Of a stretch of DNA of 64,000 nt, positions 1 through 64,000 are shown one piece after another. Below the pieces are notes generated by a model. It did no database searches and was not told the origin of the DNA. It was given only the letters and a program-made list of their open reading frames with translations. The stretch spans positions 1 through 64,000 of the forward strand of contig CANFQX010000009.1 of NCBI GenBank assembly GCA_947449255.1. Reading direction: 5' to 3'. The stretch is from Pseudobdellovibrionaceae bacterium. Lineage in GTDB: Bacteria > Bdellovibrionota > Bdellovibrionia > Bdellovibrionales > Bdellovibrionaceae. How positions within the stretch are numbered: the first letter of the stretch is position 1; every line of letters starts with the position of its first letter. The translations under genes and the position numbers were made by a program.

Positions 1-105
1 AGAAAATCAAAATTAAATCCGTTCGAACTTAAGACCGGACTTGAGCAAAAACTTAAAGATTTTTTCGAAATACAACGAAGAGACACCATAAGAAAGGCAG
101 CATGA
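1..105 (+). CDS. C-terminal end of an unidentified protein, cut by the window edge
   Basis: Frame 1 is open from the first base to a TGA at 103-105 and gives 34 residues that look like a charged, helical protein tail (ending RRDTIRKAA). No family can be named from this piece. The open frame and protein-like composition are visible; that it is a real gene end is inference. A possible small ORF begins in an ATGA overlap with this stop. Confidence 0.4.
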   Translation, partial: RKSKLNPFELKTGLEQKLKDFFEIQRRDTIRKAA

Positions 106-188
106 TGGATCATAAAAATACAGTGTCATCTACTTATGAGTTAATACGAAGACCGCTTGGCTGCATGAATTCGCCAAAAAACGACTAA
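102..188 (+). CDS. possible 28-residue small ORF
   Basis: An ATG at 102 overlaps the preceding stop as ATGA and is preceded by AAAGG at ribosome-binding distance. The frame runs 28 codons to TAA at 186-188. Translational coupling is plausible, but nothing in the peptide is recognisable and short frames like this arise by chance. Function unknown. Confidence 0.2.
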   Translation: MMDHKNTVSSTYELIRRPLGCMNSPKND

Positions 189-282
189 CTATCAGACAGA
201 AATTGAGCTTTCCACATTCAGGGTTGAAATAGTCTTTTTGATTTGCCTTAAGACACTTTAAAAATATAGAATCTGAGCCGAT

Positions 283-1035
283 ATGCCACACAATCTGTTA
301 GCTCAAATAGAAAATAATATTCAAAAATTAACGTCCCAAGGATTGAAATCCCTGGTCGTTTTTGATTTAGACTCAACTTTATTTGATGTCAGCCCTCGCC
401 TTGAGCGAATTCTTATGGATTTTGCTCAAAAAGAAGAATTTATATTAAAATTTCCTGACCAAATTGCTTTTTTTAAGAACATTAAAGTTTTGCCAACCGA
501 TTGGGGAATTAAGGCGGCCCTAGGACGCGCAGGCCTTCAGGAGCCCTTTCTTGATTTTCAAGCTGAAGTCACAGCCTTCTGGCAAGAACATTTTTTTTCT
601 AATCACTACTTGCAATATGATAGACCCATCGACGGGGCTATTGAATTTGTTCAGTCTGTTGCGCAAGCTGGCGCTGACGTTGCTTATCTGACAGGTCGAG
701 ATGTCGCACGCATGGGCTTGGGCTCTGAACAAATCCTCAGAAAATGGGGTCTCCCCTTGAATGAAAAAGCACAACTGAACTTAAAGCCTCATAAAAGTAT
801 GGATGATGCTGAATTTAAAACTGACTGGTTTGTCGACGTTCAAAATAAATCTTATCAAAAGATTTATTTTTTTGAAAACGAGCCCGTGATTCTGCATCGT
901 ATGGCGGAAAAATGCCCCGCAGTTGAGTGCATATTTTTAGATAGCACTCACTCAGGCAAAGCCCATCCACCAGAAAATCTGCCTCGCTTAATAAATTTTT
1001 TAAAAAATCGTCACCCCAATCATCTCAAAAAATAG
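283..1035 (+). CDS. HAD-superfamily hydrolase
   Basis: A 250-residue cytoplasmic protein of the haloacid dehalogenase superfamily, probably a phosphatase. HAD motif I is near residues 27-32 (FDLDST, with the nucleophile Asp and the acid/base Asp two residues later). Motif II is the TGR around residues 138-140. A Lys in the KPHKS stretch could be motif III, and the acidic FENEP near residue 205 is a candidate motif IV. The insert between motifs I and II is helical, as in C1-cap HADs. No signal peptide is visible. It lies 13 bases before the methyltransferase gene and probably shares its transcript. The substrate cannot be told from sequence; the superfamily call is firm. Confidence 0.8.
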   Translation: MPHNLLAQIENNIQKLTSQGLKSLVVFDLDSTLFDVSPRLERILMDFAQKEEFILKFPDQIAFFKNIKVLPTDWGIKAALGRAGLQEPFLDFQAEVTAFWQEHFFSNHYLQYDRPIDGAIEFVQSVAQAGADVAYLTGRDVARMGLGSEQILRKWGLPLNEKAQLNLKPHKSMDDAEFKTDWFVDVQNKSYQKIYFFENEPVILHRMAEKCPAVECIFLDSTHSGKAHPPENLPRLINFLKNRHPNHLKK

Positions 1036-1048
1036 TTAGGACTTTTCA

Positions 1049-1705
1049 ATGTTATATTTAGTGGCCACTCCCATTGGAGATTATTCCGAAATTTCAAGTC
1101 GCGCTCTGGATATTTTAAAAGACTGCGATGTGGTTGTTTGTGAAAGCACGAAGGAAGCCTCTAAGTTTTTAAGATCTCACGGGATAAGCGGCAAGACTTA
1201 TGAAATTCTAGATGAGCATTCTACTCCCGAAGACAAAAGAGCCTTAGTTCCGCTTTGTTTGGAAAAAAAAGTGGCCCTCGTTACTGACTGTGGCACTCCC
1301 GGATTTTGCGATCCTGGAGCTGATTTAGTTAAATTGTGCAGGCAACAAAATATACCTGTTAAAACAGTCCTTGGTGCGTCGGCCCTCATGGGTCTTTTAT
1401 CTTTAAGTGGGCAACGTCTAGATCAGTTTGTTTTCCGAGGTTTTTTACCTGCTGAGACTGAAGCGCGAGCCCAATCCCTAAAAGATTTAACCAAAGAAAA
1501 ACGGGCCATCATTATCATGGACACCCCCTATCGCCTTAAAAAAACCTTAAACGACATGAATGATCATTTTTCCGATCGCCGTTTTTTGTTAACCTTAAAT
1601 TTAACTCAAGAAGACGAAGCTGTTATCGAAGGGACTATTGATACTTTGCTGTATAAAAATAAGTTTGATAAAGCTGAATTCATGCTTCTGATTTATCCAG
1701 CTTAA
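1049..1705 (+). CDS. RsmI-like SAM-dependent methyltransferase (tetrapyrrole methylase fold)
   Basis: The start LVATPIGDYSEISSRAL is the hallmark of RsmI, which 2'-O-methylates C1402 of 16S rRNA. The VTDCGTPGFCDPG stretch and the following GASAL correspond to the conserved SAM-binding loops of this fold. At 218 residues it stops where the catalytic part of a typical RsmI (about 280 residues) ends, so the usual C-terminal domain is absent. It could be a minimal RsmI or a paralogue with another substrate. It lies between the HAD hydrolase and hrpB on the same strand, 13 and 19 bases away. Confidence 0.75.
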   Translation: MLYLVATPIGDYSEISSRALDILKDCDVVVCESTKEASKFLRSHGISGKTYEILDEHSTPEDKRALVPLCLEKKVALVTDCGTPGFCDPGADLVKLCRQQNIPVKTVLGASALMGLLSLSGQRLDQFVFRGFLPAETEARAQSLKDLTKEKRAIIIMDTPYRLKKTLNDMNDHFSDRRFLLTLNLTQEDEAVIEGTIDTLLYKNKFDKAEFMLLIYPA

Positions 1706-1724
1706 ATGAAATGGATCCCTAAGA

Positions 1725-4301
1725 ATGTCTGATGTTCAATGCGGAATGAAAGAAAAATTCGTTGTTCTTCCAATCGATAGTTTTATTCCTGAAGTTCAGA
1801 AGCAACTGTCGGTGGGTCAGAACCTGGTCATCACGGCCTCTCCGGGCGCTGGAAAAACCACCCGCTTGCCTCCAGCACTTCTTTCCACCGTTTCAAAAAA
1901 AATTATTGTCCTAGAGCCGCGAAGAATGGCCGCCATTGCGGCCGCCCATCGCATTGCTGAAGAGTGTGGCTGGACCGTTGGAAACGAAGTGGGCTACCAG
2001 GTTCGATTCGCAAATAAAACTTCAGCCAAGACACGTTTAATTTTTATGACTGAGGCCCTTCTCGCCAAGCAAATGTTAGACGATCCCGAATTGAATGATG
2101 TGGACCTTGTGATCTTGGATGAGTTTCACGAACGATCCCTGCATGTTGATCTGGCGCTGGGACTTCTGCGGGAGCTTCAAGAGCTCGGGTGTCCAATAAA
2201 AATACTGGTCATGTCTGCCACTCTTGAGGCAGACAAAATTTCCACCTATTTAGGAAATTGCCCCACCATGACTGTTCCTGGAAAATTATTTAACCTTGAA
2301 CTTATTTATCAAAAAAACTCACAAAGTCTAAAAACTTTTCCGGCTTTCTATGAAAATCTTGTTGCAACAATAAAACAAGCCCAGGGTAAAACCCCGAGAG
2401 ATCTTTTGGTTTTTTTACCAGGCGTGGGCGAAATCCAGCGAGCCCAAGAAGCCCTGAAGGATTGGGCCGATTCGCAATCCATAGAACTAATCCCCTTGCA
2501 TGGATCTTTAAATTTAGAGGACCAACGAAGGGCGCTAAAAAAAGGCAGCAAGCAAAGAATACTGCTGTCGACTAATATTGCAGAGTCTTCTGTCACCTTG
2601 GATGGCGTCGATACAGTCATAGACTCGGGTCTTGCAAAAAGCATGAAGCAGGACTACCGCACGGGGTTCTCTCGTCTTGAATTGGGTCGCATCAGTCTTT
2701 CTAGTGCAATTCAACGAGCGGGTCGTTCCGCCCGTCAATATCCGGGATTTTGCTACCGACTTTGGAATAAAACTGATGAGCTTTCCTTCAATAAAAGTGA
2801 TGTCGCTGAAATTCAACGCTCTGAACTCACCGAGAGTATTTTATTTTTATCTGCCCAAGGGGTTCGTGATTTCCAGAACTTCACTTGGTTTGAAAAACCC
2901 AATGCCATGGCGATTGAAAAAGCCGTGCAATTTTTAAAGCTGACCAAGGCCATTGATGCAGATTTCAAAATCACTACCACTGGCCGAAAAATTCTGCATT
3001 TTCCGCTGTCGGTTCGACTTGCAAATCTGATGCTTGTGGCAAGCGACCTTGGTTTAAATTCACTGGGCGCAAATCTTGCGGCTATTTTGCAGGAAAAAGA
3101 CTTTTTAAAGCGCGATTCCATCAGCAATTTCATTGGGGATAAAACGGAATGTGATATTGCAGTTCGTTTAGATATCTTAAGCGTTTTTCAAAAATCAGGA
3201 AAATCGGCCCGTGAAGCCAACTTTTTAGGTCTGCAAACAGTCAACCAGTCTGCTGAACAAATTTTAACTGTGTCTAAAAAATTATCTCCGCCAAATGATT
3301 CTGGTGTTCACAAAAATCAAAGGCATAGTGATGATCCAGCTGCTCTGAAAACTTTGCTTTTGAAATCTTATCCTGACCGACTCTGCCGTCGTCGTGGCGT
3401 TTCAGACAGAGCTTTGATGGTTGGCGGCCGAGGCGTAAAGTTACAAGCTGACTCTTTAGTGAAGTCCTCTGAGTTTTTTGTGGCCCTCAATGGTGTTGAA
3501 GGCAACAGTGATGCTGAAACCCTTGTCAATCTAGCCTGTGGATTTTCAAAAGAGTTTATTCTTTTGAACTTTAAAGATGAAATTAAAAAAACTCGTGAAG
3601 TGATTTACATTGAAGAAAAAGGTCAGTTTTTTATTCAAGAGTTTAAATCCATTTACGGACTCCCCTTAGAGGAGCCTAGCCTTTCTCCAGCCTCGGCTTT
3701 AGACGTTGAGGCTAAGTTGCCGCAAATATTGCAAGACCAGTGGAGTCTTGTCTTAAAAAACAATGAAGAGCTTTCCCATTGGTGGGACCGAGTTCAGTTT
3801 TATAAACAGCAAGAAGGCTTAAATTTTGAGTCGCAATTGCCTGAACTTATTCTTGAAGCCTTCACGCAAGCGGCACTGGGTGAGAACAAACTTCAAAATG
3901 TATTTAGTAAAGATCTGGTCTATTTTTTTGAACTTGTTTTCCCAAAGGATTTCATTCAGATCCTTAAAAAAGAACTTCCTGATAAAATTCTGGTACCTAG
4001 TGGCAGTAAAATAAAGGTCCACTATCCTCTGGATAAGGCTCCCTACCTGCAAGTTCGTATTCAAGAAGTTTTTGGAATGAGCGAAACTCCAAAAGTTTTT
4101 TTTGAAAAAAAACCACTCACATTTCACTTATTAGGACCTAATTTTAGACCGATGCAAGTGACCGCAAACCTTGAAAGCTTCTGGAAGAATGGCTACCCCG
4201 AAGTACGAAAAGAGCTGCGAATCAAATACCCTAAACATCAATGGCCTGAAAATCCCGAAGATGGAATCCCAGAAGCCAAAGGAAAACGGAAATTTCCTTA
4301 G
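1725..4301 (+). CDS. hrpB: ATP-dependent RNA helicase HrpB
   Basis: An 858-residue DEAH/RHA-type helicase. Walker A (GAGKTT) is near residue 43. The DEAH box appears as DEFH in ILDEFHERS, a form common in HrpB. Motif III is SATLE, motif V is STNIAESSVT, and motif VI is QRAGRSAR. The winged-helix region follows. The C-terminal HrpB domain is recognisable from FRPMQVTANLESFWKNGY and the late YPKHQWPENP signature. Length matches the family. Its cellular RNA target is poorly known in bacteria. A good terminator follows 15 bases after the stop, so it probably ends the HAD-methyltransferase-hrpB transcript. Confidence 0.93.
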   Translation: MSDVQCGMKEKFVVLPIDSFIPEVQKQLSVGQNLVITASPGAGKTTRLPPALLSTVSKKIIVLEPRRMAAIAAAHRIAEECGWTVGNEVGYQVRFANKTSAKTRLIFMTEALLAKQMLDDPELNDVDLVILDEFHERSLHVDLALGLLRELQELGCPIKILVMSATLEADKISTYLGNCPTMTVPGKLFNLELIYQKNSQSLKTFPAFYENLVATIKQAQGKTPRDLLVFLPGVGEIQRAQEALKDWADSQSIELIPLHGSLNLEDQRRALKKGSKQRILLSTNIAESSVTLDGVDTVIDSGLAKSMKQDYRTGFSRLELGRISLSSAIQRAGRSARQYPGFCYRLWNKTDELSFNKSDVAEIQRSELTESILFLSAQGVRDFQNFTWFEKPNAMAIEKAVQFLKLTKAIDADFKITTTGRKILHFPLSVRLANLMLVASDLGLNSLGANLAAILQEKDFLKRDSISNFIGDKTECDIAVRLDILSVFQKSGKSAREANFLGLQTVNQSAEQILTVSKKLSPPNDSGVHKNQRHSDDPAALKTLLLKSYPDRLCRRRGVSDRALMVGGRGVKLQADSLVKSSEFFVALNGVEGNSDAETLVNLACGFSKEFILLNFKDEIKKTREVIYIEEKGQFFIQEFKSIYGLPLEEPSLSPASALDVEAKLPQILQDQWSLVLKNNEELSHWWDRVQFYKQQEGLNFESQLPELILEAFTQAALGENKLQNVFSKDLVYFFELVFPKDFIQILKKELPDKILVPSGSKIKVHYPLDKAPYLQVRIQEVFGMSETPKVFFEKKPLTFHLLGPNFRPMQVTANLESFWKNGYPEVRKELRIKYPKHQWPENPEDGIPEAKGKRKFP

Positions 4302-4316
4302 ACTGCCTTGAAATTT

Positions 4317-4358
4317 AAATCACCAAGCCGACAAACGGCGGCGGCGATTTCTTTTTTT
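4317..4358 (+). terminator. Rho-independent terminator after hrpB
   Basis: An outer stem AAATCACC/GGCGATTT (one mismatch) encloses an inner GCCG-ACAAA-CGGC hairpin and is followed by C and seven Ts. It sits directly after the hrpB stop on the same strand. Confidence 0.65.
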
Positions 4359-4365
4359 AGCGGGA

Positions 4366-4515
4366 ATGGCTGATGCATTAAGATTTGCTGGAAAGATAGA
4401 GTTTACCTTTAACACCACTGGGCTTGCCGAGGGAATCGACTCCATACTGCATGAAATAGTTTTAGATTGTTTGGGTTTAGATGAGATCATTGAGGAACTC
4501 CATTTCCTGTTTTAA
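4366..4515 (+). CDS. possible 49-residue small ORF
   Basis: An ATG at 4366 opens 49 codons ending in TAA. The product begins MADALRFAGK and ends in an acidic, hydrophobic stretch (LDEIIEELHFLF), a protein-like composition. It starts just after the hrpB terminator. The only upstream purine run (GCGGGA) touches the ATG, so there is no well-placed ribosome-binding site. This convergent gap holds nothing else I recognise. Confidence 0.2.
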   Translation: MADALRFAGKIEFTFNTTGLAEGIDSILHEIVLDCLGLDEIIEELHFLF

Positions 4516-4587
4516 AAGACAGAGTCATTATCTCATAGTCGCTGCGCGTAAAGTGAGTTTTATTTTGGCAATCAATGGAAATATCAT

Positions 4588-5409
4588 TCATCCCTTTAAT
4601 ACTTCTGCCCAAAAATCACCGTATTGAGATTTGAAAGGCATAACGATAGCCACTTCTTTCGTTTGCTTAAGCTGTGATAATTTGCCCACCAAAACGGTTG
4701 GAAAAGTGCTTTTTAAATTGATTTTATTATCCAGCATCAGAGGTTGAATAATATCAAAATAATTCTGGGCAAATAATTCCATTTCGGCAATTGCCTTCTG
4801 TGATATTCCGTCGACTTCAATGTTAAATTTTTTCTTTTGGAACCCAAGAACAAAAGACTCTGGAAAATAGACTTTTACAGCACCTATGATTTCACTTTCA
4901 AATAAGTTCAAAATGCAAAGAATTCCTAGGCCTTCTATAAATGGTCCTGATTTGATATTTGCTTTCAAATGAATGGCCTCATTGTTAAACATCTTTTTAA
5001 ATGTTGAGTTGATTCCTCCAAACATCAGATTTAAGATATCCACCTCCAAAACATGTCGCGATGCCACCTTGAATCCCATTTTTTCTTGAACCTGCCGAAA
5101 GTTTTCAAAAATTGAAAAAAAGCCTTCGACTCCCCCAAGATGAATTGTTTTACTTACATCTTTTGATACGTTAATTGAAAAAAGGTTGATGCCATTTTTC
5201 TTCAAGTTCATTTTAAAATTAGCAACCACAGGAAATACCATATTATAAAGCATCTCGCATTTTTGAAGATCAAAGATGACTGTATGAATATTCAAACTTG
5301 AAATGACGGATGTCGATTGAGAAAACTCATCGAGTTCCACTTTGTAGATTAACTTTGGAAATTCAATAATGATATAGCCGTCAAAATTATTGATAATAAA
5401 ATGTGACAT
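4588..5409 (-). CDS. STAS-like plus CheX-like two-domain protein, putative
   Basis: A 273-residue cytoplasmic protein. Residues 1-110 read like a STAS domain: an N-terminal strand pair (IINNFDGYIIIEF), then a strand with TVIFDLQKCE where STAS proteins carry the regulatory loop, then helices. Residues 115-273 resemble the CheX/CheC fold: DILNLMFGG, a long strand pair, and an amphipathic helix (KAIAEMELFAQNYFDII) at the position of the CheX E-x2-N helix, ending in VAIVMPF. If so it may bind or dephosphorylate a response regulator. The family calls are inferred from pattern only. It is monocistronic, with AT-rich DNA upstream. Confidence 0.45.
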   Translation of the reverse strand: MSHFIINNFDGYIIIEFPKLIYKVELDEFSQSTSVISSLNIHTVIFDLQKCEMLYNMVFPVVANFKMNLKKNGINLFSINVSKDVSKTIHLGGVEGFFSIFENFRQVQEKMGFKVASRHVLEVDILNLMFGGINSTFKKMFNNEAIHLKANIKSGPFIEGLGILCILNLFESEIIGAVKVYFPESFVLGFQKKKFNIEVDGISQKAIAEMELFAQNYFDIIQPLMLDNKINLKSTFPTVLVGKLSQLKQTKEVAIVMPFKSQYGDFWAEVLKG

Positions 5410-5788
5410 TCAAAAACCTCTCTTGAGTCTTTTTAAAAAAAATTTATTGAATCGCTATTCACCTGATAATTTCATTTCTTGAAACCAACTCAGAACTTTC
5501 AGTTAAGAAAATTATAAAATCTCCGCAGATTAAATTTTCTTTTTGTAATTCAAACTAAAATAACTTTACATATTAAACAAGTAAATAGAAATGTATTTGA
5601 AGCAACAATAGTGCTAATTTAGGAATAAGTATTTTCTGGATTTAATAGGTTTATTGACCCTGAAAAGTTATTTCAAGATTAAGGCTTTATGAAATGGATA
5701 AAAACTAGTCCCTTAAATTATTAATCAGTCCAGCCTGAGTTTATTTTTTGTCCTCAAGCGCAGGATGAACAGATCAAGGACGAAGCAC
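5410..5788. other. AT-rich intergenic region
   Basis: This stretch lies upstream of the STAS/CheX-like gene and downstream of cysE. It is very AT-rich and should hold the promoter of the minus-strand gene at 5409. I see no credible ORF or clear terminator. A CTCAAGCGCA at 5753-5762 matches the stem of the hairpin repeat described elsewhere, but without the rest of that element. Confidence 0.5.
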
Positions 5789-6304
5789 CTATTTCTGAAT
5801 AGCCAAAGGTGCTACCATCACTGCGTTCGGCGGAACATCTTTAATAACAACCGCATTCGCCCCAATAGTGGCACCATCACCCACAGTCAAAGGTCCCAGG
5901 ACTTTGGCCCCGGTTCCAATCATGACTCGATTTCCAACCGTGGGATGCCTTTTAATAGGATCAAATTTAATTCCGCCCAATGTTACACCATGAAAAACAA
6001 TACAGTCATCGCCAACAACCGCAGTTTCGCCAATGACGACACCCACACCATGATCAATAACTAATCGACGACCGATGGTCGCTCCGGGATGAATTTCAAT
6101 TCCAGTCATCCAGCGAGAGACCTCAGCCACTAGTCTTGCTAAAAAAAACAATTTCACTCCATAAAGTGCATGGGCCAACCTATGCAACACCAAAGCCTTT
6201 GGCCCTGGATAAAGTAAGGCAATTTCCCACAGCGATTTAGCGGCGGGATCATAATTCTTATAAGTGTATAAAAGTTCAAAAAAGCACTTCATTTGTTTGA
6301 TCAT
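5789..6304 (-). CDS. cysE: serine O-acetyltransferase
   Basis: Transfers acetyl from acetyl-CoA to L-serine, the committed step of cysteine synthesis. Of its 171 residues, the second half is a left-handed beta-helix of hexapeptide repeats (GIEIHPGATIGRR, VVIGETAVVGDD). The catalytic His-Asp region is IDHGVGVVIG, and HGVTLGG is the CysE signature. It is the short (EpsC/SrpH-like) form lacking much of the N-terminal helical domain of E. coli CysE. It is the last gene of the ten-gene minus-strand run, starting 10 bases after the YhaM-like gene. Confidence 0.92.
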   Translation of the reverse strand: MIKQMKCFFELLYTYKNYDPAAKSLWEIALLYPGPKALVLHRLAHALYGVKLFFLARLVAEVSRWMTGIEIHPGATIGRRLVIDHGVGVVIGETAVVGDDCIVFHGVTLGGIKFDPIKRHPTVGNRVMIGTGAKVLGPLTVGDGATIGANAVVIKDVPPNAVMVAPLAIQK

Positions 6305-6314
6305 TTATATCTCT

Positions 6315-7286
6315 TTAGTATTTCTCATTGAGGTCATCTAATAAAAAGTAACGATCCATCAGATCATTGTAGCGTGACCATTTTTCACCTGAATCGCGCT
6401 CTCCATCCATGATCGTTTTTACGGTGGAAACTTTGCTATCAAACTCATCAACCATAGCAACAACCATGGCCTCTAAAAATTTTGGCCGCTTTGGCGAGCC
6501 GTACTCAAGCTTACCATGATGACTTAAGATAATATGCTTACAAAGATCACGAAGTTCATCATTGAAGCCTAAGATTCGCGCTGCTTTTTTATCAATCAAC
6601 TCACAAGCTATTTGAATATGTCCAATCAAACGACCACGATCCGTGTAGGCCACATTATTTTCGTAAGACAGTTCCCAAATTTTCCCTATATCATGGAAAA
6701 TGCCACCGAACAGCAGCAGGTCACGATTAAGAAATGGATAGTGCTTTCCCATAAAATCCATAATTTGACTGATTGAAAGAATGTGTTCTAACAACCCTCC
6801 AATCCAAGCATGGTGGATTGATTTTGCAGCGGGCGCTCTCAAAAGGTGAGGTCTAATTTCAGAATCTTCTAAGGTATCAAATACCAATTGTCGAAGATGG
6901 TCATTCTTCATAGTGCGGACGAGCTTAATCAATTCGGCCATCATATCTTCTGGATTTCTTGAAGCCTTTGAAATGAATTCTTCAAAATTAACTAAACTTG
7001 GCTCTACTCGTTCAATTTTATGGACAATGACCTGCCTGCGATTTTGAAAAATCTGGATTAGCCCCTTGATTTTTAGAATATCACCCACATCGCATTCGCG
7101 AGAAAGCTCTTCAACGCGGTCCCAGACTCTGGCATCAATACTGCCGGTGGCATCACTTAATTCCAGCACCATAAATGACCGACCATTTTTACCAACCGCC
7201 ACAGTTTTTTCTTTTACAAGAAACTGTGATTCGACAACATCTTTATCCTTACCCGCTTTTAAAAATTTAACCGTTTGTCTTTCCAT
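6315..7286 (-). CDS. YhaM-family OB-fold/HD-domain 3'-5' exoribonuclease
   Basis: A 323-residue protein. Residues 1-95 form an OB-fold nucleic-acid-binding domain (FMVLELSDATGSIDARVW, VGDILKIKG). Residues 150-310 form an HD phosphohydrolase domain, with metal ligands His159, His168, His198-Asp199 (FHDIGK) and His256-His257. This is the YhaM/Cbf1 architecture, a 3'-5' exonuclease in Firmicutes. Its start overlaps the lipoprotein stop as TGATG, indicating coupled translation. The exact substrate (RNA or ssDNA) is not shown by sequence. Confidence 0.85.
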   Translation of the reverse strand: MERQTVKFLKAGKDKDVVESQFLVKEKTVAVGKNGRSFMVLELSDATGSIDARVWDRVEELSRECDVGDILKIKGLIQIFQNRRQVIVHKIERVEPSLVNFEEFISKASRNPEDMMAELIKLVRTMKNDHLRQLVFDTLEDSEIRPHLLRAPAAKSIHHAWIGGLLEHILSISQIMDFMGKHYPFLNRDLLLFGGIFHDIGKIWELSYENNVAYTDRGRLIGHIQIACELIDKKAARILGFNDELRDLCKHIILSHHGKLEYGSPKRPKFLEAMVVAMVDEFDSKVSTVKTIMDGERDSGEKWSRYNDLMDRYFLLDDLNEKY

Positions 7287-7987
7287 CAGTGGGCCTCACA
7301 AAATAAACTCTGGTGCTTTGAATCTTGAATTGTTACTTGTGCCACTGAGAATCCGCTTTCTGTTTTCGCCGATAAAAAGAAAGTTCCACCTAAGACAGTG
7401 ACATGTCTCTGTCTGTTTGAATTCACTTTTAAACCATCCTTAGACATCGTTTTTAAAAATAAACTTGTTATATCCAAAATTTGATCGCAGCCTGCGCCCC
7501 ACAACTTTTCATCTAAGCGCCTTTTTCGCGCTTTACTTTGAAAAATGACTCTCTGAGCTAAGGAACCTGCAAAGGCTGGATATTCAATTCTAAAGTAAAA
7601 TGACCCGCTGACATCTGAAATATAATCTGCAAGATCAATTTTACCCCCACCCTTAGGAAGCTCAATCTTAACCGCAGAACCAATGACAACATCTGGATTT
7701 TTATCATACAGATAAATATTGACCTCAGATCCAGTTATTTCCCCGCTCTGGACTGCACTTTTAGGTTCTTCATGACCCTCAACCTTTGTTCCTGCATGAC
7801 TTTTATTTGGATTAGGTTCTTTAAATTCCAGGAGATCCCAAACTATTGAGGGAACAACGATGTCCTCTGGCAGATTGCTGATCTTTTTAATATTAAATTC
7901 ATGAGGACTCACCTCTGCCTTTTGCGTGCAAGCATTCAGTGCCATAAAAATCCAGGAAATAAAAATCAACTGGATTTTTATTTTCAT
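7286..7987 (-). CDS. hypothetical lipoprotein
   Basis: A 233-residue protein with a lipoprotein signal peptide: a hydrophobic stretch, then LNAC with the lipidated Cys at residue 20. The mature part is beta-rich, with a mid-region EVNIYLYDKNPDVVIGSAVKIELP. I recognise no family. It overlaps the upstream TPR gene as ATGA and the downstream YhaM gene as TGATG, so it is embedded in the envelope operon and may work with the TPR or MCE proteins. Confidence 0.75.
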   Translation of the reverse strand: MKIKIQLIFISWIFMALNACTQKAEVSPHEFNIKKISNLPEDIVVPSIVWDLLEFKEPNPNKSHAGTKVEGHEEPKSAVQSGEITGSEVNIYLYDKNPDVVIGSAVKIELPKGGGKIDLADYISDVSGSFYFRIEYPAFAGSLAQRVIFQSKARKRRLDEKLWGAGCDQILDITSLFLKTMSKDGLKVNSNRQRHVTVLGGTFFLSAKTESGFSVAQVTIQDSKHQSLFCEAH

Positions 7988-9771
7988 TGAGACTCCAATG
8001 TTTCTCTCATCTCAAGCAGAGGTATTTGATGTGGCTCAACTTCCAGTCCGCTTCTCAAGTATTCAAGTGCAGGCCCATTTTTTTTATTCTTTATTTGAAT
8101 CCATGCCAAGCCCTCAAGAGCGATCAAATCTGTCGTGTCCTTTTGATGTAAAAAACTTGCAGCTTTCTCCACACATCCGACATTCATCGTGCTCATGCAT
8201 ATTTGAATGAGCAGATGATCTTTAAGGCTTAGACTGGATATTTCTGGCATTTTTAAAATGGCCATAGCTTCAGGAATTCGTCCAGCATTCTTTAAGAAGC
8301 CAGCCTGAACTCCTAAAATATAGGGATCTTTAGGGCTTTCGGAAAGTGCTTGTTCAAGTATTTTTTCAGCTTCAGAATCACGATGAACTTCTAATAAACA
8401 AACAGCGCGAAGGGCTTTCATCTCTGGTGTTTGGACGCTTTTTTCATAGATTTCAGAGCAGTATTTCTCTAAATAGTCCCAATGTGAAAATTGCCAATGA
8501 ACAAATAAGGGATGGGCGACGCTGTCCGAAGAACCCACATCTATGGCCAAAAAATCAGTGATTGCCCGATGAACAGCCTCAGCATCTCCATTCAAGTCTT
8601 CCGCCAAAACAAGGAGAAACCTTAACTGATGATTGAGCTCTCCTTTTGATTTTAAATTCAATTTTAGGTCAGAAATTAATCCTTTAAGCTGATCATTATT
8701 TTTTATAGACTTAGAGTGTTCGATAGTTGCCACCGAATATCCGTACAATGCTAAGTTAGATTTTGGATTTTTTTTATAAATTGCTAAGAATTCCTGTTGA
8801 GCTCTTTGGTCTTGCCCCTTTTTCAATTGCAATATCGCCAAATTCATCAGAGCAGATTCATTGGAGGGCTCATAACCAACTGCTTTTTGAAGTGTTCCAT
8901 CTGCTTCAGTCAAATTCCCATCAATCAAATGAGAAACAGCTATTCCCAAATAGGCTTGGATTAATTCATTTCGATTTCGACCTTCAACAGTCAGTGTTTT
9001 TTCAAGAATACGTCGCCCCTGAAGGCTTTCATTGCTTTCAGAAATCAGCAGAGGTGCCATCTGCACCTGTATTTCGTCATTCGGCAGCCTCATTAGTGCC
9101 GCTTTATTATAGCTTTGAATAGCTTTTTCATAAAGGCCTAAGTTTTTGTACCTAACCGCTTGGTTCAAAAGATCTTCATATCCAAGCGCCTTTTGCCGAT
9201 CTCTCTTATTGACCACAAAAATGGCAGCTACGATTACACCCAAGGCAACTGCAGATACAAACCAGGTCAGGGCACTAGTTTGTTTTCGAATTCGTCCCTG
9301 CAACTGATGATCATTGGCAGCCCCATAGCTTTTTTTTATTAAGCCATCGTTCATCGAGGAATTTGAATTGATGTTTTTTTCAAATCGAGGAATGACGTCC
9401 TTGAAATTTTCAGGGAATGACAAATCTGCCCCGTCCGAAGGTATGGAGGTGACTGGCGGTGGCGTTTTGTCATCAATGCTTGTTGAGCCATTGTCTGTCT
9501 TTGTTGATGTTTGTTGTGCTAAAGATGCCGTCATTGTTTTGTCAGAATTTTTATCTTGCAAATTTCTGACATTTTTAACGACATTCAAGAAGTATTTGCT
9601 TTCACGGATGTATTCCCAACGCCCTTCAGACTGGCGAATTTCATCAAGAACTGTAACCTGGTGGCTGACCAAAAGGGCTATCACTTCATCGAGATTGTAG
9701 GGCCCGAGGATCCGATTTGAGGACTTTATAAGCCAAATCTTGTTTGAAACACTGACTCCATCGGATGTCAT
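7984..9771 (-). CDS. GYF-like/TPR membrane protein
   Basis: A 595-residue protein. Residues 11-62 resemble a GYF_2 domain (IWLIKSSNRILGPYNLDEV, then RWEYI). Residues 63-165 form a Ser/Asn/Lys-rich linker and a single transmembrane helix spans 167-187. The rest, about 195-590, is built of TPR-type helical pairs (for example YKNLGLYEKAIQSYNKAAL and NESALMNLAILQLKKGQ). The predicted topology is an N-terminal cytoplasmic GYF-like module with periplasmic TPRs. It probably scaffolds protein partners. Its start is 3 bases after the MCE gene's stop, so it belongs to the same operon. Confidence 0.8.
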   Translation of the reverse strand: MTSDGVSVSNKIWLIKSSNRILGPYNLDEVIALLVSHQVTVLDEIRQSEGRWEYIRESKYFLNVVKNVRNLQDKNSDKTMTASLAQQTSTKTDNGSTSIDDKTPPPVTSIPSDGADLSFPENFKDVIPRFEKNINSNSSMNDGLIKKSYGAANDHQLQGRIRKQTSALTWFVSAVALGVIVAAIFVVNKRDRQKALGYEDLLNQAVRYKNLGLYEKAIQSYNKAALMRLPNDEIQVQMAPLLISESNESLQGRRILEKTLTVEGRNRNELIQAYLGIAVSHLIDGNLTEADGTLQKAVGYEPSNESALMNLAILQLKKGQDQRAQQEFLAIYKKNPKSNLALYGYSVATIEHSKSIKNNDQLKGLISDLKLNLKSKGELNHQLRFLLVLAEDLNGDAEAVHRAITDFLAIDVGSSDSVAHPLFVHWQFSHWDYLEKYCSEIYEKSVQTPEMKALRAVCLLEVHRDSEAEKILEQALSESPKDPYILGVQAGFLKNAGRIPEAMAILKMPEISSLSLKDHLLIQICMSTMNVGCVEKAASFLHQKDTTDLIALEGLAWIQIKNKKNGPALEYLRSGLEVEPHQIPLLEMRETLESQ

Positions 9772-9774
9772 AGT

Positions 9775-11136
9775 TTATAGACCTTTTGTTAGGAGAAGCT
9801 TAAGATCATCATTCGTCAGATAGAGTCCTGCACCTATATAGGCTGACCTTGCTGAATTTTTATCAAACATATCATTCACACCGGCATTAACATAAAGGCC
9901 ACGATAGAAATAATACGTGGCGAAAGTTCGCCAATTCATACGAGTAAAATCGAATAATTCCGAACTGACTTTCAACTTACGTCGAAAAAAATAATAATCG
10001 ACTCCAAAGCCTCCGCCATTTTCGATGATTCCTCCGCGAATTGCAAAATTCCAGAAGTTTTTACCGAAAAGTAAGGTTAACTTTGTTTTGTTTTGATAGG
10101 TTTTTTGTTCAGTAACATCAGTATTAGCACCATTGCCCGATGTTACAGTTCGAGTGGTCTCAGAGACACCCGCTGGATCGTCAACAACACCTATATAATA
10201 AAAGCGATCCAATCCAGGCTGAATATAAACACCCAAAGTTGACTTCCAACTGCCAAGAGAGCCTAAGTATTCAGTTCGAAAGTCCATAGCCGTCTGAACA
10301 CGACTGGCTGTACTGACCATTTCATTCAAGCCATCGAGTGCGGATTCAACTTTTTCAGCAGTGGCTTCATCACTAATCAATTTACCGAGAGTGCCTTCTC
10401 CATGATTTATTTTAGCCGCAACATCATCAAGACTTTTTAAAGTCGCAGAAAGATGCTCCCAGGTTTTCTTAAACCCCTGGTTGCCCTCATCGTTTGCAAT
10501 CGTTTGTAGAGTTGTTGTGACGTCGTGGATTTCATCCACGATATCGCCAATCTTGTCTTTATTTGTGGAAGTCACTTGCGAGAGATCGCTGGTGATTGTT
10601 TCAATATTTTTGACTATGCGGCCTAAAATACTTTTTCGACTGCCATCTTCACTGGTGGCCTCTTGAAGATTTTTTGAAATGACTTTCAGGGAGGCTGCGA
10701 CCTCACCCACTTCACCCATTAAGTTTTCCAAAGATCCTTTAAACTTAACAATCAAGATTTGAGCATTTTCTGACAATGGTGGATCCGTTGGGGATCCTGG
10801 ACTGACTTCAACATGGGAGTCACCTAAAATCCCTTGCGCCTTGATTTCTACAGAAGCCGAGGTTGTTAAGGGAACTTCTGATTTGACTGTGATATCAACT
10901 CGAGCTTGACCATCTTGAAGTCGAATATCTTTAATTATTCCAACTGGAATACCTGCGGAACGCACTGTGGAGTTTTTGACAAGTCCGCCGGCATTAGGCA
11001 ACAAAAACCATGCTTTTTTTGATCGCCCCAAATAAGAAGGATCATCACTCACTTGCATGGACATGACAGCAATCAGTGACCCAACGACGATCACTAGTAA
11101 ACCTACTTTAAATTCAGCTGCACGAAGCCAATTCAT
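9775..11136 (-). CDS. MCE-domain (MlaD-like) lipid-transport protein with beta-rich C-terminal domain
   Basis: The substrate-binding subunit of an Mla-type phospholipid transporter. Of 453 residues, 9-28 are a transmembrane anchor and 40-115 are the MCE domain (GLVKNSTVRSAGIPVG, AQGILGDSHVEVSPG). Residues 130-280 are predicted long helices or coiled coil. Residues 286-453 are rich in alternating aromatic beta-strands (LTLLFGKNFWNFAIRGG, FATYYFYRGLYVNAGV), ending in GAGLYLTNDDLKLLL. This tail looks like an outer-membrane barrel and is absent from E. coli MlaD (about 180 residues). The start overlaps the mlaF stop as ATGA. The MCE call is firm; the barrel is inference. Confidence 0.88.
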   Translation of the reverse strand: MNWLRAAEFKVGLLVIVVGSLIAVMSMQVSDDPSYLGRSKKAWFLLPNAGGLVKNSTVRSAGIPVGIIKDIRLQDGQARVDITVKSEVPLTTSASVEIKAQGILGDSHVEVSPGSPTDPPLSENAQILIVKFKGSLENLMGEVGEVAASLKVISKNLQEATSEDGSRKSILGRIVKNIETITSDLSQVTSTNKDKIGDIVDEIHDVTTTLQTIANDEGNQGFKKTWEHLSATLKSLDDVAAKINHGEGTLGKLISDEATAEKVESALDGLNEMVSTASRVQTAMDFRTEYLGSLGSWKSTLGVYIQPGLDRFYYIGVVDDPAGVSETTRTVTSGNGANTDVTEQKTYQNKTKLTLLFGKNFWNFAIRGGIIENGGGFGVDYYFFRRKLKVSSELFDFTRMNWRTFATYYFYRGLYVNAGVNDMFDKNSARSAYIGAGLYLTNDDLKLLLTKGL

Positions 11137-11897
11137 TGATGTTTCATCCCTTTATTAACGAATTTCTTCACCAATTCAATATCGGTCTTAAAGAAATCCT
11201 CTGGAGTACCAAACAATAAAACCTTACCACTATCCAACATAACAATATGATCGGCAATCCTAAACGCAGCGGACAAATCATGAGACACCATAATAGAGGT
11301 GGTTCCTGGTCGTGATTTGTGAGTGCTGAGAATTAAATTATCTACCATCTCTGTCAGAATGGGATCTAATCCCGTGGTCGGCTCATCATAAATTAAAATT
11401 TCTGGATCAAGGGCCAGTGCGCGAGCCAAGCCGGTTCTTTTTTGCATTCCACCAGAGATCTGAGAGGGCAACTTTCCAAAATGCTTAGGATCGAGTCCAA
11501 CTTCTTCAAGTTTTTGCTCCGCAATACGAACAACCTGCGCCTCCTTAAGATCTCGACGATGCTCATACAAAGGAAAGCAAACATTCTCGAGCACTGTGTT
11601 ATCGTCAAACAGCGCAGCCGATTGAAAAAGCACTCCAAATCGACAACGAAATTTAGTGAGCTGATCTGGACTCAATTTACTTAAGTCAGTACCCAACACT
11701 CTCACTGAACCTGATGTTGGCTTATAAAGTCCCAGCAAATGCTTTAGCATCACACTTTTACCAGTGCCTGAAAATCCAATGATAGCCGTCAAAGAGCCTC
11801 TAGGAATTTCCATATTGATTCCCTTGAGGACGTAATCTTTTCCGCCATCAAAAGATTTCATAACATCTTTCATCACAACTGCTGGTTCATTCATCAT
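11133..11897 (-). CDS. mlaF: Mla-type ABC transporter ATP-binding protein
   Basis: A 254-residue ATPase that powers lipid transport by the MlaE permease. Walker A is GFSGTGKS near residues 41-48, the ABC signature is ISGGMQKR, Walker B is ILIYDEPT, and the switch His is in VSHD. The ISGGMQKRTGLARAL stretch is typical of the MkI/MlaF subfamily. The first ATG (11897) overlaps the mlaE stop as TAATG; a second ATG follows directly. The protein is cytoplasmic, between the permease and MCE genes, as in other mla operons. Confidence 0.92.
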   Translation of the reverse strand: MMNEPAVVMKDVMKSFDGGKDYVLKGINMEIPRGSLTAIIGFSGTGKSVMLKHLLGLYKPTSGSVRVLGTDLSKLSPDQLTKFRCRFGVLFQSAALFDDNTVLENVCFPLYEHRRDLKEAQVVRIAEQKLEEVGLDPKHFGKLPSQISGGMQKRTGLARALALDPEILIYDEPTTGLDPILTEMVDNLILSTHKSRPGTTSIMVSHDLSAAFRIADHIVMLDSGKVLLFGTPEDFFKTDIELVKKFVNKGMKHQ

Positions 11898-12766
11898 TAA
11901 GAAATCCCCATCATATTATAGTAAAAACGAATTAAATTTGTCAGGAAGTAGTCAAGAATGATGATTGCCACCATACTCTGCACAACGCCTTGGTTTGTGG
12001 CGTCACCAACGCCCTTGGCACCACCCGTAGTATTAAAACCACGATAAGTGCAGATGAGAGCAAAAAAAATCCCGAAGACTGCCGACTTTAAAAGACCTTC
12101 GTTAATATGCTTAACATCTATCATATCGCGAATTTTTTGCCAAAAAACAGCTTCATCCATCTGAAGAAGTCTAACACACAAGATCCAACTCCCCACCATA
12201 GCCACAAAATCAAAAACCGCAGTTAAAAGCGGCATACAAATAAATGCTGCAACAATCCGAGGTGAAATTAAATATTGCTTCGTATTTACGCCCATCACAT
12301 CCAGAGCATCAATTTGTTCATTCACTCGCATCGTGCCTAACCTTGCGGCCATTGCCCCACCGGCTCGTGCCGCAACAATAAGACCCGTTAAGACAGGACC
12401 TAATTCGCGAGTGATTCCTAAAGCCACAACTGGTCCTACCATATTGACAGCATTGAACATTTTAAATCCCAAATAAATTTGAAATGACAGCGCCAAGCCC
12501 GTAAAAAGGCCCGTTAAGCAAATGATGCCAATGGATTGATTTCCGACGAATTCCATATGTCTGATGATTTCGGTGAAACGCGAAGGCTTATCAAAAATAA
12601 GTCTTATACTTTCAAAAAAGAACAGACCAATTTTCCCTGCTTCTTCAATGACACCTTTAGCAAACTTAATAACCCAGGCGCCTATCCAGGATACACCACC
12701 TAGCGTTCGATCAATCAATGTCAATTCAAGCCCCACTTCCCGTGTAGATGCGAGGAACCCGCTCAC
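11897..12766 (-). CDS. mlaE: Mla-type ABC transporter permease
   Basis: A 289-residue inner-membrane permease with about five hydrophobic segments and the family signatures GLFTGLALSFQ, ELGPVLTGLIVAARAGGAMAARLG and EQIDALDVMGVN. It moves lipids between the inner membrane and the MCE protein. The longest frame starts at a GTG (12766) and overlaps the alr stop by 41 bases. A TTG at 12724, just after the alr TGA, would give 275 residues and no overlap, so the start is uncertain. It lies directly upstream of mlaF. Confidence 0.9.
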   Translation of the reverse strand: MSGFLASTREVGLELTLIDRTLGGVSWIGAWVIKFAKGVIEEAGKIGLFFFESIRLIFDKPSRFTEIIRHMEFVGNQSIGIICLTGLFTGLALSFQIYLGFKMFNAVNMVGPVVALGITRELGPVLTGLIVAARAGGAMAARLGTMRVNEQIDALDVMGVNTKQYLISPRIVAAFICMPLLTAVFDFVAMVGSWILCVRLLQMDEAVFWQKIRDMIDVKHINEGLLKSAVFGIFFALICTYRGFNTTGGAKGVGDATNQGVVQSMVAIIILDYFLTNLIRFYYNMMGIS

Positions 12767-13910
12767 CTACACTCGTCAAAATCTCCCAAGTTATACTGTG
12801 AGAATTTTTTTTAGCTAATTCTTCGGCTGATAAAAAACCACCCTGAGAATCAAAACCAAAAAGAGTCACCTCTTGATTTTTCAAGAGTCCTAAATCTGAC
12901 CCCTTCACCGCATCTGTTATATCAAGCATGAGATAATCCATGCAGACATTACCGACAACTGGGACACGAAATCCATTAAATAATGCAAAAGATTGATTTG
13001 ATAATATGCGGTGATAGCCATCTGCGTAACCTATAGGCACAACCGCGATAACAGACTCTCTTTTTGCGGTCCAAGTTCCGCCATAGGAAACAGATTCACC
13101 GATTTTCATAAATCGAAAGTTGCTCGCGACAGATTTGAGTGTCATCACTGGTTTTAGGTCACAAATTTGCCGTGCCGAAGCATCGAGTGGACTATAGCCA
13201 TAGATCATCAGACCCGGTCGCAAACCCCAATTTTGCAAGAGCAGAGGGTGGTTCTCTTTTATATTTTTTTCCCTTTCACAGCACATAAGGTTCAAAGCCC
13301 CCGCACTATTGAGGGCATGACAAAAAATCTGAAATGGTTTAAAGAGAAGACTGACTTGATGAAGCTGACGAAGTTGGGCCGATGTACTGCCATCTTCCGC
13401 TTGAGCATCGTCGGCTTGATATAAATGAGTTAATAATGCTTTTAGCCTTATTTTTTTATTCTGCCACAGTCGATCAAAAAGTTTTTGTGCTTCAGATGGA
13501 CTAAACCCCAAACGCCCCATCCCCGTATCAAACTTTAAGTGCATGGGGACTGAAGTGGTTGCCGCAGCCTCTAAGTGATCGAGCTGTTCCCAACTGCTCA
13601 CTACGGGAGTAAGTTGAAATTGCATGATTTTGCTGGCACCTTCGCGATCAAAGCCACCAAACACCAGCACTTCGGCTTTTACTCCAGCCTCTCTCAAAGA
13701 CAAACCCTCTTCGATCAGACAAACCCCGAGGTGCTGAATCCCCAATTTCTCTAAACATTTTGCCAACTGAATATCACCATGACCGTAAGCATTGGCCTTA
13801 ATCATAGGGCACATAAAGGGAGCGTTTGGAAAAGCATTTTGCAGCACGCGAATATTGTGAGCTAAATGATCTAAATTTATTTCAGCAAAGGTCTTTCGAT
13901 AGATTTCCAT
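12726..13910 (-). CDS. alr: alanine racemase
   Basis: A PLP enzyme making D-alanine for peptidoglycan. The N-terminal TIM barrel has the PLP lysine at residue 38 in MIKANAYGHG. The second catalytic tyrosine is probably in SVSYGGTW, and the C-terminal beta domain has the usual VGNVCMDYLMLDIT. I start it at the ATG 13910 (MEIYRKTFAEIN, 394 residues), which matches the family's N-terminus; an in-frame GTG four codons upstream is the alternative. It starts about 20 bases after the GGDEF gene and its end overlaps mlaE. Confidence 0.93.
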   Translation of the reverse strand: MEIYRKTFAEINLDHLAHNIRVLQNAFPNAPFMCPMIKANAYGHGDIQLAKCLEKLGIQHLGVCLIEEGLSLREAGVKAEVLVFGGFDREGASKIMQFQLTPVVSSWEQLDHLEAAATTSVPMHLKFDTGMGRLGFSPSEAQKLFDRLWQNKKIRLKALLTHLYQADDAQAEDGSTSAQLRQLHQVSLLFKPFQIFCHALNSAGALNLMCCEREKNIKENHPLLLQNWGLRPGLMIYGYSPLDASARQICDLKPVMTLKSVASNFRFMKIGESVSYGGTWTAKRESVIAVVPIGYADGYHRILSNQSFALFNGFRVPVVGNVCMDYLMLDITDAVKGSDLGLLKNQEVTLFGFDSQGGFLSAEELAKKNSHSITWEILTSVGERVPRIYTGSGA

Positions 13911-13930
13911 CAGGTCATCCACTCTATTCT

Positions 13931-15427
13931 TTATTCATGCGAAATTTCAAATTCAGGACGATGAGTGCTTGGAGCTTTATAAAGGCAAATTTTATTGCCA
14001 CCCTTTTCTTGAATGAAATCTAGGGCCCTATTTGCTGTCTCATCGAGACTTTTGGAAGAGACGCATAAAGTTGGAAACTCACTCACTCCTAAACTCACGG
14101 ACACCTTAATCTTTTCATCTAAAAAAGTTTCACTTTCTATGGCCCTGCGAATCCTCTCTGCGCGCAAGGCAGCTCCTTTTTTTGAACAGAGCGGGAGTAC
14201 TATTGCCATTGTATTAAAGGCCGTCCTGCAATTATAGTCCGTTGCGCGACTTCCCTTGATTAAAACCTCTGCGACTAACTTCAACAAAAGATCTCTGTTG
14301 GCCTCGCCGTGGGCGGACTCAATTTCATATAAATTATCGATAGAAATCTTGACCACAGATACTGAACGTCGAAGCCTTCTGGATCGAACAATCTCATCGT
14401 CAAGTGCTTGAAGATAAAAATTGCGATTTCGAAGTCCTGTCACGTAATCTTGCACCTCTAAGATATCGACCTTTTTTTCCAAATTAAATTGAGCATTGCA
14501 AATTGAAAAAATTGAAAATTCTTCCGTGATAAAAGCACTGGCGTCTTCCTCAATTTTTCCGGAATAAACAAATACACCCTCAACTTCACGATCGCCAAAA
14601 ACGGGAATTATTCTGGCTGGGTCAAACTGAAACGCTTCTTTCAGCAAGTGAACGAAGGCCAAAGGTAAATTACCCAGTCCCAATAACACCTCAAGCTCCG
14701 AAGTCTCACTAGGATCTAACTGACAGCCAACCCCATTTATCTGATTTGCATCTATTCCGTTTGCATGTGTTGCAAGAAAGGATCTCACTGAGGGTAAATA
14801 TTTAAAGAAAATACAAACCGTTCCAAAAATATTATTTAAGAAAATTTGGACCATTTCTTCTTTATTTAAAGCAGCACGATATTGGCCGATTTTGAATGAA
14901 AGAGGTGGACCTTCCGATTTAACCAAAACATTTGAGGCGATTGGATTCACAGCAGGCTGGTTTATTTTTGCTGCCTTCAATTGGTCTTTAAGCAACTCGA
15001 GATCATTAAAAATCTGCTCATTAAGATAGGTTTGATATATTTTTTCACAGGTCCGATCTACAGACCAAACAACCCGAGATTCAATCGTGATCATGTCATC
15101 AGAAATAATATCGGTAAATCCCTGCTCTTTGTATTGTGCTAGGATTTCAAATTGCGACAACTGATCAAGTGCAATAAATGCGATCTCATCATTTATTTTT
15201 CGCACATATTTTACAAAGTCACTCAACTCAGCTTTTAGATGAGCTGCAGAAAAAACTAAAACATGAGGAGCATTCTCTTTTAATCTTATTTCCAAGGTTT
15301 CTAGGTCCTGAAAAAAATAAGCATCATATCCCGCCTGTGAAAGATAAACCTTCACCGAAGCCCCTGGATCTACATGAGGAGTGAATACATAAACAGTAAA
15401 CTGAGAGCTATGATCGCGAATGTTCAA
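13931..15427 (-). CDS. degenerate GGDEF-domain protein with receiver-like N-terminus
   Basis: A 498-residue protein. Residues 10-125 look like a response-regulator fold, but the position of the phospho-acceptor Asp is a Ser (HVLVFSAAH), so it is probably a pseudo-receiver. Residues 180-310 may be a GAF-like sensor module. Residues 322-482 follow the GGDEF fold (DYVTGLRNRNFYLQAL, VSVSLGVSEF), but the GGDEF signature reads AFNTM after Arg401, so diguanylate cyclase activity is unlikely. It may instead bind nucleotide or protein. It starts with TTG immediately after the kinase gene's stop, suggesting a shared pathway. Confidence 0.8.
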   Translation of the reverse strand: MNIRDHSSQFTVYVFTPHVDPGASVKVYLSQAGYDAYFFQDLETLEIRLKENAPHVLVFSAAHLKAELSDFVKYVRKINDEIAFIALDQLSQFEILAQYKEQGFTDIISDDMITIESRVVWSVDRTCEKIYQTYLNEQIFNDLELLKDQLKAAKINQPAVNPIASNVLVKSEGPPLSFKIGQYRAALNKEEMVQIFLNNIFGTVCIFFKYLPSVRSFLATHANGIDANQINGVGCQLDPSETSELEVLLGLGNLPLAFVHLLKEAFQFDPARIIPVFGDREVEGVFVYSGKIEEDASAFITEEFSIFSICNAQFNLEKKVDILEVQDYVTGLRNRNFYLQALDDEIVRSRRLRRSVSVVKISIDNLYEIESAHGEANRDLLLKLVAEVLIKGSRATDYNCRTAFNTMAIVLPLCSKKGAALRAERIRRAIESETFLDEKIKVSVSLGVSEFPTLCVSSKSLDETANRALDFIQEKGGNKICLYKAPSTHRPEFEISHE

Positions 15428-17500
15428 TTATATCCTCTTTCCGGGCCTGCGAATACCCACTGGATAGCTGTCTAACTTTGAAACTTTGTCAGACGTCGAC
15501 TTGATTACCGAATCAGGCTCTATCTTGATTTGATCCTGTTTCACCTCAGCCCCTGGCTTCGGAGCTTCATTTTCAGAGACCATCATTTTCAGTTCTTGAT
15601 CTGAGGGCAATTCAAAAAGCCTATCAATATTAACATCCAATTCTAGACTCAATGCTTTTTTTCGATCCACAATTATTGTTTCCGTAAAGGCCTCATTTAT
15701 GGCCGTTTTTTCTTCAATATTTTCTGCCATAGCAACGACCTCATTGCTTGAATCCAAGGCAGCCCCCGGCGATGACACCGCTGCACTTTTATTAAAAATA
15801 ATTTCGACTTTTGTTCCACGCCCGCGAACAGAATTAAACTTCATTTCTGCACCGTGTTCTCTAAGAACACCGTAGGCCACTGACAAACCCAAACCCATAT
15901 GATTTTGAAATGCGCGAGTCGTGTAAAAGGGATCACATATTTTTGTAAGAGTCTCGGCCTCGATGCCCTCCCCTGTGTCCTCAATAAAGACCCTGACAAT
16001 CTTATCTTCCTCAACCATATCAATATGGATTTCTTTTTTAGCCATTCTTTCCATGGCTTCGACGCTATTGGTAAGTATATTTTCAAAGGCATTACTTAAA
16101 GCAACCAAATGCATTTCTATGTTTGTCGTAGACTCAAAGGATTTAAAAATCCTTACACCTTTTCTTGAAAAGAGTGCCTCTAGATTTTTAAGTGCTCTCG
16201 CCATGGGTCCATCAAGCTTACTGGCATTTTTTTCTTTAAGATCTTCTCCTGCATAGCCTAATATTTTATCAACTACACTGCGAGCTGAGCGTGATTCACG
16301 CAATATCGAGTCCACACTGTTGACTATTTCTTGGTCAGGATTCTTTGCTATGATCATTTGCGAGTAGCCTAATATTGAGGTTAGAGGACCGCGCATCTCA
16401 TGCGCCAATGCTGAAGCCACTCTAACCGAAGTTTTAAAAATATCAGCTTGTGCTGTATTCAAATCCGAAATCATCATTTTGTCAGTATCTTGATTTTGAG
16501 AGCTCACGCCAAGTTTCGAATTCGGTGGTTGATTTTTAAAACCCTGTGGAGCGATTTTATTTGCCAAAATTTTATTAGGAATGCCATTTTTATTTACTGA
16601 TAGTGATTTGTTTTCAAGCACTTCAATTTGATTTTCAGTCGGCGATATGACTCTTAAAATTCCGGCACTCCCGACTAACACTAGTCCGCACCCCAAGAGC
16701 AAAAATTGCCACCAAAGACTGCGGCGACCTTGCATCATTTCGTTCATAGGTGCAGAGCTAATGATCACCAAATTGCTATTTGGAATCTGTTCAAACATTC
16801 CGTATATTTCTTGCTTATTTGACAACTTATGAACACCTGATCCATGAGAGGACGCATTTGTTAGCGCTTCGCTTAAGAATGGATTGTCACGCATCACGGT
16901 CCCTAAATATTCCGTTATGGAATGACCGACAACCAATCCTCTAGAATTAACTATTGAAAAAGTGCTCAACGAACCCTTTTGTGAATCAATCAACGATTGA
17001 AAAGTTTCCCCATTGCCGATCAAGGCATAGGCCTTCAGCCCATCAATAAAAACTAAGCCCACATATCGCCCGCGATTGTTATCTTGAAATGGAGTTACAA
17101 AAAACCGCGTGTCCTTGGCATTTCCATCAATTTTGCCCAGGGCGGCTTTTACAAAATCTTTGCTCCAAGCAGAGGCTTTTGATTTATCCTTAATAAGAAG
17201 TGTCTGCATTTCGTAAGTGCTGCCGTTTTTTACAAATGATGCCGCCACATAAAATGGATTGATAGCATTCCAATTGAAAGATTCTTTTTTGAAATTGTCA
17301 GAATTAAAAATCGACATCACTCTTTGTAAAGATTTAAGCTCCACCGTTAAGGCATGATTCATTGAACCTAATTGAGCTCTGTTTTGCGCTTCCACCCAGC
17401 TTAAGCGATCACTGTAAACAAAGCGATCCGTTCGCCATAATACTGCGCCAATAAAAATGGCTGAAATGGCAATCAAGACTGCTATTAATTTTACCTTCAT
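15428..17500 (-). CDS. membrane sensor histidine kinase
   Basis: A 690-residue protein. Transmembrane helices near 5-23 and 262-285 bracket a roughly 235-residue periplasmic Cache-like sensor region. HisKA has its phospho-acceptor at His367 (ALAHEMRGPLTSILGY). The HATPase has an N-box at Asn474-Asn478, G1 DTGEG at 508-512 and G2 GLGLS at 536-540. A tail of about 110 residues without recognised domain follows. No response regulator with an intact receiver is adjacent; the next gene carries only a pseudo-receiver. It is the first gene of the ten-gene minus-strand run. Confidence 0.9.
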   Translation of the reverse strand: MKVKLIAVLIAISAIFIGAVLWRTDRFVYSDRLSWVEAQNRAQLGSMNHALTVELKSLQRVMSIFNSDNFKKESFNWNAINPFYVAASFVKNGSTYEMQTLLIKDKSKASAWSKDFVKAALGKIDGNAKDTRFFVTPFQDNNRGRYVGLVFIDGLKAYALIGNGETFQSLIDSQKGSLSTFSIVNSRGLVVGHSITEYLGTVMRDNPFLSEALTNASSHGSGVHKLSNKQEIYGMFEQIPNSNLVIISSAPMNEMMQGRRSLWWQFLLLGCGLVLVGSAGILRVISPTENQIEVLENKSLSVNKNGIPNKILANKIAPQGFKNQPPNSKLGVSSQNQDTDKMMISDLNTAQADIFKTSVRVASALAHEMRGPLTSILGYSQMIIAKNPDQEIVNSVDSILRESRSARSVVDKILGYAGEDLKEKNASKLDGPMARALKNLEALFSRKGVRIFKSFESTTNIEMHLVALSNAFENILTNSVEAMERMAKKEIHIDMVEEDKIVRVFIEDTGEGIEAETLTKICDPFYTTRAFQNHMGLGLSVAYGVLREHGAEMKFNSVRGRGTKVEIIFNKSAAVSSPGAALDSSNEVVAMAENIEEKTAINEAFTETIIVDRKKALSLELDVNIDRLFELPSDQELKMMVSENEAPKPGAEVKQDQIKIEPDSVIKSTSDKVSKLDSYPVGIRRPGKRI
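15433..15438 (-). promoter_or_regulatory. ribosome-binding site for the TTG-started GGDEF gene
   Basis: AGAGGA on the minus strand sits 5 bases before the TTG at 15427, inside the last codons of the histidine kinase gene. It supports the TTG start, since no ATG follows nearby. Confidence 0.55.
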
Positions 17501-17684
17501 CGCACAAGATCCTTCCCTTTTTTATTTTTTTGACGACAGCCTCCATCGTTAAAAAAATTCATTCTGAAATCTTTCTTTAAACTTTGAGCTGAGCCCTTGA
17601 TATTATTGTAGTTTTAGAAACCAGTAAGAATCAAGCAAGACTCCTTTGCCAAACACATTTAAAAAGAGCTAGTATACTTGGATT

Positions 17685-19298
17685 ATGAGTATTCACCGCT
17701 GTGATTTTTTAATTATTGGCTCCGGCACCGCCGGCCTTGCCTTGGCTTTAAAAATGGCTTCCCTTGGGAAGGTTGTTGTCCTATCAAAGGAAAAATTCTC
17801 TGATAGCAATTCTGAGATGTCTCAAGGAGGCATTGCTGCCGTTATTTCCGAAGAAGATAGTTTTGAGTCTCACATTCACGACACTTTGGTGGCGGGTGCT
17901 GGCCTTTGCAACACTGCCGTTGTTCAAGATTATATTAATCAAGCCCCCGAACGCATTAGGGATTTATTAAACTGGGGTGTGCGATTTGATTTGCGAAAAG
18001 TGAATGGTGAAGAAACCTCGGAGATCGACTTAACGCGCGAAGGCGGCCATAGCCACCGGCGGATTTTACACTTCGAAGACATGACGGGCCTTGAAATTCA
18101 TCGCAAGCTTTTAGCAAGAGTGCGAGAAAATTCAAATATAACAATTCATGAACGCTTCAATGCAATTGATCTTATTGTGAATAAAGAGGTTGATCCCTCA
18201 GACATGTCGTCCACTCGCTGCGTAGGTTGCTATGCTCTGGAAACTCAAACGGGAAAAGTTCACACCTTTGTAGCGAAAACTTCAATTCTTGCTACGGGTG
18301 GGGCTGGCAAAGTCTACCTTTACACTTCCAATTGGAGTGGGGCCACGGGAGATGGGATCGCCATGGCTTACCGAGTGGGAGCGCGCATCGCCAACCTAGA
18401 GTTTATGCAGTTTCATCCAACTTGCCTTTACCATAAGGATTCTCGGAATTTTTTAATATCAGAGGCTTTACGGGGCGAGGGCGGTGAGCTTATAAACTCT
18501 AAGGGCGAAGCCTTTATGAAAAAATATCATAAGTTGGGGTCACTAGCGCCACGTGATATTGTAGCCAGGTCTATTGATAATGAGATGAAACGCAGTGGTT
18601 CAGAGTGCGTGTATCTCGACATGACAAGTCTTGATTCAACTTTCCTGAAAAATCGCTTTCCCACCATCTACCAAACCTGTTTGCAATTTGGAATTGATCT
18701 GACGAAGGACCCCATTCCAGTGGTTCCCGCTGCCCATTATTTATGTGGCGGCATCATGACCGATAACAGTGGAAGAACCGACATTCCTGGACTTTGGGCC
18801 ATTGGTGAAACGGCCTGCACGGGTTTGCATGGAGCCAATCGCTTAGCATCAAATTCATTGCTTGAGTGTCTGACTACGGCTCACAACTGTGCCAGTGAGC
18901 TCAAAGCCACATTTGGTTCAATGGAAATTTCTGCGAAAGATCCCAAACCTTGGTCCTATCCTGAAGACTCCAATGATGATGAAATGATCGTCATCACCGC
19001 AATGTGGGAAGAAATTCGCCGCCTCATGTGGAATTATATGGGCATTGTTCGATCAAATAAGCGACTTGAACGCGCTCAACATCGACTAAAAAACATCTTG
19101 GCTGAGGTTAAGGATTACTATTCCAACATGAAAATTCATTCCGATATTCTTGAGCTGCGCAATATCGCTATAGTGGCTGACCTTTCAGTGGAGTGCGCAC
19201 TTCGAAGGCACGAATCCAGAGGAATTCATTTCAACATAGATTATCCAGAAAAACTGTCGACTCCACAGGATACTATTGTTGTTCGCGGCTTGATCTAA
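17685..19298 (+). CDS. nadB: L-aspartate oxidase
   Basis: The FAD enzyme oxidising L-aspartate to iminoaspartate, first step of NAD synthesis. It has 537 residues. The dinucleotide-binding loop is GSGTAGLALA, the family motif is SQGGIAA, and HFEDMTG, GEGGELIN, PRDIVARSID and AAHYLCGGI are typical of NadB. GLHGANRLASNSLLE closes the FAD domain, followed by the C-terminal helical domain. NadA and NadC are not in the window. A promoter-like TTGCCA/TAGTAT pair ends only about 10 bases before the ATG and no good ribosome-binding site is seen, so the message may be leaderless. Confidence 0.94.
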   Translation: MSIHRCDFLIIGSGTAGLALALKMASLGKVVVLSKEKFSDSNSEMSQGGIAAVISEEDSFESHIHDTLVAGAGLCNTAVVQDYINQAPERIRDLLNWGVRFDLRKVNGEETSEIDLTREGGHSHRRILHFEDMTGLEIHRKLLARVRENSNITIHERFNAIDLIVNKEVDPSDMSSTRCVGCYALETQTGKVHTFVAKTSILATGGAGKVYLYTSNWSGATGDGIAMAYRVGARIANLEFMQFHPTCLYHKDSRNFLISEALRGEGGELINSKGEAFMKKYHKLGSLAPRDIVARSIDNEMKRSGSECVYLDMTSLDSTFLKNRFPTIYQTCLQFGIDLTKDPIPVVPAAHYLCGGIMTDNSGRTDIPGLWAIGETACTGLHGANRLASNSLLECLTTAHNCASELKATFGSMEISAKDPKPWSYPEDSNDDEMIVITAMWEEIRRLMWNYMGIVRSNKRLERAQHRLKNILAEVKDYYSNMKIHSDILELRNIAIVADLSVECALRRHESRGIHFNIDYPEKLSTPQDTIVVRGLI

Positions 19299-19324
19299 GT
19301 CATTTTTATGGGCAAGCTAAGAAT

Positions 19325-20197
19325 ATGTATAATAGATCTGAAGGTTTTTTTAAAGGCTCTCAAGACATCAAACTTTTCTTTCAGGTTTGGGACAATCCCA
19401 AGGCTCAGGGAACAATTATTATTACTCATGGCCATGGGGAACACTCCGATTCCTACTCGCGGTTAATTAAATCCTTTGAAAATGATTCCTGGAGTTTTTA
19501 TAGTTGGGATCTTCGAGGTCATGGTCGCTCTGAGGGACGTCGCGGCTATTCCCCCGATTTTGAAAATTACTGCGAAGATCTTGATCTTTTTTTAGGTCTC
19601 CTTTCAAAAGTTGAAAAGTTTAAAAAAGGTCCAGTGATTTTGCTCGGTCACTCCATGGGTGGACTTGTTTTATTAAAGACAATCCTACGCAATACTCAAC
19701 TTAATTATGATGGAATAGTTGCTAGCTCTCCCCTTTTGGGTCTAGCCATGGAAGTTCCAAAGTGGAAATCCGGCGGAGCAACTCTGCTGAACAAGATTTT
19801 ACCTCAAGCCACTTTAGGAAGCGAAATTGAAAACGCCATGCTCACCAGCGATCTCGATGTGATCAGAGAGTTTGAGCAAGACACCCTTCGCCACACTCGC
19901 ATGTCCCCTGGCGTCTTTCTTGGGATGCAGAAGGCCTGGGATTTTGTACGTCCTAGAGCCAACGAAATTCACAAACCCTTTCTGCTTTTATTACCAGAAG
20001 AGGATCTTGTCTGCAGCACTCCTGTCTCCGAAGATTTTTTTCAAAGAATCAAAAGCACTCAAAAAGAAATTTACATCTATCCAAATGGTAAACATGAACT
20101 TTTCAATGATGTCATGCGAGCAACAGTTTTTGCTGATTTAAAAAAGTTTTTGGATGCTTTTTTGTTAAAGCCAGAGGTTTCTAAAAATGAAGTCTAA
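19325..20197 (+). CDS. alpha/beta hydrolase, monoacylglycerol lipase/lysophospholipase-like
   Basis: A 290-residue serine hydrolase. The oxyanion/HG region is THGHGEHSDSY, the strand SWDLRGHGRSEGRRG is typical of lysophospholipase L2 and monoglyceride lipases, and the nucleophile elbow is GHSMGG. The acid is in PEEDLVC and the His in GKHELFND. The frame opens upstream inside nadB, but the ATG at 19325 gives the normal family N-terminus, 27 bases after the nadB stop. There is no signal peptide. Its end overlaps the next lipoprotein gene by 11 bases. Confidence 0.85.
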   Translation: MYNRSEGFFKGSQDIKLFFQVWDNPKAQGTIIITHGHGEHSDSYSRLIKSFENDSWSFYSWDLRGHGRSEGRRGYSPDFENYCEDLDLFLGLLSKVEKFKKGPVILLGHSMGGLVLLKTILRNTQLNYDGIVASSPLLGLAMEVPKWKSGGATLLNKILPQATLGSEIENAMLTSDLDVIREFEQDTLRHTRMSPGVFLGMQKAWDFVRPRANEIHKPFLLLLPEEDLVCSTPVSEDFFQRIKSTQKEIYIYPNGKHELFNDVMRATVFADLKKFLDAFLLKPEVSKNEV

Positions 20198-20822
20198 ATC
20201 AATGAGATATTTATTTATTTTTATTCTAGCGGGCCTCACTTCATCATGCGCAAGCTATGAGGTCTCCCCAAGTGGACGACCTATTCGAACAGAAAATGAA
20301 TATTTTAAAGTGGTCGACGAGTACTCTGATCAATCTTCGCGGTTTTCAGGATTGTACAATCTTTTGGACATTCAAGGAACTTTGCTAAATTCAAAAGTTA
20401 TGGACGCTCAAGAAGATCAATTGAATCGAATTTATCTGTGGGATGAAAAAAAGGTAGTTGAAGAAAAAAGTAAAAGTGAACTTCGCCTGACTAAAGAGAC
20501 TGAAATATTCTTAGCCTTTTACAGTCCAGAAAGAAAAAGTGACGATTTAAATCGCCCCAACAGCCAATGGAGAGTCTTTCTAGACGTTGGAAATAAACGT
20601 TATGAGGGCAAAATCTCAAAGGTCAAAGCCACAACCTCAGAATTGAGCAGCATTTACCCCATGTACAATCGATTCTATACACCCTACAACGTTATTTTTT
20701 CAGTGCCGATGAAGTCCATTGAAAGTCAGCCGATAAAAATGACTTTAACAGGATCTGTGGGCTCGGCGACACTAAGCTTTAAACCACTGATTTTCGAGCC
20801 AAAAACTATCCTAGTGAAATAA
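20187..20822 (+). CDS. hypothetical lipoprotein
   Basis: A 211-residue protein with a lipoprotein signal: hydrophobic core FIFILAGL, then TSSC with lipidated Cys near residue 21. The mature protein is a mixed, beta-rich domain without a family I recognise. It overlaps the lipase gene by 11 bases and is the last gene of the nadB-lipase transcript. It is convergent with the ABC-F gene, 30 bases away. Confidence 0.7.
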   Translation: MKSKSMRYLFIFILAGLTSSCASYEVSPSGRPIRTENEYFKVVDEYSDQSSRFSGLYNLLDIQGTLLNSKVMDAQEDQLNRIYLWDEKKVVEEKSKSELRLTKETEIFLAFYSPERKSDDLNRPNSQWRVFLDVGNKRYEGKISKVKATTSELSSIYPMYNRFYTPYNVIFSVPMKSIESQPIKMTLTGSVGSATLSFKPLIFEPKTILVK

Positions 20823-20835
20823 TTTTTAGCGTCTC

Positions 20836-20864
20836 AAAAAGAAGGGAATATTTATTTCCCTTCT
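20836..20864 (-). terminator. Rho-independent terminator of the ABC-F gene
   Basis: A perfect 9-bp stem (AGAAGGGAA at 20840-20848, TTCCCTTCT at 20856-20864) is followed on the minus strand by TTTTT. The ABC-F stop codon lies in the loop, so the terminator overlaps the gene's last codons. Confidence 0.7.
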
Positions 20865-22654
20865 AACTCCGCCCATCGGGCATACATCTTTTCAACCTCA
20901 GACTGCAGCTTAGCAATTTCTGAATACAACTCTTGAATGCGACCAACATCGCTGGTGACATTTGGAGCCAGTGATTCTGCTTGCTTCAACTCAAGGCGAG
21001 CTTCCACGGCTTGAATATTTGACTCCATGGACTCTAGCTCAAACTTTTCTTTAAAGCTGAGTTTTTTGACTTTGTTGGAGTTCGCTTTCGCTTCCTCTTT
21101 GGCTTCTAATTTTTTTTGAATTAAATCAGCTTCATTTTGCTCTTCAAACCATTCTTCCCATTGCATATATCCAGCAAATCGTTCCATCGAAGTGTTGCCA
21201 TCTGGATTCTTATGAAAAGAAATAATTTCTTTGGCCACTTGGTCCATGAAATAACGATCATGGGTCACAAGAATGACAGCCCCATTGAAATCACGCAAAG
21301 AATCCTCCAGAACCGACAGCGTTGCTACATCCAAGTCATTCGTTGGCTCATCCAGGACTAGAACCTGTGCCTCATTCAACATAAGTTGGGCAATTCTTAG
21401 GCGAGCTTGTTCGCCACCTGATAACTTCTCCACAGGCAAGTCTGCTTGTTGTCTGCTGAATTGAAAACGCTCCAAATAACTTCGCGCAAAGACATAAGAC
21501 CCTTGATAATGAACATAATCACCATCTGAACAAATATTTTTTAACACCGAAAGTTTAGGATTTAGGGTTTCTCGGTTTTGTTCAAAATAAGCCACTTTCA
21601 ACTTTTCGGCCATTTTGACTTCACCGGAATCTGGTTGTTCTTGTCCCAACAGGATTCGAATCAAAGTTGATTTTCCAGTCCCGTTATCACCCAAAAGCGC
21701 CAATCTTGTCTTTGGCGAAACCAAATAAGAAAAATTATTGAATAAAACTCGACCATCATAGGCTTTTGAAATATCCGTCACTTCCATTAATTTTTGTGGA
21801 TTTCGATCTGCATCTTTAAATTCAATTTTCACAGCCCGTGAGGCATTTCTGCTCGAAAGATCTTCGACATCATCTTTCAAAAAGCCGGCGCGATCAATTC
21901 GCGCTTTTTGCTTAGTCAATCGCGCTTTGGCACCGCGACGAAGCCATTCAGTTTCCCGGCGCAAGGTGTTTTTCATGACTAGCTCTTTAGATTCTTGTCC
22001 AGCCATCATGAGATCTTTAGCTTCAACATAATCCAAATAGCTTCCCGCTATTGAAAATAAATAATTTGGATTTTTTGGATCTAAATCAAAAATCTTATTC
22101 GTCACTCGCTGCAAGAACAGCCGATCATGGGTGATAATGAGGGTAGCAAAAGGTGCCTTCGCTAGAAATTCTTCCAGCCAAAGGATACTGCTCACATCCA
22201 GGTGATTTGTTGGCTCATCCAAGAACAGCAATTCTGGCCTTTGGACCAGCTCACGAGCCAAAGCCACACGCTTACGCCAGCCCCCCGAAAGATCTTCAAC
22301 TAAAAATTGATCGCCAAATTGAGAAAGCTCTAATCGAGCCATCCACTCATAAGCAGGCCCAATGGATTCATTATAATCAAAAGCCTTGCTCATGATCGCA
22401 TCCAGAATGGTTTCACCAGGAACAAAAGTTGGCGTTTGATCCAAGAATCCGATGCGCAAACCTTTTTTGCCAGTGACATCACCAGAATCTGCATCGATCT
22501 TTCCAGCCAATATGCTTAATAGTGTCGATTTCCCAGCCCCATTGGGACCAACTAAACCCACCCGATCCCCTTCTTCAATGCCAAGACTGACATTTTTAAA
22601 GAGGACCTTACCTGCGAAAGCTTTTTCTAATTTGTGTGTATTTAATAGAAGCAT
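20852..22654 (-). CDS. ABC-F family ATPase (Uup-like)
   Basis: A 600-residue cytoplasmic protein with two ATPase domains and no membrane segments. The first domain has Walker A GPNGAGKST and signature LSGGWRKR; the second has Walker A GDNGTGKST and signature LSGGEQARL. Walker B DEPTNHLD and DEPTNDLD carry the ABC-F asparagine. The linker contains the charged TEWLRRGAKAR stretch, and the C-terminus is a coiled coil, as in Uup. ABC-F proteins act on ribosomes or DNA. It starts 30 bases after the deacetylase gene and probably shares its transcript. Confidence 0.9.
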   Translation of the reverse strand: MLLLNTHKLEKAFAGKVLFKNVSLGIEEGDRVGLVGPNGAGKSTLLSILAGKIDADSGDVTGKKGLRIGFLDQTPTFVPGETILDAIMSKAFDYNESIGPAYEWMARLELSQFGDQFLVEDLSGGWRKRVALARELVQRPELLFLDEPTNHLDVSSILWLEEFLAKAPFATLIITHDRLFLQRVTNKIFDLDPKNPNYLFSIAGSYLDYVEAKDLMMAGQESKELVMKNTLRRETEWLRRGAKARLTKQKARIDRAGFLKDDVEDLSSRNASRAVKIEFKDADRNPQKLMEVTDISKAYDGRVLFNNFSYLVSPKTRLALLGDNGTGKSTLIRILLGQEQPDSGEVKMAEKLKVAYFEQNRETLNPKLSVLKNICSDGDYVHYQGSYVFARSYLERFQFSRQQADLPVEKLSGGEQARLRIAQLMLNEAQVLVLDEPTNDLDVATLSVLEDSLRDFNGAVILVTHDRYFMDQVAKEIISFHKNPDGNTSMERFAGYMQWEEWFEEQNEADLIQKKLEAKEEAKANSNKVKKLSFKEKFELESMESNIQAVEARLELKQAESLAPNVTSDVGRIQELYSEIAKLQSEVEKMYARWAELEGK

Positions 22655-22684
22655 GGCGCACCTTATCCTAAACTTTAGAAATTA

Positions 22685-24028
22685 TCAATGATCGTCGCAA
22701 GTTGCTTTTGCAGCATAGCCCTGCTGTTGATATGTGAGTTGAGGATACATGTCTAGGAAATCCACTCTTGTTTTAAAGCGCAAATCATAAACGGGCTCAC
22801 CTTTTTCATTATTTTTTGGCTTTTCAGGAAGAATATCCGCCAACGACAAGCCCTTTTCTTTTAGATAGCTCTGCCCCTGAGAGACCACGGGAAGGTTTTG
22901 TCCTGGCACCAGGACACGATTTGCTGGTTTCAACAAAACCACTTTAAAACCATTGTCAGAAAGGTAATTCAAGATCAGGGGCAAGACGTCCACAGTCTGC
23001 TGGTGAATATCATGCATCAACACAATCCCCCGATTGTGACTAGTCTTCAGAGCTTCCACAAAAGTTTTTAAAATTTGCGTGCGACGGTAATCGTAAGTGC
23101 CACGACTAAATTGCCAATCTTGAGAGTCGACACTCCATCTAAAATTCTTTAACCCCAGCTCTGCCACATTTCTGGCCATGTTTTGATTCGAGCACCCATT
23201 TGGAAAGCGAAAAAAAGGATCGATGTATCCCGCTGCAGCACTTACAGTTAAATGGCCACTGATCATCTCTGCTAAAAACTGATCATAAGCCATCTTGTCC
23301 CTATTCACTTCGCGACCCATCATCAGTGTGTGGTAATAAGTGTGCGAACCTAAGATATGACCCTCGGAAAGGATCCGCTTGGCGACGTTTTTATTCTCTA
23401 CAACTGAAGCCCCTGTGTTAAAAAATGCGGCCTTCACTCCAGCTTTCGCCAAATCATCCAAAATAATCGGCGTGGTCTTGCTTCTTGGACCATCATCAAA
23501 AGTAAGCATCACTTCTTTTTCGGCAAACCCTTGATTGCTAAAAACTTCTCTGTGTTCATCGATCAATCTTTCCTCAAAGCGAATCGGGCGAATGCTTGCC
23601 GACTCACCTTCCATCGCAAAGGCCATTCTATTTTGATTGCCAAGGTATTCTATTTTACCAAGGAGCTCTGATCGACAAGAATTCAATGAGTCCTTCGCCA
23701 TTCCCGAATCAACGATACTGCCAAGATATTCCAGTTCGCTTGGACTTAATGATTTCAACTGATTGCACAGCGCCACCTTTGAATCCTTGCCCGCACCTGG
23801 ATTTCCTATAAAATGCTGCAACTGATGATAATTTTCATCCCACTCATCACCAGATTTAGATTTTTCCAATTTGGCAAAAAGACCAGTGAACACGTTGGAT
23901 ACGCGTTGGTATTCTTGATTAAATTGGCCGTTTCTTTGCTCTGAGACATTGGCAAAGGCCGCCCCTGGCGAACTGGCCAGAAAAAAATTTATTAAAAATA
24001 GCGCCGGAAAAGTTGTTTTTGCGAACAT
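22685..24028 (-). CDS. exported polysaccharide deacetylase (NodB/CE4 domain)
   Basis: A 447-residue protein with a signal peptide (about 1-26, AAFA). After a roughly 130-residue helical region of unknown role, the NodB domain carries TFDDGP at 176-181 (catalytic Asp and metal Asp), the metal-ligand motif HTYYH at 229-233, RFPNG at 274-278, and MHDIH near 338-342 with the catalytic His. All CE4 motifs are intact, so it should N-deacetylate peptidoglycan or another periplasmic glycan. Related deacetylases act on prey or self wall in Bdellovibrio; its target here is unknown. Confidence 0.87.
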   Translation of the reverse strand: MFAKTTFPALFLINFFLASSPGAAFANVSEQRNGQFNQEYQRVSNVFTGLFAKLEKSKSGDEWDENYHQLQHFIGNPGAGKDSKVALCNQLKSLSPSELEYLGSIVDSGMAKDSLNSCRSELLGKIEYLGNQNRMAFAMEGESASIRPIRFEERLIDEHREVFSNQGFAEKEVMLTFDDGPRSKTTPIILDDLAKAGVKAAFFNTGASVVENKNVAKRILSEGHILGSHTYYHTLMMGREVNRDKMAYDQFLAEMISGHLTVSAAAGYIDPFFRFPNGCSNQNMARNVAELGLKNFRWSVDSQDWQFSRGTYDYRRTQILKTFVEALKTSHNRGIVLMHDIHQQTVDVLPLILNYLSDNGFKVVLLKPANRVLVPGQNLPVVSQGQSYLKEKGLSLADILPEKPKNNEKGEPVYDLRFKTRVDFLDMYPQLTYQQQGYAAKATCDDH

Positions 24029-24494
24029 AAATTCACCTCATTTAAAGACTCAAACAATCAAAACATGTTCAAGTTCTTAGGAACCGAAGCCTATCTTGCC
24101 AAAGCTGTGCCGATTCATTTTAGTTTGATCAAACTCCACAAGGCCCTGTCTGTGCTTCGCCTGAAATCGTCTAAGTATTTAATTAAATTGACCTCTCTGA
24201 CGGAATTTTTGGACAACACAGAACCATAGAGTGGCTTTTGACTTTGATGAGGTGGCCTTGAATTTGATGATATCCTAGCCAGATGACGATAATTGTCGCC
24301 TTCTCGATTATTTTTTGTTTATTTTAAAATTCATGTAGCCTGGGGCTCCCATTTTTTATAAGGAGGCTTGGCGCGCTAGAACTTTAGTGAGTGGATGGAT
24401 GGATAGCTACTTGAGTCTCCTTGGCAATTTGAATCTCATCAGTCTGTTTTTAATTATGCAGACACTGGGGACTTTTTGTTGTCATGTTCGCTTG

Positions 24495-24574
24495 TGCAGC
24501 GGCTCTGGGATTTGCGTTCTTCTGGCCATCCTGAGCGGCCTTCCTCAAGCGCATCGTACGCTTGAAGCCAAAGT
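24495..24574 (+). repeat. hairpin-bearing interspersed repeat, copy 1
   Basis: It aligns without gaps to 26565-26644; the core 24521-24574 differs at only 4 of 54 positions. It contains an imperfect inverted repeat (CTCAAGCGCA, loop TCG, then TACGCTTGAA). It is intergenic, in the same orientation as copy 2, and lies 395 bases before the HNH gene. Confidence 0.8.
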
Positions 24575-24649
24575 ACATGGGTTCAAATATTGCTTGTCGA
24601 ATGAGGGGGGGCTTAGGAAGACAGCTGTGCAAAAAAAATGATTTTCAAA

Positions 24650-24664
24650 TTACCGATACGGTAA
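24650..24664. promoter_or_regulatory. palindrome, possible operator
   Basis: TTACCG-ATA-CGGTAA is a perfect inverted repeat with 6-bp arms, about 90 bases upstream of the candidate HNH promoter. It could be a regulator site; no repressor gene is adjacent. Confidence 0.3.
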
Positions 24665-24700
24665 TGAGATTTTTATTTTTTTGATAATTTACATTAAAAT

Positions 24701-24719
24701 TACCACTAATTAATTGGTA
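24701..24719. promoter_or_regulatory. second inverted repeat with TACCA/TGGTA arms
   Basis: TACCA and TGGTA arms flank nine AT-rich bases. The arms share TACC/GGTA with the palindrome at 24650-24664, suggesting two sites for one dimeric regulator. This is inference. Confidence 0.25.
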
Positions 24720-24738
24720 GATTATTTAAAAATAAAAG

Positions 24739-24766
24739 TTGACGAGATTTTCCACTCAATTAGAAA
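24739..24766 (+). promoter_or_regulatory. candidate promoter of the HNH gene
   Basis: TTGACG and TAGAAA are separated by 16 bases. The implied leader is nearly 200 bases. The -10 match is weak. Confidence 0.3.
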
Positions 24767-24968
24767 CCCGCCATTTAATTATTTAAGGATCGTCCAAAGT
24801 CGAAGAATAAAAACCTGCAACAAGACCCTCAGAAGCCTGCTCCGAATGCACAAAATGAATTCCAAAGAGCATTCCCTCCCTTGCTAAAACATGCTTTTAA
24901 AAACCCGTGGTATAAGTTTTTTGATGTTTGCCGAGTCCAACTCTTTCACTTGAAAGGCCTATCCCCCA

Positions 24969-26042
24969 ATGACGAAAATGAGCGCATTTATCAACTCCCC
25001 TGTCAACCCGGTCGAAAAATTGACAAATCATGAACTCGAATTGCAACTTAGGGACCTTGCAAGCAAAGAACGAAAATTATTGCACGTGATTTTAGAGCAC
25101 ATTAAAGAATTTGAAAACAGAAAGCTTTATTTAGCTCGAGCTTACTCTTCCGTCTTCGAATATCTCGTGAAAGAACTTGGTTATTCAAATTCTGCAGCCA
25201 TGCGACGAATTGAGGCTGCGCGCCTTTTACGCGAGGTCCCCGTTGTGGCCCAAAAAATTCAAGAGGGCACTCTTAATTTATCCCAGATTGGCGAGTTGTC
25301 TCGAGCTTTGAAAGAAAAAGAAAAAATCACTGGTGATAAAATTTCAACGGAAGTTAAGGCAGATCTGGTATTTTCGATCAGTGGCAAGACAACTCAAGAA
25401 ACACAAAAAGAACTTGCCGTGGCCTTGGACATTCCGGCCCAGGATTTTGAAAAACAGAAAGTTCAGCAAGATCAGTCTCTTCGCATAGAAATAACCTTGA
25501 GCAAAGGGCAACTTGAAAAACTTCAGCAGTGCAAGGATTTAGCTGCGCACTTGTTTATGCAGAATTGTAACAATCAAGCATCTTGGTCTACCTTGTTTGA
25601 AATACTGGCAGATCAATATTTGAATAAAAAGAAAATGACTTTAAAACCAAATCCTAGAATTAAAGCACCTCCAAGGGCAATTGAAGCGATTTCAAAGAGT
25701 GTTCAAGCAACTGAATCCTCGGCTGATTCGTCGGTCTCAATACACGCTCCCATTGCTGATGCGGCAATTCGTAGTCGTATCTACAAAAAGGTAACCCCTT
25801 TATTAAGAAGTACAGTTCTGCTTCGCGATGGGTGCTGTCAGTACCTCGATCCCGCAACAGGAAAAAGATGTCATTCTAAATTTGGCTTAGAGGTGGACCA
25901 CAAGACCAGTCAATGGGCTGGAGGACAGCACACTCTAACAAACCTACAAACCCTATGTCGAAAACATAATTCTTATAAATATTCCTTAGAGTCAGGGATC
26001 CGGAACTCGACAGGCGTGAGCTTTAACCTGTCGGCTTACTGA
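24969..26042 (+). CDS. HNH endonuclease with DUF222-like N-terminal region
   Basis: A 357-residue protein. Residues 20-230 are helical, with the features of the multi-copy HNH family of Bdellovibrio and actinobacteria (ASKERKLLHVILEHI, YSNSAAMRRIEAARLL, GTLNLSQIGELSRAL). The C-terminal HNH module runs from about 275 to 340, with Cys289/290, Cys301 and Cys330 as likely zinc ligands, the catalytic His in VDHKTS (309-314), Asn325 and His333. It probably cuts DNA; the biological role of this family is unclear. An alternative start is Met4. Hairpin repeats lie on both sides of this gene and yaiI. Confidence 0.85.
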   Translation: MTKMSAFINSPVNPVEKLTNHELELQLRDLASKERKLLHVILEHIKEFENRKLYLARAYSSVFEYLVKELGYSNSAAMRRIEAARLLREVPVVAQKIQEGTLNLSQIGELSRALKEKEKITGDKISTEVKADLVFSISGKTTQETQKELAVALDIPAQDFEKQKVQQDQSLRIEITLSKGQLEKLQQCKDLAAHLFMQNCNNQASWSTLFEILADQYLNKKKMTLKPNPRIKAPPRAIEAISKSVQATESSADSSVSIHAPIADAAIRSRIYKKVTPLLRSTVLLRDGCCQYLDPATGKRCHSKFGLEVDHKTSQWAGGQHTLTNLQTLCRKHNSYKYSLESGIRNSTGVSFNLSAY

Positions 26043-26102
26043 TTTTGACTGGCAACAAAATCAAGCATTGCCTTGCGGGGCTTTATCATCGAATATTTTC
26101 TG

Positions 26103-26549
26103 ATGATTTATGTAGATGCCGATGGATGCCCCGTTAAAGATGAAATTTATAAAGTGGCCGAGCGCTTGCAAGTTGAAGTGATATTTGTTGCTAACAAATA
26201 CATGAATATTCCGGCCAATAAATTATTTAAAATGGAAGTGGTCTCAACCGGGTTTGATGCTGCCGATGATTGGATTGTCGAACAAGTGACGAATCGCGAT
26301 GTTGTGATCACAGTCGATATCTTGCTGGCTGAGAGGTGCATTAAAAAAGGCAGTCGAGTGCTGGGACATAAAGGCATTGAATTTAACGAAGACAACATTG
26401 GTATGTCTGTTGCGAATCGAGAGCTGAACCAAAATCTCCGCCATATGGGGGAAAATAGGGGTGGGCCTGCACCTATGGATAAGAAGGCTCGCTCGCAGTT
26501 TTTGGGGACTTTGGATCAAATATTGAATGCACTGAAAAGAATCCGATGA
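26103..26549 (+). CDS. yaiI: YaiI/YqxD family protein (DUF188)
   Basis: A 148-residue protein beginning [14 protein letters not shown], the signature of the UPF0178/DUF188 family, with [12 protein letters not shown] and the C-terminal [14 protein letters not shown]. The fold is related to PIN-like nucleases, with conserved Asp residues that may bind metal; the biochemical function is not established. A longer frame opens at 26073, but the ATG at 26103 fits the family start. It follows the HNH gene by 60 bases. Confidence 0.88.
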
Positions 26550-26564
26550 AGCAACGTCCTTTTA

Positions 26565-26644
26565 TGCAGCTGCCCTCGGGGCTTTGATATTCTGGCCATC
26601 CTGAGCGGCCTTACTCAAGCGCATCGTGCGCTTGAGTCCAAAGT
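26565..26644 (+). repeat. hairpin-bearing interspersed repeat, copy 2
   Basis: This is the best-preserved copy. It contains a perfect 10-bp inverted repeat, CTCAAGCGCA-TCG-TGCGCTTGAG, and begins 15 bases after the yaiI stop. It lacks a T-tract, so it is not a typical Rho-independent terminator. Confidence 0.8.
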
Positions 26645-26689
26645 TGAGTGGATTTGGCTCATTTGTTTTTTATTGTAAAATTTGAATTT

Positions 26690-26725
26690 AAAAAAGCAAA
26701 AGGGCCCTTTTCAGGACCCTTTGCT
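26690..26725 (-). terminator. Rho-independent terminator after the porin/PBP operon
   Basis: On the minus strand, AGCAAAGGGTCC, loop, GGGCCCTTTTGCT (one bulge, one mismatch) is followed by a T-run. It lies about 50 bases downstream of the small PBP-like gene. Confidence 0.75.
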
Positions 26726-26777
26726 ATTTGGTAGAAATTTTTTATGAAGACGGTTGGTCTTCATAAAATAGGATCAA

Positions 26778-27164
26778 TTAATAAGATCCAACTTCTTTAA
26801 CTCCAGCAGGAGTCGCACCAGAAATGTAACCAACGCCACCAGGAGTTGATTTAACATATTCAATCACTTCGTTGTCAGAATCTTTAACTTTTGGAGTTGC
26901 AAGACCTTCTTGGAATGATTTTTTTGCCCACAATGAAGTGTATTTACCAGAAGGCATGCTCAGTGCCTTATTCGTAAAATCATCCATTGCTGATTTATTA
27001 TCAGTCAAAGCAAGATCAACACCACCAGAAGATTTCATTCCACCAGTGTAGACGGTAACGATATCAGCTTTTGTAAGACCTAATTTGGGATTACAAATTA
27101 CAACACCTGCAGAAACCTGTTGAGTAACAAAAACCGCTGCGGCCATTAATATTAATTTAAGCAT
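26778..27164 (-). CDS. small periplasmic PBP-like (PstS-related) protein
   Basis: A 128-residue protein with a signal peptide (cleavage near QVSAG). The mature part resembles the phosphate-binding-protein fold in miniature: LTKADIVTVYTGG near the start, then SALSMPSGKY-like and WAKKSFQEG segments, and TPGGVGYISG near the end, as in PstS-like domains. It is less than half the size of PstS, so it may be a single-domain binder. It follows the porin gene by 15 bases and ends at a terminator, suggesting it acts with the porin. The ligand is unknown. Confidence 0.72.
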   Translation of the reverse strand: MLKLILMAAAVFVTQQVSAGVVICNPKLGLTKADIVTVYTGGMKSSGGVDLALTDNKSAMDDFTNKALSMPSGKYTSLWAKKSFQEGLATPKVKDSDNEVIEYVKSTPGGVGYISGATPAGVKEVGSY

Positions 27165-27179
27165 TATATTTTCTCCTCT

Positions 27180-28337
27180 CTAGAAGCGAACTGCAATTTG
27201 TGAAAGCACTGTAGAATAATCGCCATAAGCAACTCCAGAACTATCAAGATCATTGCTATGAGTAGCAGACCATTGAAGTTTAGCCGTCGTTGTTGGGCTC
27301 AATTCATAACGAAGTCCAACTGTGCTGCGATCATAGTTCATCGCATTAAATTGACCATAGAAATATGAATCGTTTTTATCAAGATTAGCTCTTTCGTACA
27401 TTAGGTATGGCTTCCAAGAACCTACTGGAACCATCACTTCAGCAAAGTAAAGTTCGCTTGTGCGCTCTACCGCGCCAGAAACGTCTTCTTTATCAGTGAT
27501 ATGGTAGTATTCACTGATAACTTCAGCATTGTCAGAATCAAGATGCACATAACCACCAACCATTGTTTGGTTGATTGAATTGCCTATTTTATCTATAGCA
27601 GCAGTTCCTTCGTTCTTGTAAGCATTCACGATTGTTGAATAACCATGAACTCCAACTTTAAGACCTTCAAACATCCCTGAACCAACACCCACTGCAAAGT
27701 TGCCTCCAACCATGCCGCCTGCGCGATCAGCTTTTCCGTAATTGAAATCAAGACCGCTACCTGCATCAACCGCTTTGCCTGTCGTTGCATCAACATTCGC
27801 CAAACGAGATCCATTTGCCGCGTAAACATCATAGCTCAATTTAGCTGTGCCAAAAAGATTCGTTGAGTTGTGGAACAACATACCAACACCATGAGTTGGC
27901 AACACGCCGCCTGAATCTTCGAAATCAAGAAATCTTGGTCGAAGAACAGTCGTTTGAAGTTGACCACCATGATGGTAAGCCGTGTTCCAAGCTCCGAACG
28001 GAGTATGGTAACGTCCAACCCAGATCGTAGCTTCATCAGTTAAAGCATAACCGATTTGAACTCGCTCTGTATCGATACCGATCGCGCCAGAAACTTTATC
28101 TGACTCCATAACTAGTTCAAGCAATGAACGGAACTTACCACCCAATGAAGGCGTAAGAAACAAATCCACATTGCCTAGAGAAAAACCATTTACGCGCTGA
28201 GTTTCATAATCAGCCGGTACATTGTTTGAACTCCCCAATTGAATATCAGCAAAACCGTGAACTGGAACTCCTTCATCCGCGGAAGCTCCCTTACCCATTA
28301 GTAATGCCAGTGCTAGAAACGAACATAATTTCAACAT
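27180..28337 (-). CDS. outer-membrane porin-like protein
   Basis: A 385-residue protein with a signal peptide (cleavage near GASA-DEG) and repeated amphipathic beta-strands ending in a terminal aromatic strand (VLSQIAVRF), the C-terminal Phe expected for barrel assembly. Mid-region segments such as ATIWVGRYHTPFGAWNTAYHHG resemble OprO/OprP-like or DcaP-like porins. A strong AAGGAG ribosome-binding site precedes the ATG, suggesting high expression. It is the first gene of the porin/PBP operon and divergent from a chemoreceptor. Confidence 0.8.
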   Translation of the reverse strand: MLKLCSFLALALLMGKGASADEGVPVHGFADIQLGSSNNVPADYETQRVNGFSLGNVDLFLTPSLGGKFRSLLELVMESDKVSGAIGIDTERVQIGYALTDEATIWVGRYHTPFGAWNTAYHHGGQLQTTVLRPRFLDFEDSGGVLPTHGVGMLFHNSTNLFGTAKLSYDVYAANGSRLANVDATTGKAVDAGSGLDFNYGKADRAGGMVGGNFAVGVGSGMFEGLKVGVHGYSTIVNAYKNEGTAAIDKIGNSINQTMVGGYVHLDSDNAEVISEYYHITDKEDVSGAVERTSELYFAEVMVPVGSWKPYLMYERANLDKNDSYFYGQFNAMNYDRSTVGLRYELSPTTTAKLQWSATHSNDLDSSGVAYGDYSTVLSQIAVRF

Positions 28338-28391
28338 TATAAATTCTCCTTTTCCTTAAGATTCTTATATTGAAAATTAACTCTGTGTTAA

Positions 28392-28421
28392 ATGATCACT
28401 TCGATCCATGTTTTCTGTCAA
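28392..28421 (-). promoter_or_regulatory. promoter of the porin operon
   Basis: On the minus strand, TTGACA is followed after 18 bases by GATCAT (4 of 6 matches to the -10 consensus), about 60 bases before the porin ATG. Confidence 0.45.
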
Positions 28422-28467
28422 TAAATAAATTTTAACAGACTTGGGTCCAATTTTTACCCCCTTATAT

Positions 28468-28497
28468 TTGACCATTGATCATGAACAATTCTAAGAT
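28468..28497 (+). promoter_or_regulatory. sigma-70-type promoter of the chemoreceptor gene
   Basis: TTGACC and TAAGAT are separated by 18 bases. The implied start lies about 20 bases before the ATG, leaving room for the GGAG ribosome-binding site. Confidence 0.45.
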
Positions 28498-28524
28498 AAA
28501 TGAAAACTTAAGTATGGAGTGTTT

Positions 28525-29901
28525 ATGAATTTTAAATTGAAGTTGGTGGTCCTATTTTCTGTCTTAACCTTGATCACTGTGGTTATTAGCACATCGATCA
28601 GCTCATATTTGACTGGTCAAATTGTGGATCAACTTTTAACTAAAGATATGAATGATCTACTGCAGGGTGTAGAAAACACCCTTAAACTTGCGCCGCGCGA
28701 AAAACTTAAGGACCTTCATACAGTCTTGAGCTCTAAAAAAATCTTCGAATCTGGATATTTTTATATCGTCGATTCAACTGGAGACCTTATATATCATCCA
28801 AAACTTCAAGGTAAGAATGTTTTAGAGACTAAATCTGAAGATGGCGAATATATTTATAAAAAAATCATCGCTCAGAAAGCTGGACGAATCGATTATAAAT
28901 GGAAAACTGACGAAGGCAAGACCGTCGACCAGGTTTCGTTCTTTATGTATTATAAGGATTTCGACTGGTTTATCGCAGCCACTGTAAATAAAGCAGACCT
29001 CGATAGCCAAGTGAGCCATGCCCGAATGGTAATTATCTTTATTGGTCTAGGTTCTATCGTAGCAGCCATGCTGGCTAGCTGGTGGATTGGATCTAACTTG
29101 GGCGGTGAATTGAATTCAATTTCCCAACAATTAAGAGAATCTTCAACAATTGTTACTCAATCAATCAATCATCTTATTACGACTGGAACTGATTTATCAA
29201 ACTTCTCAACCAGCACAACAAGTGCACTGGAAGAAACAGCGGCCTCTATTGAAGAGATCAGCTCCATGTCAAAAAAGAATGCCGAACAGTCTAAAGTTGC
29301 AGCTGAACTGACCAAACAAGCCGTGTCCGTCGCCCAAGCCGGTGAAAGTAGCATTCGCAATCTGATCGCAAACATCAAAGAAAATACTGAATACTCTAAA
29401 AAGAGTGAAGAAATCATCACGGTTATCGATGATATCGCTTTCCAAACAAATCTTTTAGCACTGAATGCAGCCGTTGAGGCCGCTCGTGCTGGGGAACAAG
29501 GTAAAGGTTTCGCGGTTGTTGCGGAAGCAGTTCGCTCTCTAGCGCAACGAAGTGCTTCTTCTGCCAAAGAGATCAGTCAGCTGATCAAATTGAGTTCTTC
29601 TAAAATGATGGAAGGATCAAAAACAGCAGATGAATCTGGAAACTCCTTAAACAGAATCATTCAGTCGATTCAAAAAGTAGCAGACATCAGCGGTGAAATT
29701 GCAGCAGGCAGTTCAGAACAAGCAACGGCCCTTGAGCAAGTGAATCAAGCGATCAATCAAATCGACAACAACTCTCAAGCCAATGCACAGTCCGCGACGA
29801 ACATTATCGATACAACTCGAGAACTTGAAGGCCAAAATGGAAAAGTTTCTGAGTCTGTGTACCATTTGAATAAGTTGCTCAATGGAAACTCTGCGACTTA
29901 A
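28525..29901 (+). CDS. methyl-accepting chemotaxis protein
   Basis: A 458-residue transmembrane chemoreceptor. A transmembrane helix lies at about 5-25, then a periplasmic single-Cache-type domain (about 30-160, [29 protein letters not shown]), then a second helix around 170-192. The cytoplasmic signalling domain has the hairpin tip [20 protein letters not shown] and flanking methylation helices. No clear HAMP domain is present. The GTG two codons upstream is less likely than the ATG at 28525, which has GGAG five bases before it. Its position opposite the porin/PBP operon suggests a linked nutrient signal. Confidence 0.93.
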
Positions 29902-29939
29902 TGACCTAATCCCAAAACACTTCTAGATTAGTTTTTTTC

Positions 29940-29970
29940 AACCTCGCCTTAAAAAGCGAGGTTTTTTTTA
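29940..29970 (+). terminator. Rho-independent terminator of the chemoreceptor gene
   Basis: AACCTCGC, loop CTTAAAA, GCGAGGTT, then a run of Ts, about 40 bases after the stop. Confidence 0.9.
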
Positions 29971-30033
29971 TTTACAATCCAATGCATCTCAATTCAATTA
30001 TTATCAATTTTCAGTGGATCTTACCTTGCTGTA

Positions 30034-30699
30034 CTAGCCTAAAGTAGGGACAGCTTGAGAATGCCGATCTTCAAGCATTTGAAGAAAGATCTCGCGATCG
30101 ACATACTTTCCTCCCATCGCCGCAACCACGGGAGTCACCATTTGCACATCCATCCATTGATGCCCTTGCTCGGAAAGAAAATCGACCAGCCTCCACAGTG
30201 CAAGTTTTGAAGCATTGTTTTTTTTATAGAACATACTTTCACCGCTAAAAACTCCTTGAACAAGCACACCGTAAATTCCACCGATTAAGATATTATCTTC
30301 ACGCACTTCAACGCAAAGGCAATACCCCGCTTTAAAGAAATCTAAATAGGCTTGTTTGAGATTGGATAAAATCCAAGTGCCCTCTTGCCCGGGGCGCGCT
30401 TGCTTTGAGCACTCTTCAATAACCCGACTAAAGTCTTGATTGAAAGTAAACTGAATCTGCGGATTTTTGCGACGAAAGCGACGCAGACTTTCACCCACGT
30501 GAAAGTCCTTGAACTCTAAAATCCCACGACGCTCTGGTGAAAACCACAGCATCGGCAGGCCCTCTTGGGGCCAAGGAAAGATTCCCTTAGAATAAGCCGC
30601 AACAAGCGTCCCGACATCAAGTCGGCCGCCCATAGCAAGCAGTCCTTCAGCTAAGGACTGACGCGGATCCGGAAAATCTACCGAAGATTGAAGCTTCAT
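30034..30699 (-). CDS. aat: leucyl/phenylalanyl-tRNA-protein transferase
   Basis: A 221-residue enzyme that adds Leu or Phe to N-termini with basic residues, marking proteins for ClpS/ClpAP degradation (bacterial N-degron pathway). Family signatures are FPWPQEGLPMLWFSPERRG, GTWILSNLKQAY, GGIYGVLVQGVFSGESMFY and the late MDVQMVTPVVAAMGGK. Length and motifs are complete. It follows the SRPBCC gene by 24 bases on the minus strand and is probably co-transcribed with it and recQ. Confidence 0.95.
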   Translation of the reverse strand: MKLQSSVDFPDPRQSLAEGLLAMGGRLDVGTLVAAYSKGIFPWPQEGLPMLWFSPERRGILEFKDFHVGESLRRFRRKNPQIQFTFNQDFSRVIEECSKQARPGQEGTWILSNLKQAYLDFFKAGYCLCVEVREDNILIGGIYGVLVQGVFSGESMFYKKNNASKLALWRLVDFLSEQGHQWMDVQMVTPVVAAMGGKYVDREIFLQMLEDRHSQAVPTLG

Positions 30700-30723
30700 G
30701 ACTTGGGCCTAATCATCATAAGT

Positions 30724-31335
30724 TTATTCATCCAAATAGGCTTTTAATTCCTTCATATGATAGTTCCAGCCAATTTTAAAATCCTTAAGCAGCTGATCGC
30801 GAATACTTGTGGAAAGGCTTTCCCAGCCGGCGTGTCTCATTGTGATTTTACTAACGGAACCACCTGACCCCTGAGGCTCTATCAAGAATGTGCATTCAGT
30901 GAATGATTGTGTGGGCCAGCCTTTTTCCCGCCAAGTGAAGGTGATTTGCCTTTTGTCTTTCACAACTTTGACGTTTCCAGTCGCCAATTGAATGACACCC
31001 TCATCATCTTCCCAGCGCTCTTGAAATTTTCCACCCACGCGTGGCTGTAAAACCACGTCTTCACCCCACCAGTTTTCTAGTTCATCTGGATCTGTCAACG
31101 CATGCCAGACTTCTCCGGCATTGGCTTTCACTGTGATAGATTTTTCTATAACTGCTTTTTCTGCTTTGACTGCAGTTTCAACAGCATCTGTTTTTTCCGG
31201 ACCTGCAATCGGCTTTTTCACGGCTGCTAAAACCACTGGCTTTGCAGTTGCTTTTGACGCTAAAGGTATTTTTGGTTTTGATGACTTATTTTTCTTCGAA
31301 ATTTTTTTTGCTGGTTTTTTAGCTGTTTTTTTCAT
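30724..31335 (-). CDS. SRPBCC (AHSA1-like) domain protein with Lys/Ala-rich N-terminal tail
   Basis: A 203-residue protein. Residues 1-60 are rich in Lys, Ala and Pro, resembling histone-H1-like or nucleic-acid-binding tails. Residues 65-200 are an AHSA1/SRPBCC fold (SITVKANAGEVWHALTDPDELENWW, GGKFQERWED, TFTWREKGWP, C-terminal GWNYHMKELKAYL). The ATG at 31335 overlaps the recQ stop as ATGA, so I prefer it to a longer frame. SRPBCC domains bind hydrophobic ligands or partners; the function here is unknown. Confidence 0.78.
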   Translation of the reverse strand: MKKTAKKPAKKISKKNKSSKPKIPLASKATAKPVVLAAVKKPIAGPEKTDAVETAVKAEKAVIEKSITVKANAGEVWHALTDPDELENWWGEDVVLQPRVGGKFQERWEDDEGVIQLATGNVKVVKDKRQITFTWREKGWPTQSFTECTFLIEPQGSGGSVSKITMRHAGWESLSTSIRDQLLKDFKIGWNYHMKELKAYLDE

Positions 31336-32774
31336 AATTTCCCCCGGCACACATCGCACTGACCGCAAGGGGTTTCATGTTTGTGTCCAAAATATTGATA
31401 GATTAAATTTAAACGACATTCAGTGTCTTGGGTAGCCCAACGAACAATCTCCAGCAGCTTTGAGTTTTGTGACCGCAAAATCTCGACTCCATTTTCAATT
31501 TGAAACTGCTCTTCACTAGGCTCTTGGATGCAGGCATAAGGAAAAGGATCCTCTGATTTTTCTAAGCAGCCCCAGCGCTCCAAAATATTAACGGCGGCCT
31601 CTGCCCGAAAATCACGTCTGTTTCTAAAATTCATTTGCTCACGCAAAAAATCAAATCCTTCCTGATTTATGCGCAGACGATTTTCACTGATAAGAAAATA
31701 AACTTTACGAATAAATTCAGAATCAGGATGGGACCACTTTAAAAACTCCATCTGGATGCTGACGTCATCAGGGTCATACATTAAATGACAGAATGAGGGT
31801 TGCCCATCTCGGCCAGCACGACCCACTTCTTGAAAGTAGGACTCAATTGAATTTGGAATTTCTACATGCACTAAAAGCCTGACATTGTTTTTATCAATCC
31901 CCAGACCAAAGGCTGGGGTTGCAATCATCAAGGCATCATCTTGGGCCATAAAAGTGTTTTGATTCCGCTTGCGATCTTGAGGCGCCAAGTCCCCGTGATA
32001 AACCAGGTGATCCAATCCAAGTCTATTTAGAGCTTGAGACACTTTCTTTAAAGTCTGAATCAGCGAACAGTAAATTATACCGCTGCCTCCATACTGATGG
32101 CGAAGTGCTACGATAGCGCGAATTTTCTCATCCAATCCATAAACATCATGAACATCAAGTGACAGGTTGGGTCTTTCGATCCCCCCTGAAATAATCGCTG
32201 CTTGCGGAATATTTAATTTACTCAGGATGTCCTTTTGAACTTGAGGTGTTGCCGTCGCCGTCAAAGCCAGAGTCGGAGGATTTCCGAGCAGCGCTCTGAA
32301 CTCGCCCAACTTTGAATAATCTGGCCTGAAGTTATGTCCCCACTGGGAAATGCAATGCGCCTCATCTACAGCCAGAAGTTGAATTTTTCGGTTTTCGATG
32401 GACTTCAAAAACTCGGGCTTGCGAAATCTCTCTGGCGTCACAAAGACCAGTTGATAGTCCCCTTTTGCTAAGCGTGCTTGCCGGTGCTCTTTCTCGTCCC
32501 GATCAAGATTTGAGTTCAAGCAGGTTGCAGACAACCCCAGTTCTTTTGATTTCTGAACCTGATCTTGCATCAGGGCAATCAGCGGAGAAATAACAACAAC
32601 CAAACCCTCGCGCAGTTTAGCTGGAAATTGATAGCAGAGACTTTTACCCATTCCCGTCGGCATCAGAGCCAAGGCGTTTTCATTTTGCCAAACTCTTTGC
32701 AAAACAGCCTCTTGTTCACCCCTGAAGCTTGTAAACTTAAAATTGGTCTTTAATAATTCGTGAAGTTCACTCAT
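31332..32774 (-). CDS. recQ: RecQ-family ATP-dependent DNA helicase, short form
   Basis: A 480-residue 3'-5' DNA helicase. Motif 0 (FTSFRGEQEAV), Walker A (MPTGMGKS), DEAH box (VDEAHCISQWGHNFRPDY, with the aromatic-rich loop), SAT-like LTATATP, and motif VI (QEVGRAGRDGQ) are present. The zinc-binding region has Cys residues in CRLNLIYQYFG and CGQCDVC. The protein ends there, so the HRDC domain and most of the winged helix of full-length RecQ are missing. It is a RecS-like short form. Confidence 0.88.
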   Translation of the reverse strand: MSELHELLKTNFKFTSFRGEQEAVLQRVWQNENALALMPTGMGKSLCYQFPAKLREGLVVVISPLIALMQDQVQKSKELGLSATCLNSNLDRDEKEHRQARLAKGDYQLVFVTPERFRKPEFLKSIENRKIQLLAVDEAHCISQWGHNFRPDYSKLGEFRALLGNPPTLALTATATPQVQKDILSKLNIPQAAIISGGIERPNLSLDVHDVYGLDEKIRAIVALRHQYGGSGIIYCSLIQTLKKVSQALNRLGLDHLVYHGDLAPQDRKRNQNTFMAQDDALMIATPAFGLGIDKNNVRLLVHVEIPNSIESYFQEVGRAGRDGQPSFCHLMYDPDDVSIQMEFLKWSHPDSEFIRKVYFLISENRLRINQEGFDFLREQMNFRNRRDFRAEAAVNILERWGCLEKSEDPFPYACIQEPSEEQFQIENGVEILRSQNSKLLEIVRWATQDTECRLNLIYQYFGHKHETPCGQCDVCRGKL

Positions 32775-32979
32775 TTTCCTATTTTAAATGATTGAGTCGC
32801 ATTCGTCAGTCAGAGTCCGGTTGAAAACCTGCAAATAGCTCGTTGTGTCACCAACTCCCCCTGGATTCTTTTTTTGCATCTATATGTAATTAGTGTTACT
32901 CCGGATACTTTACACAAAAGCAACTAATCGACTGACCGAACCCACAAGGCAAAAGTCCGTCTAACAGATAACGAAGGGT

Positions 32980-35094
32980 ATGAATATGTCCAAAAAATGG
33001 AATATTGATATGGTCAGAAACATTGGTATCTCGGCTCACATTGACTCGGGAAAGACGACTCTTTCTGAGCGAATTTTGTTCTACGGAGGCAAAATTCACG
33101 CAATCCATGAAGTTCGTGGTAAAGATGGCGTCGGCGCAACAATGGATTCCATGGACCTTGAGAGAGAAAAAGGAATCACCATCCAGTCTGCAGCGACTCA
33201 AGTGCAGTGGAAAGATTACACAATCAACTTGATCGACACCCCGGGGCACGTTGACTTCACAGTTGAAGTTGAGCGTTCACTTCGCGTTCTTGACGGCGCG
33301 ATTCTAGTTCTTTGTGGCGTTGCCGGTGTTCAATCACAATCAATTACAGTTGATCGTCAAATGAAACGCTACAGCGTTCCTCGTTTGGCTTTCGTCAACA
33401 AATTGGATCGCCAAGGCGCGAACCCATTCCGTGTAAAAGACGCTTTAGTTGAAAAATTAAGACTTAACGCTGTTATGGTTCAAATTCCAATCGGACTTGA
33501 AGACCAACATCGCGGTATCGTTGACCTTGTTCAAATGAAAGCCTTCATCAATGAAGGACCAGATGGCGAGAAAATCACTGAAATCGACATCCCTGCTGAC
33601 CTTGTTGACCAAGCTAAAGAATACCGTCATAAAATGATCGGTGCTCTTGCTGATATCGACGACGCTATCGGCGAAAAATTCTTAATGGAAGAAGAGCCAA
33701 CTCTTGAAGAAATGCGTGCCGCTATCCGTAAGGGCGTCATCACTTTGAAATTGGTTCCAGTATTCTGTGGATCTGCCTTCAAAAATAAAAACGTTCAACA
33801 TTTGTTGGATGGAGTCACTTACTACTTGCCAACTCCAGCAGAGAAAAAAGAGCACGCTCTTGATTTGAACAAAGGCGAAGAGAAATTTGAGTTGTTCCCG
33901 GACAACACAAAACCACTTGTCGCATTGGCCTTCAAACTTCAAGAAACTCCATTTGGTCAATTGACCTACATGCGTGTTTACCAAGGAACTTTGAAAAAAG
34001 GCGATTTCATCATCAATCAAGTGAATAAGAAATCCGTTAAAATTCCTCGTCTAGTGCGTATGCATTCAGACAAAATGGAAGACGTTGATGCCTCTTACGC
34101 TGGTGATATCATTGCCTTGTTCGGTATCGACTGCGCTTCTGGCGACACTTTCTGTGACGACAGAGTTCAAGCTTCTATGCAATCAATGCACGTTCCAGAT
34201 GCAGTTATCAGCTTAGCTGTTGCTCCAAAAGACAAGGGCGGCGCTAATAACTTCACTAAAGCTTTGCAAAAATTCCGTAAAGAAGATCCAACTTTCCGCG
34301 TTCACCGTGATGAAGAATCTAACGAAACGATCATCTCTGGAATGGGCGAGTTGCATTTAGAAATCTACGTTGAACGTATGAAACGTGAATTCGCTTGCGA
34401 AGTGATCGTGGGCCAACCTCAGGTTGCTTACCGTGAGACTATCAGTATTGGTGCTGAATATGAGTACACTCATAAAAAGCAAACTGGTGGATCTGGTCAA
34501 TATGCGAAAATTTCTGGCCGCATTGAGCCTCTTGCTCCGCAAGAAGACGGTTCAGTCTTCAAATTCAGCAATAAAGTTGTTGGTGGTCGTATTCCTAAGG
34601 AATTCATCCCAGCTGTTGAAGAAGGCTTTAAAGAGCAAACTGTTAAGGGTCCACTCATAGGCTTCCCTATCGTGGGTGTTGAAGTTGTACTTGAAGATGG
34701 CGCTTACCATGACGTGGATTCATCTTACATGGCGTTTAAAATCGCTGGTATGGCGGCTCTTCGTGAAGTTTACGCTGCTGCAAAACCAACAGTTCTTGAG
34801 CCTATCATGAAGCTTGAAACAACAGTTCCAGATGAATATCAAGGCGCAGCGGTTGGTCAAATCAATCAACGTCGTGGTACTATCGTTGGAACAACTGCTT
34901 TCGAAGGAAACTGTGTTATCGAAGCTGAAGTGCCATTGACAGAAATGTTTGGTTATTCAACAGACCTTCGTTCTGGCACAAAAGGTAAAGGCGAATTCTC
35001 TATGGAATTTGCAAAATACGCTCCAGTACCTCGCAACATCCAAGAAGAATTGGCTAAGAAATACCAAGCGAAGCGTTTAGCTGAGCAAAAGTAA
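32980..35094 (+). CDS. fusA: elongation factor G, spdEFG1/mitochondrial EF-G1-like
   Basis: A 704-residue translocation GTPase. P-loop AHIDSGKTT, switch region [20 protein letters not shown] and NKLDRQGA are present, followed by domains II-V. The segment [17 protein letters not shown] and the IQSAAT form of switch I resemble mitochondrial EF-G1 and the spdEFG1 class of spirochaetes, planctomycetes and deltaproteobacteria, rather than the classical bacterial EF-G. It is not next to rpsL, rpsG or tuf. Its codon choice is strongly biased, as in highly expressed genes. A clear terminator follows. It is probably transcribed alone. Confidence 0.93.
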
Positions 35095-35144
35095 TTCAGA
35101 ACCGATCTCATTAGGCATTTTTATTTTATTAGAATAAATGTACC

Positions 35145-35178
35145 AAAAAAGCCCAGTATCAAAACTGGGCTTTTTTTT
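35145..35178 (+). terminator. Rho-independent terminator of fusA
   Basis: AAAAAAGCCCAGT, short loop, ACTGGGCTTTTTTTT, about 50 bases after the fusA stop. The A- and T-runs make it potentially bidirectional. Confidence 0.9.
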
Positions 35179-35358
35179 ACTCAAAGACGACCTATGATTG
35201 CCACATTTTTAATCATTTCTGACGTTTGGCCCCACTAAAAACAATCAAACCCAGTGTATTGTAGACAGATCCAACCTGAATCATGGTACAATTATCTTAG
35301 CTATGGAAAAAATCGACCAAAACTTAAGCCAAAAATACAGCAGATTCAACGCGAGCCT

Positions 35359-36399
35359 ATGACACTCATTATACTTCTATTTTGCTCCACACTGATTATA
35401 TCATTTATTTGCTCAATGCTTGAGGCGGTGCTTTTGACATCAACTTCGGCCTATATCGGAGTGCTTGTTAAAGACAATCGCCGAAGCGCAAAACTATTAG
35501 AGCATCTCAAAGAAAATATTGATCGCCCAATCTCTGCTATTTTAACCCTCAATACGATTTCGCACACTTTGGGATCAGCGACTATTGCCTTCCAGGTCCA
35601 ACAGCAATTTGGCGAACAAACAGCCACCGTTGTTTCATTCCTACTGACATTTTCTATTTTATTTATTGCGGAAATCATTCCAAAATCCATTGGCGCCTCT
35701 CACTGGAAGGCCCTGATTCCAGCGGCTGCCTACACTATCCAATTCATGATCATATTGCTTTACCCGTTGGTTATTATTGCTGAATGGCTAGGACAGTTGT
35801 TTTCAAAATCTGAAGAAGATCCTGAAGTCAGTCGAGAAGAAATCTTGATGACAGCTCAAATCGGCGAAGAAGAAGGAACTCTAAAAACCAAAGAGTCGGC
35901 GATCATCAAAAATCTTTTAATGCTCGATAAGATCTATGTGTCGGACATCATGACTCCACGCTCAGTCTTTTTTGCCTTAGAAAGCGATATGACGGTTGAG
36001 GATGTCTTTAACAAATACAAACCTATCCGCTTTTCACGCATCCCCGTTTATCATGAAAACCTCGACAATATTTTAGGCATGACCTATCGCTTTAAAATCC
36101 ACGAAGCCCTATCCAACGATCAGCATGATAAAAAAATTGGCGAGATCGTGACACCGATTACAAGCATTCCCGAACGCATGACTGTATCCCATGTCTTGGA
36201 TTATTTTATTAAAGAAAAAGAGCATCTTGCTCTAGCTGTCGATGAATACGGCATAGTGGCTGGCCTGGTCAGCTTGGAAGATGCTGTTGAAACTCTTTTA
36301 GGAGTTGAAATCGTTGATGAACTTGACAGCGTCGAAGACATGCGTAAATTTGCTCTGGAACAGTGGCAAATTCGTAAACAAAAAATGCGTAAGAGTTAA
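35359..36399 (+). CDS. CNNM/CorC-type membrane protein with CBS domains
   Basis: A 346-residue inner-membrane protein. Residues 1-150 are a DUF21/CNNM transmembrane domain with about four hydrophobic segments (FIAEIIPKSIGAS is a family hallmark). Two CBS domains follow (VSDIMTPRSVFFAL and DEYGIVAGLVSLEDAVE). The C-terminal CorC_HlyC domain is missing, as in the short forms. The family is linked to Mg2+ or Co2+ efflux. A longer frame opens at 35254, but its first 35 residues are charged and unlike the family, so I start at the ATG 35359. Confidence 0.87.
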   Translation: MTLIILLFCSTLIISFICSMLEAVLLTSTSAYIGVLVKDNRRSAKLLEHLKENIDRPISAILTLNTISHTLGSATIAFQVQQQFGEQTATVVSFLLTFSILFIAEIIPKSIGASHWKALIPAAAYTIQFMIILLYPLVIIAEWLGQLFSKSEEDPEVSREEILMTAQIGEEEGTLKTKESAIIKNLLMLDKIYVSDIMTPRSVFFALESDMTVEDVFNKYKPIRFSRIPVYHENLDNILGMTYRFKIHEALSNDQHDKKIGEIVTPITSIPERMTVSHVLDYFIKEKEHLALAVDEYGIVAGLVSLEDAVETLLGVEIVDELDSVEDMRKFALEQWQIRKQKMRKS

Positions 36400-36514
36400 T
36401 CCCACACATTCATCTCAAGCGAATCCAGCCCCGTTTCAAAACTTGAAGTTTGAAATGGCTTTCCTTTGGAAAGTTCTTTCAAATAAGAATTTAAAAGAAA
36501 GCTGAAAAAAAATT

Positions 36515-37033
36515 ATGACAAAACAAGATCTTGCAAAAAAAATCTTTGAAATAGCCCATCTCACCGGAGAGTTCAAACTGCGCTCTGGCCAGATCTCGAA
36601 TGAATACTTTGATAAATACCGCTTCGAGGCTCAACCGGACCTTTTACGTCAGATCGCAAAACAAATGGCGCCGCTCATACCGGCGGGAACTGAGATCCTT
36701 GCTGGGCTTGAAATGGGTGGAATTCCTATCGCAACAGCACTTTCCCTTGAGACGGGCCTTCCCTGCGTTTTCGTGCGCAAAAGTGCCAAAGACTATGGCA
36801 CCTGCAAGTTTGCTGAGGGCTTAGAAATTAGTGGCAAAAAAGTCTGCATCATCGAAGATGTTGTCACAACCGGTGGACAAGTGGTTCTCTCCACGGCGGA
36901 CTTGCGCTCAATTGGCGCTCAAATCAATCATGTCTTGTGTGTGATTCATCGTGGCCCGGTATTCCCGGAGCCCAAGCTTTCTGAAATTGGTTTGACTTTG
37001 TCTCCGCTATTTTTGAAGTCGGATTTCAACTAG
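36515..37033 (+). CDS. pyrE: orotate phosphoribosyltransferase
   Basis: A 172-residue enzyme that joins orotate to PRPP to give OMP in pyrimidine synthesis. The PRPP loop is IIEDVVTTGGQ and the N-terminal signature is ALLTGEFKLRSG-like (AHLTGEFKLRSGQIS). GLEMGGIPIATALS and VRKSAKDYGT complete the active site. It is shorter than E. coli PyrE (213) but close to other short forms. A weak hairpin (AGCTTA/TAAGCT) with a distant T-run lies after the stop, before the convergent SDR gene. Confidence 0.92.
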   Translation: MTKQDLAKKIFEIAHLTGEFKLRSGQISNEYFDKYRFEAQPDLLRQIAKQMAPLIPAGTEILAGLEMGGIPIATALSLETGLPCVFVRKSAKDYGTCKFAEGLEISGKKVCIIEDVVTTGGQVVLSTADLRSIGAQINHVLCVIHRGPVFPEPKLSEIGLTLSPLFLKSDFN

Positions 37034-37068
37034 CTTATTCAACTTCGTAAGCTCAGCCCTCGTCTTTT

Positions 37069-37845
37069 TTAGTCCCGTCGAAAGCGGCGGGAAATTTCAA
37101 AATCAAAAATTGGCTTAACAAATTTAACTATCTTAAGTCCTAGACCCGGCAATCCAGAGGGCTCTAGTCTTTTTAAATCCTGCAAAATGGCTTCACGAAC
37201 AATTTCGATGTATTTTATTGGCGAAATAGCTTCACCTGGAAACTTGATGTTTTTCTCGCAAGATTTTTCTAAGTTGTCATACAATTTGGTTTTAACTCCT
37301 GGAGTAACCAACAGCAAGGTGCTCACGCCAGTGCCTTTAAGTTCTAATCGCAGGGACTCTGTAAAGGCTGCCACAGCGGCCTTGCTTGCACAGTAAGTTG
37401 AAAGTGCGGGCAGGTTCATGTAGGCTGCCACACTCGCATGATTTATAATTTTACCGCGCTTTCGAGAAAGCATTCCCGGCAACAAGCCATGGGTCAGATG
37501 CATTAAAGCATTGACGTTAATACTGAGCATTTCATAGATCTCATTCACGGATTGATTTTCTAAAAGTCCACCCACTAAAATGCCGGCGTTGTTGAATAAA
37601 ATATCAATCGGGGTCTCTTTTAATTTTTCTAATAAAGATTCGACTCCTGCACGAGTGCCCAAATCAGCCTCGTAGACTTTAACGTCTTTGGCTCCATTTT
37701 TCATAAGCTGCTCGACAAGCTCGGGATCACTCTTTCTGATGACGATATGAAGATAGGCCTTGTTTTCAGCGCACATCATCGCAAAGACTCGCCCCATGCC
37801 GCGACTGGCTCCCGTGATTAAGATCTGACGATTAGCTATTTCCAT
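37069..37845 (-). CDS. short-chain dehydrogenase/reductase
   Basis: A 258-residue NAD(P)-dependent oxidoreductase. The cofactor loop is TGASRGMGR, NNAG is present, and the catalytic triad is Ser (NHASVAAY), Tyr and Lys (YCASKAAVAAF). The C-terminal 40 residues are basic and hydrophobic (KIVKFVKPIFDF), perhaps membrane-associating, as in lipid-related SDRs. I start at the ATG 37845, with AGAGGG upstream; its start overlaps... no, it follows the RNase HI stop codon region by a few bases of overlap-free sequence on the operon. Substrate unknown. Confidence 0.84.
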   Translation of the reverse strand: MEIANRQILITGASRGMGRVFAMMCAENKAYLHIVIRKSDPELVEQLMKNGAKDVKVYEADLGTRAGVESLLEKLKETPIDILFNNAGILVGGLLENQSVNEIYEMLSINVNALMHLTHGLLPGMLSRKRGKIINHASVAAYMNLPALSTYCASKAAVAAFTESLRLELKGTGVSTLLLVTPGVKTKLYDNLEKSCEKNIKFPGEAISPIKYIEIVREAILQDLKRLEPSGLPGLGLKIVKFVKPIFDFEISRRFRRD

Positions 37846-37849
37846 CTTT

Positions 37850-38683
37850 TTATCCCTCTTTAATTTCAAGACCGGTACTTAATCCCCAGGTCTTCAAGAT
37901 TTCTGATTCTTCGCTGGCAGAGTTGGCTTTTTTAAACTTTGCCCCAGATTTTCCACTGACACGACGTTGGCAGGAGGGCCAGTCTTTATGTCGATAGACG
38001 AGTCCACCGATATTGCTTAAATAAGTCACTGCGCCCTTTTTTTCTCCAGCGCTCTTGGCTGAACCATTTTTGGCAGAGCGCATTTCTGGAACGCCCGTGT
38101 CTTTAGGAACTTCCAATATATTTACAAAATAATTTTGCAATGAACCTTCGTACAAATCGATTCCATATTTTTTGGAGTAGGCTACAGCAATTTCATCACA
38201 TCTCTCATTGCCAGGAATGCCAATATGGCCACGACTGTAAAGCCACTCGATTTTTCCTGCTGTTCCGCGTTTTTGTACGAGGGCTAATATTTTTTCCCAC
38301 AGTTCTTTATTTGAAACATCCGCACCTTCAGCAGTCTTCCAGCCACGTTTTTTCCAGCCAAAAATCCACTGAGTGATGCCGCGAATGATATAAGTTGAAT
38401 CCGTGTAGAAGTGAACAGGAAGAGAATGTCCTTCAATGGATTGAAGGGCTTCAACTGCAGCCATCATCTCCATCCGATTGTTGGTGGTGGACCCATCAGC
38501 TCCACCAAGTTCAAGCACTTGATCACTTGGATAAAGCACAATAGCACCCCAACCACCAGGCCCCGGGTTTCCAGAACAAGCTCCGTCAGAAAATATTTGA
38601 ATATAACTGCGCTGACTTTGATTCGAAATAGAATAAAGAGAGAGGTCAACTTCCGGCTGATCTTTCTTCGTGAGGCTTTTCAT
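37850..38683 (-). CDS. rnhA: ribonuclease HI with C-terminal viroplasmin/HBD-like domain
   Basis: Degrades RNA in RNA-DNA hybrids. Residues 26-172 are a complete RNase HI with catalytic Asp33 (FSDGACSGNPG), Glu72, Asp95 (YTDSTY) and Asp163. Residues 173-217 are a variable linker. Residues 218-267 match the hybrid-binding (viroplasmin-like) domain pattern: GLVYRHKDWPSCQRRV, then GKSGAKFKKA and a C-terminal EILKTWGL. In eukaryotic RNase H1 that domain is N-terminal, so the order is reversed here. A strong AGAGGAG site precedes the ATG. The SDR gene follows, its ATG only 5 bases beyond the stop. Confidence 0.88.
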   Translation of the reverse strand: MKSLTKKDQPEVDLSLYSISNQSQRSYIQIFSDGACSGNPGPGGWGAIVLYPSDQVLELGGADGSTTNNRMEMMAAVEALQSIEGHSLPVHFYTDSTYIIRGITQWIFGWKKRGWKTAEGADVSNKELWEKILALVQKRGTAGKIEWLYSRGHIGIPGNERCDEIAVAYSKKYGIDLYEGSLQNYFVNILEVPKDTGVPEMRSAKNGSAKSAGEKKGAVTYLSNIGGLVYRHKDWPSCQRRVSGKSGAKFKKANSASEESEILKTWGLSTGLEIKEG

Positions 38684-38902
38684 GGTTATCTCCTCTAAGA
38701 TCTAACTTTTGAATTTTCCTTAAAATAAGTCAATATGCGGCTGCTGCCTAAAACCTAGACAGCTCTTGCTGCAAAATGATCCACCAGAGTCAATATAGAG
38801 CGAATAGCCCATTTATCAGATGGCATTCTTTTCGCTTAAAAGAAACTGAACCCCTATTTTAGGGGGAGCTTATTTTTACTCATGCCAGGTGGGGTCTTTC
38901 GG

Positions 38903-39805
38903 ATGAAAAATAAAAAAATTGCCTTAGAAAATCCATTTTTTGTTTTTCTTTTTTTGGCTTGTCTTGTTTTGAGCCCATTCATTTCTCACCTTGCTTTCGC
39001 AGACCAAAATAATTCGCAATCCACACAGGCCTCTCAGACTTCAAAAACAACTCTTCCACCGGCGCCTCCAGTGGTGTCTGGATTCTTTCAAATGGCTCGC
39101 TCAACAAACCTCTATGAGCCTAAGGATGGCGGACGCAAAGACGGAGTCGACTACACTTCAAGACTTGTTTTTAAATTGAACGAGAAGCTGAGCCTGCGCT
39201 TTGATGGCGGTTTTTCCCAGGACTTAAAAATGCCCGAGGCTAATGACGTGAATGACATGGCCATTGCTCTGGTCAGGACTCCGATCAGCCTTAGCCGGTT
39301 CCTCATGTTAGGATACAATGTCAGCACGATCGCGCCTCTTTCCAAAGAATCTAGAAACAATCAGGGGTTAAAGTCTGCCTTGGGTGGCGCCCTGTCTTTA
39401 TCTCTGAATCCCGAGTGCACACTTGGCACCCTCGCCGGGGGATTAAACCTTGTTACGGCGATCACCTTGAAAAGAAATTTCCATGAATATGAAACTGCTG
39501 CAGATGGCGCTGTGGGCTCCCAATACACTTCAGCGCAAGTAGCTTCAACGGCTTATCAATTCACCAGTGGTGTTGGTTTATCGATGGAGTATGTTCACAA
39601 AAATGGCATCACCTATCAAAACAACCTGAAGGAAGCTTTTGAGATCTCCGAGGAAATTTCTTATTCACTCACGCAAATGTTCACGGTTGCCCTGGGACAC
39701 ACCAACTCAGGAAATGCCTTAAAATCCAATGGGCAAGATTCAAATTTTGCCTTAGTGAACCCTGAAACTTCAATTTACTATGGCTCTTTAAATTTGACTT
39801 TTTAA
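38903..39805 (+). CDS. hypothetical exported, probable outer-membrane protein
   Basis: A 300-residue protein with a long hydrophobic signal segment (FVFLFLACLVLSPFISH) cleaved near AFA-DQ. A Gln/Ser/Thr/Pro-rich linker follows, then a beta-strand-rich domain (SRLVFKLNEKLSLRFDGGF) ending in SIYYGSLNLTF, a C-terminal Phe consistent with outer-membrane barrel assembly. I recognise no specific family. The frame opens at 38882, but the ATG at 38903 has AGGTGGGG eight bases before it. It is monocistronic. Confidence 0.68.
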   Translation: MKNKKIALENPFFVFLFLACLVLSPFISHLAFADQNNSQSTQASQTSKTTLPPAPPVVSGFFQMARSTNLYEPKDGGRKDGVDYTSRLVFKLNEKLSLRFDGGFSQDLKMPEANDVNDMAIALVRTPISLSRFLMLGYNVSTIAPLSKESRNNQGLKSALGGALSLSLNPECTLGTLAGGLNLVTAITLKRNFHEYETAADGAVGSQYTSAQVASTAYQFTSGVGLSMEYVHKNGITYQNNLKEAFEISEEISYSLTQMFTVALGHTNSGNALKSNGQDSNFALVNPETSIYYGSLNLTF

Positions 39806-40192
39806 ATTCTATTTTTAGAGCCTTTTCGTTGTCATTCAAGTCCTGCAATTTTTTTAGATTTAAAAACCACTCCAATAAGAAAAGGCTATCCTCTTCACGG
39901 ATGCTTTTGCTCCATCATTCTGAATTCAAAATTTTAAATTTTAAATTTTTGAATTCATTGTCACCAATCTACACAAAGAAAAATTTACTTTTAGAAACAA
40001 TAATTGTCCGCTGTAAAAATCCTAAACAGCAAGAATTGCTGTAATTCAATCTGAACCATTTTGAGCTCAGAAATCGCTGGCACTTTCAATGCAATTGCTT
40101 AGTTCTAGAGGATTCGGTGACCTGATCTCAACCGATATACAGTTTGAGATCTTGCCAGCGCAATTATTGTCCTTTTCTAGATTGGAGAGACC
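39806..40192. other. AT-rich intergenic region with inverted repeats
   Basis: About 390 bases without a convincing gene. It contains a 9-bp inverted repeat (AGCCTTTTC at 39819-39827, GAAAAGGCT at 39879-39887) and an AT-rich near-palindrome at 39921-39957. The promoter of the metalloprotease gene should lie in the last 150 bases; I cannot place it confidently. Confidence 0.5.
39921..39957. repeat. AT-rich near-palindrome with 11-bp arms
   Basis: TGAATTCAAAA and TTTTGAATTCA flank a TTTAAA-rich centre. It is 115 bases after the preceding stop. It could be a late terminator, a protein site or chance in AT-rich DNA. Confidence 0.5.
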
Positions 40193-43100
40193 ATGGCAAA
40201 TCAAAAGCTCATTCACTCAAAGGCCCTAGCTGCTTTAATGTCCATTGTATTGATGGCTGCGGGTTGTACAAAGCAACGAGATCCCTCTTTGCCGGAAGCA
40301 GAGGCTCTCCAAATATTTGCTTTAAGTGAATTTGCAGGGCCAACTAGCCAAGGCTTTACCGTCAGATCAAAACCAATTGAGAAAGATCAAACCGATCTCA
40401 CCAATACAGCATTTCAAGAAAAAGGCTTGGTCGCACTCGACGCCGAACATTCGGCTCTGCCTGAGCGACTTAAATTCATGTTTGCAAATCTTGAAATTTC
40501 AGGTCAAAGCACTGAAAATTATCAAATTGTCTTTGGTGTGGATTCTAAATTTGTAACTATATATAAGGCCGTGAAAAGTCTCGAAACGCTGTCGACCATT
40601 GACCAGCAACTGGCTGTTTCAGCTGACGAAGTGCAATTGGCCATTGATCTGAATAAAGCTAGCGATCAAAATATTAAAAATAACGTCCTGAAGAAAATGG
40701 CTTTAGCTAGGAAAGCTCGAACCACAGCCCTTCAATCGGGCGCAAACCTCAATATCCTTGTCCCCCTTTTTCAATACGAAGTGTTGGGTAAAGGTGTCCT
40801 TGAACGCACAAAAAATGAATTGAAGGAAACTACATCTGCCCTTGGTTTAACAGAAACAGAGTTTAGCAAAGCAACACACATAAAAATAAAAACAAAATCT
40901 GAGGATCGCAAGGATATCACGAGCCCTGAACAAAAAAAGGCCTTGGATCAAATTTTTAAAGCTGAATCAATCGATAATAAAATCACCAAAGCTTCTGATC
41001 TTGAAAAACAATTGAACATCAACATGAAGTTTGTCACGGCTGATTCAACGGTCCTTACAAAGCTTGATGCTGCCGATTTGAAAGTTTTTGAACTCACCAC
41101 AATGGCAAAATTATCTAAAGATGAACAACGACAGGTGACAACCAACAGCGCCAACGGAGAAATTATAAAATGCTCCGACGTGGCTGCGGCCAAAGATCTT
41201 GCCGTTAAAGACAACAACTGTCTTTTGAGGTTGGTCGCAAGAGTTCCCGTCAGTTATAAAAAATTAGCCTTAAACTTAATAGATTCAAAAAACAATTCCA
41301 CCAACACTGTGGAGTTTAGAAATGTATCTAAGAGCGAGTCAAAGGGCCTAGTTGAAATTGTCCAACAAGTTGCCGCCGAACGAGCTCGACCCACCGGAAT
41401 CATGGATCCCATTCGCACCCTTAAAATTTCAGAACTGCAGGGTGAATTCTATTTTCGAAGAACATTCGAGAATGGTTCCAACATGATGATGATTGGAAAA
41501 GCCGGCACCAGTGGGGACATGTCTATTATAAAATTTGAATTTGAAAATGACCGACTTGTTGTGCGAAATCTAAAAGCACTTATTCAGTACGTTGGGCAGG
41601 GCCCCAAGGACAGAGAAGAGCTGATGAGCATTCCTGTGAAATATTTTAATATCGAAAGCACCGATCCTGCAGGTGTTGCACTTCAAGTTCCAAGACTTAT
41701 TGAAGCATCTAAAGATGATGCCCAATATCTTGAGATCGATTGGACGAGAAATACCATTCCCATTTCAAATTCCCCGCTTGCTTTTTTTGATGCCGGTGAA
41801 TGTTGGATGGCGGAGACATCCCAGCAAGTCAGTTACATGGATATGCGACTTTCTAAAGATGGTATGCTAAGTTTCTCTTTGGCAGGTTCGTATACAGTTA
41901 AACCCGAATGCGCCAACCAAAACAGCGTCAGTGAAAATGCACAGTTCAACTATAATGTGATCGAGCGGATCTCTTTTAAAAAAAGAACAGACACGGCAGT
42001 TGAAGACAAGCAGTTCGCACCCAATGTCCCCTTGAGCGCTCAGAGTGCCATGAATTTTGCGATTTTCACAATGGCAGAATCAAACACCGATCCTTCGGTG
42101 CGCCCCGGACGAGAAAACAGCGTCATCAACCGACCGATCATTCATGACTTTCGCAATGGCAAGGTTCTAAATTATTGGGTAGGTGGCTTAGCAGAAACCA
42201 AAGACCCAAACCGACGAACATTGATTGAGGAAGCGGCTAAAGAAGTCGTCGATGAGTGGAATAGCGCTTTTCGCAAAGCCTTCGAGGGCGACAAAACACT
42301 TGAGCGCTCGGGTGACTATATTGTGTTGCACAAAGAAGATGATGCCAGCCGCGGCCACTTGGGTGACCTTGATAAGAATTATCTTTGGTTCATGGATATG
42401 CCCACAGAAAATGGCTTACTTGGTGTGGCTCAATTTGCACCAAATCCTTACTCCGGAAATATTATTGCTAACAATGTGATCGTCTATTCAGGAAATTCAG
42501 AAACTGAAGTTCGCAGCTTTATGGCAAGCTACAAAGAATCTAGAGCTTATGAGAAAATCTTAGAGGCGGCCAAGAATAAAGCGCTGGAAGATTTTCAAAA
42601 ACAAGAGGCTGCTGATAAGGAAGCGGATGCTTTAGAACGCTCTAAATCCAATGCCGCTTCAGCTTATACTAGCGCAACTGTAAGCGAAAAAATGTCCAAA
42701 TTAGCTCCTACTGATAGAGCTCACTTCATAATCAATAAGCACAACTCCTTCATTAAAAAACTGGTTCTTTCTGCACGAGTTCCACTTCTTGATCGCATGT
42801 CATCTAAATATTCGATCGCAAATAGACAAAAGTCAGCTTGGCCAAACAAAATGCTTCGGGGATTGAGTAAGAATCAATTTGAATCTAAGCAGATGTCTGA
42901 GATCAACCTTAAAAACAATTTTGATTACACCAGTAAAATAATAACTGAGGCCCTCTCCGGTGATTTTAAAAATGACCCTCTTATGCTGGAGGCGATCATC
43001 GCTAGAGAGGTTGCAAGATCAAAAAAAGGACTTTCTCCAGAAATTAGGGCCGTGCTCTTGCAAAAAGCACGGATGAATGAAATGTCTGCAAAATTTGATC

Positions 43101-45325
43101 AAAATGCGAAGAAACGTGGCGGATGCTTCATGTATTCTAGAAACGAGTACAATGATAAATTTGTAGAATCTGATTTCAATACTTTATTCAAAAAAGAAAT
43201 TAAAGCCACACTTTTGCATGAAGTAGGACATGCTTTGGGTTTAAGGCATAATTTCAAAGCCTCTTATGATAAGAAAAATTTTAATTTTGCGGGAGAAAAC
43301 ACCAATCGCAACTACACTTCGATTATGGACTATATCGCCTCCCCTGAAATGGAGTATGAAGGTCCTGGAACTTATGACGTTCATGCCCTTCGTGCGATCT
43401 ATACGAACAGGATTGAAGTCAGCGATGCTGTTAAAAACGCAAGTTTTAGCAATATCAATGGAGCGAAGCAGTATACCAGCCGAAACTCCAACACCACGGT
43501 TAACCTTGCTAGCGACAAGTACGTTTCTATGGAAGAAGTTAAATCTCTTCTTGGATTTACTCATTGGTCTGATATGCAAAAAAATGTTGTCGATGCGAGC
43601 AATCTACTTAGACATTATTCTCAATGCCATGATGAACTTGTCGGCGTAGAGCCTGCTTGCCAACTCTATGACGAAGGTGCCTCTGCAACTGAAATTGTAA
43701 AAAATGAAATTCAAAATTACAATCGCAGCTATGCCTTGAGCTATTCTGCGGCAGACCGTATTCATTTTGGATGGAATGAAAAAATAGGTGTTATGCGCCG
43801 AACATTGACCAAATTTAAAAACATTCGGAGTGTCTTGGAAGAAACTTTTTCTATGGCTTTTAATAACTCTGCTCGAAATCAGCAAGAGATTGAAGACTTT
43901 TTATTTGCCACACAAATTGGAGGAGCCTTTTTCCATGAGGTCATCCTCACACCGGACACGAATTTACCATTGGTGAACTCCGAAGTGGAGATCGCAAAGC
44001 GCTTATCCGCATTTGGTTACGTTTTGAATTCGCCAGTACTGGATTCCAAGGGGAAACCAGAGGTCGATGTGAACGGCAAGGCAAAAACAGTTAATACAAA
44101 TGCAGCAAAGCTTCTTGAGGCAAGAAATGTTAATGATGGTAAATATTCAACGCTTGAAGATCGCTTCGATACTTTAGGTATTGGTTTTGACAAACAAATT
44201 GCTCTGAAATTTCTGATGACTGCAACGCCAGTGGTCTTGAATGAGTCGTCAAGTACAGCTTGGTTTAGTTATTTGGAGTTAGAAAAATTTTTCTTCAATA
44301 TTAAAGACCCTCAGAGATCTGCAAATATGATGACGATTTTTGAAATTATGAACAACAATTTAAATGGTGGCTTTTACGATGAAAACCTGGTTTACCACTT
44401 AGTACCATTAAAAATAGAAGTACCAAAGGACCTTCATGATACGGCTATTTTATCATCGCTTGTCGATACAAATCTCTCACGCGAAAAAGGATTTGATGCT
44501 TTTGCTGAATTTTTTAAGGTGGGAACGCTCAAAGGTGGAAAAACTGTCACTGATCGTCCAGTTGTTATGCGAATGGGACAAAACAATAAATCAGCCATGG
44601 GCATTCGCTTTTTTGGTGCAGACAATGCAAAGGGCGGAGGAGCCCTTGTTCGAATTGCCGCAAAAAAACAAATTATAGAAGCTAACCGTGAGCCCCTTAA
44701 GCAGAGACTGCTAGCGATTAACAATGCAGATAATGATATTGCAGCTAAAGCCCTTGAACTCATAAATACGGATCCGCGATTCCGGGGAAAAACTCAGGCT
44801 GAAGTGATTGCAAGTGCTCCAGAGGTTCAGGCACTGATTGCTGCAAGTAATAAAGCTTCCTTGGAGCTAGAAAATTATTTAATTTCATTAAATCAAAATG
44901 AGGCTTTATTTTCAAAAGACGAAATAGCTGTAAATCCAAATTTAGCTCCAAAGATGCAGGTTCTAATGGCGAAGAATTTATACAAAGGCACGATGGGCAC
45001 CCTCGTCGCATTAATCAGTTCCATGGCTGAATTAGATTACAATGAAGATATGATTATTGGCATTCTTCAAGATTTACAAAAAATTGGGTCTCAGTCTAAA
45101 GAATTAGCTAACACTGAGTTTTTGGCTTTGACAGAAGATATCCTTTTCGACCTCTCAAAAAAAATGGCAGTTCAGTTTAAGGGTGGAAAAAAAGTTGAAG
45201 GCAGCATTTTTATGGAAGAGATGGTGGGGAGTAACAATTTAACTGGCAGTTATGTTAATATTATGTCAGTGATCGAGGACCTTGCGAACTACACTTCAAT
45301 ATTGAATCCAGAGTATGTTTATTAG
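40193..45325 (+). CDS. very large zinc metalloprotease (metzincin-type) lipoprotein
   Basis: A 1710-residue lipoprotein with lipidated Cys25 (LMAAGC). The zinc site is HEVGHALGLRH at 1009-1019, the HExxHxxGxxH metzincin form, with a Met-turn SIMDY at 1043-1047. The segment before and after it resembles the zinc-dependent metalloprotease family with DUF5117/DUF4953-like regions, which is usually much shorter. Charged helical stretches around 800-830 (EKILEAAKNKALEDFQKQ) suggest coiled coil. The rest is unassigned. It is probably anchored to the outer membrane, facing either side. A small exported gene follows 27 bases later. Confidence 0.85.
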   Translation: MANQKLIHSKALAALMSIVLMAAGCTKQRDPSLPEAEALQIFALSEFAGPTSQGFTVRSKPIEKDQTDLTNTAFQEKGLVALDAEHSALPERLKFMFANLEISGQSTENYQIVFGVDSKFVTIYKAVKSLETLSTIDQQLAVSADEVQLAIDLNKASDQNIKNNVLKKMALARKARTTALQSGANLNILVPLFQYEVLGKGVLERTKNELKETTSALGLTETEFSKATHIKIKTKSEDRKDITSPEQKKALDQIFKAESIDNKITKASDLEKQLNINMKFVTADSTVLTKLDAADLKVFELTTMAKLSKDEQRQVTTNSANGEIIKCSDVAAAKDLAVKDNNCLLRLVARVPVSYKKLALNLIDSKNNSTNTVEFRNVSKSESKGLVEIVQQVAAERARPTGIMDPIRTLKISELQGEFYFRRTFENGSNMMMIGKAGTSGDMSIIKFEFENDRLVVRNLKALIQYVGQGPKDREELMSIPVKYFNIESTDPAGVALQVPRLIEASKDDAQYLEIDWTRNTIPISNSPLAFFDAGECWMAETSQQVSYMDMRLSKDGMLSFSLAGSYTVKPECANQNSVSENAQFNYNVIERISFKKRTDTAVEDKQFAPNVPLSAQSAMNFAIFTMAESNTDPSVRPGRENSVINRPIIHDFRNGKVLNYWVGGLAETKDPNRRTLIEEAAKEVVDEWNSAFRKAFEGDKTLERSGDYIVLHKEDDASRGHLGDLDKNYLWFMDMPTENGLLGVAQFAPNPYSGNIIANNVIVYSGNSETEVRSFMASYKESRAYEKILEAAKNKALEDFQKQEAADKEADALERSKSNAASAYTSATVSEKMSKLAPTDRAHFIINKHNSFIKKLVLSARVPLLDRMSSKYSIANRQKSAWPNKMLRGLSKNQFESKQMSEINLKNNFDYTSKIITEALSGDFKNDPLMLEAIIAREVARSKKGLSPEIRAVLLQKARMNEMSAKFDQNAKKRGGCFMYSRNEYNDKFVESDFNTLFKKEIKATLLHEVGHALGLRHNFKASYDKKNFNFAGENTNRNYTSIMDYIASPEMEYEGPGTYDVHALRAIYTNRIEVSDAVKNASFSNINGAKQYTSRNSNTTVNLASDKYVSMEEVKSLLGFTHWSDMQKNVVDASNLLRHYSQCHDELVGVEPACQLYDEGASATEIVKNEIQNYNRSYALSYSAADRIHFGWNEKIGVMRRTLTKFKNIRSVLEETFSMAFNNSARNQQEIEDFLFATQIGGAFFHEVILTPDTNLPLVNSEVEIAKRLSAFGYVLNSPVLDSKGKPEVDVNGKAKTVNTNAAKLLEARNVNDGKYSTLEDRFDTLGIGFDKQIALKFLMTATPVVLNESSSTAWFSYLELEKFFFNIKDPQRSANMMTIFEIMNNNLNGGFYDENLVYHLVPLKIEVPKDLHDTAILSSLVDTNLSREKGFDAFAEFFKVGTLKGGKTVTDRPVVMRMGQNNKSAMGIRFFGADNAKGGGALVRIAAKKQIIEANREPLKQRLLAINNADNDIAAKALELINTDPRFRGKTQAEVIASAPEVQALIAASNKASLELENYLISLNQNEALFSKDEIAVNPNLAPKMQVLMAKNLYKGTMGTLVALISSMAELDYNEDMIIGILQDLQKIGSQSKELANTEFLALTEDILFDLSKKMAVQFKGGKKVEGSIFMEEMVGSNNLTGSYVNIMSVIEDLANYTSILNPEYVY

Positions 45326-45352
45326 ATTCACTGCAGTCTGGAGAGATTTAGG

Positions 45353-46027
45353 ATGAAAGTTTTTGTGAAAAAAAATATTTTATTTAATTTGTTAGCAATA
45401 ACAGCATCGATGTCGATTTCTCTGGCGAGCACTGTGAGTTTTGGCGATTGCCTTAACGATTTCCATATTCGCCAAAAATCAGTTCCCCATAATATCAATG
45501 CAGAGGCCCTGAAGGAAATCGATCATCTTGCTCTTATTGGCAATCCCATGGAGGGCTGGCAGAGGGTGAGCGTTTGGGGCGACCCCTATGCGGCAGTTGC
45601 AGCGAAGGTTCTTGCCAGCAAGACCGTATTCCCCGCCTCGTTCTATAAAAAATTGATCGCAACCCATTGGCTCAATATCAACGGTGAAGAGATTGTTAAA
45701 ATAAATTTTTTAGCGACAGCTCAACAACATTTTCGGCAATATGTTGAACTCTTGCATTCTGGTTTTTGGCCCGACTCGGATCAAATATTGCTCAGCTACC
45801 TGACCGCCACAAGAAGCCATCAGTTGCCCGACATCACGGTCTTTGATGCGGCTTGGGATGCCGCAGGTTTTAATTTCATGAGATCATGGCAGTCTTTAAA
45901 TAATCTTCCAGACGAGCGAATTGTTTATCCCACTCAGGCTTGCATGAATATTAGCCCCATGGAGGCAAGAATCATTTTAACCAGAGATTTCTCTGAATTG
46001 CCCTTTAAGTATCTGCTTCAATATTAA
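45353..46027 (+). CDS. hypothetical exported protein next to the metalloprotease
   Basis: A 224-residue protein with a signal peptide (hydrophobic ILFNLLAITASMSISLA, cleavage near SFG). The mature part begins CLNDFHIRQKS and has a second Cys near the end (TQACMNI), so a disulfide is possible. I recognise no family. GGAG precedes the ATG, and the 27-base gap to the metalloprotease gene indicates co-transcription. It may be a chaperone, inhibitor or substrate-presenting partner of the protease; this is inference. Confidence 0.65.
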   Translation: MKVFVKKNILFNLLAITASMSISLASTVSFGDCLNDFHIRQKSVPHNINAEALKEIDHLALIGNPMEGWQRVSVWGDPYAAVAAKVLASKTVFPASFYKKLIATHWLNINGEEIVKINFLATAQQHFRQYVELLHSGFWPDSDQILLSYLTATRSHQLPDITVFDAAWDAAGFNFMRSWQSLNNLPDERIVYPTQACMNISPMEARIILTRDFSELPFKYLLQY

Positions 46028-46064
46028 AATAGCTACTACAATATTAAAAATGATTTGAAGGAAA

Positions 46065-46098
46065 TCAAGCGGCGGCCCATCCATAGTCCCCCGCTTGA
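46065..46098. repeat. inverted repeat between convergent genes
   Basis: TCAAGCGG and CCGCTTGA form an 8-bp stem with an 18-base loop, midway between two convergent stops. There is no T-run on either side, so terminator function is uncertain. The arm sequence resembles that of the interspersed hairpin repeat. Confidence 0.45.
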
Positions 46099-46227
46099 GG
46101 TGGTTTAGACTTTATATAACCAAAGCCTAATCCCTCAGAAAACACTTAGACTATGACTTTCTTTGTAATGTGCTAAAATCCCATTTTATCAAATCAGATA
46201 TTTTTAAAATTTGTAATATTCATGACC

Positions 46228-49200
46228 TCAAAGGGAACTGATCTTGTTCTCAATTTGGCTAAAGCAATCTAATTTTAGTTCTTCCACACGAACGACCTTA
46301 TCCATGGGATAAATCACGGCCATTTTAATTGTTTTACAATCCGTGGCGTAACCCATCCGGTGCAAGGCCCAAGCATAGACTTCAAGTTGTTTAAAGGCCT
46401 TCTGCAGGTGTCTTTGAGAACCGGTCTTATAATCCACCAACCACAAGGTCTCCTTCACTCTGCCCCACAGATCTATTTGCCCTTGAATCATGATACTTTG
46501 ATAGTTCAAAGCAAAACCCCACTCAACATGGCCGTCATGGATTATTTCTGCAAGTGGCAAAAGGTCTGTGCTCTCTAAAAATTCAAGGGAATTTTGCAGA
46601 CTCAGATCGGCAATACTTTTCGCTTTTTGGAAACCGAGATACTTCACGGACTCAAAAATTTTATGGGCTTCGGTCCCCTGGGAGGCTTGATTTAATAAAG
46701 TTAATTCCTTTTCAGCATCGATCTCATTTAAAGAATCTTTATTTTCATCCAGAGAAAAAACTCTCGCTTTGAAATTTAAATTGGCCGCTATACCCATATC
46801 ATTCGAAATAATATCAGTCACTGAAAGGTGCTTTTTTGTCTGCGCAGACGAACTCGATACAAAAGCATCGCGCACTAAGTTTAACTCTGCCGTCTGTTGG
46901 GATTCTTTTTTTGGCTGTGGATTGTCTTTACGAACTAAATAGGAAAAACCCACTTCTTCGTGCAATCCTTCCATCAGATCTAAGGGGCATCTTTCAGCCC
47001 ATGATTTTTTCTTTGCCCTTTGATCCCAAAAAAGTGTCACACCACTTTTAGCCCTGGTTAAAGCCACGTACAGGACGCGATTAAACTCTTCAGCCTCTCG
47101 CTCACGAATTTCAGCGGTAATCTGTTCAGCCAGCAGACTTCCCTCAAAGGCTTGAGTCTGTGGATTCCTTACCTTCAAAGTCCACTGACCCGTTTTTTCA
47201 TGAAAGGAAATCATGGGGGCATTGCTGGCCCGCGGTGATTTGCCCATTCCTGGCAACAACACATGTTCAAACTGAAGGCCCTTTGAGGCATGCACAGTCA
47301 TAAAATTAACTCGCTTAGGCTCCACGACGGGTGTTGCATCCGCGTCTTCGCCACCTTCGTCTGTTGATAAAGTCTCTAGACTTGAATCTAAGAAATCTAA
47401 AAAATTAAATCCCGGACGACGTTCTTCAGAGTTTAAAAGTGAAATCACTTTCCAAAGGTTAGCCTCTCTCCGTCCTGTTGAATCTATTTGGGCTGAGTAA
47501 TGGAAAATTCCCAAGTTCAGCATGGCCGTTTTCAAAGCCCACGAAAAACCATTTTCTTCGGCTATTTTGTGCAAATTTAACGCTACAGAAAAGGGGTGCT
47601 GATCTGGGTGGCTGCCTTTCATGGCCTCAGTCCAATACGAATTTATTCCAGAATGGCAAAACTTGATCAACTCAGAGTCTGTGACAGCCAGCCAAGGTGA
47701 CCTAAAGAGTGCTACAAAATTTGCATTATCATGGGGATTCACTAGGAGCTTTAAAATACAAAGTGCATCTAAAACTTCACGACGTTCAAAAAAACCGCTG
47801 CCACTGTGCAGTTGTAAAGGAACACCAAACATTTGCCCAAATTTTGCAATCTCTTCGAGGGTTCTATGAGTTCGACTTAAAACACAAATTTGCTCTGGAT
47901 TTATGCCCTCAGCCAGAAGCTCTTGAATTCTTGCTATAACGGCTGATGTTTCATTTGAGTTTTCTTGATTCTTACTTTCATCATCGGTAATTAAAACTTG
48001 AACAATGGGCTCCGAATTTTCAGACAAAACCTTTTTGGGATCCGGAGTCATGGCCGCAAACTGAGGCCCCAATTTTGTAAAATAGAAATTAAAAAAATTC
48101 AAAACTTCCGGTGAAGATCTATAGTTAACGAGCTTAACTTGAACATCTCCGCACTGACCTCGAACCTCATCTACTTTTTCTTCAAAGACCTCAGACCTAG
48201 CCCCCCGAAAGAGATAAATACTTTGTTGAGGATCGCCGACGACAAAGAGCGGCTTTTCACCAATCAGGCTTTTCAGGATCTCGACTTGTATGGGACTGGT
48301 GTCCTGATACTCATCGACCATCCAAAAATCCCACTCTAAGGAAAATTTTTGTGCTGATTCTGGGGATTCCTTAATAATTTTATATGTTAAATTTTCTAGA
48401 TCTGACATGGAAAGCAGGCCCAATTCAATTTTACTTTTAAGGAAATCTTCAAAAAATTTCTGAGCCAAAGTTTCAAACAAATCGCAATTAACTTGGTGCT
48501 TGCGCCAAAAAATGGCTTTGTGAATGCTTTTATCAAGAAAATCATCAAGCTTTTTTCGCAGCTCGTCCCATTCTTCATTGACGCTTAAACTAAACGGAGC
48601 GCTAGCCTTGCGAAATTGAGGCTTAGCTAAAAAATCCCAAAATGTTTTTAGCCGAGTGCAAAAATCGTCATGACTTTCGCCTGAAACTGACCACTGAAAA
48701 GTTCGAATCGAAGCGGCATAGTCTTTCCATTTCTCGTTTGAGGTCTCGATTTCAATGGATTCAGCGACTCTCAAGATTTCTTTCGATAAGTCTTTAAATA
48801 ATTTCTTTGTTTCATTTTCAAGTTCAAACTCAGTTATAAATTTAAGATCAGGAAATCTAATCTTCTCTGCAAAGAAATCGAACAAAGCACTTTCCAGAAC
48901 TTGAAAATCATACTCCTCGAGCAGTTCCTGCAAGTCAGAATTTTCTAACACATGTTTGCGAATAATTTTTCGTGCATTCCGTTTTATTTCTAAATCATTA
49001 AGCAGTCTATAGTCTGGCGTAAGTCCAATGGCTGATCCGTAACGAGCCAAAAAAACACTCAAGACTCCGTGAATCGTTGAAATCTGAACTTGTGATCTTG
49101 AATTGACATAGTGAAACAGGTCTTCTCTCTCGTCTTCGAGGGCTTTCTTGAGCAGCCTCTCTTTCAGCTCCTGAGTGGCTTTTCGAGTGAAGGTTGTCAC

Positions 49201-49356
49201 CACAATGCGCGGAAACTTGGCTTGTTTCTGTTTAAAGTCATCGGCAAACTTTAAAAAGGTCTGTGTGAGAGTCGTGGTCTTTCCTGCACCCGCGCCAGCG
49301 CGAAGGATGGTATTTTTAAATGCGGTAGGATTTAATTGAGATGAGGTGCTCGACAT
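46228..49356 (-). CDS. addA: AddA-like UvrD-type helicase with C-terminal nuclease domain
   Basis: A 1042-residue DNA repair helicase-nuclease. Walker A is AGAGAGKTT at residues 20-28, motif II is DEYQDTSPIQ, then GDPQQSIYLFRGA and the late VHASKGLQFEHV and YVALTRAK. The C-terminal PD-(D/E)XK nuclease shows GQIDLW and LVDYKTG. This is the AddA architecture for double-strand break processing. I start at the ATG 49356, with GGAG seven bases upstream; a GTG four codons earlier is possible. The start overlaps the addB end by 25 bases. Confidence 0.88.
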   Translation of the reverse strand: MSSTSSQLNPTAFKNTILRAGAGAGKTTTLTQTFLKFADDFKQKQAKFPRIVVTTFTRKATQELKERLLKKALEDEREDLFHYVNSRSQVQISTIHGVLSVFLARYGSAIGLTPDYRLLNDLEIKRNARKIIRKHVLENSDLQELLEEYDFQVLESALFDFFAEKIRFPDLKFITEFELENETKKLFKDLSKEILRVAESIEIETSNEKWKDYAASIRTFQWSVSGESHDDFCTRLKTFWDFLAKPQFRKASAPFSLSVNEEWDELRKKLDDFLDKSIHKAIFWRKHQVNCDLFETLAQKFFEDFLKSKIELGLLSMSDLENLTYKIIKESPESAQKFSLEWDFWMVDEYQDTSPIQVEILKSLIGEKPLFVVGDPQQSIYLFRGARSEVFEEKVDEVRGQCGDVQVKLVNYRSSPEVLNFFNFYFTKLGPQFAAMTPDPKKVLSENSEPIVQVLITDDESKNQENSNETSAVIARIQELLAEGINPEQICVLSRTHRTLEEIAKFGQMFGVPLQLHSGSGFFERREVLDALCILKLLVNPHDNANFVALFRSPWLAVTDSELIKFCHSGINSYWTEAMKGSHPDQHPFSVALNLHKIAEENGFSWALKTAMLNLGIFHYSAQIDSTGRREANLWKVISLLNSEERRPGFNFLDFLDSSLETLSTDEGGEDADATPVVEPKRVNFMTVHASKGLQFEHVLLPGMGKSPRASNAPMISFHEKTGQWTLKVRNPQTQAFEGSLLAEQITAEIREREAEEFNRVLYVALTRAKSGVTLFWDQRAKKKSWAERCPLDLMEGLHEEVGFSYLVRKDNPQPKKESQQTAELNLVRDAFVSSSSAQTKKHLSVTDIISNDMGIAANLNFKARVFSLDENKDSLNEIDAEKELTLLNQASQGTEAHKIFESVKYLGFQKAKSIADLSLQNSLEFLESTDLLPLAEIIHDGHVEWGFALNYQSIMIQGQIDLWGRVKETLWLVDYKTGSQRHLQKAFKQLEVYAWALHRMGYATDCKTIKMAVIYPMDKVVRVEELKLDCFSQIENKISSL

Positions 49357-52079
49357 TGTCGTCTCCACTCACAAGTGTTACAGGTTTGATCATCAGCGGG
49401 CAGTGGCGAAATTTTTCCAAGTCGAATAAGATCTAGGGTTTCACTGAGCACTTTACTGAATTCAAGCATATATTTTTCACGCAGCTCGAAAGTCGAGGCC
49501 TTTTCTTTTCTTTTAAATTCCGGATAGGCTACTCCTGCCAATTCTCCGATCATAAAGCCCATGTGCTCAAAGGATCGAAAAATAAAATAAAACAAGCCAA
49601 CAACTTGACCCTGAATGTCTTCGATGACAGATTTTTCAATCACCCACATATAAAATAACAACTGCAATTCATGATTGCTAATCCATGATCCATGGGCCTT
49701 GATATTGGATTTTGAGCTCTTATAATCAATGACCACTAGATTTCCTTGGTCATCGCCATCAATTCGATCAATCTGTCCAGAAATTCGAAAGGCTCCGGGC
49801 GAGGCCACTTTGCTTAAGACTTCATTCGTTGGATCAAGATAAAATTCAAACCGTTTTTCTCTGGCCAGAGTTTTTACCTTACCAAACTCAAGTCGCCAAT
49901 TTTTTTCAAACTCTAAGAATCTTAAACCCAGGTGAATGTGTTTTCGCTTTAAGGGCAACCAAAGCCTTTCATCGGCGAAAACCATTTTTTTATCTTGTCT
50001 GATTTTCTCCAAGCACTGATCCAGATCTTCAACGGACCAATTAAACCTCATCGGCGTCGCCAATGAATTTTCGGTCAGCTTTTCAAAGAGGGCATGAGCA
50101 ATTTGTCCTCTAGTTCTGTGATCAACATCTAAATCCAGATCTGGAAGGTCTTTTAACTTGAAATATCGCTGAGCCGCAAAAATGAACGGACATTTCAAAA
50201 AACTCTCTATCGAAGAAGCTGAAATTCGTGGAAGTTCCTCGACTTGAATGGGCTCTAACTCAATCTGCCCTAGATCCTGATAAATTCTTTTTTCTAAAAA
50301 GCTGCGATGGGTCTCTGAAGCTTCAGAGCAATCCCTTAGAGGTTTTATTGAAGATTGCAGTTCATCCCATCTGGTCCCCTTAGGAAGGGTCAGCGATTCA
50401 TGATCCAGAGTATTTTTTAAGCCCATCCAAAAAGTTGAAGGAGAGCACAAGGCACCCTCTAAATCGGTCGCCCCAAAGCAAAAAATGTCGTGACTTGAAT
50501 TTGCATCAGCCAACATACGCAGTTCAAATTCAAGATCACTTTGATCAGGATTGTCTAAATAGAATCCAATGTCTTTGGCCAATTCAAAATAATCTTGTCC
50601 TGAAAGCTGTGTCTTTTGCTTTGTTTTTAACGATTCGTCGGTCAGTCCTAAGAAAATTCTGTGAGAAGACTTTTCACTATGGCCCGACATCAATTTCGTG
50701 ACCAAGACGCCCTCGGGTTGTCCTTGTTTTATTTTGATTTCCTTCACAGAGGCAATATTTTCTAAATAGCTCAGCCACTCTTTCCAAGGAAGTACAGTCT
50801 TCGGGGAAGCATTTTGCAATATCTCGCGCAAGACAGTTTGAACTGTATCTGTTTCAGAGGAAACCCAAAAAAAGAGGGCTTTTAAAATAAATAGATCCCT
50901 CTCAACCAACCCCTCCATTCCAACCTGTTCGTGGAAAGCTTTGTGGACAAGGTCATTTCGAGCGTAATCTTCAGAGCCATAAATACTTTTAAAGAGGGAT
51001 TTAAATTCCTCATAACGAATTTCTTGATCGAGGCTCTTGCTAAAAAAACCAATTTCCAAGTCGGTCGAGGACAATCCACCACTTTTTGTTCTCAACGTGG
51101 CCAGCCATCTCACAACAGCGGGCAGGCTCTGAATTTTATGGGTGATGTCTTTTTGTACTGGCAAGCCCTCTGTTTGCATCAGCACTTGCAGGACGGGCCA
51201 ATAGATTTCTATATCCGGGGCAATCACCGAAATTGCAGATGCTGGAATTGCAGCACTGACCCACTCGCGAATTTGTCCCACGGTGTTTTTAATTTCTGCG
51301 AGCATTCCCGAAAAACGCAAGACTTCGATTTTTTTATCATTCAGCATTGTTAGCTCTAATGTTTCAGTCGACTGACTCTGGGCGCTGAGATCTTCATAGG
51401 GCTTTAACAAAAAATAAAAATCGGATTTCCATTGGGGAATGGGTTCTAAAATCTTAACATCCACGGCCCTTGCAATAATGCGCAACATCTCGGCCTCGAC
51501 GCGCGTGAATTCGCCGCTCAGATCGACGACTAAAGAAGTTGTCCAGACCCTTTCAAGCTCATTAAAATTCTGCAAAAAAGCCGTCACCCAATCAGATGTT
51601 ATAATTTTGTATTCATAGACCATTTTCATGGCACAAAAAAAGGCTCGTTGATACCATGACTTCCAGCGATTCATCGCCTCAGGATGCTCCTCAAACCAAT
51701 CTTCTAGACGCTGCCGACCATCTGGATGAAAAATAATCGAAGACAGCTGGTCAATGTACGAAAAAACAGTCCCTTCAGCGGAGGCATTCACCCCTAAAAC
51801 TTCCGCATGCTGATCCATTATATTTCGCAAAAGACTTCGCGCAAAGGGGTCACTGACCAAACGCAGCTCTGGCGCCAGTCTATTTAATAATATCTTCCAC
51901 AAATCACTGGCTCTTAAAACGGATTCATCTAAAAAGCTGCCGTCACGGTCCAAAATTTTTTGCTGCAGTTCGAACTTCGTGCGAAGATCTGGAACCAGCC
52001 AAGATTGCTCACGGGGATTGTATTTTTCAAAGAGAGGCGTTAATTGTGAACGATTTTCAAATTTAACAATTTCGAGCAT
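49332..52079 (-). CDS. addB: AddB-like PD-(D/E)XK nuclease subunit
   Basis: A 915-residue partner of the AddA-like helicase. The N-terminal two thirds follow the inactive-helicase pattern, and no Walker A is visible near the N-terminus, unlike Bacillus AddB. The C-terminal nuclease has GQIDRID, VVIDYKSSKS and a Gln-containing helix. A Cys in SFLKCPFIF plus CNTCEWRRQC at the very end form the four-Cys iron-sulfur cluster seen in AddB-type nucleases. It is the first gene of the pair and overlaps addA, so translation is probably coupled. Confidence 0.83.
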   Translation of the reverse strand: MLEIVKFENRSQLTPLFEKYNPREQSWLVPDLRTKFELQQKILDRDGSFLDESVLRASDLWKILLNRLAPELRLVSDPFARSLLRNIMDQHAEVLGVNASAEGTVFSYIDQLSSIIFHPDGRQRLEDWFEEHPEAMNRWKSWYQRAFFCAMKMVYEYKIITSDWVTAFLQNFNELERVWTTSLVVDLSGEFTRVEAEMLRIIARAVDVKILEPIPQWKSDFYFLLKPYEDLSAQSQSTETLELTMLNDKKIEVLRFSGMLAEIKNTVGQIREWVSAAIPASAISVIAPDIEIYWPVLQVLMQTEGLPVQKDITHKIQSLPAVVRWLATLRTKSGGLSSTDLEIGFFSKSLDQEIRYEEFKSLFKSIYGSEDYARNDLVHKAFHEQVGMEGLVERDLFILKALFFWVSSETDTVQTVLREILQNASPKTVLPWKEWLSYLENIASVKEIKIKQGQPEGVLVTKLMSGHSEKSSHRIFLGLTDESLKTKQKTQLSGQDYFELAKDIGFYLDNPDQSDLEFELRMLADANSSHDIFCFGATDLEGALCSPSTFWMGLKNTLDHESLTLPKGTRWDELQSSIKPLRDCSEASETHRSFLEKRIYQDLGQIELEPIQVEELPRISASSIESFLKCPFIFAAQRYFKLKDLPDLDLDVDHRTRGQIAHALFEKLTENSLATPMRFNWSVEDLDQCLEKIRQDKKMVFADERLWLPLKRKHIHLGLRFLEFEKNWRLEFGKVKTLAREKRFEFYLDPTNEVLSKVASPGAFRISGQIDRIDGDDQGNLVVIDYKSSKSNIKAHGSWISNHELQLLFYMWVIEKSVIEDIQGQVVGLFYFIFRSFEHMGFMIGELAGVAYPEFKRKEKASTFELREKYMLEFSKVLSETLDLIRLGKISPLPADDQTCNTCEWRRQCRAPHLN

Positions 52080-52158
52080 AATCTAAACCAATACGACGTG
52101 GGTTTTATAAGATTTAGTATTACCAGGAATTTAAAACTGAGATCAATAAATTAATAAA

Positions 52159-53232
52159 TTAATACCGATACGCAAACTTCAAGACATAACGCCGGTCTTC
52201 TTTGTTTGCTGTAGAAGTCCCGACTTCTTCTCCATAGCTCGCAATCTGCCACTGAAAATGTTCTGACGCGAGTTCAAATCCCGCTGTCCAATACCTTTGA
52301 TTGTATCCAGCTCTCAGAAAGAACAAGTCTCCAAAATTAACTTCCATCCCGGCATGCATCAGTTTCGATTTGTCATCCTCTTTATCACCAGCAAGCAATC
52401 CTCTGTATTCAATAGTCCAAGATGATCTTACACTTGAAGAATGAATGGGAAAAATAGCTAGAGCCAAGTCAAGATCTTGGGAAACTAAATTCGGCCGCAG
52501 TGCTGTCGATCCTCTGAAACCAGCACCACTGCCAAAGCTTGTCCCACCGACATCTTTTAGTACGGCTGAAAAAGTTGGCAAAAGCATCCAGGGCGCCGCC
52601 AATATTAATCCCACGTCAGTAGAAAGCCCCAGTCCCTCTTTCGACAAACTGCCAAGGTCAAGGGATCCACCACTGCTTAATGTGGAATTGTCCACTTCGG
52701 CGCGATCTATCAGTTTAGCGTTAACACCCAGTTTCACTCGACCATCAAAAAAGCGAAAGTTAAAACCTGTCACCAGTGCTAAATCACTCCGATAGTAAGT
52801 ATCAATTGTGGTGCCATCAGCGCTCATCTGGGCATCTAACAAATTATTTCCGTAGATACCAATGCCAAAATTTCGACCAACAAAGGAAGGAAAAACCTGA
52901 GCCTTTGAGTGCAAGTAGGTTCCGCGATTTGCATCCAGCGCTGGCTTAATGGCCTCCAAAGAAAATGGATTTGTAAATGTAGAGCTCGAGTACAATGAAT
53001 TTGCTGAATTGCTGATATCAAGCTCAGGATCGAACACGGTTCCAAAAAAATCTTTTAACTTTCCAAGTCCTGCTGGATTCACCAAGAGCGCTGTTTCATC
53101 ATTGACGACAGCGATGCAGGCGCCACCCATGCCTAGGCATCGAATGCCAGAATAGAAAGCTCGTCTCTCGGAGGCCTTTGCTATTGGAGTGAGGCAGACC
53201 AGAGTTATCCAGGTTATCAAAATCCTTTTCAC
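52159..53232 (-). CDS. outer-membrane FadL/PorV-like beta-barrel protein
   Basis: A 357-residue protein with a signal peptide (cleavage near AKA-SE) and the N-terminal motif GIRCLGMGGACIAVVNDETALLVNPAGLG. This LGMGGA...NPAGL pattern is typical of FadL/PorV-related and UPF0164 proteins. The remainder is beta-strand-rich and ends FAYRY. The closing AGYNQRYWTAGFELASEHF is closely matched by the protein at 61187-62383, so the two are paralogues. Its role may be transport of hydrophobic molecules or support of secretion. Confidence 0.75.
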   Translation of the reverse strand: MKRILITWITLVCLTPIAKASERRAFYSGIRCLGMGGACIAVVNDETALLVNPAGLGKLKDFFGTVFDPELDISNSANSLYSSSTFTNPFSLEAIKPALDANRGTYLHSKAQVFPSFVGRNFGIGIYGNNLLDAQMSADGTTIDTYYRSDLALVTGFNFRFFDGRVKLGVNAKLIDRAEVDNSTLSSGGSLDLGSLSKEGLGLSTDVGLILAAPWMLLPTFSAVLKDVGGTSFGSGAGFRGSTALRPNLVSQDLDLALAIFPIHSSSVRSSWTIEYRGLLAGDKEDDKSKLMHAGMEVNFGDLFFLRAGYNQRYWTAGFELASEHFQWQIASYGEEVGTSTANKEDRRYVLKFAYRY

Positions 53233-53405
53233 AGCCTTCTCCTTTTATCTGATGCTTTCTAAAAAAATCTCTTTTTGAGATTTTTTTTGGCATTCTTTAA
53301 CCTACAAAGTTTAGATATTCTTACAAACTTCATCGGCAGAAGAGTGACTTATATTGAGATTTCTAATTGAAATACGGTCCTTGGTCTGGATATTTTTTTA
53401 TATTA

Positions 53406-53474
53406 CAGCTGGCATCGGGTGCTCTTTTTTTAAGCCACCTGAGAGGCCATCTTTGAGCAGATCATGCGCTTGAG
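53406..53474 (+). repeat. hairpin-bearing interspersed repeat, decayed copy 3
   Basis: 53438-53474 matches copy 2 at 28 of 37 positions without gaps, including CCTGAG and TGCGCTTGAG. The upstream CAGCTGGCATCGGG matches CAGCTGCCCTCGGG in copy 2. It lies in the 286-base gap between two outer-membrane protein genes. Several changes in the left arm would still allow G-U pairs in RNA. Confidence 0.6.
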
Positions 53475-53518
53475 ATTTAGGCACTTAAAAAGTTAAATTC
53501 AACTTAGGTCTTCCTAAT

Positions 53519-54772
53519 TTAAAATGCCTTTATAAATGGAAAGCCGATCGACAGACCCCACATTTCGATTTCTGACGTGCCCTTGCCCCAATTGATATAA
53601 TTTATTTCATAAAAAACTTTGCTGCCGTATCTAAGCCAGATATTTTTGTAAGGCTCTGAAGTTGTCGAAGCAAACATCCCCAAACTCAGATAGCTGTTCT
53701 TCATTCCGAAGGGATGATTGTAAGTCAGTTCAAAACCTTGAGGATAAATAAAATCAAACTGCGTTGGATAACCTTCGTCATAGCGATAGTGCAGTCCCTG
53801 AAAGCCCAATAGAGCGCCAAAGATAACTTGCCCATCATAAACGCGAGCTAAATCATAAGAAAAATAAAGACCCGAGTTATTAAAAAAAGCTTTGTTGTAA
53901 ATAAGAGCATCAAAGGCCTTTAAGGATGATGTCTCTGTTAAATCAAATTTTCCATAAAGCATAAAAGATGGCGCTGTCGAAGGTCCTCTTTTTACTCCGT
54001 CTGTTCCATTAGTAAAAAAATAAGGTCCCACTCCGAGTGCAGTCTTTAGTCGGTAGAGCTTTTCTGGAAGATTAGCCGAAATGACAACTGGCTGCTTTTT
54101 TTTCGTGTTTTTATTGACTAAGACCGTCTCAACACCCGTATTATCAACCAAACTAAAAAGAAAAGGTGGCTGATCTCCAGAGGGCGTCAACAAATTGGGA
54201 GACGAAAAAGCCACCTCTAAGCGTGGAGTTTCAGACCCAAATTTTCCTACGCGATTCATCAGGCATCCCGTTGCTGAATACTCGGCCTCAACTCCGACCA
54301 CTTTCAAATTGTATGGAAAGCACGAGTAGTCCACCCACTGCTTTAAGCTTGAACTTGCCACTGACTTTGAATTGATTTCGATGGTGTCCAATAAGACATC
54401 ATTTTGATAGACCAGTATTTTCTGAGGATGAAAAAGGTTCACATAAAATTGCGTTGTCAAAGATTCCTTAGAGCTGACAGGGAAAATCACCAAATCTTTG
54501 ATTTTAATATAAATGGGATTGTATTTTTTAGGAATCGTCAATTGCAACAAAACTCGTGGGGTCAATAAATTATTATCCGTTCGGATCCACTGAATGGATT
54601 GTTTTAAAAATTCGGCTTTTAAATCCGTATGCTTTTTGCGAATTTCAAAATCTTCGAAATCCACTTGCACTGAAGACTGCCCAATGGAAAATGAGCCCAT
54701 AGAGAAAGCCTGTCCCCAGGATTTCGCAACAAAAAATATTGAAAAATAAAATATCAATTCCAAGAGCTTCAT
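53519..54772 (-). CDS. hypothetical exported protein, beta-rich
   Basis: A 417-residue protein with a short signal peptide (LIFYFSIFFVAKSWG). The N-terminal half has immunoglobulin-like strands (VLLQLTIPKKYNPIYIKIKD). The C-terminal half is strand-rich (LYFSYDLARVYDGQVIFGAL, ending SIGFPFIKAF) with a terminal Phe, so an outer-membrane barrel is plausible. I do not recognise the family. A longer frame starts at 54850, but its extra 26 residues precede the signal peptide. It is separated from the aro operon by about 140 bases. Confidence 0.65.
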   Translation of the reverse strand: MKLLELIFYFSIFFVAKSWGQAFSMGSFSIGQSSVQVDFEDFEIRKKHTDLKAEFLKQSIQWIRTDNNLLTPRVLLQLTIPKKYNPIYIKIKDLVIFPVSSKESLTTQFYVNLFHPQKILVYQNDVLLDTIEINSKSVASSSLKQWVDYSCFPYNLKVVGVEAEYSATGCLMNRVGKFGSETPRLEVAFSSPNLLTPSGDQPPFLFSLVDNTGVETVLVNKNTKKKQPVVISANLPEKLYRLKTALGVGPYFFTNGTDGVKRGPSTAPSFMLYGKFDLTETSSLKAFDALIYNKAFFNNSGLYFSYDLARVYDGQVIFGALLGFQGLHYRYDEGYPTQFDFIYPQGFELTYNHPFGMKNSYLSLGMFASTTSEPYKNIWLRYGSKVFYEINYINWGKGTSEIEMWGLSIGFPFIKAF

Positions 54773-54913
54773 TTTATATTTCTTTCTAGGATCACATTGG
54801 GCACCAATTAAGAAAATGATTAATCTTGGTTTGTGGCTTGAAAAAACCACATCTGCCTTTGAGACTTTTCGGAATTTTTGAGGATAACTAAACCAGGACT
54901 TTGAGTGAGTTTG

Positions 54914-56824
54914 CTATTTTTTGCTCCAAAACTCACGCTGATAAATAGCCTGAACTTTGAACATTTTTAAACCTGAAATGTAAATTGCGTTTTGATTTTT
55001 AGCGTAGGCTCTCGCTTGGGAATCCTCGCGGTAGTTGAGATCTATCACCAACTGCGGCTGCAAACTCTCTGGGGGAAAAGGGCTCTCTGGCCCGGCGGCC
55101 CAGACTAATATCTGGGGCAAGCGGTCTTGGCTGCCTCCTTCAATTTCTTTATTGCTCTCCAGGCGAGGGCGGCCCGTTCTTAAGGAATACTCAATGCAGT
55201 CGGGATAGGCTTCACGGATCACAGCCAAGGTTCCGCCGCCTCCCCAAACAACAACTTTCGATTGAGATTCTCCAAGCCTAGAATCTGCCTCATCGGCAAG
55301 AGCTTTAAATCCATACAAATCTGTATTTGTTGCCGTCCAATAGGCCTCATCACCTAACGTCATTTTCATTAATGTATTCAATGCACCCAACTGTTTGGCA
55401 GGACCCCGCAGGTGTTTATCTGCAAGGCTCGTCATTGCTATTTTTTTTAAGGGTGAGGTCACGGCCGCTGCAATCAACCCCATGCGGTCTAAAGTTGCAA
55501 AGCCCTCTGCCCACTCCTCTTCACCCAATTTAATGGCAAACACTGGACAATTCATTTTCGAAAAATAATCCAATTGCTCGAGCGGAGTTTGTGACAAATG
55601 AACAGGTGAGCCCAATATGGCCGCAAAGGATGTCAATCCTTGAGTCTTTTGCATGCCTAGCCACTGAAATAGACTTGGCTGATCGGGAGCCGATCCTTCT
55701 GAATCTTTCCAGAAATTTATTTTTTGGCGGCCCTGCATGAGCAATCTAAACCAGCACCAACGACCCTCTTGGGATCTGGGCAAGACACTTCGATTCGCTG
55801 GATCTTGCAATTGCCAAAACCACAATTGTTCAAGCTCGGGCCAAGAATCTATTATTGGTGAGGCTTTGAGATAATTTTTTCCTGTGGAGTAGAATTCAAG
55901 GCGTGCCAAAAATAAATCTAGATTTTCATTGGGCAAAAATTCATGCAGTGAAATTATTGAGTGTGTGGCCTGAGGTGGCCCCAGTTCTAAAGCCCAATCA
56001 CTGAATACCTCAGCCTTATGCTGGATCTGCAATTTCTGTAATAGCGTTTCAGTCTGTGCAACCAACTTCTCGGACCTAAAACTGACTAAAAAAGATTTTG
56101 GCTGAAAGGACTCCGTGATTGTTTTGATTTGTTCTGAAGAGAGCAAATCGTCTCGCAGTTCCCAACCACAGCCTTGAATTTTGTCTAAATAATGGCCCGA
56201 ATTCTTCATTAAGGAATTCAATTCAAGAGATGGCATTGCACGCGAAGAAAAATCATTTTGTGAAGGCGATATAAAATTGGATTGAATAGTAAAATAACTA
56301 GACTCAGGGAAAATTATTTTTTCAGAAAATATTTCGGCTTCGATTTCCGTCGCTTTGGAGGAGTCCAACCCGAGCCCTTCGGGCATCAGATATTTTTCAT
56401 CTGCACGAACTCTAAAAATTTCATTCCGTACTTTTGCGCGTGATAAAAACTCTTCAAGGTCTGATAGCCCTGGCTCCATGCGTGGGCGGTCAAAAAAAAT
56501 CCGGCCATGCTGATCTGAAATTCGTTGCAACCAAATGCAGTGAACATCCTGTGGCACCTCGTCCACGGGAAATCCCCCACCCACACTGATCACAAAATCT
56601 TCATGGGTTTTATAAATACTCTGAAAAACCTGCTTTTCATAAAATCGAAACTGGGCTTCGCCATCCTGCTTAAAAATCTCAGTGATAGGCTTGTTACAGG
56701 ATATGGAAATTTGCTGATCTAAATCAAAAAAATGCTGAATTTTGTTTTTATAATGGTCTTTGCAACGCTCTAAAAAAGCACTCTTACCTACGCCGCGATG
56801 CCCGAAGATAAGAATTTTCTTCAT
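54914..56824 (-). CDS. trifunctional shikimate kinase / 3-dehydroquinate dehydratase / shikimate dehydrogenase fusion
   Basis: A 636-residue fusion. Residues 1-160 are shikimate kinase: Walker A GHRGVGKS at 8-15, DLD at 34-36, FRxxE, GGG at 82-84. Residues 200-390 match type I 3-dehydroquinase: E222-x-R224-x-D226 (GWELRDD), His294 in SLHEF and the Schiff-base Lys320 in YLKAS. Residues 396-636 are shikimate dehydrogenase: GSPVHLSQTP, Lys460 in VTSPLKK, Asp502 in TNTDLYG, and the dinucleotide loop WGGGGT. The ATG overlaps the aroB stop as ATGA. Domain order K-D-E matches the C-terminal half of fungal AROM. The D domain is the most diverged and the least certain. Confidence 0.87.
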   Translation of the reverse strand: MKKILIFGHRGVGKSAFLERCKDHYKNKIQHFFDLDQQISISCNKPITEIFKQDGEAQFRFYEKQVFQSIYKTHEDFVISVGGGFPVDEVPQDVHCIWLQRISDQHGRIFFDRPRMEPGLSDLEEFLSRAKVRNEIFRVRADEKYLMPEGLGLDSSKATEIEAEIFSEKIIFPESSYFTIQSNFISPSQNDFSSRAMPSLELNSLMKNSGHYLDKIQGCGWELRDDLLSSEQIKTITESFQPKSFLVSFRSEKLVAQTETLLQKLQIQHKAEVFSDWALELGPPQATHSIISLHEFLPNENLDLFLARLEFYSTGKNYLKASPIIDSWPELEQLWFWQLQDPANRSVLPRSQEGRWCWFRLLMQGRQKINFWKDSEGSAPDQPSLFQWLGMQKTQGLTSFAAILGSPVHLSQTPLEQLDYFSKMNCPVFAIKLGEEEWAEGFATLDRMGLIAAAVTSPLKKIAMTSLADKHLRGPAKQLGALNTLMKMTLGDEAYWTATNTDLYGFKALADEADSRLGESQSKVVVWGGGGTLAVIREAYPDCIEYSLRTGRPRLESNKEIEGGSQDRLPQILVWAAGPESPFPPESLQPQLVIDLNYREDSQARAYAKNQNAIYISGLKMFKVQAIYQREFWSKK

Positions 56825-57861
56825 TCTTGAATCCACTCGGAAAATTCAAGCAGTTCCTTAACAGACACTTTCAAAACTTGAGGCTGCCCCGGCTTTTTTA
56901 GAAAGACAAAATTGACTAGCCCCTTTTCTGACATTTTTTTATCTTGAAGTAATAACGCAGAGAGGCTCTTAGCCCTTTTGAGTCCCTTGATGACAATTTT
57001 AGAACTTGCTAAATTATTTTTCAATAAAGCAGATTCTGAAATTGCCAAAAAATCATTTTTGCTCAATATTTTTTTAGCCACCGAAAATTTAAGCGCCATC
57101 CATAGTCCCCAATTGACAGCAACTCCGTGGGGAATTTTTTCTGACAATTCAAAGGCATGACCAAAGGTGTGGCCAAAATTTAAAAAATATCTGATACCTT
57201 TTTTTTCAAAGGGATCTTGATCGACGATTTTATATTTGTATTGAATCAACTGCGGTAAATAGGTCCACAATTTTTTCTGATCCATCTGCGACTCTGCTTG
57301 AATCTGCTTCCAAAGTGATCCACCAGCCAAGAGGGCCGTTTTCAAAATCTCTCCGATAGCCTCAGTGACGCGCTCAGGAGGCTGTGTGTACAAAAGAGCT
57401 CGAGAAATAATAACCTTTTGCGCTGGATAGAAGGTCCCAATTTGATTTTTATAGGCGCCCGCATTGAGTGCTGTTTTGCCTCCATGAGCAGAGTCCATAG
57501 CTGCCAGCCAGGTGCTTGGAATATGGACCAGGGGAACACCTCTTTTAAAGACACTGGCCAGAAAGCCTACAAAATCTCCGACACTGCCACCGCCAACCGC
57601 GATCAGAGTGATTTTTTTTGTCTGCATTTTTTCAACAACAGAAAGCAACTTGTCGACATGAAATTGAAGGCTTTCTATTTGTTTTAACTTCTCTCCAGCC
57701 TCTACGGCATAGCAAAACTTAAAACTTTCTAGCCATTTTTTTGATCTTTCTGATTTCAAGAGCTTGCGATCAAAAATGACTATGGGATTTTCAAAAGTCT
57801 GCTCGGAAGGCAGACCGGTTAAATAGACCACTTCAGATCTGATAAAATCAGCCACGATCAC
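56821..57861 (-). CDS. aroB: 3-dehydroquinate synthase
   Basis: A 346-residue NAD- and zinc-dependent enzyme converting DAHP to 3-dehydroquinate. The signature GGGSVGDFVGF, then PSTWLAAMDSAHGGKTALN, EAIGEILK and FGHTFGHAFE (metal His residues) are all present. Its GTG start lies inside the last codons of aroC, a 14-base overlap; a second GTG two codons later is equally possible. Its stop overlaps the start of the fusion gene. Confidence 0.94.
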   Translation of the reverse strand: MIVADFIRSEVVYLTGLPSEQTFENPIVIFDRKLLKSERSKKWLESFKFCYAVEAGEKLKQIESLQFHVDKLLSVVEKMQTKKITLIAVGGGSVGDFVGFLASVFKRGVPLVHIPSTWLAAMDSAHGGKTALNAGAYKNQIGTFYPAQKVIISRALLYTQPPERVTEAIGEILKTALLAGGSLWKQIQAESQMDQKKLWTYLPQLIQYKYKIVDQDPFEKKGIRYFLNFGHTFGHAFELSEKIPHGVAVNWGLWMALKFSVAKKILSKNDFLAISESALLKNNLASSKIVIKGLKRAKSLSALLLQDKKMSEKGLVNFVFLKKPGQPQVLKVSVKELLEFSEWIQE

Positions 57862-58897
57862 CTCGTTGCCACAAAAGATGGTCAGCCAGAACCGACCATG
57901 CCATAGCTTCCAGGACAGGGATCGCCCTCGGAACTATGCAGGGATCATGACGGCCTTTTTTGGCCACATCTAAAACCGTTGCCGTTGGTTTAAAAGAAAT
58001 TCTAAATTGAATCGTCTCTCCGGTGCTAATGCCACCACGAATGCCACCATAATGAGCTTGTGAGGTCTGCTGATGAAACTCTGAGCCTTCGGCCGAAATC
58101 GCATCTTTGCCACCACCAAGTTCAACACCAGAGGTCGCACCCACACTCATGAAAGCCGCAGCCAGATCAGATTTTAATTTATGAAACACGGGCTGCCCTA
58201 ATCCCGCTGGAGGATTTTTGATTAAAATTAAAACCTCCCCCCCATAACTTTTTCCGCTTTGCTTAGCATCCAAGAGAAGCTTTTGTATCTCCTGATTTTT
58301 TTGTTCATCAGGACAGCGAGATAAATAAGCGTCCACATCCGTGGTTGAAATATTGTGATTTTTAACAAAATCTATTTCTTGCAAAGATAATTTTACAGGG
58401 CCAATCTGCGTAGCAAGTCCAAGCACCCTGGTTTCGGGATAACTTTTTTTAAAAATCATTTGCGCCACAGCTCCAGCCATTACGCGAGCGATTGTCTCTC
58501 GACCCGAAGACCTTCCGCCTCCGCGATGATCTGTATGTCCAAATTTTATTTTCCAGGTGTCGTCAGCATGCCCTGGCCTCGGGGTATTTTTAATTTCTTT
58601 ATAGTCTGTCGATCGGGCATCTTTATTTCGAACTAAAATAGCAATGGGTGTCCCTAAGGTCTTGCCTTCAAAAACACCACTTAAAACTTCTGGGGAGTCG
58701 GCCTCTTCCCGCTCTGAAACGACCGAGACCTCATTGACTTTTTGTCCTGGTCTTCGTCTTGCTAGCTCTTTAATTAATAATTCACTGTCAAAATCAATTT
58801 CAGAGGGACAGCCATCAATAACAACTCCAAGTCCAGATCCATGACTTTCACCAAAACTTAGAATTTGAAATCTTTGCCCAAAAATATTTGCACTCAT
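57848..58897 (-). CDS. aroC: chorismate synthase
   Basis: A 349-residue FMN-dependent enzyme making chorismate from EPSP, last step of the shikimate pathway. Signatures are FGESHGSGLGVVIDG, RRRPGQ, HRGGGRSSGRET and the late RHDPCIVPRA. Length is normal. I start at the ATG 58897; a TTG five codons upstream extends the frame. It begins 41 bases after aroA and overlaps aroB. Confidence 0.95.
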   Translation of the reverse strand: MSANIFGQRFQILSFGESHGSGLGVVIDGCPSEIDFDSELLIKELARRRPGQKVNEVSVVSEREEADSPEVLSGVFEGKTLGTPIAILVRNKDARSTDYKEIKNTPRPGHADDTWKIKFGHTDHRGGGRSSGRETIARVMAGAVAQMIFKKSYPETRVLGLATQIGPVKLSLQEIDFVKNHNISTTDVDAYLSRCPDEQKNQEIQKLLLDAKQSGKSYGGEVLILIKNPPAGLGQPVFHKLKSDLAAAFMSVGATSGVELGGGKDAISAEGSEFHQQTSQAHYGGIRGGISTGETIQFRISFKPTATVLDVAKKGRHDPCIVPRAIPVLEAMAWSVLADHLLWQRGDRG

Positions 58898-58938
58898 AGT
58901 CTCTCTATTCAATCAGATTTGTTGCCTTGTGAAAATCA

Positions 58939-60195
58939 CTATATCTCGGCAACAAGGCCTACAACTTGCCAAAACTCAGGAAAGCTTTTTGAAACCACTT
59001 CTGGATGCACAATCTTGAGGGGCCATCCCTGGGACTTGATCAAGGCGGCGGCAAAGGCTAGGCGATGGTCATGATCTGTGCTGAATTCAAAGGGGCAAAT
59101 AGAATTTTTAATTTTGTTTTTTTCGGTAAGCTCTTGAAGCGGATTTATCAGCATTCCATCATTTTTTATCTGATGAGGCACTTTCATGAAATCAAGAAGC
59201 TCTGAGACCTTAGAAATGCGATCCGATTCTTTATGAATTAAATGAGGAGCCCCGTACAAACGACTCGGCGTAGAAGCAAAGGCACACAAAACAGCCAGCA
59301 CAGGAAAAAGATCAGGGCAGGATTTTAAATCCACTGAAACCCCTTTTAAAAGATCCTGTTTTTGTACCATCAGCTTGTCTGATGACAAATCCACTGAAAC
59401 ATTCATACTTTTTAAAATATTCACGAAACCAAAATCAGGTTGAAGACTTGGGTTTGGAAAGTTGTCAAAAACAGCTTCGCCATTAAGGGCTGCAAAAGCG
59501 GCCACAGCAAAGCTGGAACTCAAATCACTTTCAACTAGGTAGTCACTGACCAAGACCCGACTGTGTTTCTTCACTGTAATTGTATCTTGACCGTCCAAGA
59601 CTGTTCGATCAACTTTCATCCCTAAAGCTTCAACAACACTCAAGGTCATATCTAGATAGCCTTCGCTGATTGGATCGCCATTCATTTTTAAGACCAGATC
59701 CTGGTCTAATTCCCAAGCATTTAAAATTAAACCTGAGGCAAACTGACTAGAGAGCCCTCTATGAACAGCTATAGGCTCAGAAAGATTTTTCCAACCTTCA
59801 GAGTCCAGTGTGAGACTGTCCTCACTGCGCTGAAATTGAACTCCAAGTCTGGTTAAAAGATCGAGCAGGTCTTGTTGCGGTCTTTGCATCAAGCGCGGAG
59901 TGCCTTGAAGGACATGTCGACCTGGAATTCGCGACAGGCGCAAGGCTAAAAATCGCAAGACTGTCCCTGCAGCACCGCAATTGTACACGTTTTGATTTGC
60001 TAGATTATTTTCTGAATGTAAATTTTTACTTCCATAAATCTTCTGCAATTGAGCCACGGCGGTTTTCATCAACACGACATCATCACAAGAGGAGTCGCCT
60101 CGAAGCAACAGGTCAGGCCTGTAAGATGAGCAGATCAAGGCCCTGTTCATTAGTGATTTTGATGCGGGAATTGTTCCCTTATAGCGGTAATTCAT
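58939..60195 (-). CDS. aroA: 3-phosphoshikimate 1-carboxyvinyltransferase (EPSP synthase)
   Basis: A 418-residue enzyme joining PEP and shikimate 3-phosphate. Signatures are the PASKSLMNRAL start, GAAGTVLRFLALRLS, SSQFASGLIL, ESDLSSSFAVAAFAALNGE and HKESDRI. A longer frame (from 60282) would add a hydrophobic leader not expected in a cytoplasmic enzyme; the ATG at 60195 gives the normal start. It is the first gene of the aro operon, divergent from the lipoprotein gene at 60408, and the 212-base gap should contain both promoters. Confidence 0.93.
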   Translation of the reverse strand: MNYRYKGTIPASKSLMNRALICSSYRPDLLLRGDSSCDDVVLMKTAVAQLQKIYGSKNLHSENNLANQNVYNCGAAGTVLRFLALRLSRIPGRHVLQGTPRLMQRPQQDLLDLLTRLGVQFQRSEDSLTLDSEGWKNLSEPIAVHRGLSSQFASGLILNAWELDQDLVLKMNGDPISEGYLDMTLSVVEALGMKVDRTVLDGQDTITVKKHSRVLVSDYLVESDLSSSFAVAAFAALNGEAVFDNFPNPSLQPDFGFVNILKSMNVSVDLSSDKLMVQKQDLLKGVSVDLKSCPDLFPVLAVLCAFASTPSRLYGAPHLIHKESDRISKVSELLDFMKVPHQIKNDGMLINPLQELTEKNKIKNSICPFEFSTDHDHRLAFAAALIKSQGWPLKIVHPEVVSKSFPEFWQVVGLVAEI

Positions 60196-60407
60196 GAAAA
60201 TATTCTTACCGCGAGTCGACAACAAAAGCACAATAAAAAGCTGCATCAAGATGAGACAAAAGTTACTTTTTTTGTCGATCATTCATGCGTTTTGCGAGGG
60301 CCTCTGGAAAATATTTAGCCAGTCTTCGAAAGTCTCAAGCCTAAAGGCCTACTGGCCGATAGGTTGGTTGGCAATAGTTTTCTCTCAGAGTGTGATAGGA
60401 GTATAAA

Positions 60408-61190
60408 ATGAATAGCAGGATTTTAAATATTAGCCTTAGTTTAAGTCTCGGCGTGGGTGCACTTTTTCTTGGCGGCTGTGGAAAACAGTCAGAGGCCGAT
60501 CTGCTCGCCGAAGCTCAGCTTTGCCTAGACAAGGCCACTTCTAGCACGGCACAGGCATGTGCGCTTAAAATCAGCGCACTCAGTTCCGCGCAGTCTTATA
60601 TTATTCGATGCTCTGCTGATTTTATTGAAGAAGGTTTTGATTCTCCAGACAAGTTGGCAAATGCCTTGAACCAAATAACGGGTGGAAGCTCTAACTCGGC
60701 AACGTCGGGAATGCTTTCAGCTTTAGCTTTCACAACAAAACTTTCAAATAGCTCAAACTCAACTCATGCGTCCAATGCAGATCAAACTTTTGATTTCTGC
60801 AAAAAATCTGAACAAAAAGGACTGTCAATGATTGCCATGTTGGCTAAAACTGCGACGCAAATTGCGGGGTTGGTAGATGATGCAAACTTAGGTACAATTG
60901 ATTTTACACATCCTGAAACAATTACTGCAGGAAGCATCTCAACTGCCATTAGCGACCTCGTTAATACCCATGATACTATATTGCAAGCTCATGCTCAAGA
61001 AAGTGTTGGGTCTGCAGTTCAAACGGTCTACAGTTCAACATGCTCTGCGGGCTCTCAAGCCAATGCCGACATCTGCAATCAAATCAGCGCTGCCGCTGCT
61101 GCTGCTCCCGGTGGAATTGACTTAACAACTTCCACTCCCGCAGAGATTGGAAGCGCTCTACTATCCTATTGGAAGAACTTAAACCCCTAA
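60408..61190 (+). CDS. hypothetical lipoprotein
   Basis: A 260-residue lipoprotein (LGGC, lipidated Cys24). The mature part is Ala/Ser/Thr-rich and helical, with spaced cysteines (AQLCLDKA, QACALKI, IRCSADF, FDFCKKS, STCSAG, ADICNQI) that could form disulfides. No family is recognised. Its TAA overlaps the stop codon of the convergent barrel gene (61187-61190). It is divergent from aroA. Confidence 0.72.
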   Translation: MNSRILNISLSLSLGVGALFLGGCGKQSEADLLAEAQLCLDKATSSTAQACALKISALSSAQSYIIRCSADFIEEGFDSPDKLANALNQITGGSSNSATSGMLSALAFTTKLSNSSNSTHASNADQTFDFCKKSEQKGLSMIAMLAKTATQIAGLVDDANLGTIDFTHPETITAGSISTAISDLVNTHDTILQAHAQESVGSAVQTVYSSTCSAGSQANADICNQISAAAAAAPGGIDLTTSTPAEIGSALLSYWKNLNP

Positions 61191-62383
61191 AAATCCAAAT
61201 TCATTTTCAAAGCATACACACGACTTTCAACCGGAGTGTTGAAAGTCCCAACATTGTCTGCATAACTGACAAGATCCAGATTCGTAAACCCAAACTCAGC
61301 CGACAAGCCCGCTGTCCAAAAACCTTGATTGATCCCAGCGCGGTAGTGACCCTTCCACCAATTGGCCAGTTTCCAATCAAATTCAAGGCCCGCATGAAGT
61401 CCTTTGCTCCAATTCCAGTTGGGATGACCGATATCTCGAACATCTAAAACGCCACGACCACCGAAAATCCAAAGATTTGGATACTCCCACTTAGAGCCAA
61501 CATCCAGCACACGGTAAAGTTTTTCAGGAGTCCCTGTCAGTGCACCTGGATTTTTATTAATCAATTTAAGATTACTGCCAAATCCAGATTCAGCAATATT
61601 ATGAACGACAACACCAAATGTGGGCCGAGCCAGAGAGAACATGGACAGAAATCCCTCACCCGGAACTTCAGGAGTCCACAACATTCCAAGATCGGCATCC
61701 AGTGTATAGCCTTCAAGTAAATCGGATTCAGTAACGACTTGATTGTTCGTGGCAAGTTCCGTGGCGCTGACAGCTTTACTAAAAAAAGCCCTGTTCACAA
61801 ACTTACCTGTAACCCCTAAAGACATGCGTCCATTATTTATCCAATTCACATCTTTAGCATAACTGTAAGCCAATGTTGAATCCGCATAAAGTGTGGCATT
61901 GATAGAAGGCCCAACTTGCTTATGCATCGCCAGTTCTACTGAAATATCGGCGGGTATAAATGCAATTCCCCAATGAGGCCTAACCCATACCCCTTGCAGC
62001 GGGGTCAGCCTGAGTGAATAGACATCGCCATAATGTTTTTGAATTAGATCAAAATAAGCAGTCTGTCTTGCGGCATCTGTTAAAACTGCGCTTGAAATCT
62101 TGCTAAATTCATCGGCGAAATCTTTAAATGAACTCGCCACCGCCGCATCAATTGATAAATTGATCTGACCATTTTCTCGACGGGCTAAACCAGCAGGATT
62201 ATAAAACATGGCAGCATAGTCACTTGCCACAGCTGTGAAGGCATCTCCCATGCCCAAAGCTCTAGCTGACTGATATTGATGATGAATCGTCGTACTAATG
62301 CTTTCCCCAGCTCTAACAGCAGGGCTTATTGAAAATAAAAGAAAAAACAGGATTGAGAGGGTAAAAATACCTCTATGAAACAT
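61187..62383 (-). CDS. outer-membrane FadL/PorV-like beta-barrel protein, second copy
   Basis: A 398-residue protein with a signal peptide (cleavage near VRA-GE) and SARALGMGDAFTAVASDYAAMFYNPAGLA, the same LGMGxA...NPAGL motif as the protein at 52159-53232. The end, RAGINQGFWTAGLSAEFGF, matches the other's closing segment, and both finish with an aromatic residue. They are paralogues. It may move hydrophobic compounds across the outer membrane. It is monocistronic as far as can be seen. Confidence 0.77.
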   Translation of the reverse strand: MFHRGIFTLSILFFLLFSISPAVRAGESISTTIHHQYQSARALGMGDAFTAVASDYAAMFYNPAGLARRENGQINLSIDAAVASSFKDFADEFSKISSAVLTDAARQTAYFDLIQKHYGDVYSLRLTPLQGVWVRPHWGIAFIPADISVELAMHKQVGPSINATLYADSTLAYSYAKDVNWINNGRMSLGVTGKFVNRAFFSKAVSATELATNNQVVTESDLLEGYTLDADLGMLWTPEVPGEGFLSMFSLARPTFGVVVHNIAESGFGSNLKLINKNPGALTGTPEKLYRVLDVGSKWEYPNLWIFGGRGVLDVRDIGHPNWNWSKGLHAGLEFDWKLANWWKGHYRAGINQGFWTAGLSAEFGFTNLDLVSYADNVGTFNTPVESRVYALKMNLDF

Positions 62384-62567
62384 ATATTGGCCTCCAAATA
62401 TCCAGCATTTAAGGAAATGGCACTGCTAAGAGTTTCTCAACATTTTGCAAAACCACATCAAAATGAGATGACCTGCATGCCCTCTGTATTATTGTTGATA
62501 AATTTAATTTTTCTTACCTGAGTTCCAACAATCAGACTCTTTTTTGACTTAAGTCTGGCCTTTTAGC

Positions 62568-63179
62568 TCACAAACTATTTAGCCATTGAACCAATCGGGC
62601 CACTTCCGCGGCTAAGTGTTTTTGATCCAGATCGTTCCTAATAATAAAATCGGCCTTCTGCTCTTTGTTGGCTATTGAAATCTGGCTGGCTATTCGCTTC
62701 TCGATTTGACCTTCGTCTAGTGGCAATCCGGCCAAGTCGCTGCGCTGGCGCAGTCTTGTTTTTTGCTGCTCCACTGTACAAGAAACCAAAATGATTGCAT
62801 CAAACTGATCTTCAGATTTCGTCTCAAAGAGCAGTGGAATATCATAAATAGCAAATTTCAAATTTTGTTGTTCTAAAGCTGTACGTTGACGAAGCACTTC
62901 AGCCCTTATTAAGGGGTGAGTGATTGATTCTAGATCTCTAAGACGCTCATGATCTCCAAAAACCAATTCACCTAACTTTTTTCGATCGAGCTGACCATCT
63001 GACAACAAGATGTCATTGCCAAATCTAGCAACGATGGACTTTAGTCCAGGACTTCCCTTCTGAACTATGCTCTTTGCAATCTCATCAGCGTCGACAACAG
63101 AGATTGCGTGATCTTTAAGCATTTTACTGACTGTACTTTTTCCAGAAGCTATACCTCCGGTCAGTCCAATCCATTTCAT
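62568..63179 (-). CDS. coaE: dephospho-CoA kinase
   Basis: A 203-residue enzyme for the last step of CoA synthesis. Walker A is GGIASGKST near residue 8, and VVDADEIAKSIV, HPLIR, YDIPLLFE and the LID region RLRQRSDL are typical of CoaE. Length is normal. It is divergent from the Ser/Thr kinase gene, with 65 bases between the two starts. Confidence 0.94.
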   Translation of the reverse strand: MKWIGLTGGIASGKSTVSKMLKDHAISVVDADEIAKSIVQKGSPGLKSIVARFGNDILLSDGQLDRKKLGELVFGDHERLRDLESITHPLIRAEVLRQRTALEQQNLKFAIYDIPLLFETKSEDQFDAIILVSCTVEQQKTRLRQRSDLAGLPLDEGQIEKRIASQISIANKEQKADFIIRNDLDQKHLAAEVARLVQWLNSL

Positions 63180-63244
63180 AAAAGAATCTCCTAAATATTT
63201 TGTTTTATTTTACCGATAGTATCACAAAAGGGGAACTTTAATTC

Positions 63245-64000
63245 ATGCCTGAGTCTATGGAGAACTTTGGAAAATTTATACTTTTCGAGCGACTTGCTGC
63301 TGGTGGCATGGCCGAAGTGTATCTTTCCAAGTCTTTTGGGGCTGGTGGCGTCAGTAAATTTGTCGCAATTAAACGGATACTCCCTCAATATTCCGGCCAC
63401 CGTGAATTTATCAATATGTTTAAAGAAGAAGCAAAAATTGCGGTGAATTTAAATCACGGCAATGTCGTTTCAATTCATGATTTTGGTGTTGAAAAAAATC
63501 AATTTTTCCTTGTCATGGAGTACGTCGAAGGCAGAAATCTTCGACAAATTCTAAATGAATTCAAAAAAATGAACATCCAGTTCAGTATTGAACAGGCTGT
63601 CTATATTATCAAAGAAGCCGCAGCAGGCTTAGATTATGCTCACCGTTGTGTTGATGGTGCAACTGGGCGACCGCTCAATATAGTTCATCGCGATATGAGC
63701 CCCCAGAATATCATGGTCAGTTTTGAAGGTGGCGTTAAAATCATAGATTTTGGAATTGCTAAAGCCGAAACACAACTAGAGGCAACAAAAGCTGGGACCC
63801 TGAAGGGTAAATATGGCTATATGAGCCCCGAGCAGGCTGATGGCCAAAATATTGATTCAAGGACTGATATATTTTCAGTGGGAATTGTCCTTTGGGAGCT
63901 CCTTGCAAATGACCGACTTTTTGCTGGCACTAGCGAGTCCTCTATCCTGCGAAAATTGCGTGAATGCGCAGTGCCTTCAATTCGAAAGATCAATCCGTCA
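63245..64000 (+). CDS. Ser/Thr protein kinase, N-terminal part (cut by the window edge)
   Basis: The frame is open from ATG 63245 to the end of the window (252 codons). It is a Hanks-type (PknB-like) catalytic domain: glycine loop LAAGGMAEVYLS, Lys in VAIKRIL, catalytic loop IVHRDMSPQNIM, DFG in IIDFGIAKAE, activation segment GYMSPEQADG and the DIFSVGIVLWELL helix. Active-site residues are all present, so it should be active. The C-terminal part is beyond the window, so any sensor or membrane region cannot be seen. AAGGGG precedes the start. Such kinases are common in Myxococcota and Bdellovibrionota. Confidence 0.9.
   Translation, partial: MPESMENFGKFILFERLAAGGMAEVYLSKSFGAGGVSKFVAIKRILPQYSGHREFINMFKEEAKIAVNLNHGNVVSIHDFGVEKNQFFLVMEYVEGRNLRQILNEFKKMNIQFSIEQAVYIIKEAAAGLDYAHRCVDGATGRPLNIVHRDMSPQNIMVSFEGGVKIIDFGIAKAETQLEATKAGTLKGKYGYMSPEQADGQNIDSRTDIFSVGIVLWELLANDRLFAGTSESSILRKLRECAVPSIRKINPS

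Follow-up and report, generated by a model that had tools for sequence, protein, structure and literature searches.

In the type IX secretion system an outer-membrane barrel holds a protease at the cell surface (the PorV-PorU pair), and for proteases with a role in quality control or maturation of the outer membrane the protein to compare with is BepA. Searches of the open literature returned no name or study for the gene pair described here, no papers on DUF4953, DUF5117 or Bd3133, and none on a metalloprotease, a beta-barrel and a lipoprotein in Bdellovibrionota. The pair lies in a window of 64,000 nucleotides (the whole stretch of DNA that was analysed) from a Pseudobdellovibrionaceae bacterium, and consists of a very long metzincin lipoprotein, F1, and a predicted barrel encoded upstream of it, F0. 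A small exported protein, F14, is encoded downstream. The features considered are the following.

38882..39805, + strand: F0, 307-aa ORF, predicted exported outer-membrane beta-barrel (model, structural matches), conserved upstream of F1
39002..39802, + strand: mature barrel of F0, 267 aa, the modelled part, with the long-loop side better conserved than the short turns
40193..45325, + strand: F1, 1710-aa metzincin lipoprotein (ORF, Pfam, alignment, model)
40256..40267, + strand: lipobox AAGC of F1 (Cys25), read from the sequence
40268..40972, + strand: N1 module of F1, residues 26-260, found alone, without the protease, beside F0 in three loci
42056..42487, + strand: N-terminal part of the metzincin catalytic domain of F1, about residues 622-765, with GDLDxN and NPxSG motifs
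42488..43147, + strand: helical insertion of about 220 residues in F1, located after the last strand and ahead of the active-site helix, with largely low model confidence
43217..43249, + strand: zinc-binding HEVGHALGLRH of F1, residues 1009-1019 (sequence, alignment)
43319..43333, + strand: Met-turn SIMDY of F1, residues 1043-1047 (sequence, alignment)
43625..43660, + strand: Cys pair of F1, C1145 and C1156, a motif shared with shorter PF16313 proteins
43838..45322, + strand: C-terminal region of F1, residues 1216-1710, with no credible family match and a nearly invariant PE near the C-terminus
45353..46027, + strand: F14, 224-aa small exported protein, a lineage-specific neighbour according to the genome surveys

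F1, a long-form envelope metzincin

A first, sequence-only reading had described F1 as a very long lipoprotein with HExxHxxGxxH and SIMDY motifs, and this description holds in full: the ORF has 1710 codons, Cys25 lies in a lipobox (..LMAAGC25) and is invariant in the 19 rows of the family alignment, and the motifs HEVGHALGLRH and SIMDY sit around 60% along the protein. F1 passes the Pfam gathering cut-off for PF16313 'Met-zincin' (37.5 bits versus a curated 24.2, E 2e-9), in an alignment that spans only profile positions 7-62 of 316. Residues H1009, E1010, H1013, G1016, H1019, M1045, D1046 and Y1047 are identical in 19/19 aligned sequences, in such a way that the two motifs that define the metzincin clan, HExxHxxGxxH and the Met-turn, are found throughout the alignment, and the predicted fold is also that of a metzincin.

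The fold was predicted for residues 26-1215 (pLDDT 76.2, pTM 0.59, 21 sequences). The best structural matches of the model were MMP-13 and ADAM8, with Z of 10.9 and 10.2 over 150 and 159 aligned residues, and its best 50 matches include MMP, ADAM, snake-venom, alkaline-protease and fragilysin chains, with a top Z of 10.9. The catalytic-domain fold is thus common to the F1 model and to matrixins and adamalysins (MMP-13, ADAM8, TACE), whereas identity to MMP-13 and ADAM8 is 17% and 14%, F1 is a bacterial lipoprotein, and no further common domain was seen. A plain Foldseek search with the whole 1190-residue model gave nothing at E of 0.001 or less, the weak rows below this threshold being LprG, YceI and lipocalin-like chains, and the F1 sequence had no match among solved structures at E up to 1. 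Given the PF16313 score, the identity of the active-site residues in 19/19 sequences and the structural alignment with MMP-13/ADAM catalytic domains, the zinc motif is not due to chance. From the conserved motifs we infer zinc-dependent proteolysis by F1.

Domain search and structure prediction had been proposed for residues 1-980 and 1100-1710 of F1. The domain search yielded the PF16313 match and the model of residues 26-1215 the metzincin fold; the C-terminal region gave no credible family match in Pfam/NCBIfam at E up to 1. The protein ends in ..NPEYVY (45305-45322), where the PE is nearly invariant across distant homologues. Searches at E up to 1 detected no M48 family, to which proteases of BepA type belong, in Pfam/NCBIfam, and no DUF5117 (PF17148) in Pfam. 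The idea that modules N1, N2 and M of F1 are repeats of one another found no support (hhalign probabilities below 10%). A tandem duplication of N1 at the start of the protease was observed in L050, L083, L085 (F1 N-terminus) and L183:8568-10499.

Comparison with PF16313 proteins of about 700-950 aa (DUF4953) showed that both halves of the catalytic core align with F1 at 99.6-99.7% probability (hhalign against ten shorter members, E 1.3e-25 for the first half and 2e-24 for the second), the common core comprising the zinc motif, the Met-turn and a CxD...PxC motif. Set against the 922-aa member encoded in the same genome (L069), F1 is longer at three places: the part that precedes the catalytic domain by about 350 residues, the stretch from the last aligned strand to the zinc motif by about 180, and the part that follows the catalytic domain by about 230. 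Homology between F1 and the ten shorter members in the region before the catalytic domain was unsupported (hhalign, 1.4% probability). One of the shorter members, L138, matches DUF5117 (PF17148) upstream at 2.9e-21, and this domain is absent from 3/4 shorter members scanned, including that of the window genome, so it does not define the whole PF16313 family.

F1 is, in conclusion, a metzincin of the envelope and a long-form member of a known protease family. The PF16313 ORFs listed for 114 genomes of the phylum (at least 150) comprise 6 below 700 aa, 73 of 700-999 aa and 71 of at least 1000 aa. By these counts, the statement that related proteases are generally far shorter was only half right. 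Some relatives carry a non-canonical zinc motif (HAFGHALGLRH in L113:4178-8296) or one that was not found (L162:4680-8000, L169:1-2865); these proteins are possibly inactive, cut or mis-sequenced.

The predicted upstream barrel F0 and its pairing with F1

The true start of F0 is perhaps at 38903, and its signal peptide was, like this start, judged by eye. The model of the mature protein has 12 strands (pLDDT 79.8) and matches the CymA/OmpG-like fold with Z around 15-16, so that, together with the signal peptide, F0 presents the even strand number and predicted barrel fold of an outer-membrane barrel. The barrel fold is common to F0 and to the CymA/OmpG porins, whereas identity to them is 6-10% with 12 strands modelled in F0, and a channel role of F0 is not implied.

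The two faces of the predicted barrel differ in conservation. The long-loop face shows 2.81 bits per column versus 1.81 for the short turns, and the long loops, with 66 of the 253 labelled residues, account for 15 of the 30 best-conserved positions in the near and in the widest alignments. Long loops were better conserved than short turns in three alignments (p <1e-5), and their advantage over the strands was significant in the near set alone (p 0.006, versus 0.09 and 0.08 in the wider sets). For the orientation of the barrel we assumed that its ends are periplasmic, which places the long loops outward. The surface loops of porins are usually the parts that vary most, so conserved long loops in F0 suggest, under the assumed topology, that this face meets a conserved partner or ligand.

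The position of F0 with respect to F1 was studied in 20 loci from 25 genomes with long-form F1 matches, two of these 25 being cut by contig ends, and an exported protein of about 300 aa of the F0 kind was encoded upstream, on the same strand, in all 20. The gap between both genes is 388 bp in the window; outside the genus Bdellovibrio it ranges from -9 to 27 bp (seven loci), and within the genus one or two genes often lie between them. In several Bdellovibrio genomes the opposite strand carries a TTHB210-like gene (PF18197) between barrel and protease (L035:5657-6388, L044:5827-6597), and these loci also carry a same-strand gene of about 250-265 aa without Pfam match, missing from the window. 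Where both genes share a strand (66 loci), an intervening ORF of at least 90 aa is absent from 54 loci, the gap does not exceed 120 bp in 51 and the genes overlap in 12, in a count based on longest-start ORFs and with some contigs counted twice.

The F0 profile matches 52/59 near genomes, and F0 and F1 are both present in all 24 Bdellovibrio genomes surveyed. At the level of the phylum F0 was found in 69 of the 114 genomes. In this survey, where upstream means on the same strand and within 9 kb, the association depended on the length of the metzincin: among the matches listed, F0 lies upstream of 53 of the 71 ORFs of at least 1000 aa (4 others have it in a different arrangement, and for 14 none was found nearby), of 2 of the 73 ORFs of 700-999 aa (1 more otherwise arranged) and of none of the 6 ORFs below 700 aa. 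Conversely, 55 of 92 F0-profile hits have a PF16313 match downstream among those listed, and the remaining 37 are a mix of unlisted matches, pairs in reversed order, loci at contig ends, lipoproteins with N1 alone, and barrels that are unrelated or stand alone. Barrels without a metzincin beside them were found in L154, L156, L174 to L178, L185, L187, L189 and L190, and in two genomes (G009, G028) both genes are present but apart. Seven genomes (G057, G074, G095, G108, G128, G039, G040) have two complete pairs each, which is not proof of joint duplication. In L191, L192 and L193 the metzincin precedes F0, which indicates that the linkage survived rearrangement, and in L183 the genes are divergent. 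Two large metzincin ORFs of the F1 kind lie close together in Vibrio halioticoli and in a Vibrio sp. (L142:5942-15623, L088:5858-14602), both distant from Bdellovibrionota, with no F0-profile match beside them.

The N-terminal part of F1 can occur beside the barrel on its own. In G024, G032 and the second locus of G025 (L053, L054, L155), F0 is accompanied by a lipoprotein of 243-372 aa that consists of N1 only, and the G032 genome has zero PF16313 matches. Many of the metzincins paired with F0, of around 1100-1200 aa, show no detected N1 module, so either N1 is not the sole contact or it has diverged in them. A lipobox is present in 59/62 F0-paired metzincins of at least 1000 aa (27/28 without N1, 32/34 with N1) and in 3/3 N1-only proteins, versus 6/20 unpaired metzincins below 1000 aa. 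It is also common in unpaired long metzincins (23/34, and 4/5 with N1), so that a lipobox alone is no mark of the pair.

Outside the phylum, six hand-picked proteins encoded upstream of metzincins in Myxococcota, taken together, align with F0 (98.7% probability, E 3.5e-16), and only one of them (L123, E 1.2e-4) is also matched by the F0 profile. From these six proteins we provisionally consider that F0-like barrels may precede some Myxococcota metzincins. Judged from gene neighbourhood, the conserved partner of the long metzincin F1 is the predicted barrel upstream of it.

Possible roles of the pair

These data suggest that F1 has a barrel of its own, which would hold it at the cell surface. 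F0 and F1 would form a two-protein outer-membrane module in which F0 is a small 12-stranded barrel and F1, a metzincin with a complete active site, would be sorted to the outer rather than the inner membrane and carry its lipid anchor in the same membrane as F0. F1 would dock on the barrel at least partly through its N-terminal part, and the barrel would either fix the protease on the outer membrane or display it across this membrane, in such a way that F1 could cut envelope or surface proteins, be they those of the cell itself or those of the prey at the contact site. To such a docked outer-membrane barrel-protease unit we assign a probability of about 0.5.

The sequence-only reading had also proposed an attack on other cells, which is possible, and the available data on this come from Bdellovibrio bacteriovorus HD100. 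The genome G005 carries five GGDEF genes, the number described for HD100, and its protein with GVNEF fits cdgA, Bd3125 (PMC3271064). Counting ORFs onward from it, a lipoprotein whose von Willebrand A match is weak and falls below the Pfam cut-off would correspond to Bd3132, which is reported as a MIDAS protein whose deletion left invaded prey indistinguishable from those of the wild type (PMC11003981). By the same count F0 would be Bd3133 and F1, strictly counted, Bd3136, one off Bd3137; F1 is the sole called ORF with HExxH within that 30 kb, and the HD100 homologue of F1 is most likely Bd3137. PF09864 (lysozyme inhibitor) was also sought as an anchor for the HD100 locus tags and nothing was found.

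Bd3137 is named in the discussion of proteins potentially tied to prey entry in PMC12546842, where 31 proteins obtained from empty killed prey are considered together with genes up at 30 min (source experiment in PMC11003981). F1 could accordingly act as a predation effector that is located on the predator surface, left on or in the prey, and cuts prey envelope proteins during entry, with F0 serving its export or release; the F0 match in every Bdellovibrio genome surveyed is consistent with this. Against it, some attack-phase cells broke in the killed-prey preparation (PMC11003981), so the proteins found there, Bd3137 included, may be carry-over, and 12 of the 31 proteins were reported as not raised at entry in a quantitative proteome (PMC12546842). 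No mention of the Bd3137 tag was found in the open literature outside PMC12546842, the main text of PMC11003981 included. Moreover, the pair is phylum-wide, with related barrels provisionally placed before some Myxococcota metzincins, and a lipoprotein would be expected to remain attached to the predator cell, all of which makes such an effector unlikely.

The pair could instead be a quality-control or maturation protease for the outer membrane of the cell itself, with a BepA-like way of working and an unrelated protease. The presence of F0 across Bdellovibrio and in 69/114 genomes of the phylum, as well as the invariant active site of F1, speak for such a housekeeping role. By contrast, the three loci where the protease part is missing beside barrel and N1, and the 45/114 genomes that show no F0, argue against an essential task of this kind, and we regard it as improbable. 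A role in nutrient uptake, with F0 as a transporter, for example for peptides, fed by the protease, would fit the resemblance of the F0 model to the channels CymA and OmpG; this resemblance says little, since any barrel of this size tends to match such porins, and we hold that role for quite unlikely.

The envelope protease system proposed at the outset was right in its envelope-anchored metzincin and wrong in the partner, for which F14 had been put forward. The F14 ORF, exported and of unknown family as described, begins 27 bases past the F1 stop on the same strand, with an N-terminus that by eye looks like a signal peptide and no family in Pfam/NCBIfam at E up to 1. Relatives of F14 were found in one of the 59 near genomes, that of the window itself, and in 2/290 genomes of the phylum sample, and only in the window do they lie beside a metzincin. 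In the other genome (G120, 46%) the gene is on contig C24 and the sole PF16313 match on C23. The second copy of the window genome (63%, L033:8827-9534) has cytochrome-like, ChaN, nitroreductase and carboxyl methyltransferase genes as neighbours, and zero proteases among the seven ORFs scanned. F14 does not, then, always accompany the protease, the point on which the sequence-only reading had staked the pair, and the surveys of 59 relatives and 290 phylum genomes rule it out as a conserved partner. That F1 acts together with F14, as the 27-bp gap and common strand in the window would suggest, is very improbable given this distribution; F1-F14 is refuted as a conserved system, and F14 may be a strain-specific accessory of F1.

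Comparison of the proposed unit with a known barrel-held protease

Returning to F1 docked on its barrel, the F0-F1 pair can be tested as a candidate for proteolysis of the envelope or of the prey surface, and Bd3137, the most likely identity of the HD100 homologue and an uncharacterised protein, would gain a partner and a location hypothesis. A broader proposal, which we put forward tentatively and with less confidence than the docked unit itself, is a barrel-and-lipoprotein display system of Bdellovibrionota and Myxococcota, in which a small barrel, recognised through its conserved outward loops, would carry a large metzincin on the surface that cuts proteins of other cells or the coat of the predator itself, and in which the same dock would be reused without protease in some lineages. 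If the barrel does display the protease, Gram-negative bacteria would have a further, new means of holding an enzyme on their surface. With respect to PorV-PorU, the likeness of F0-F1 would lie in a protease held by a barrel, whereas the protease class is unrelated.
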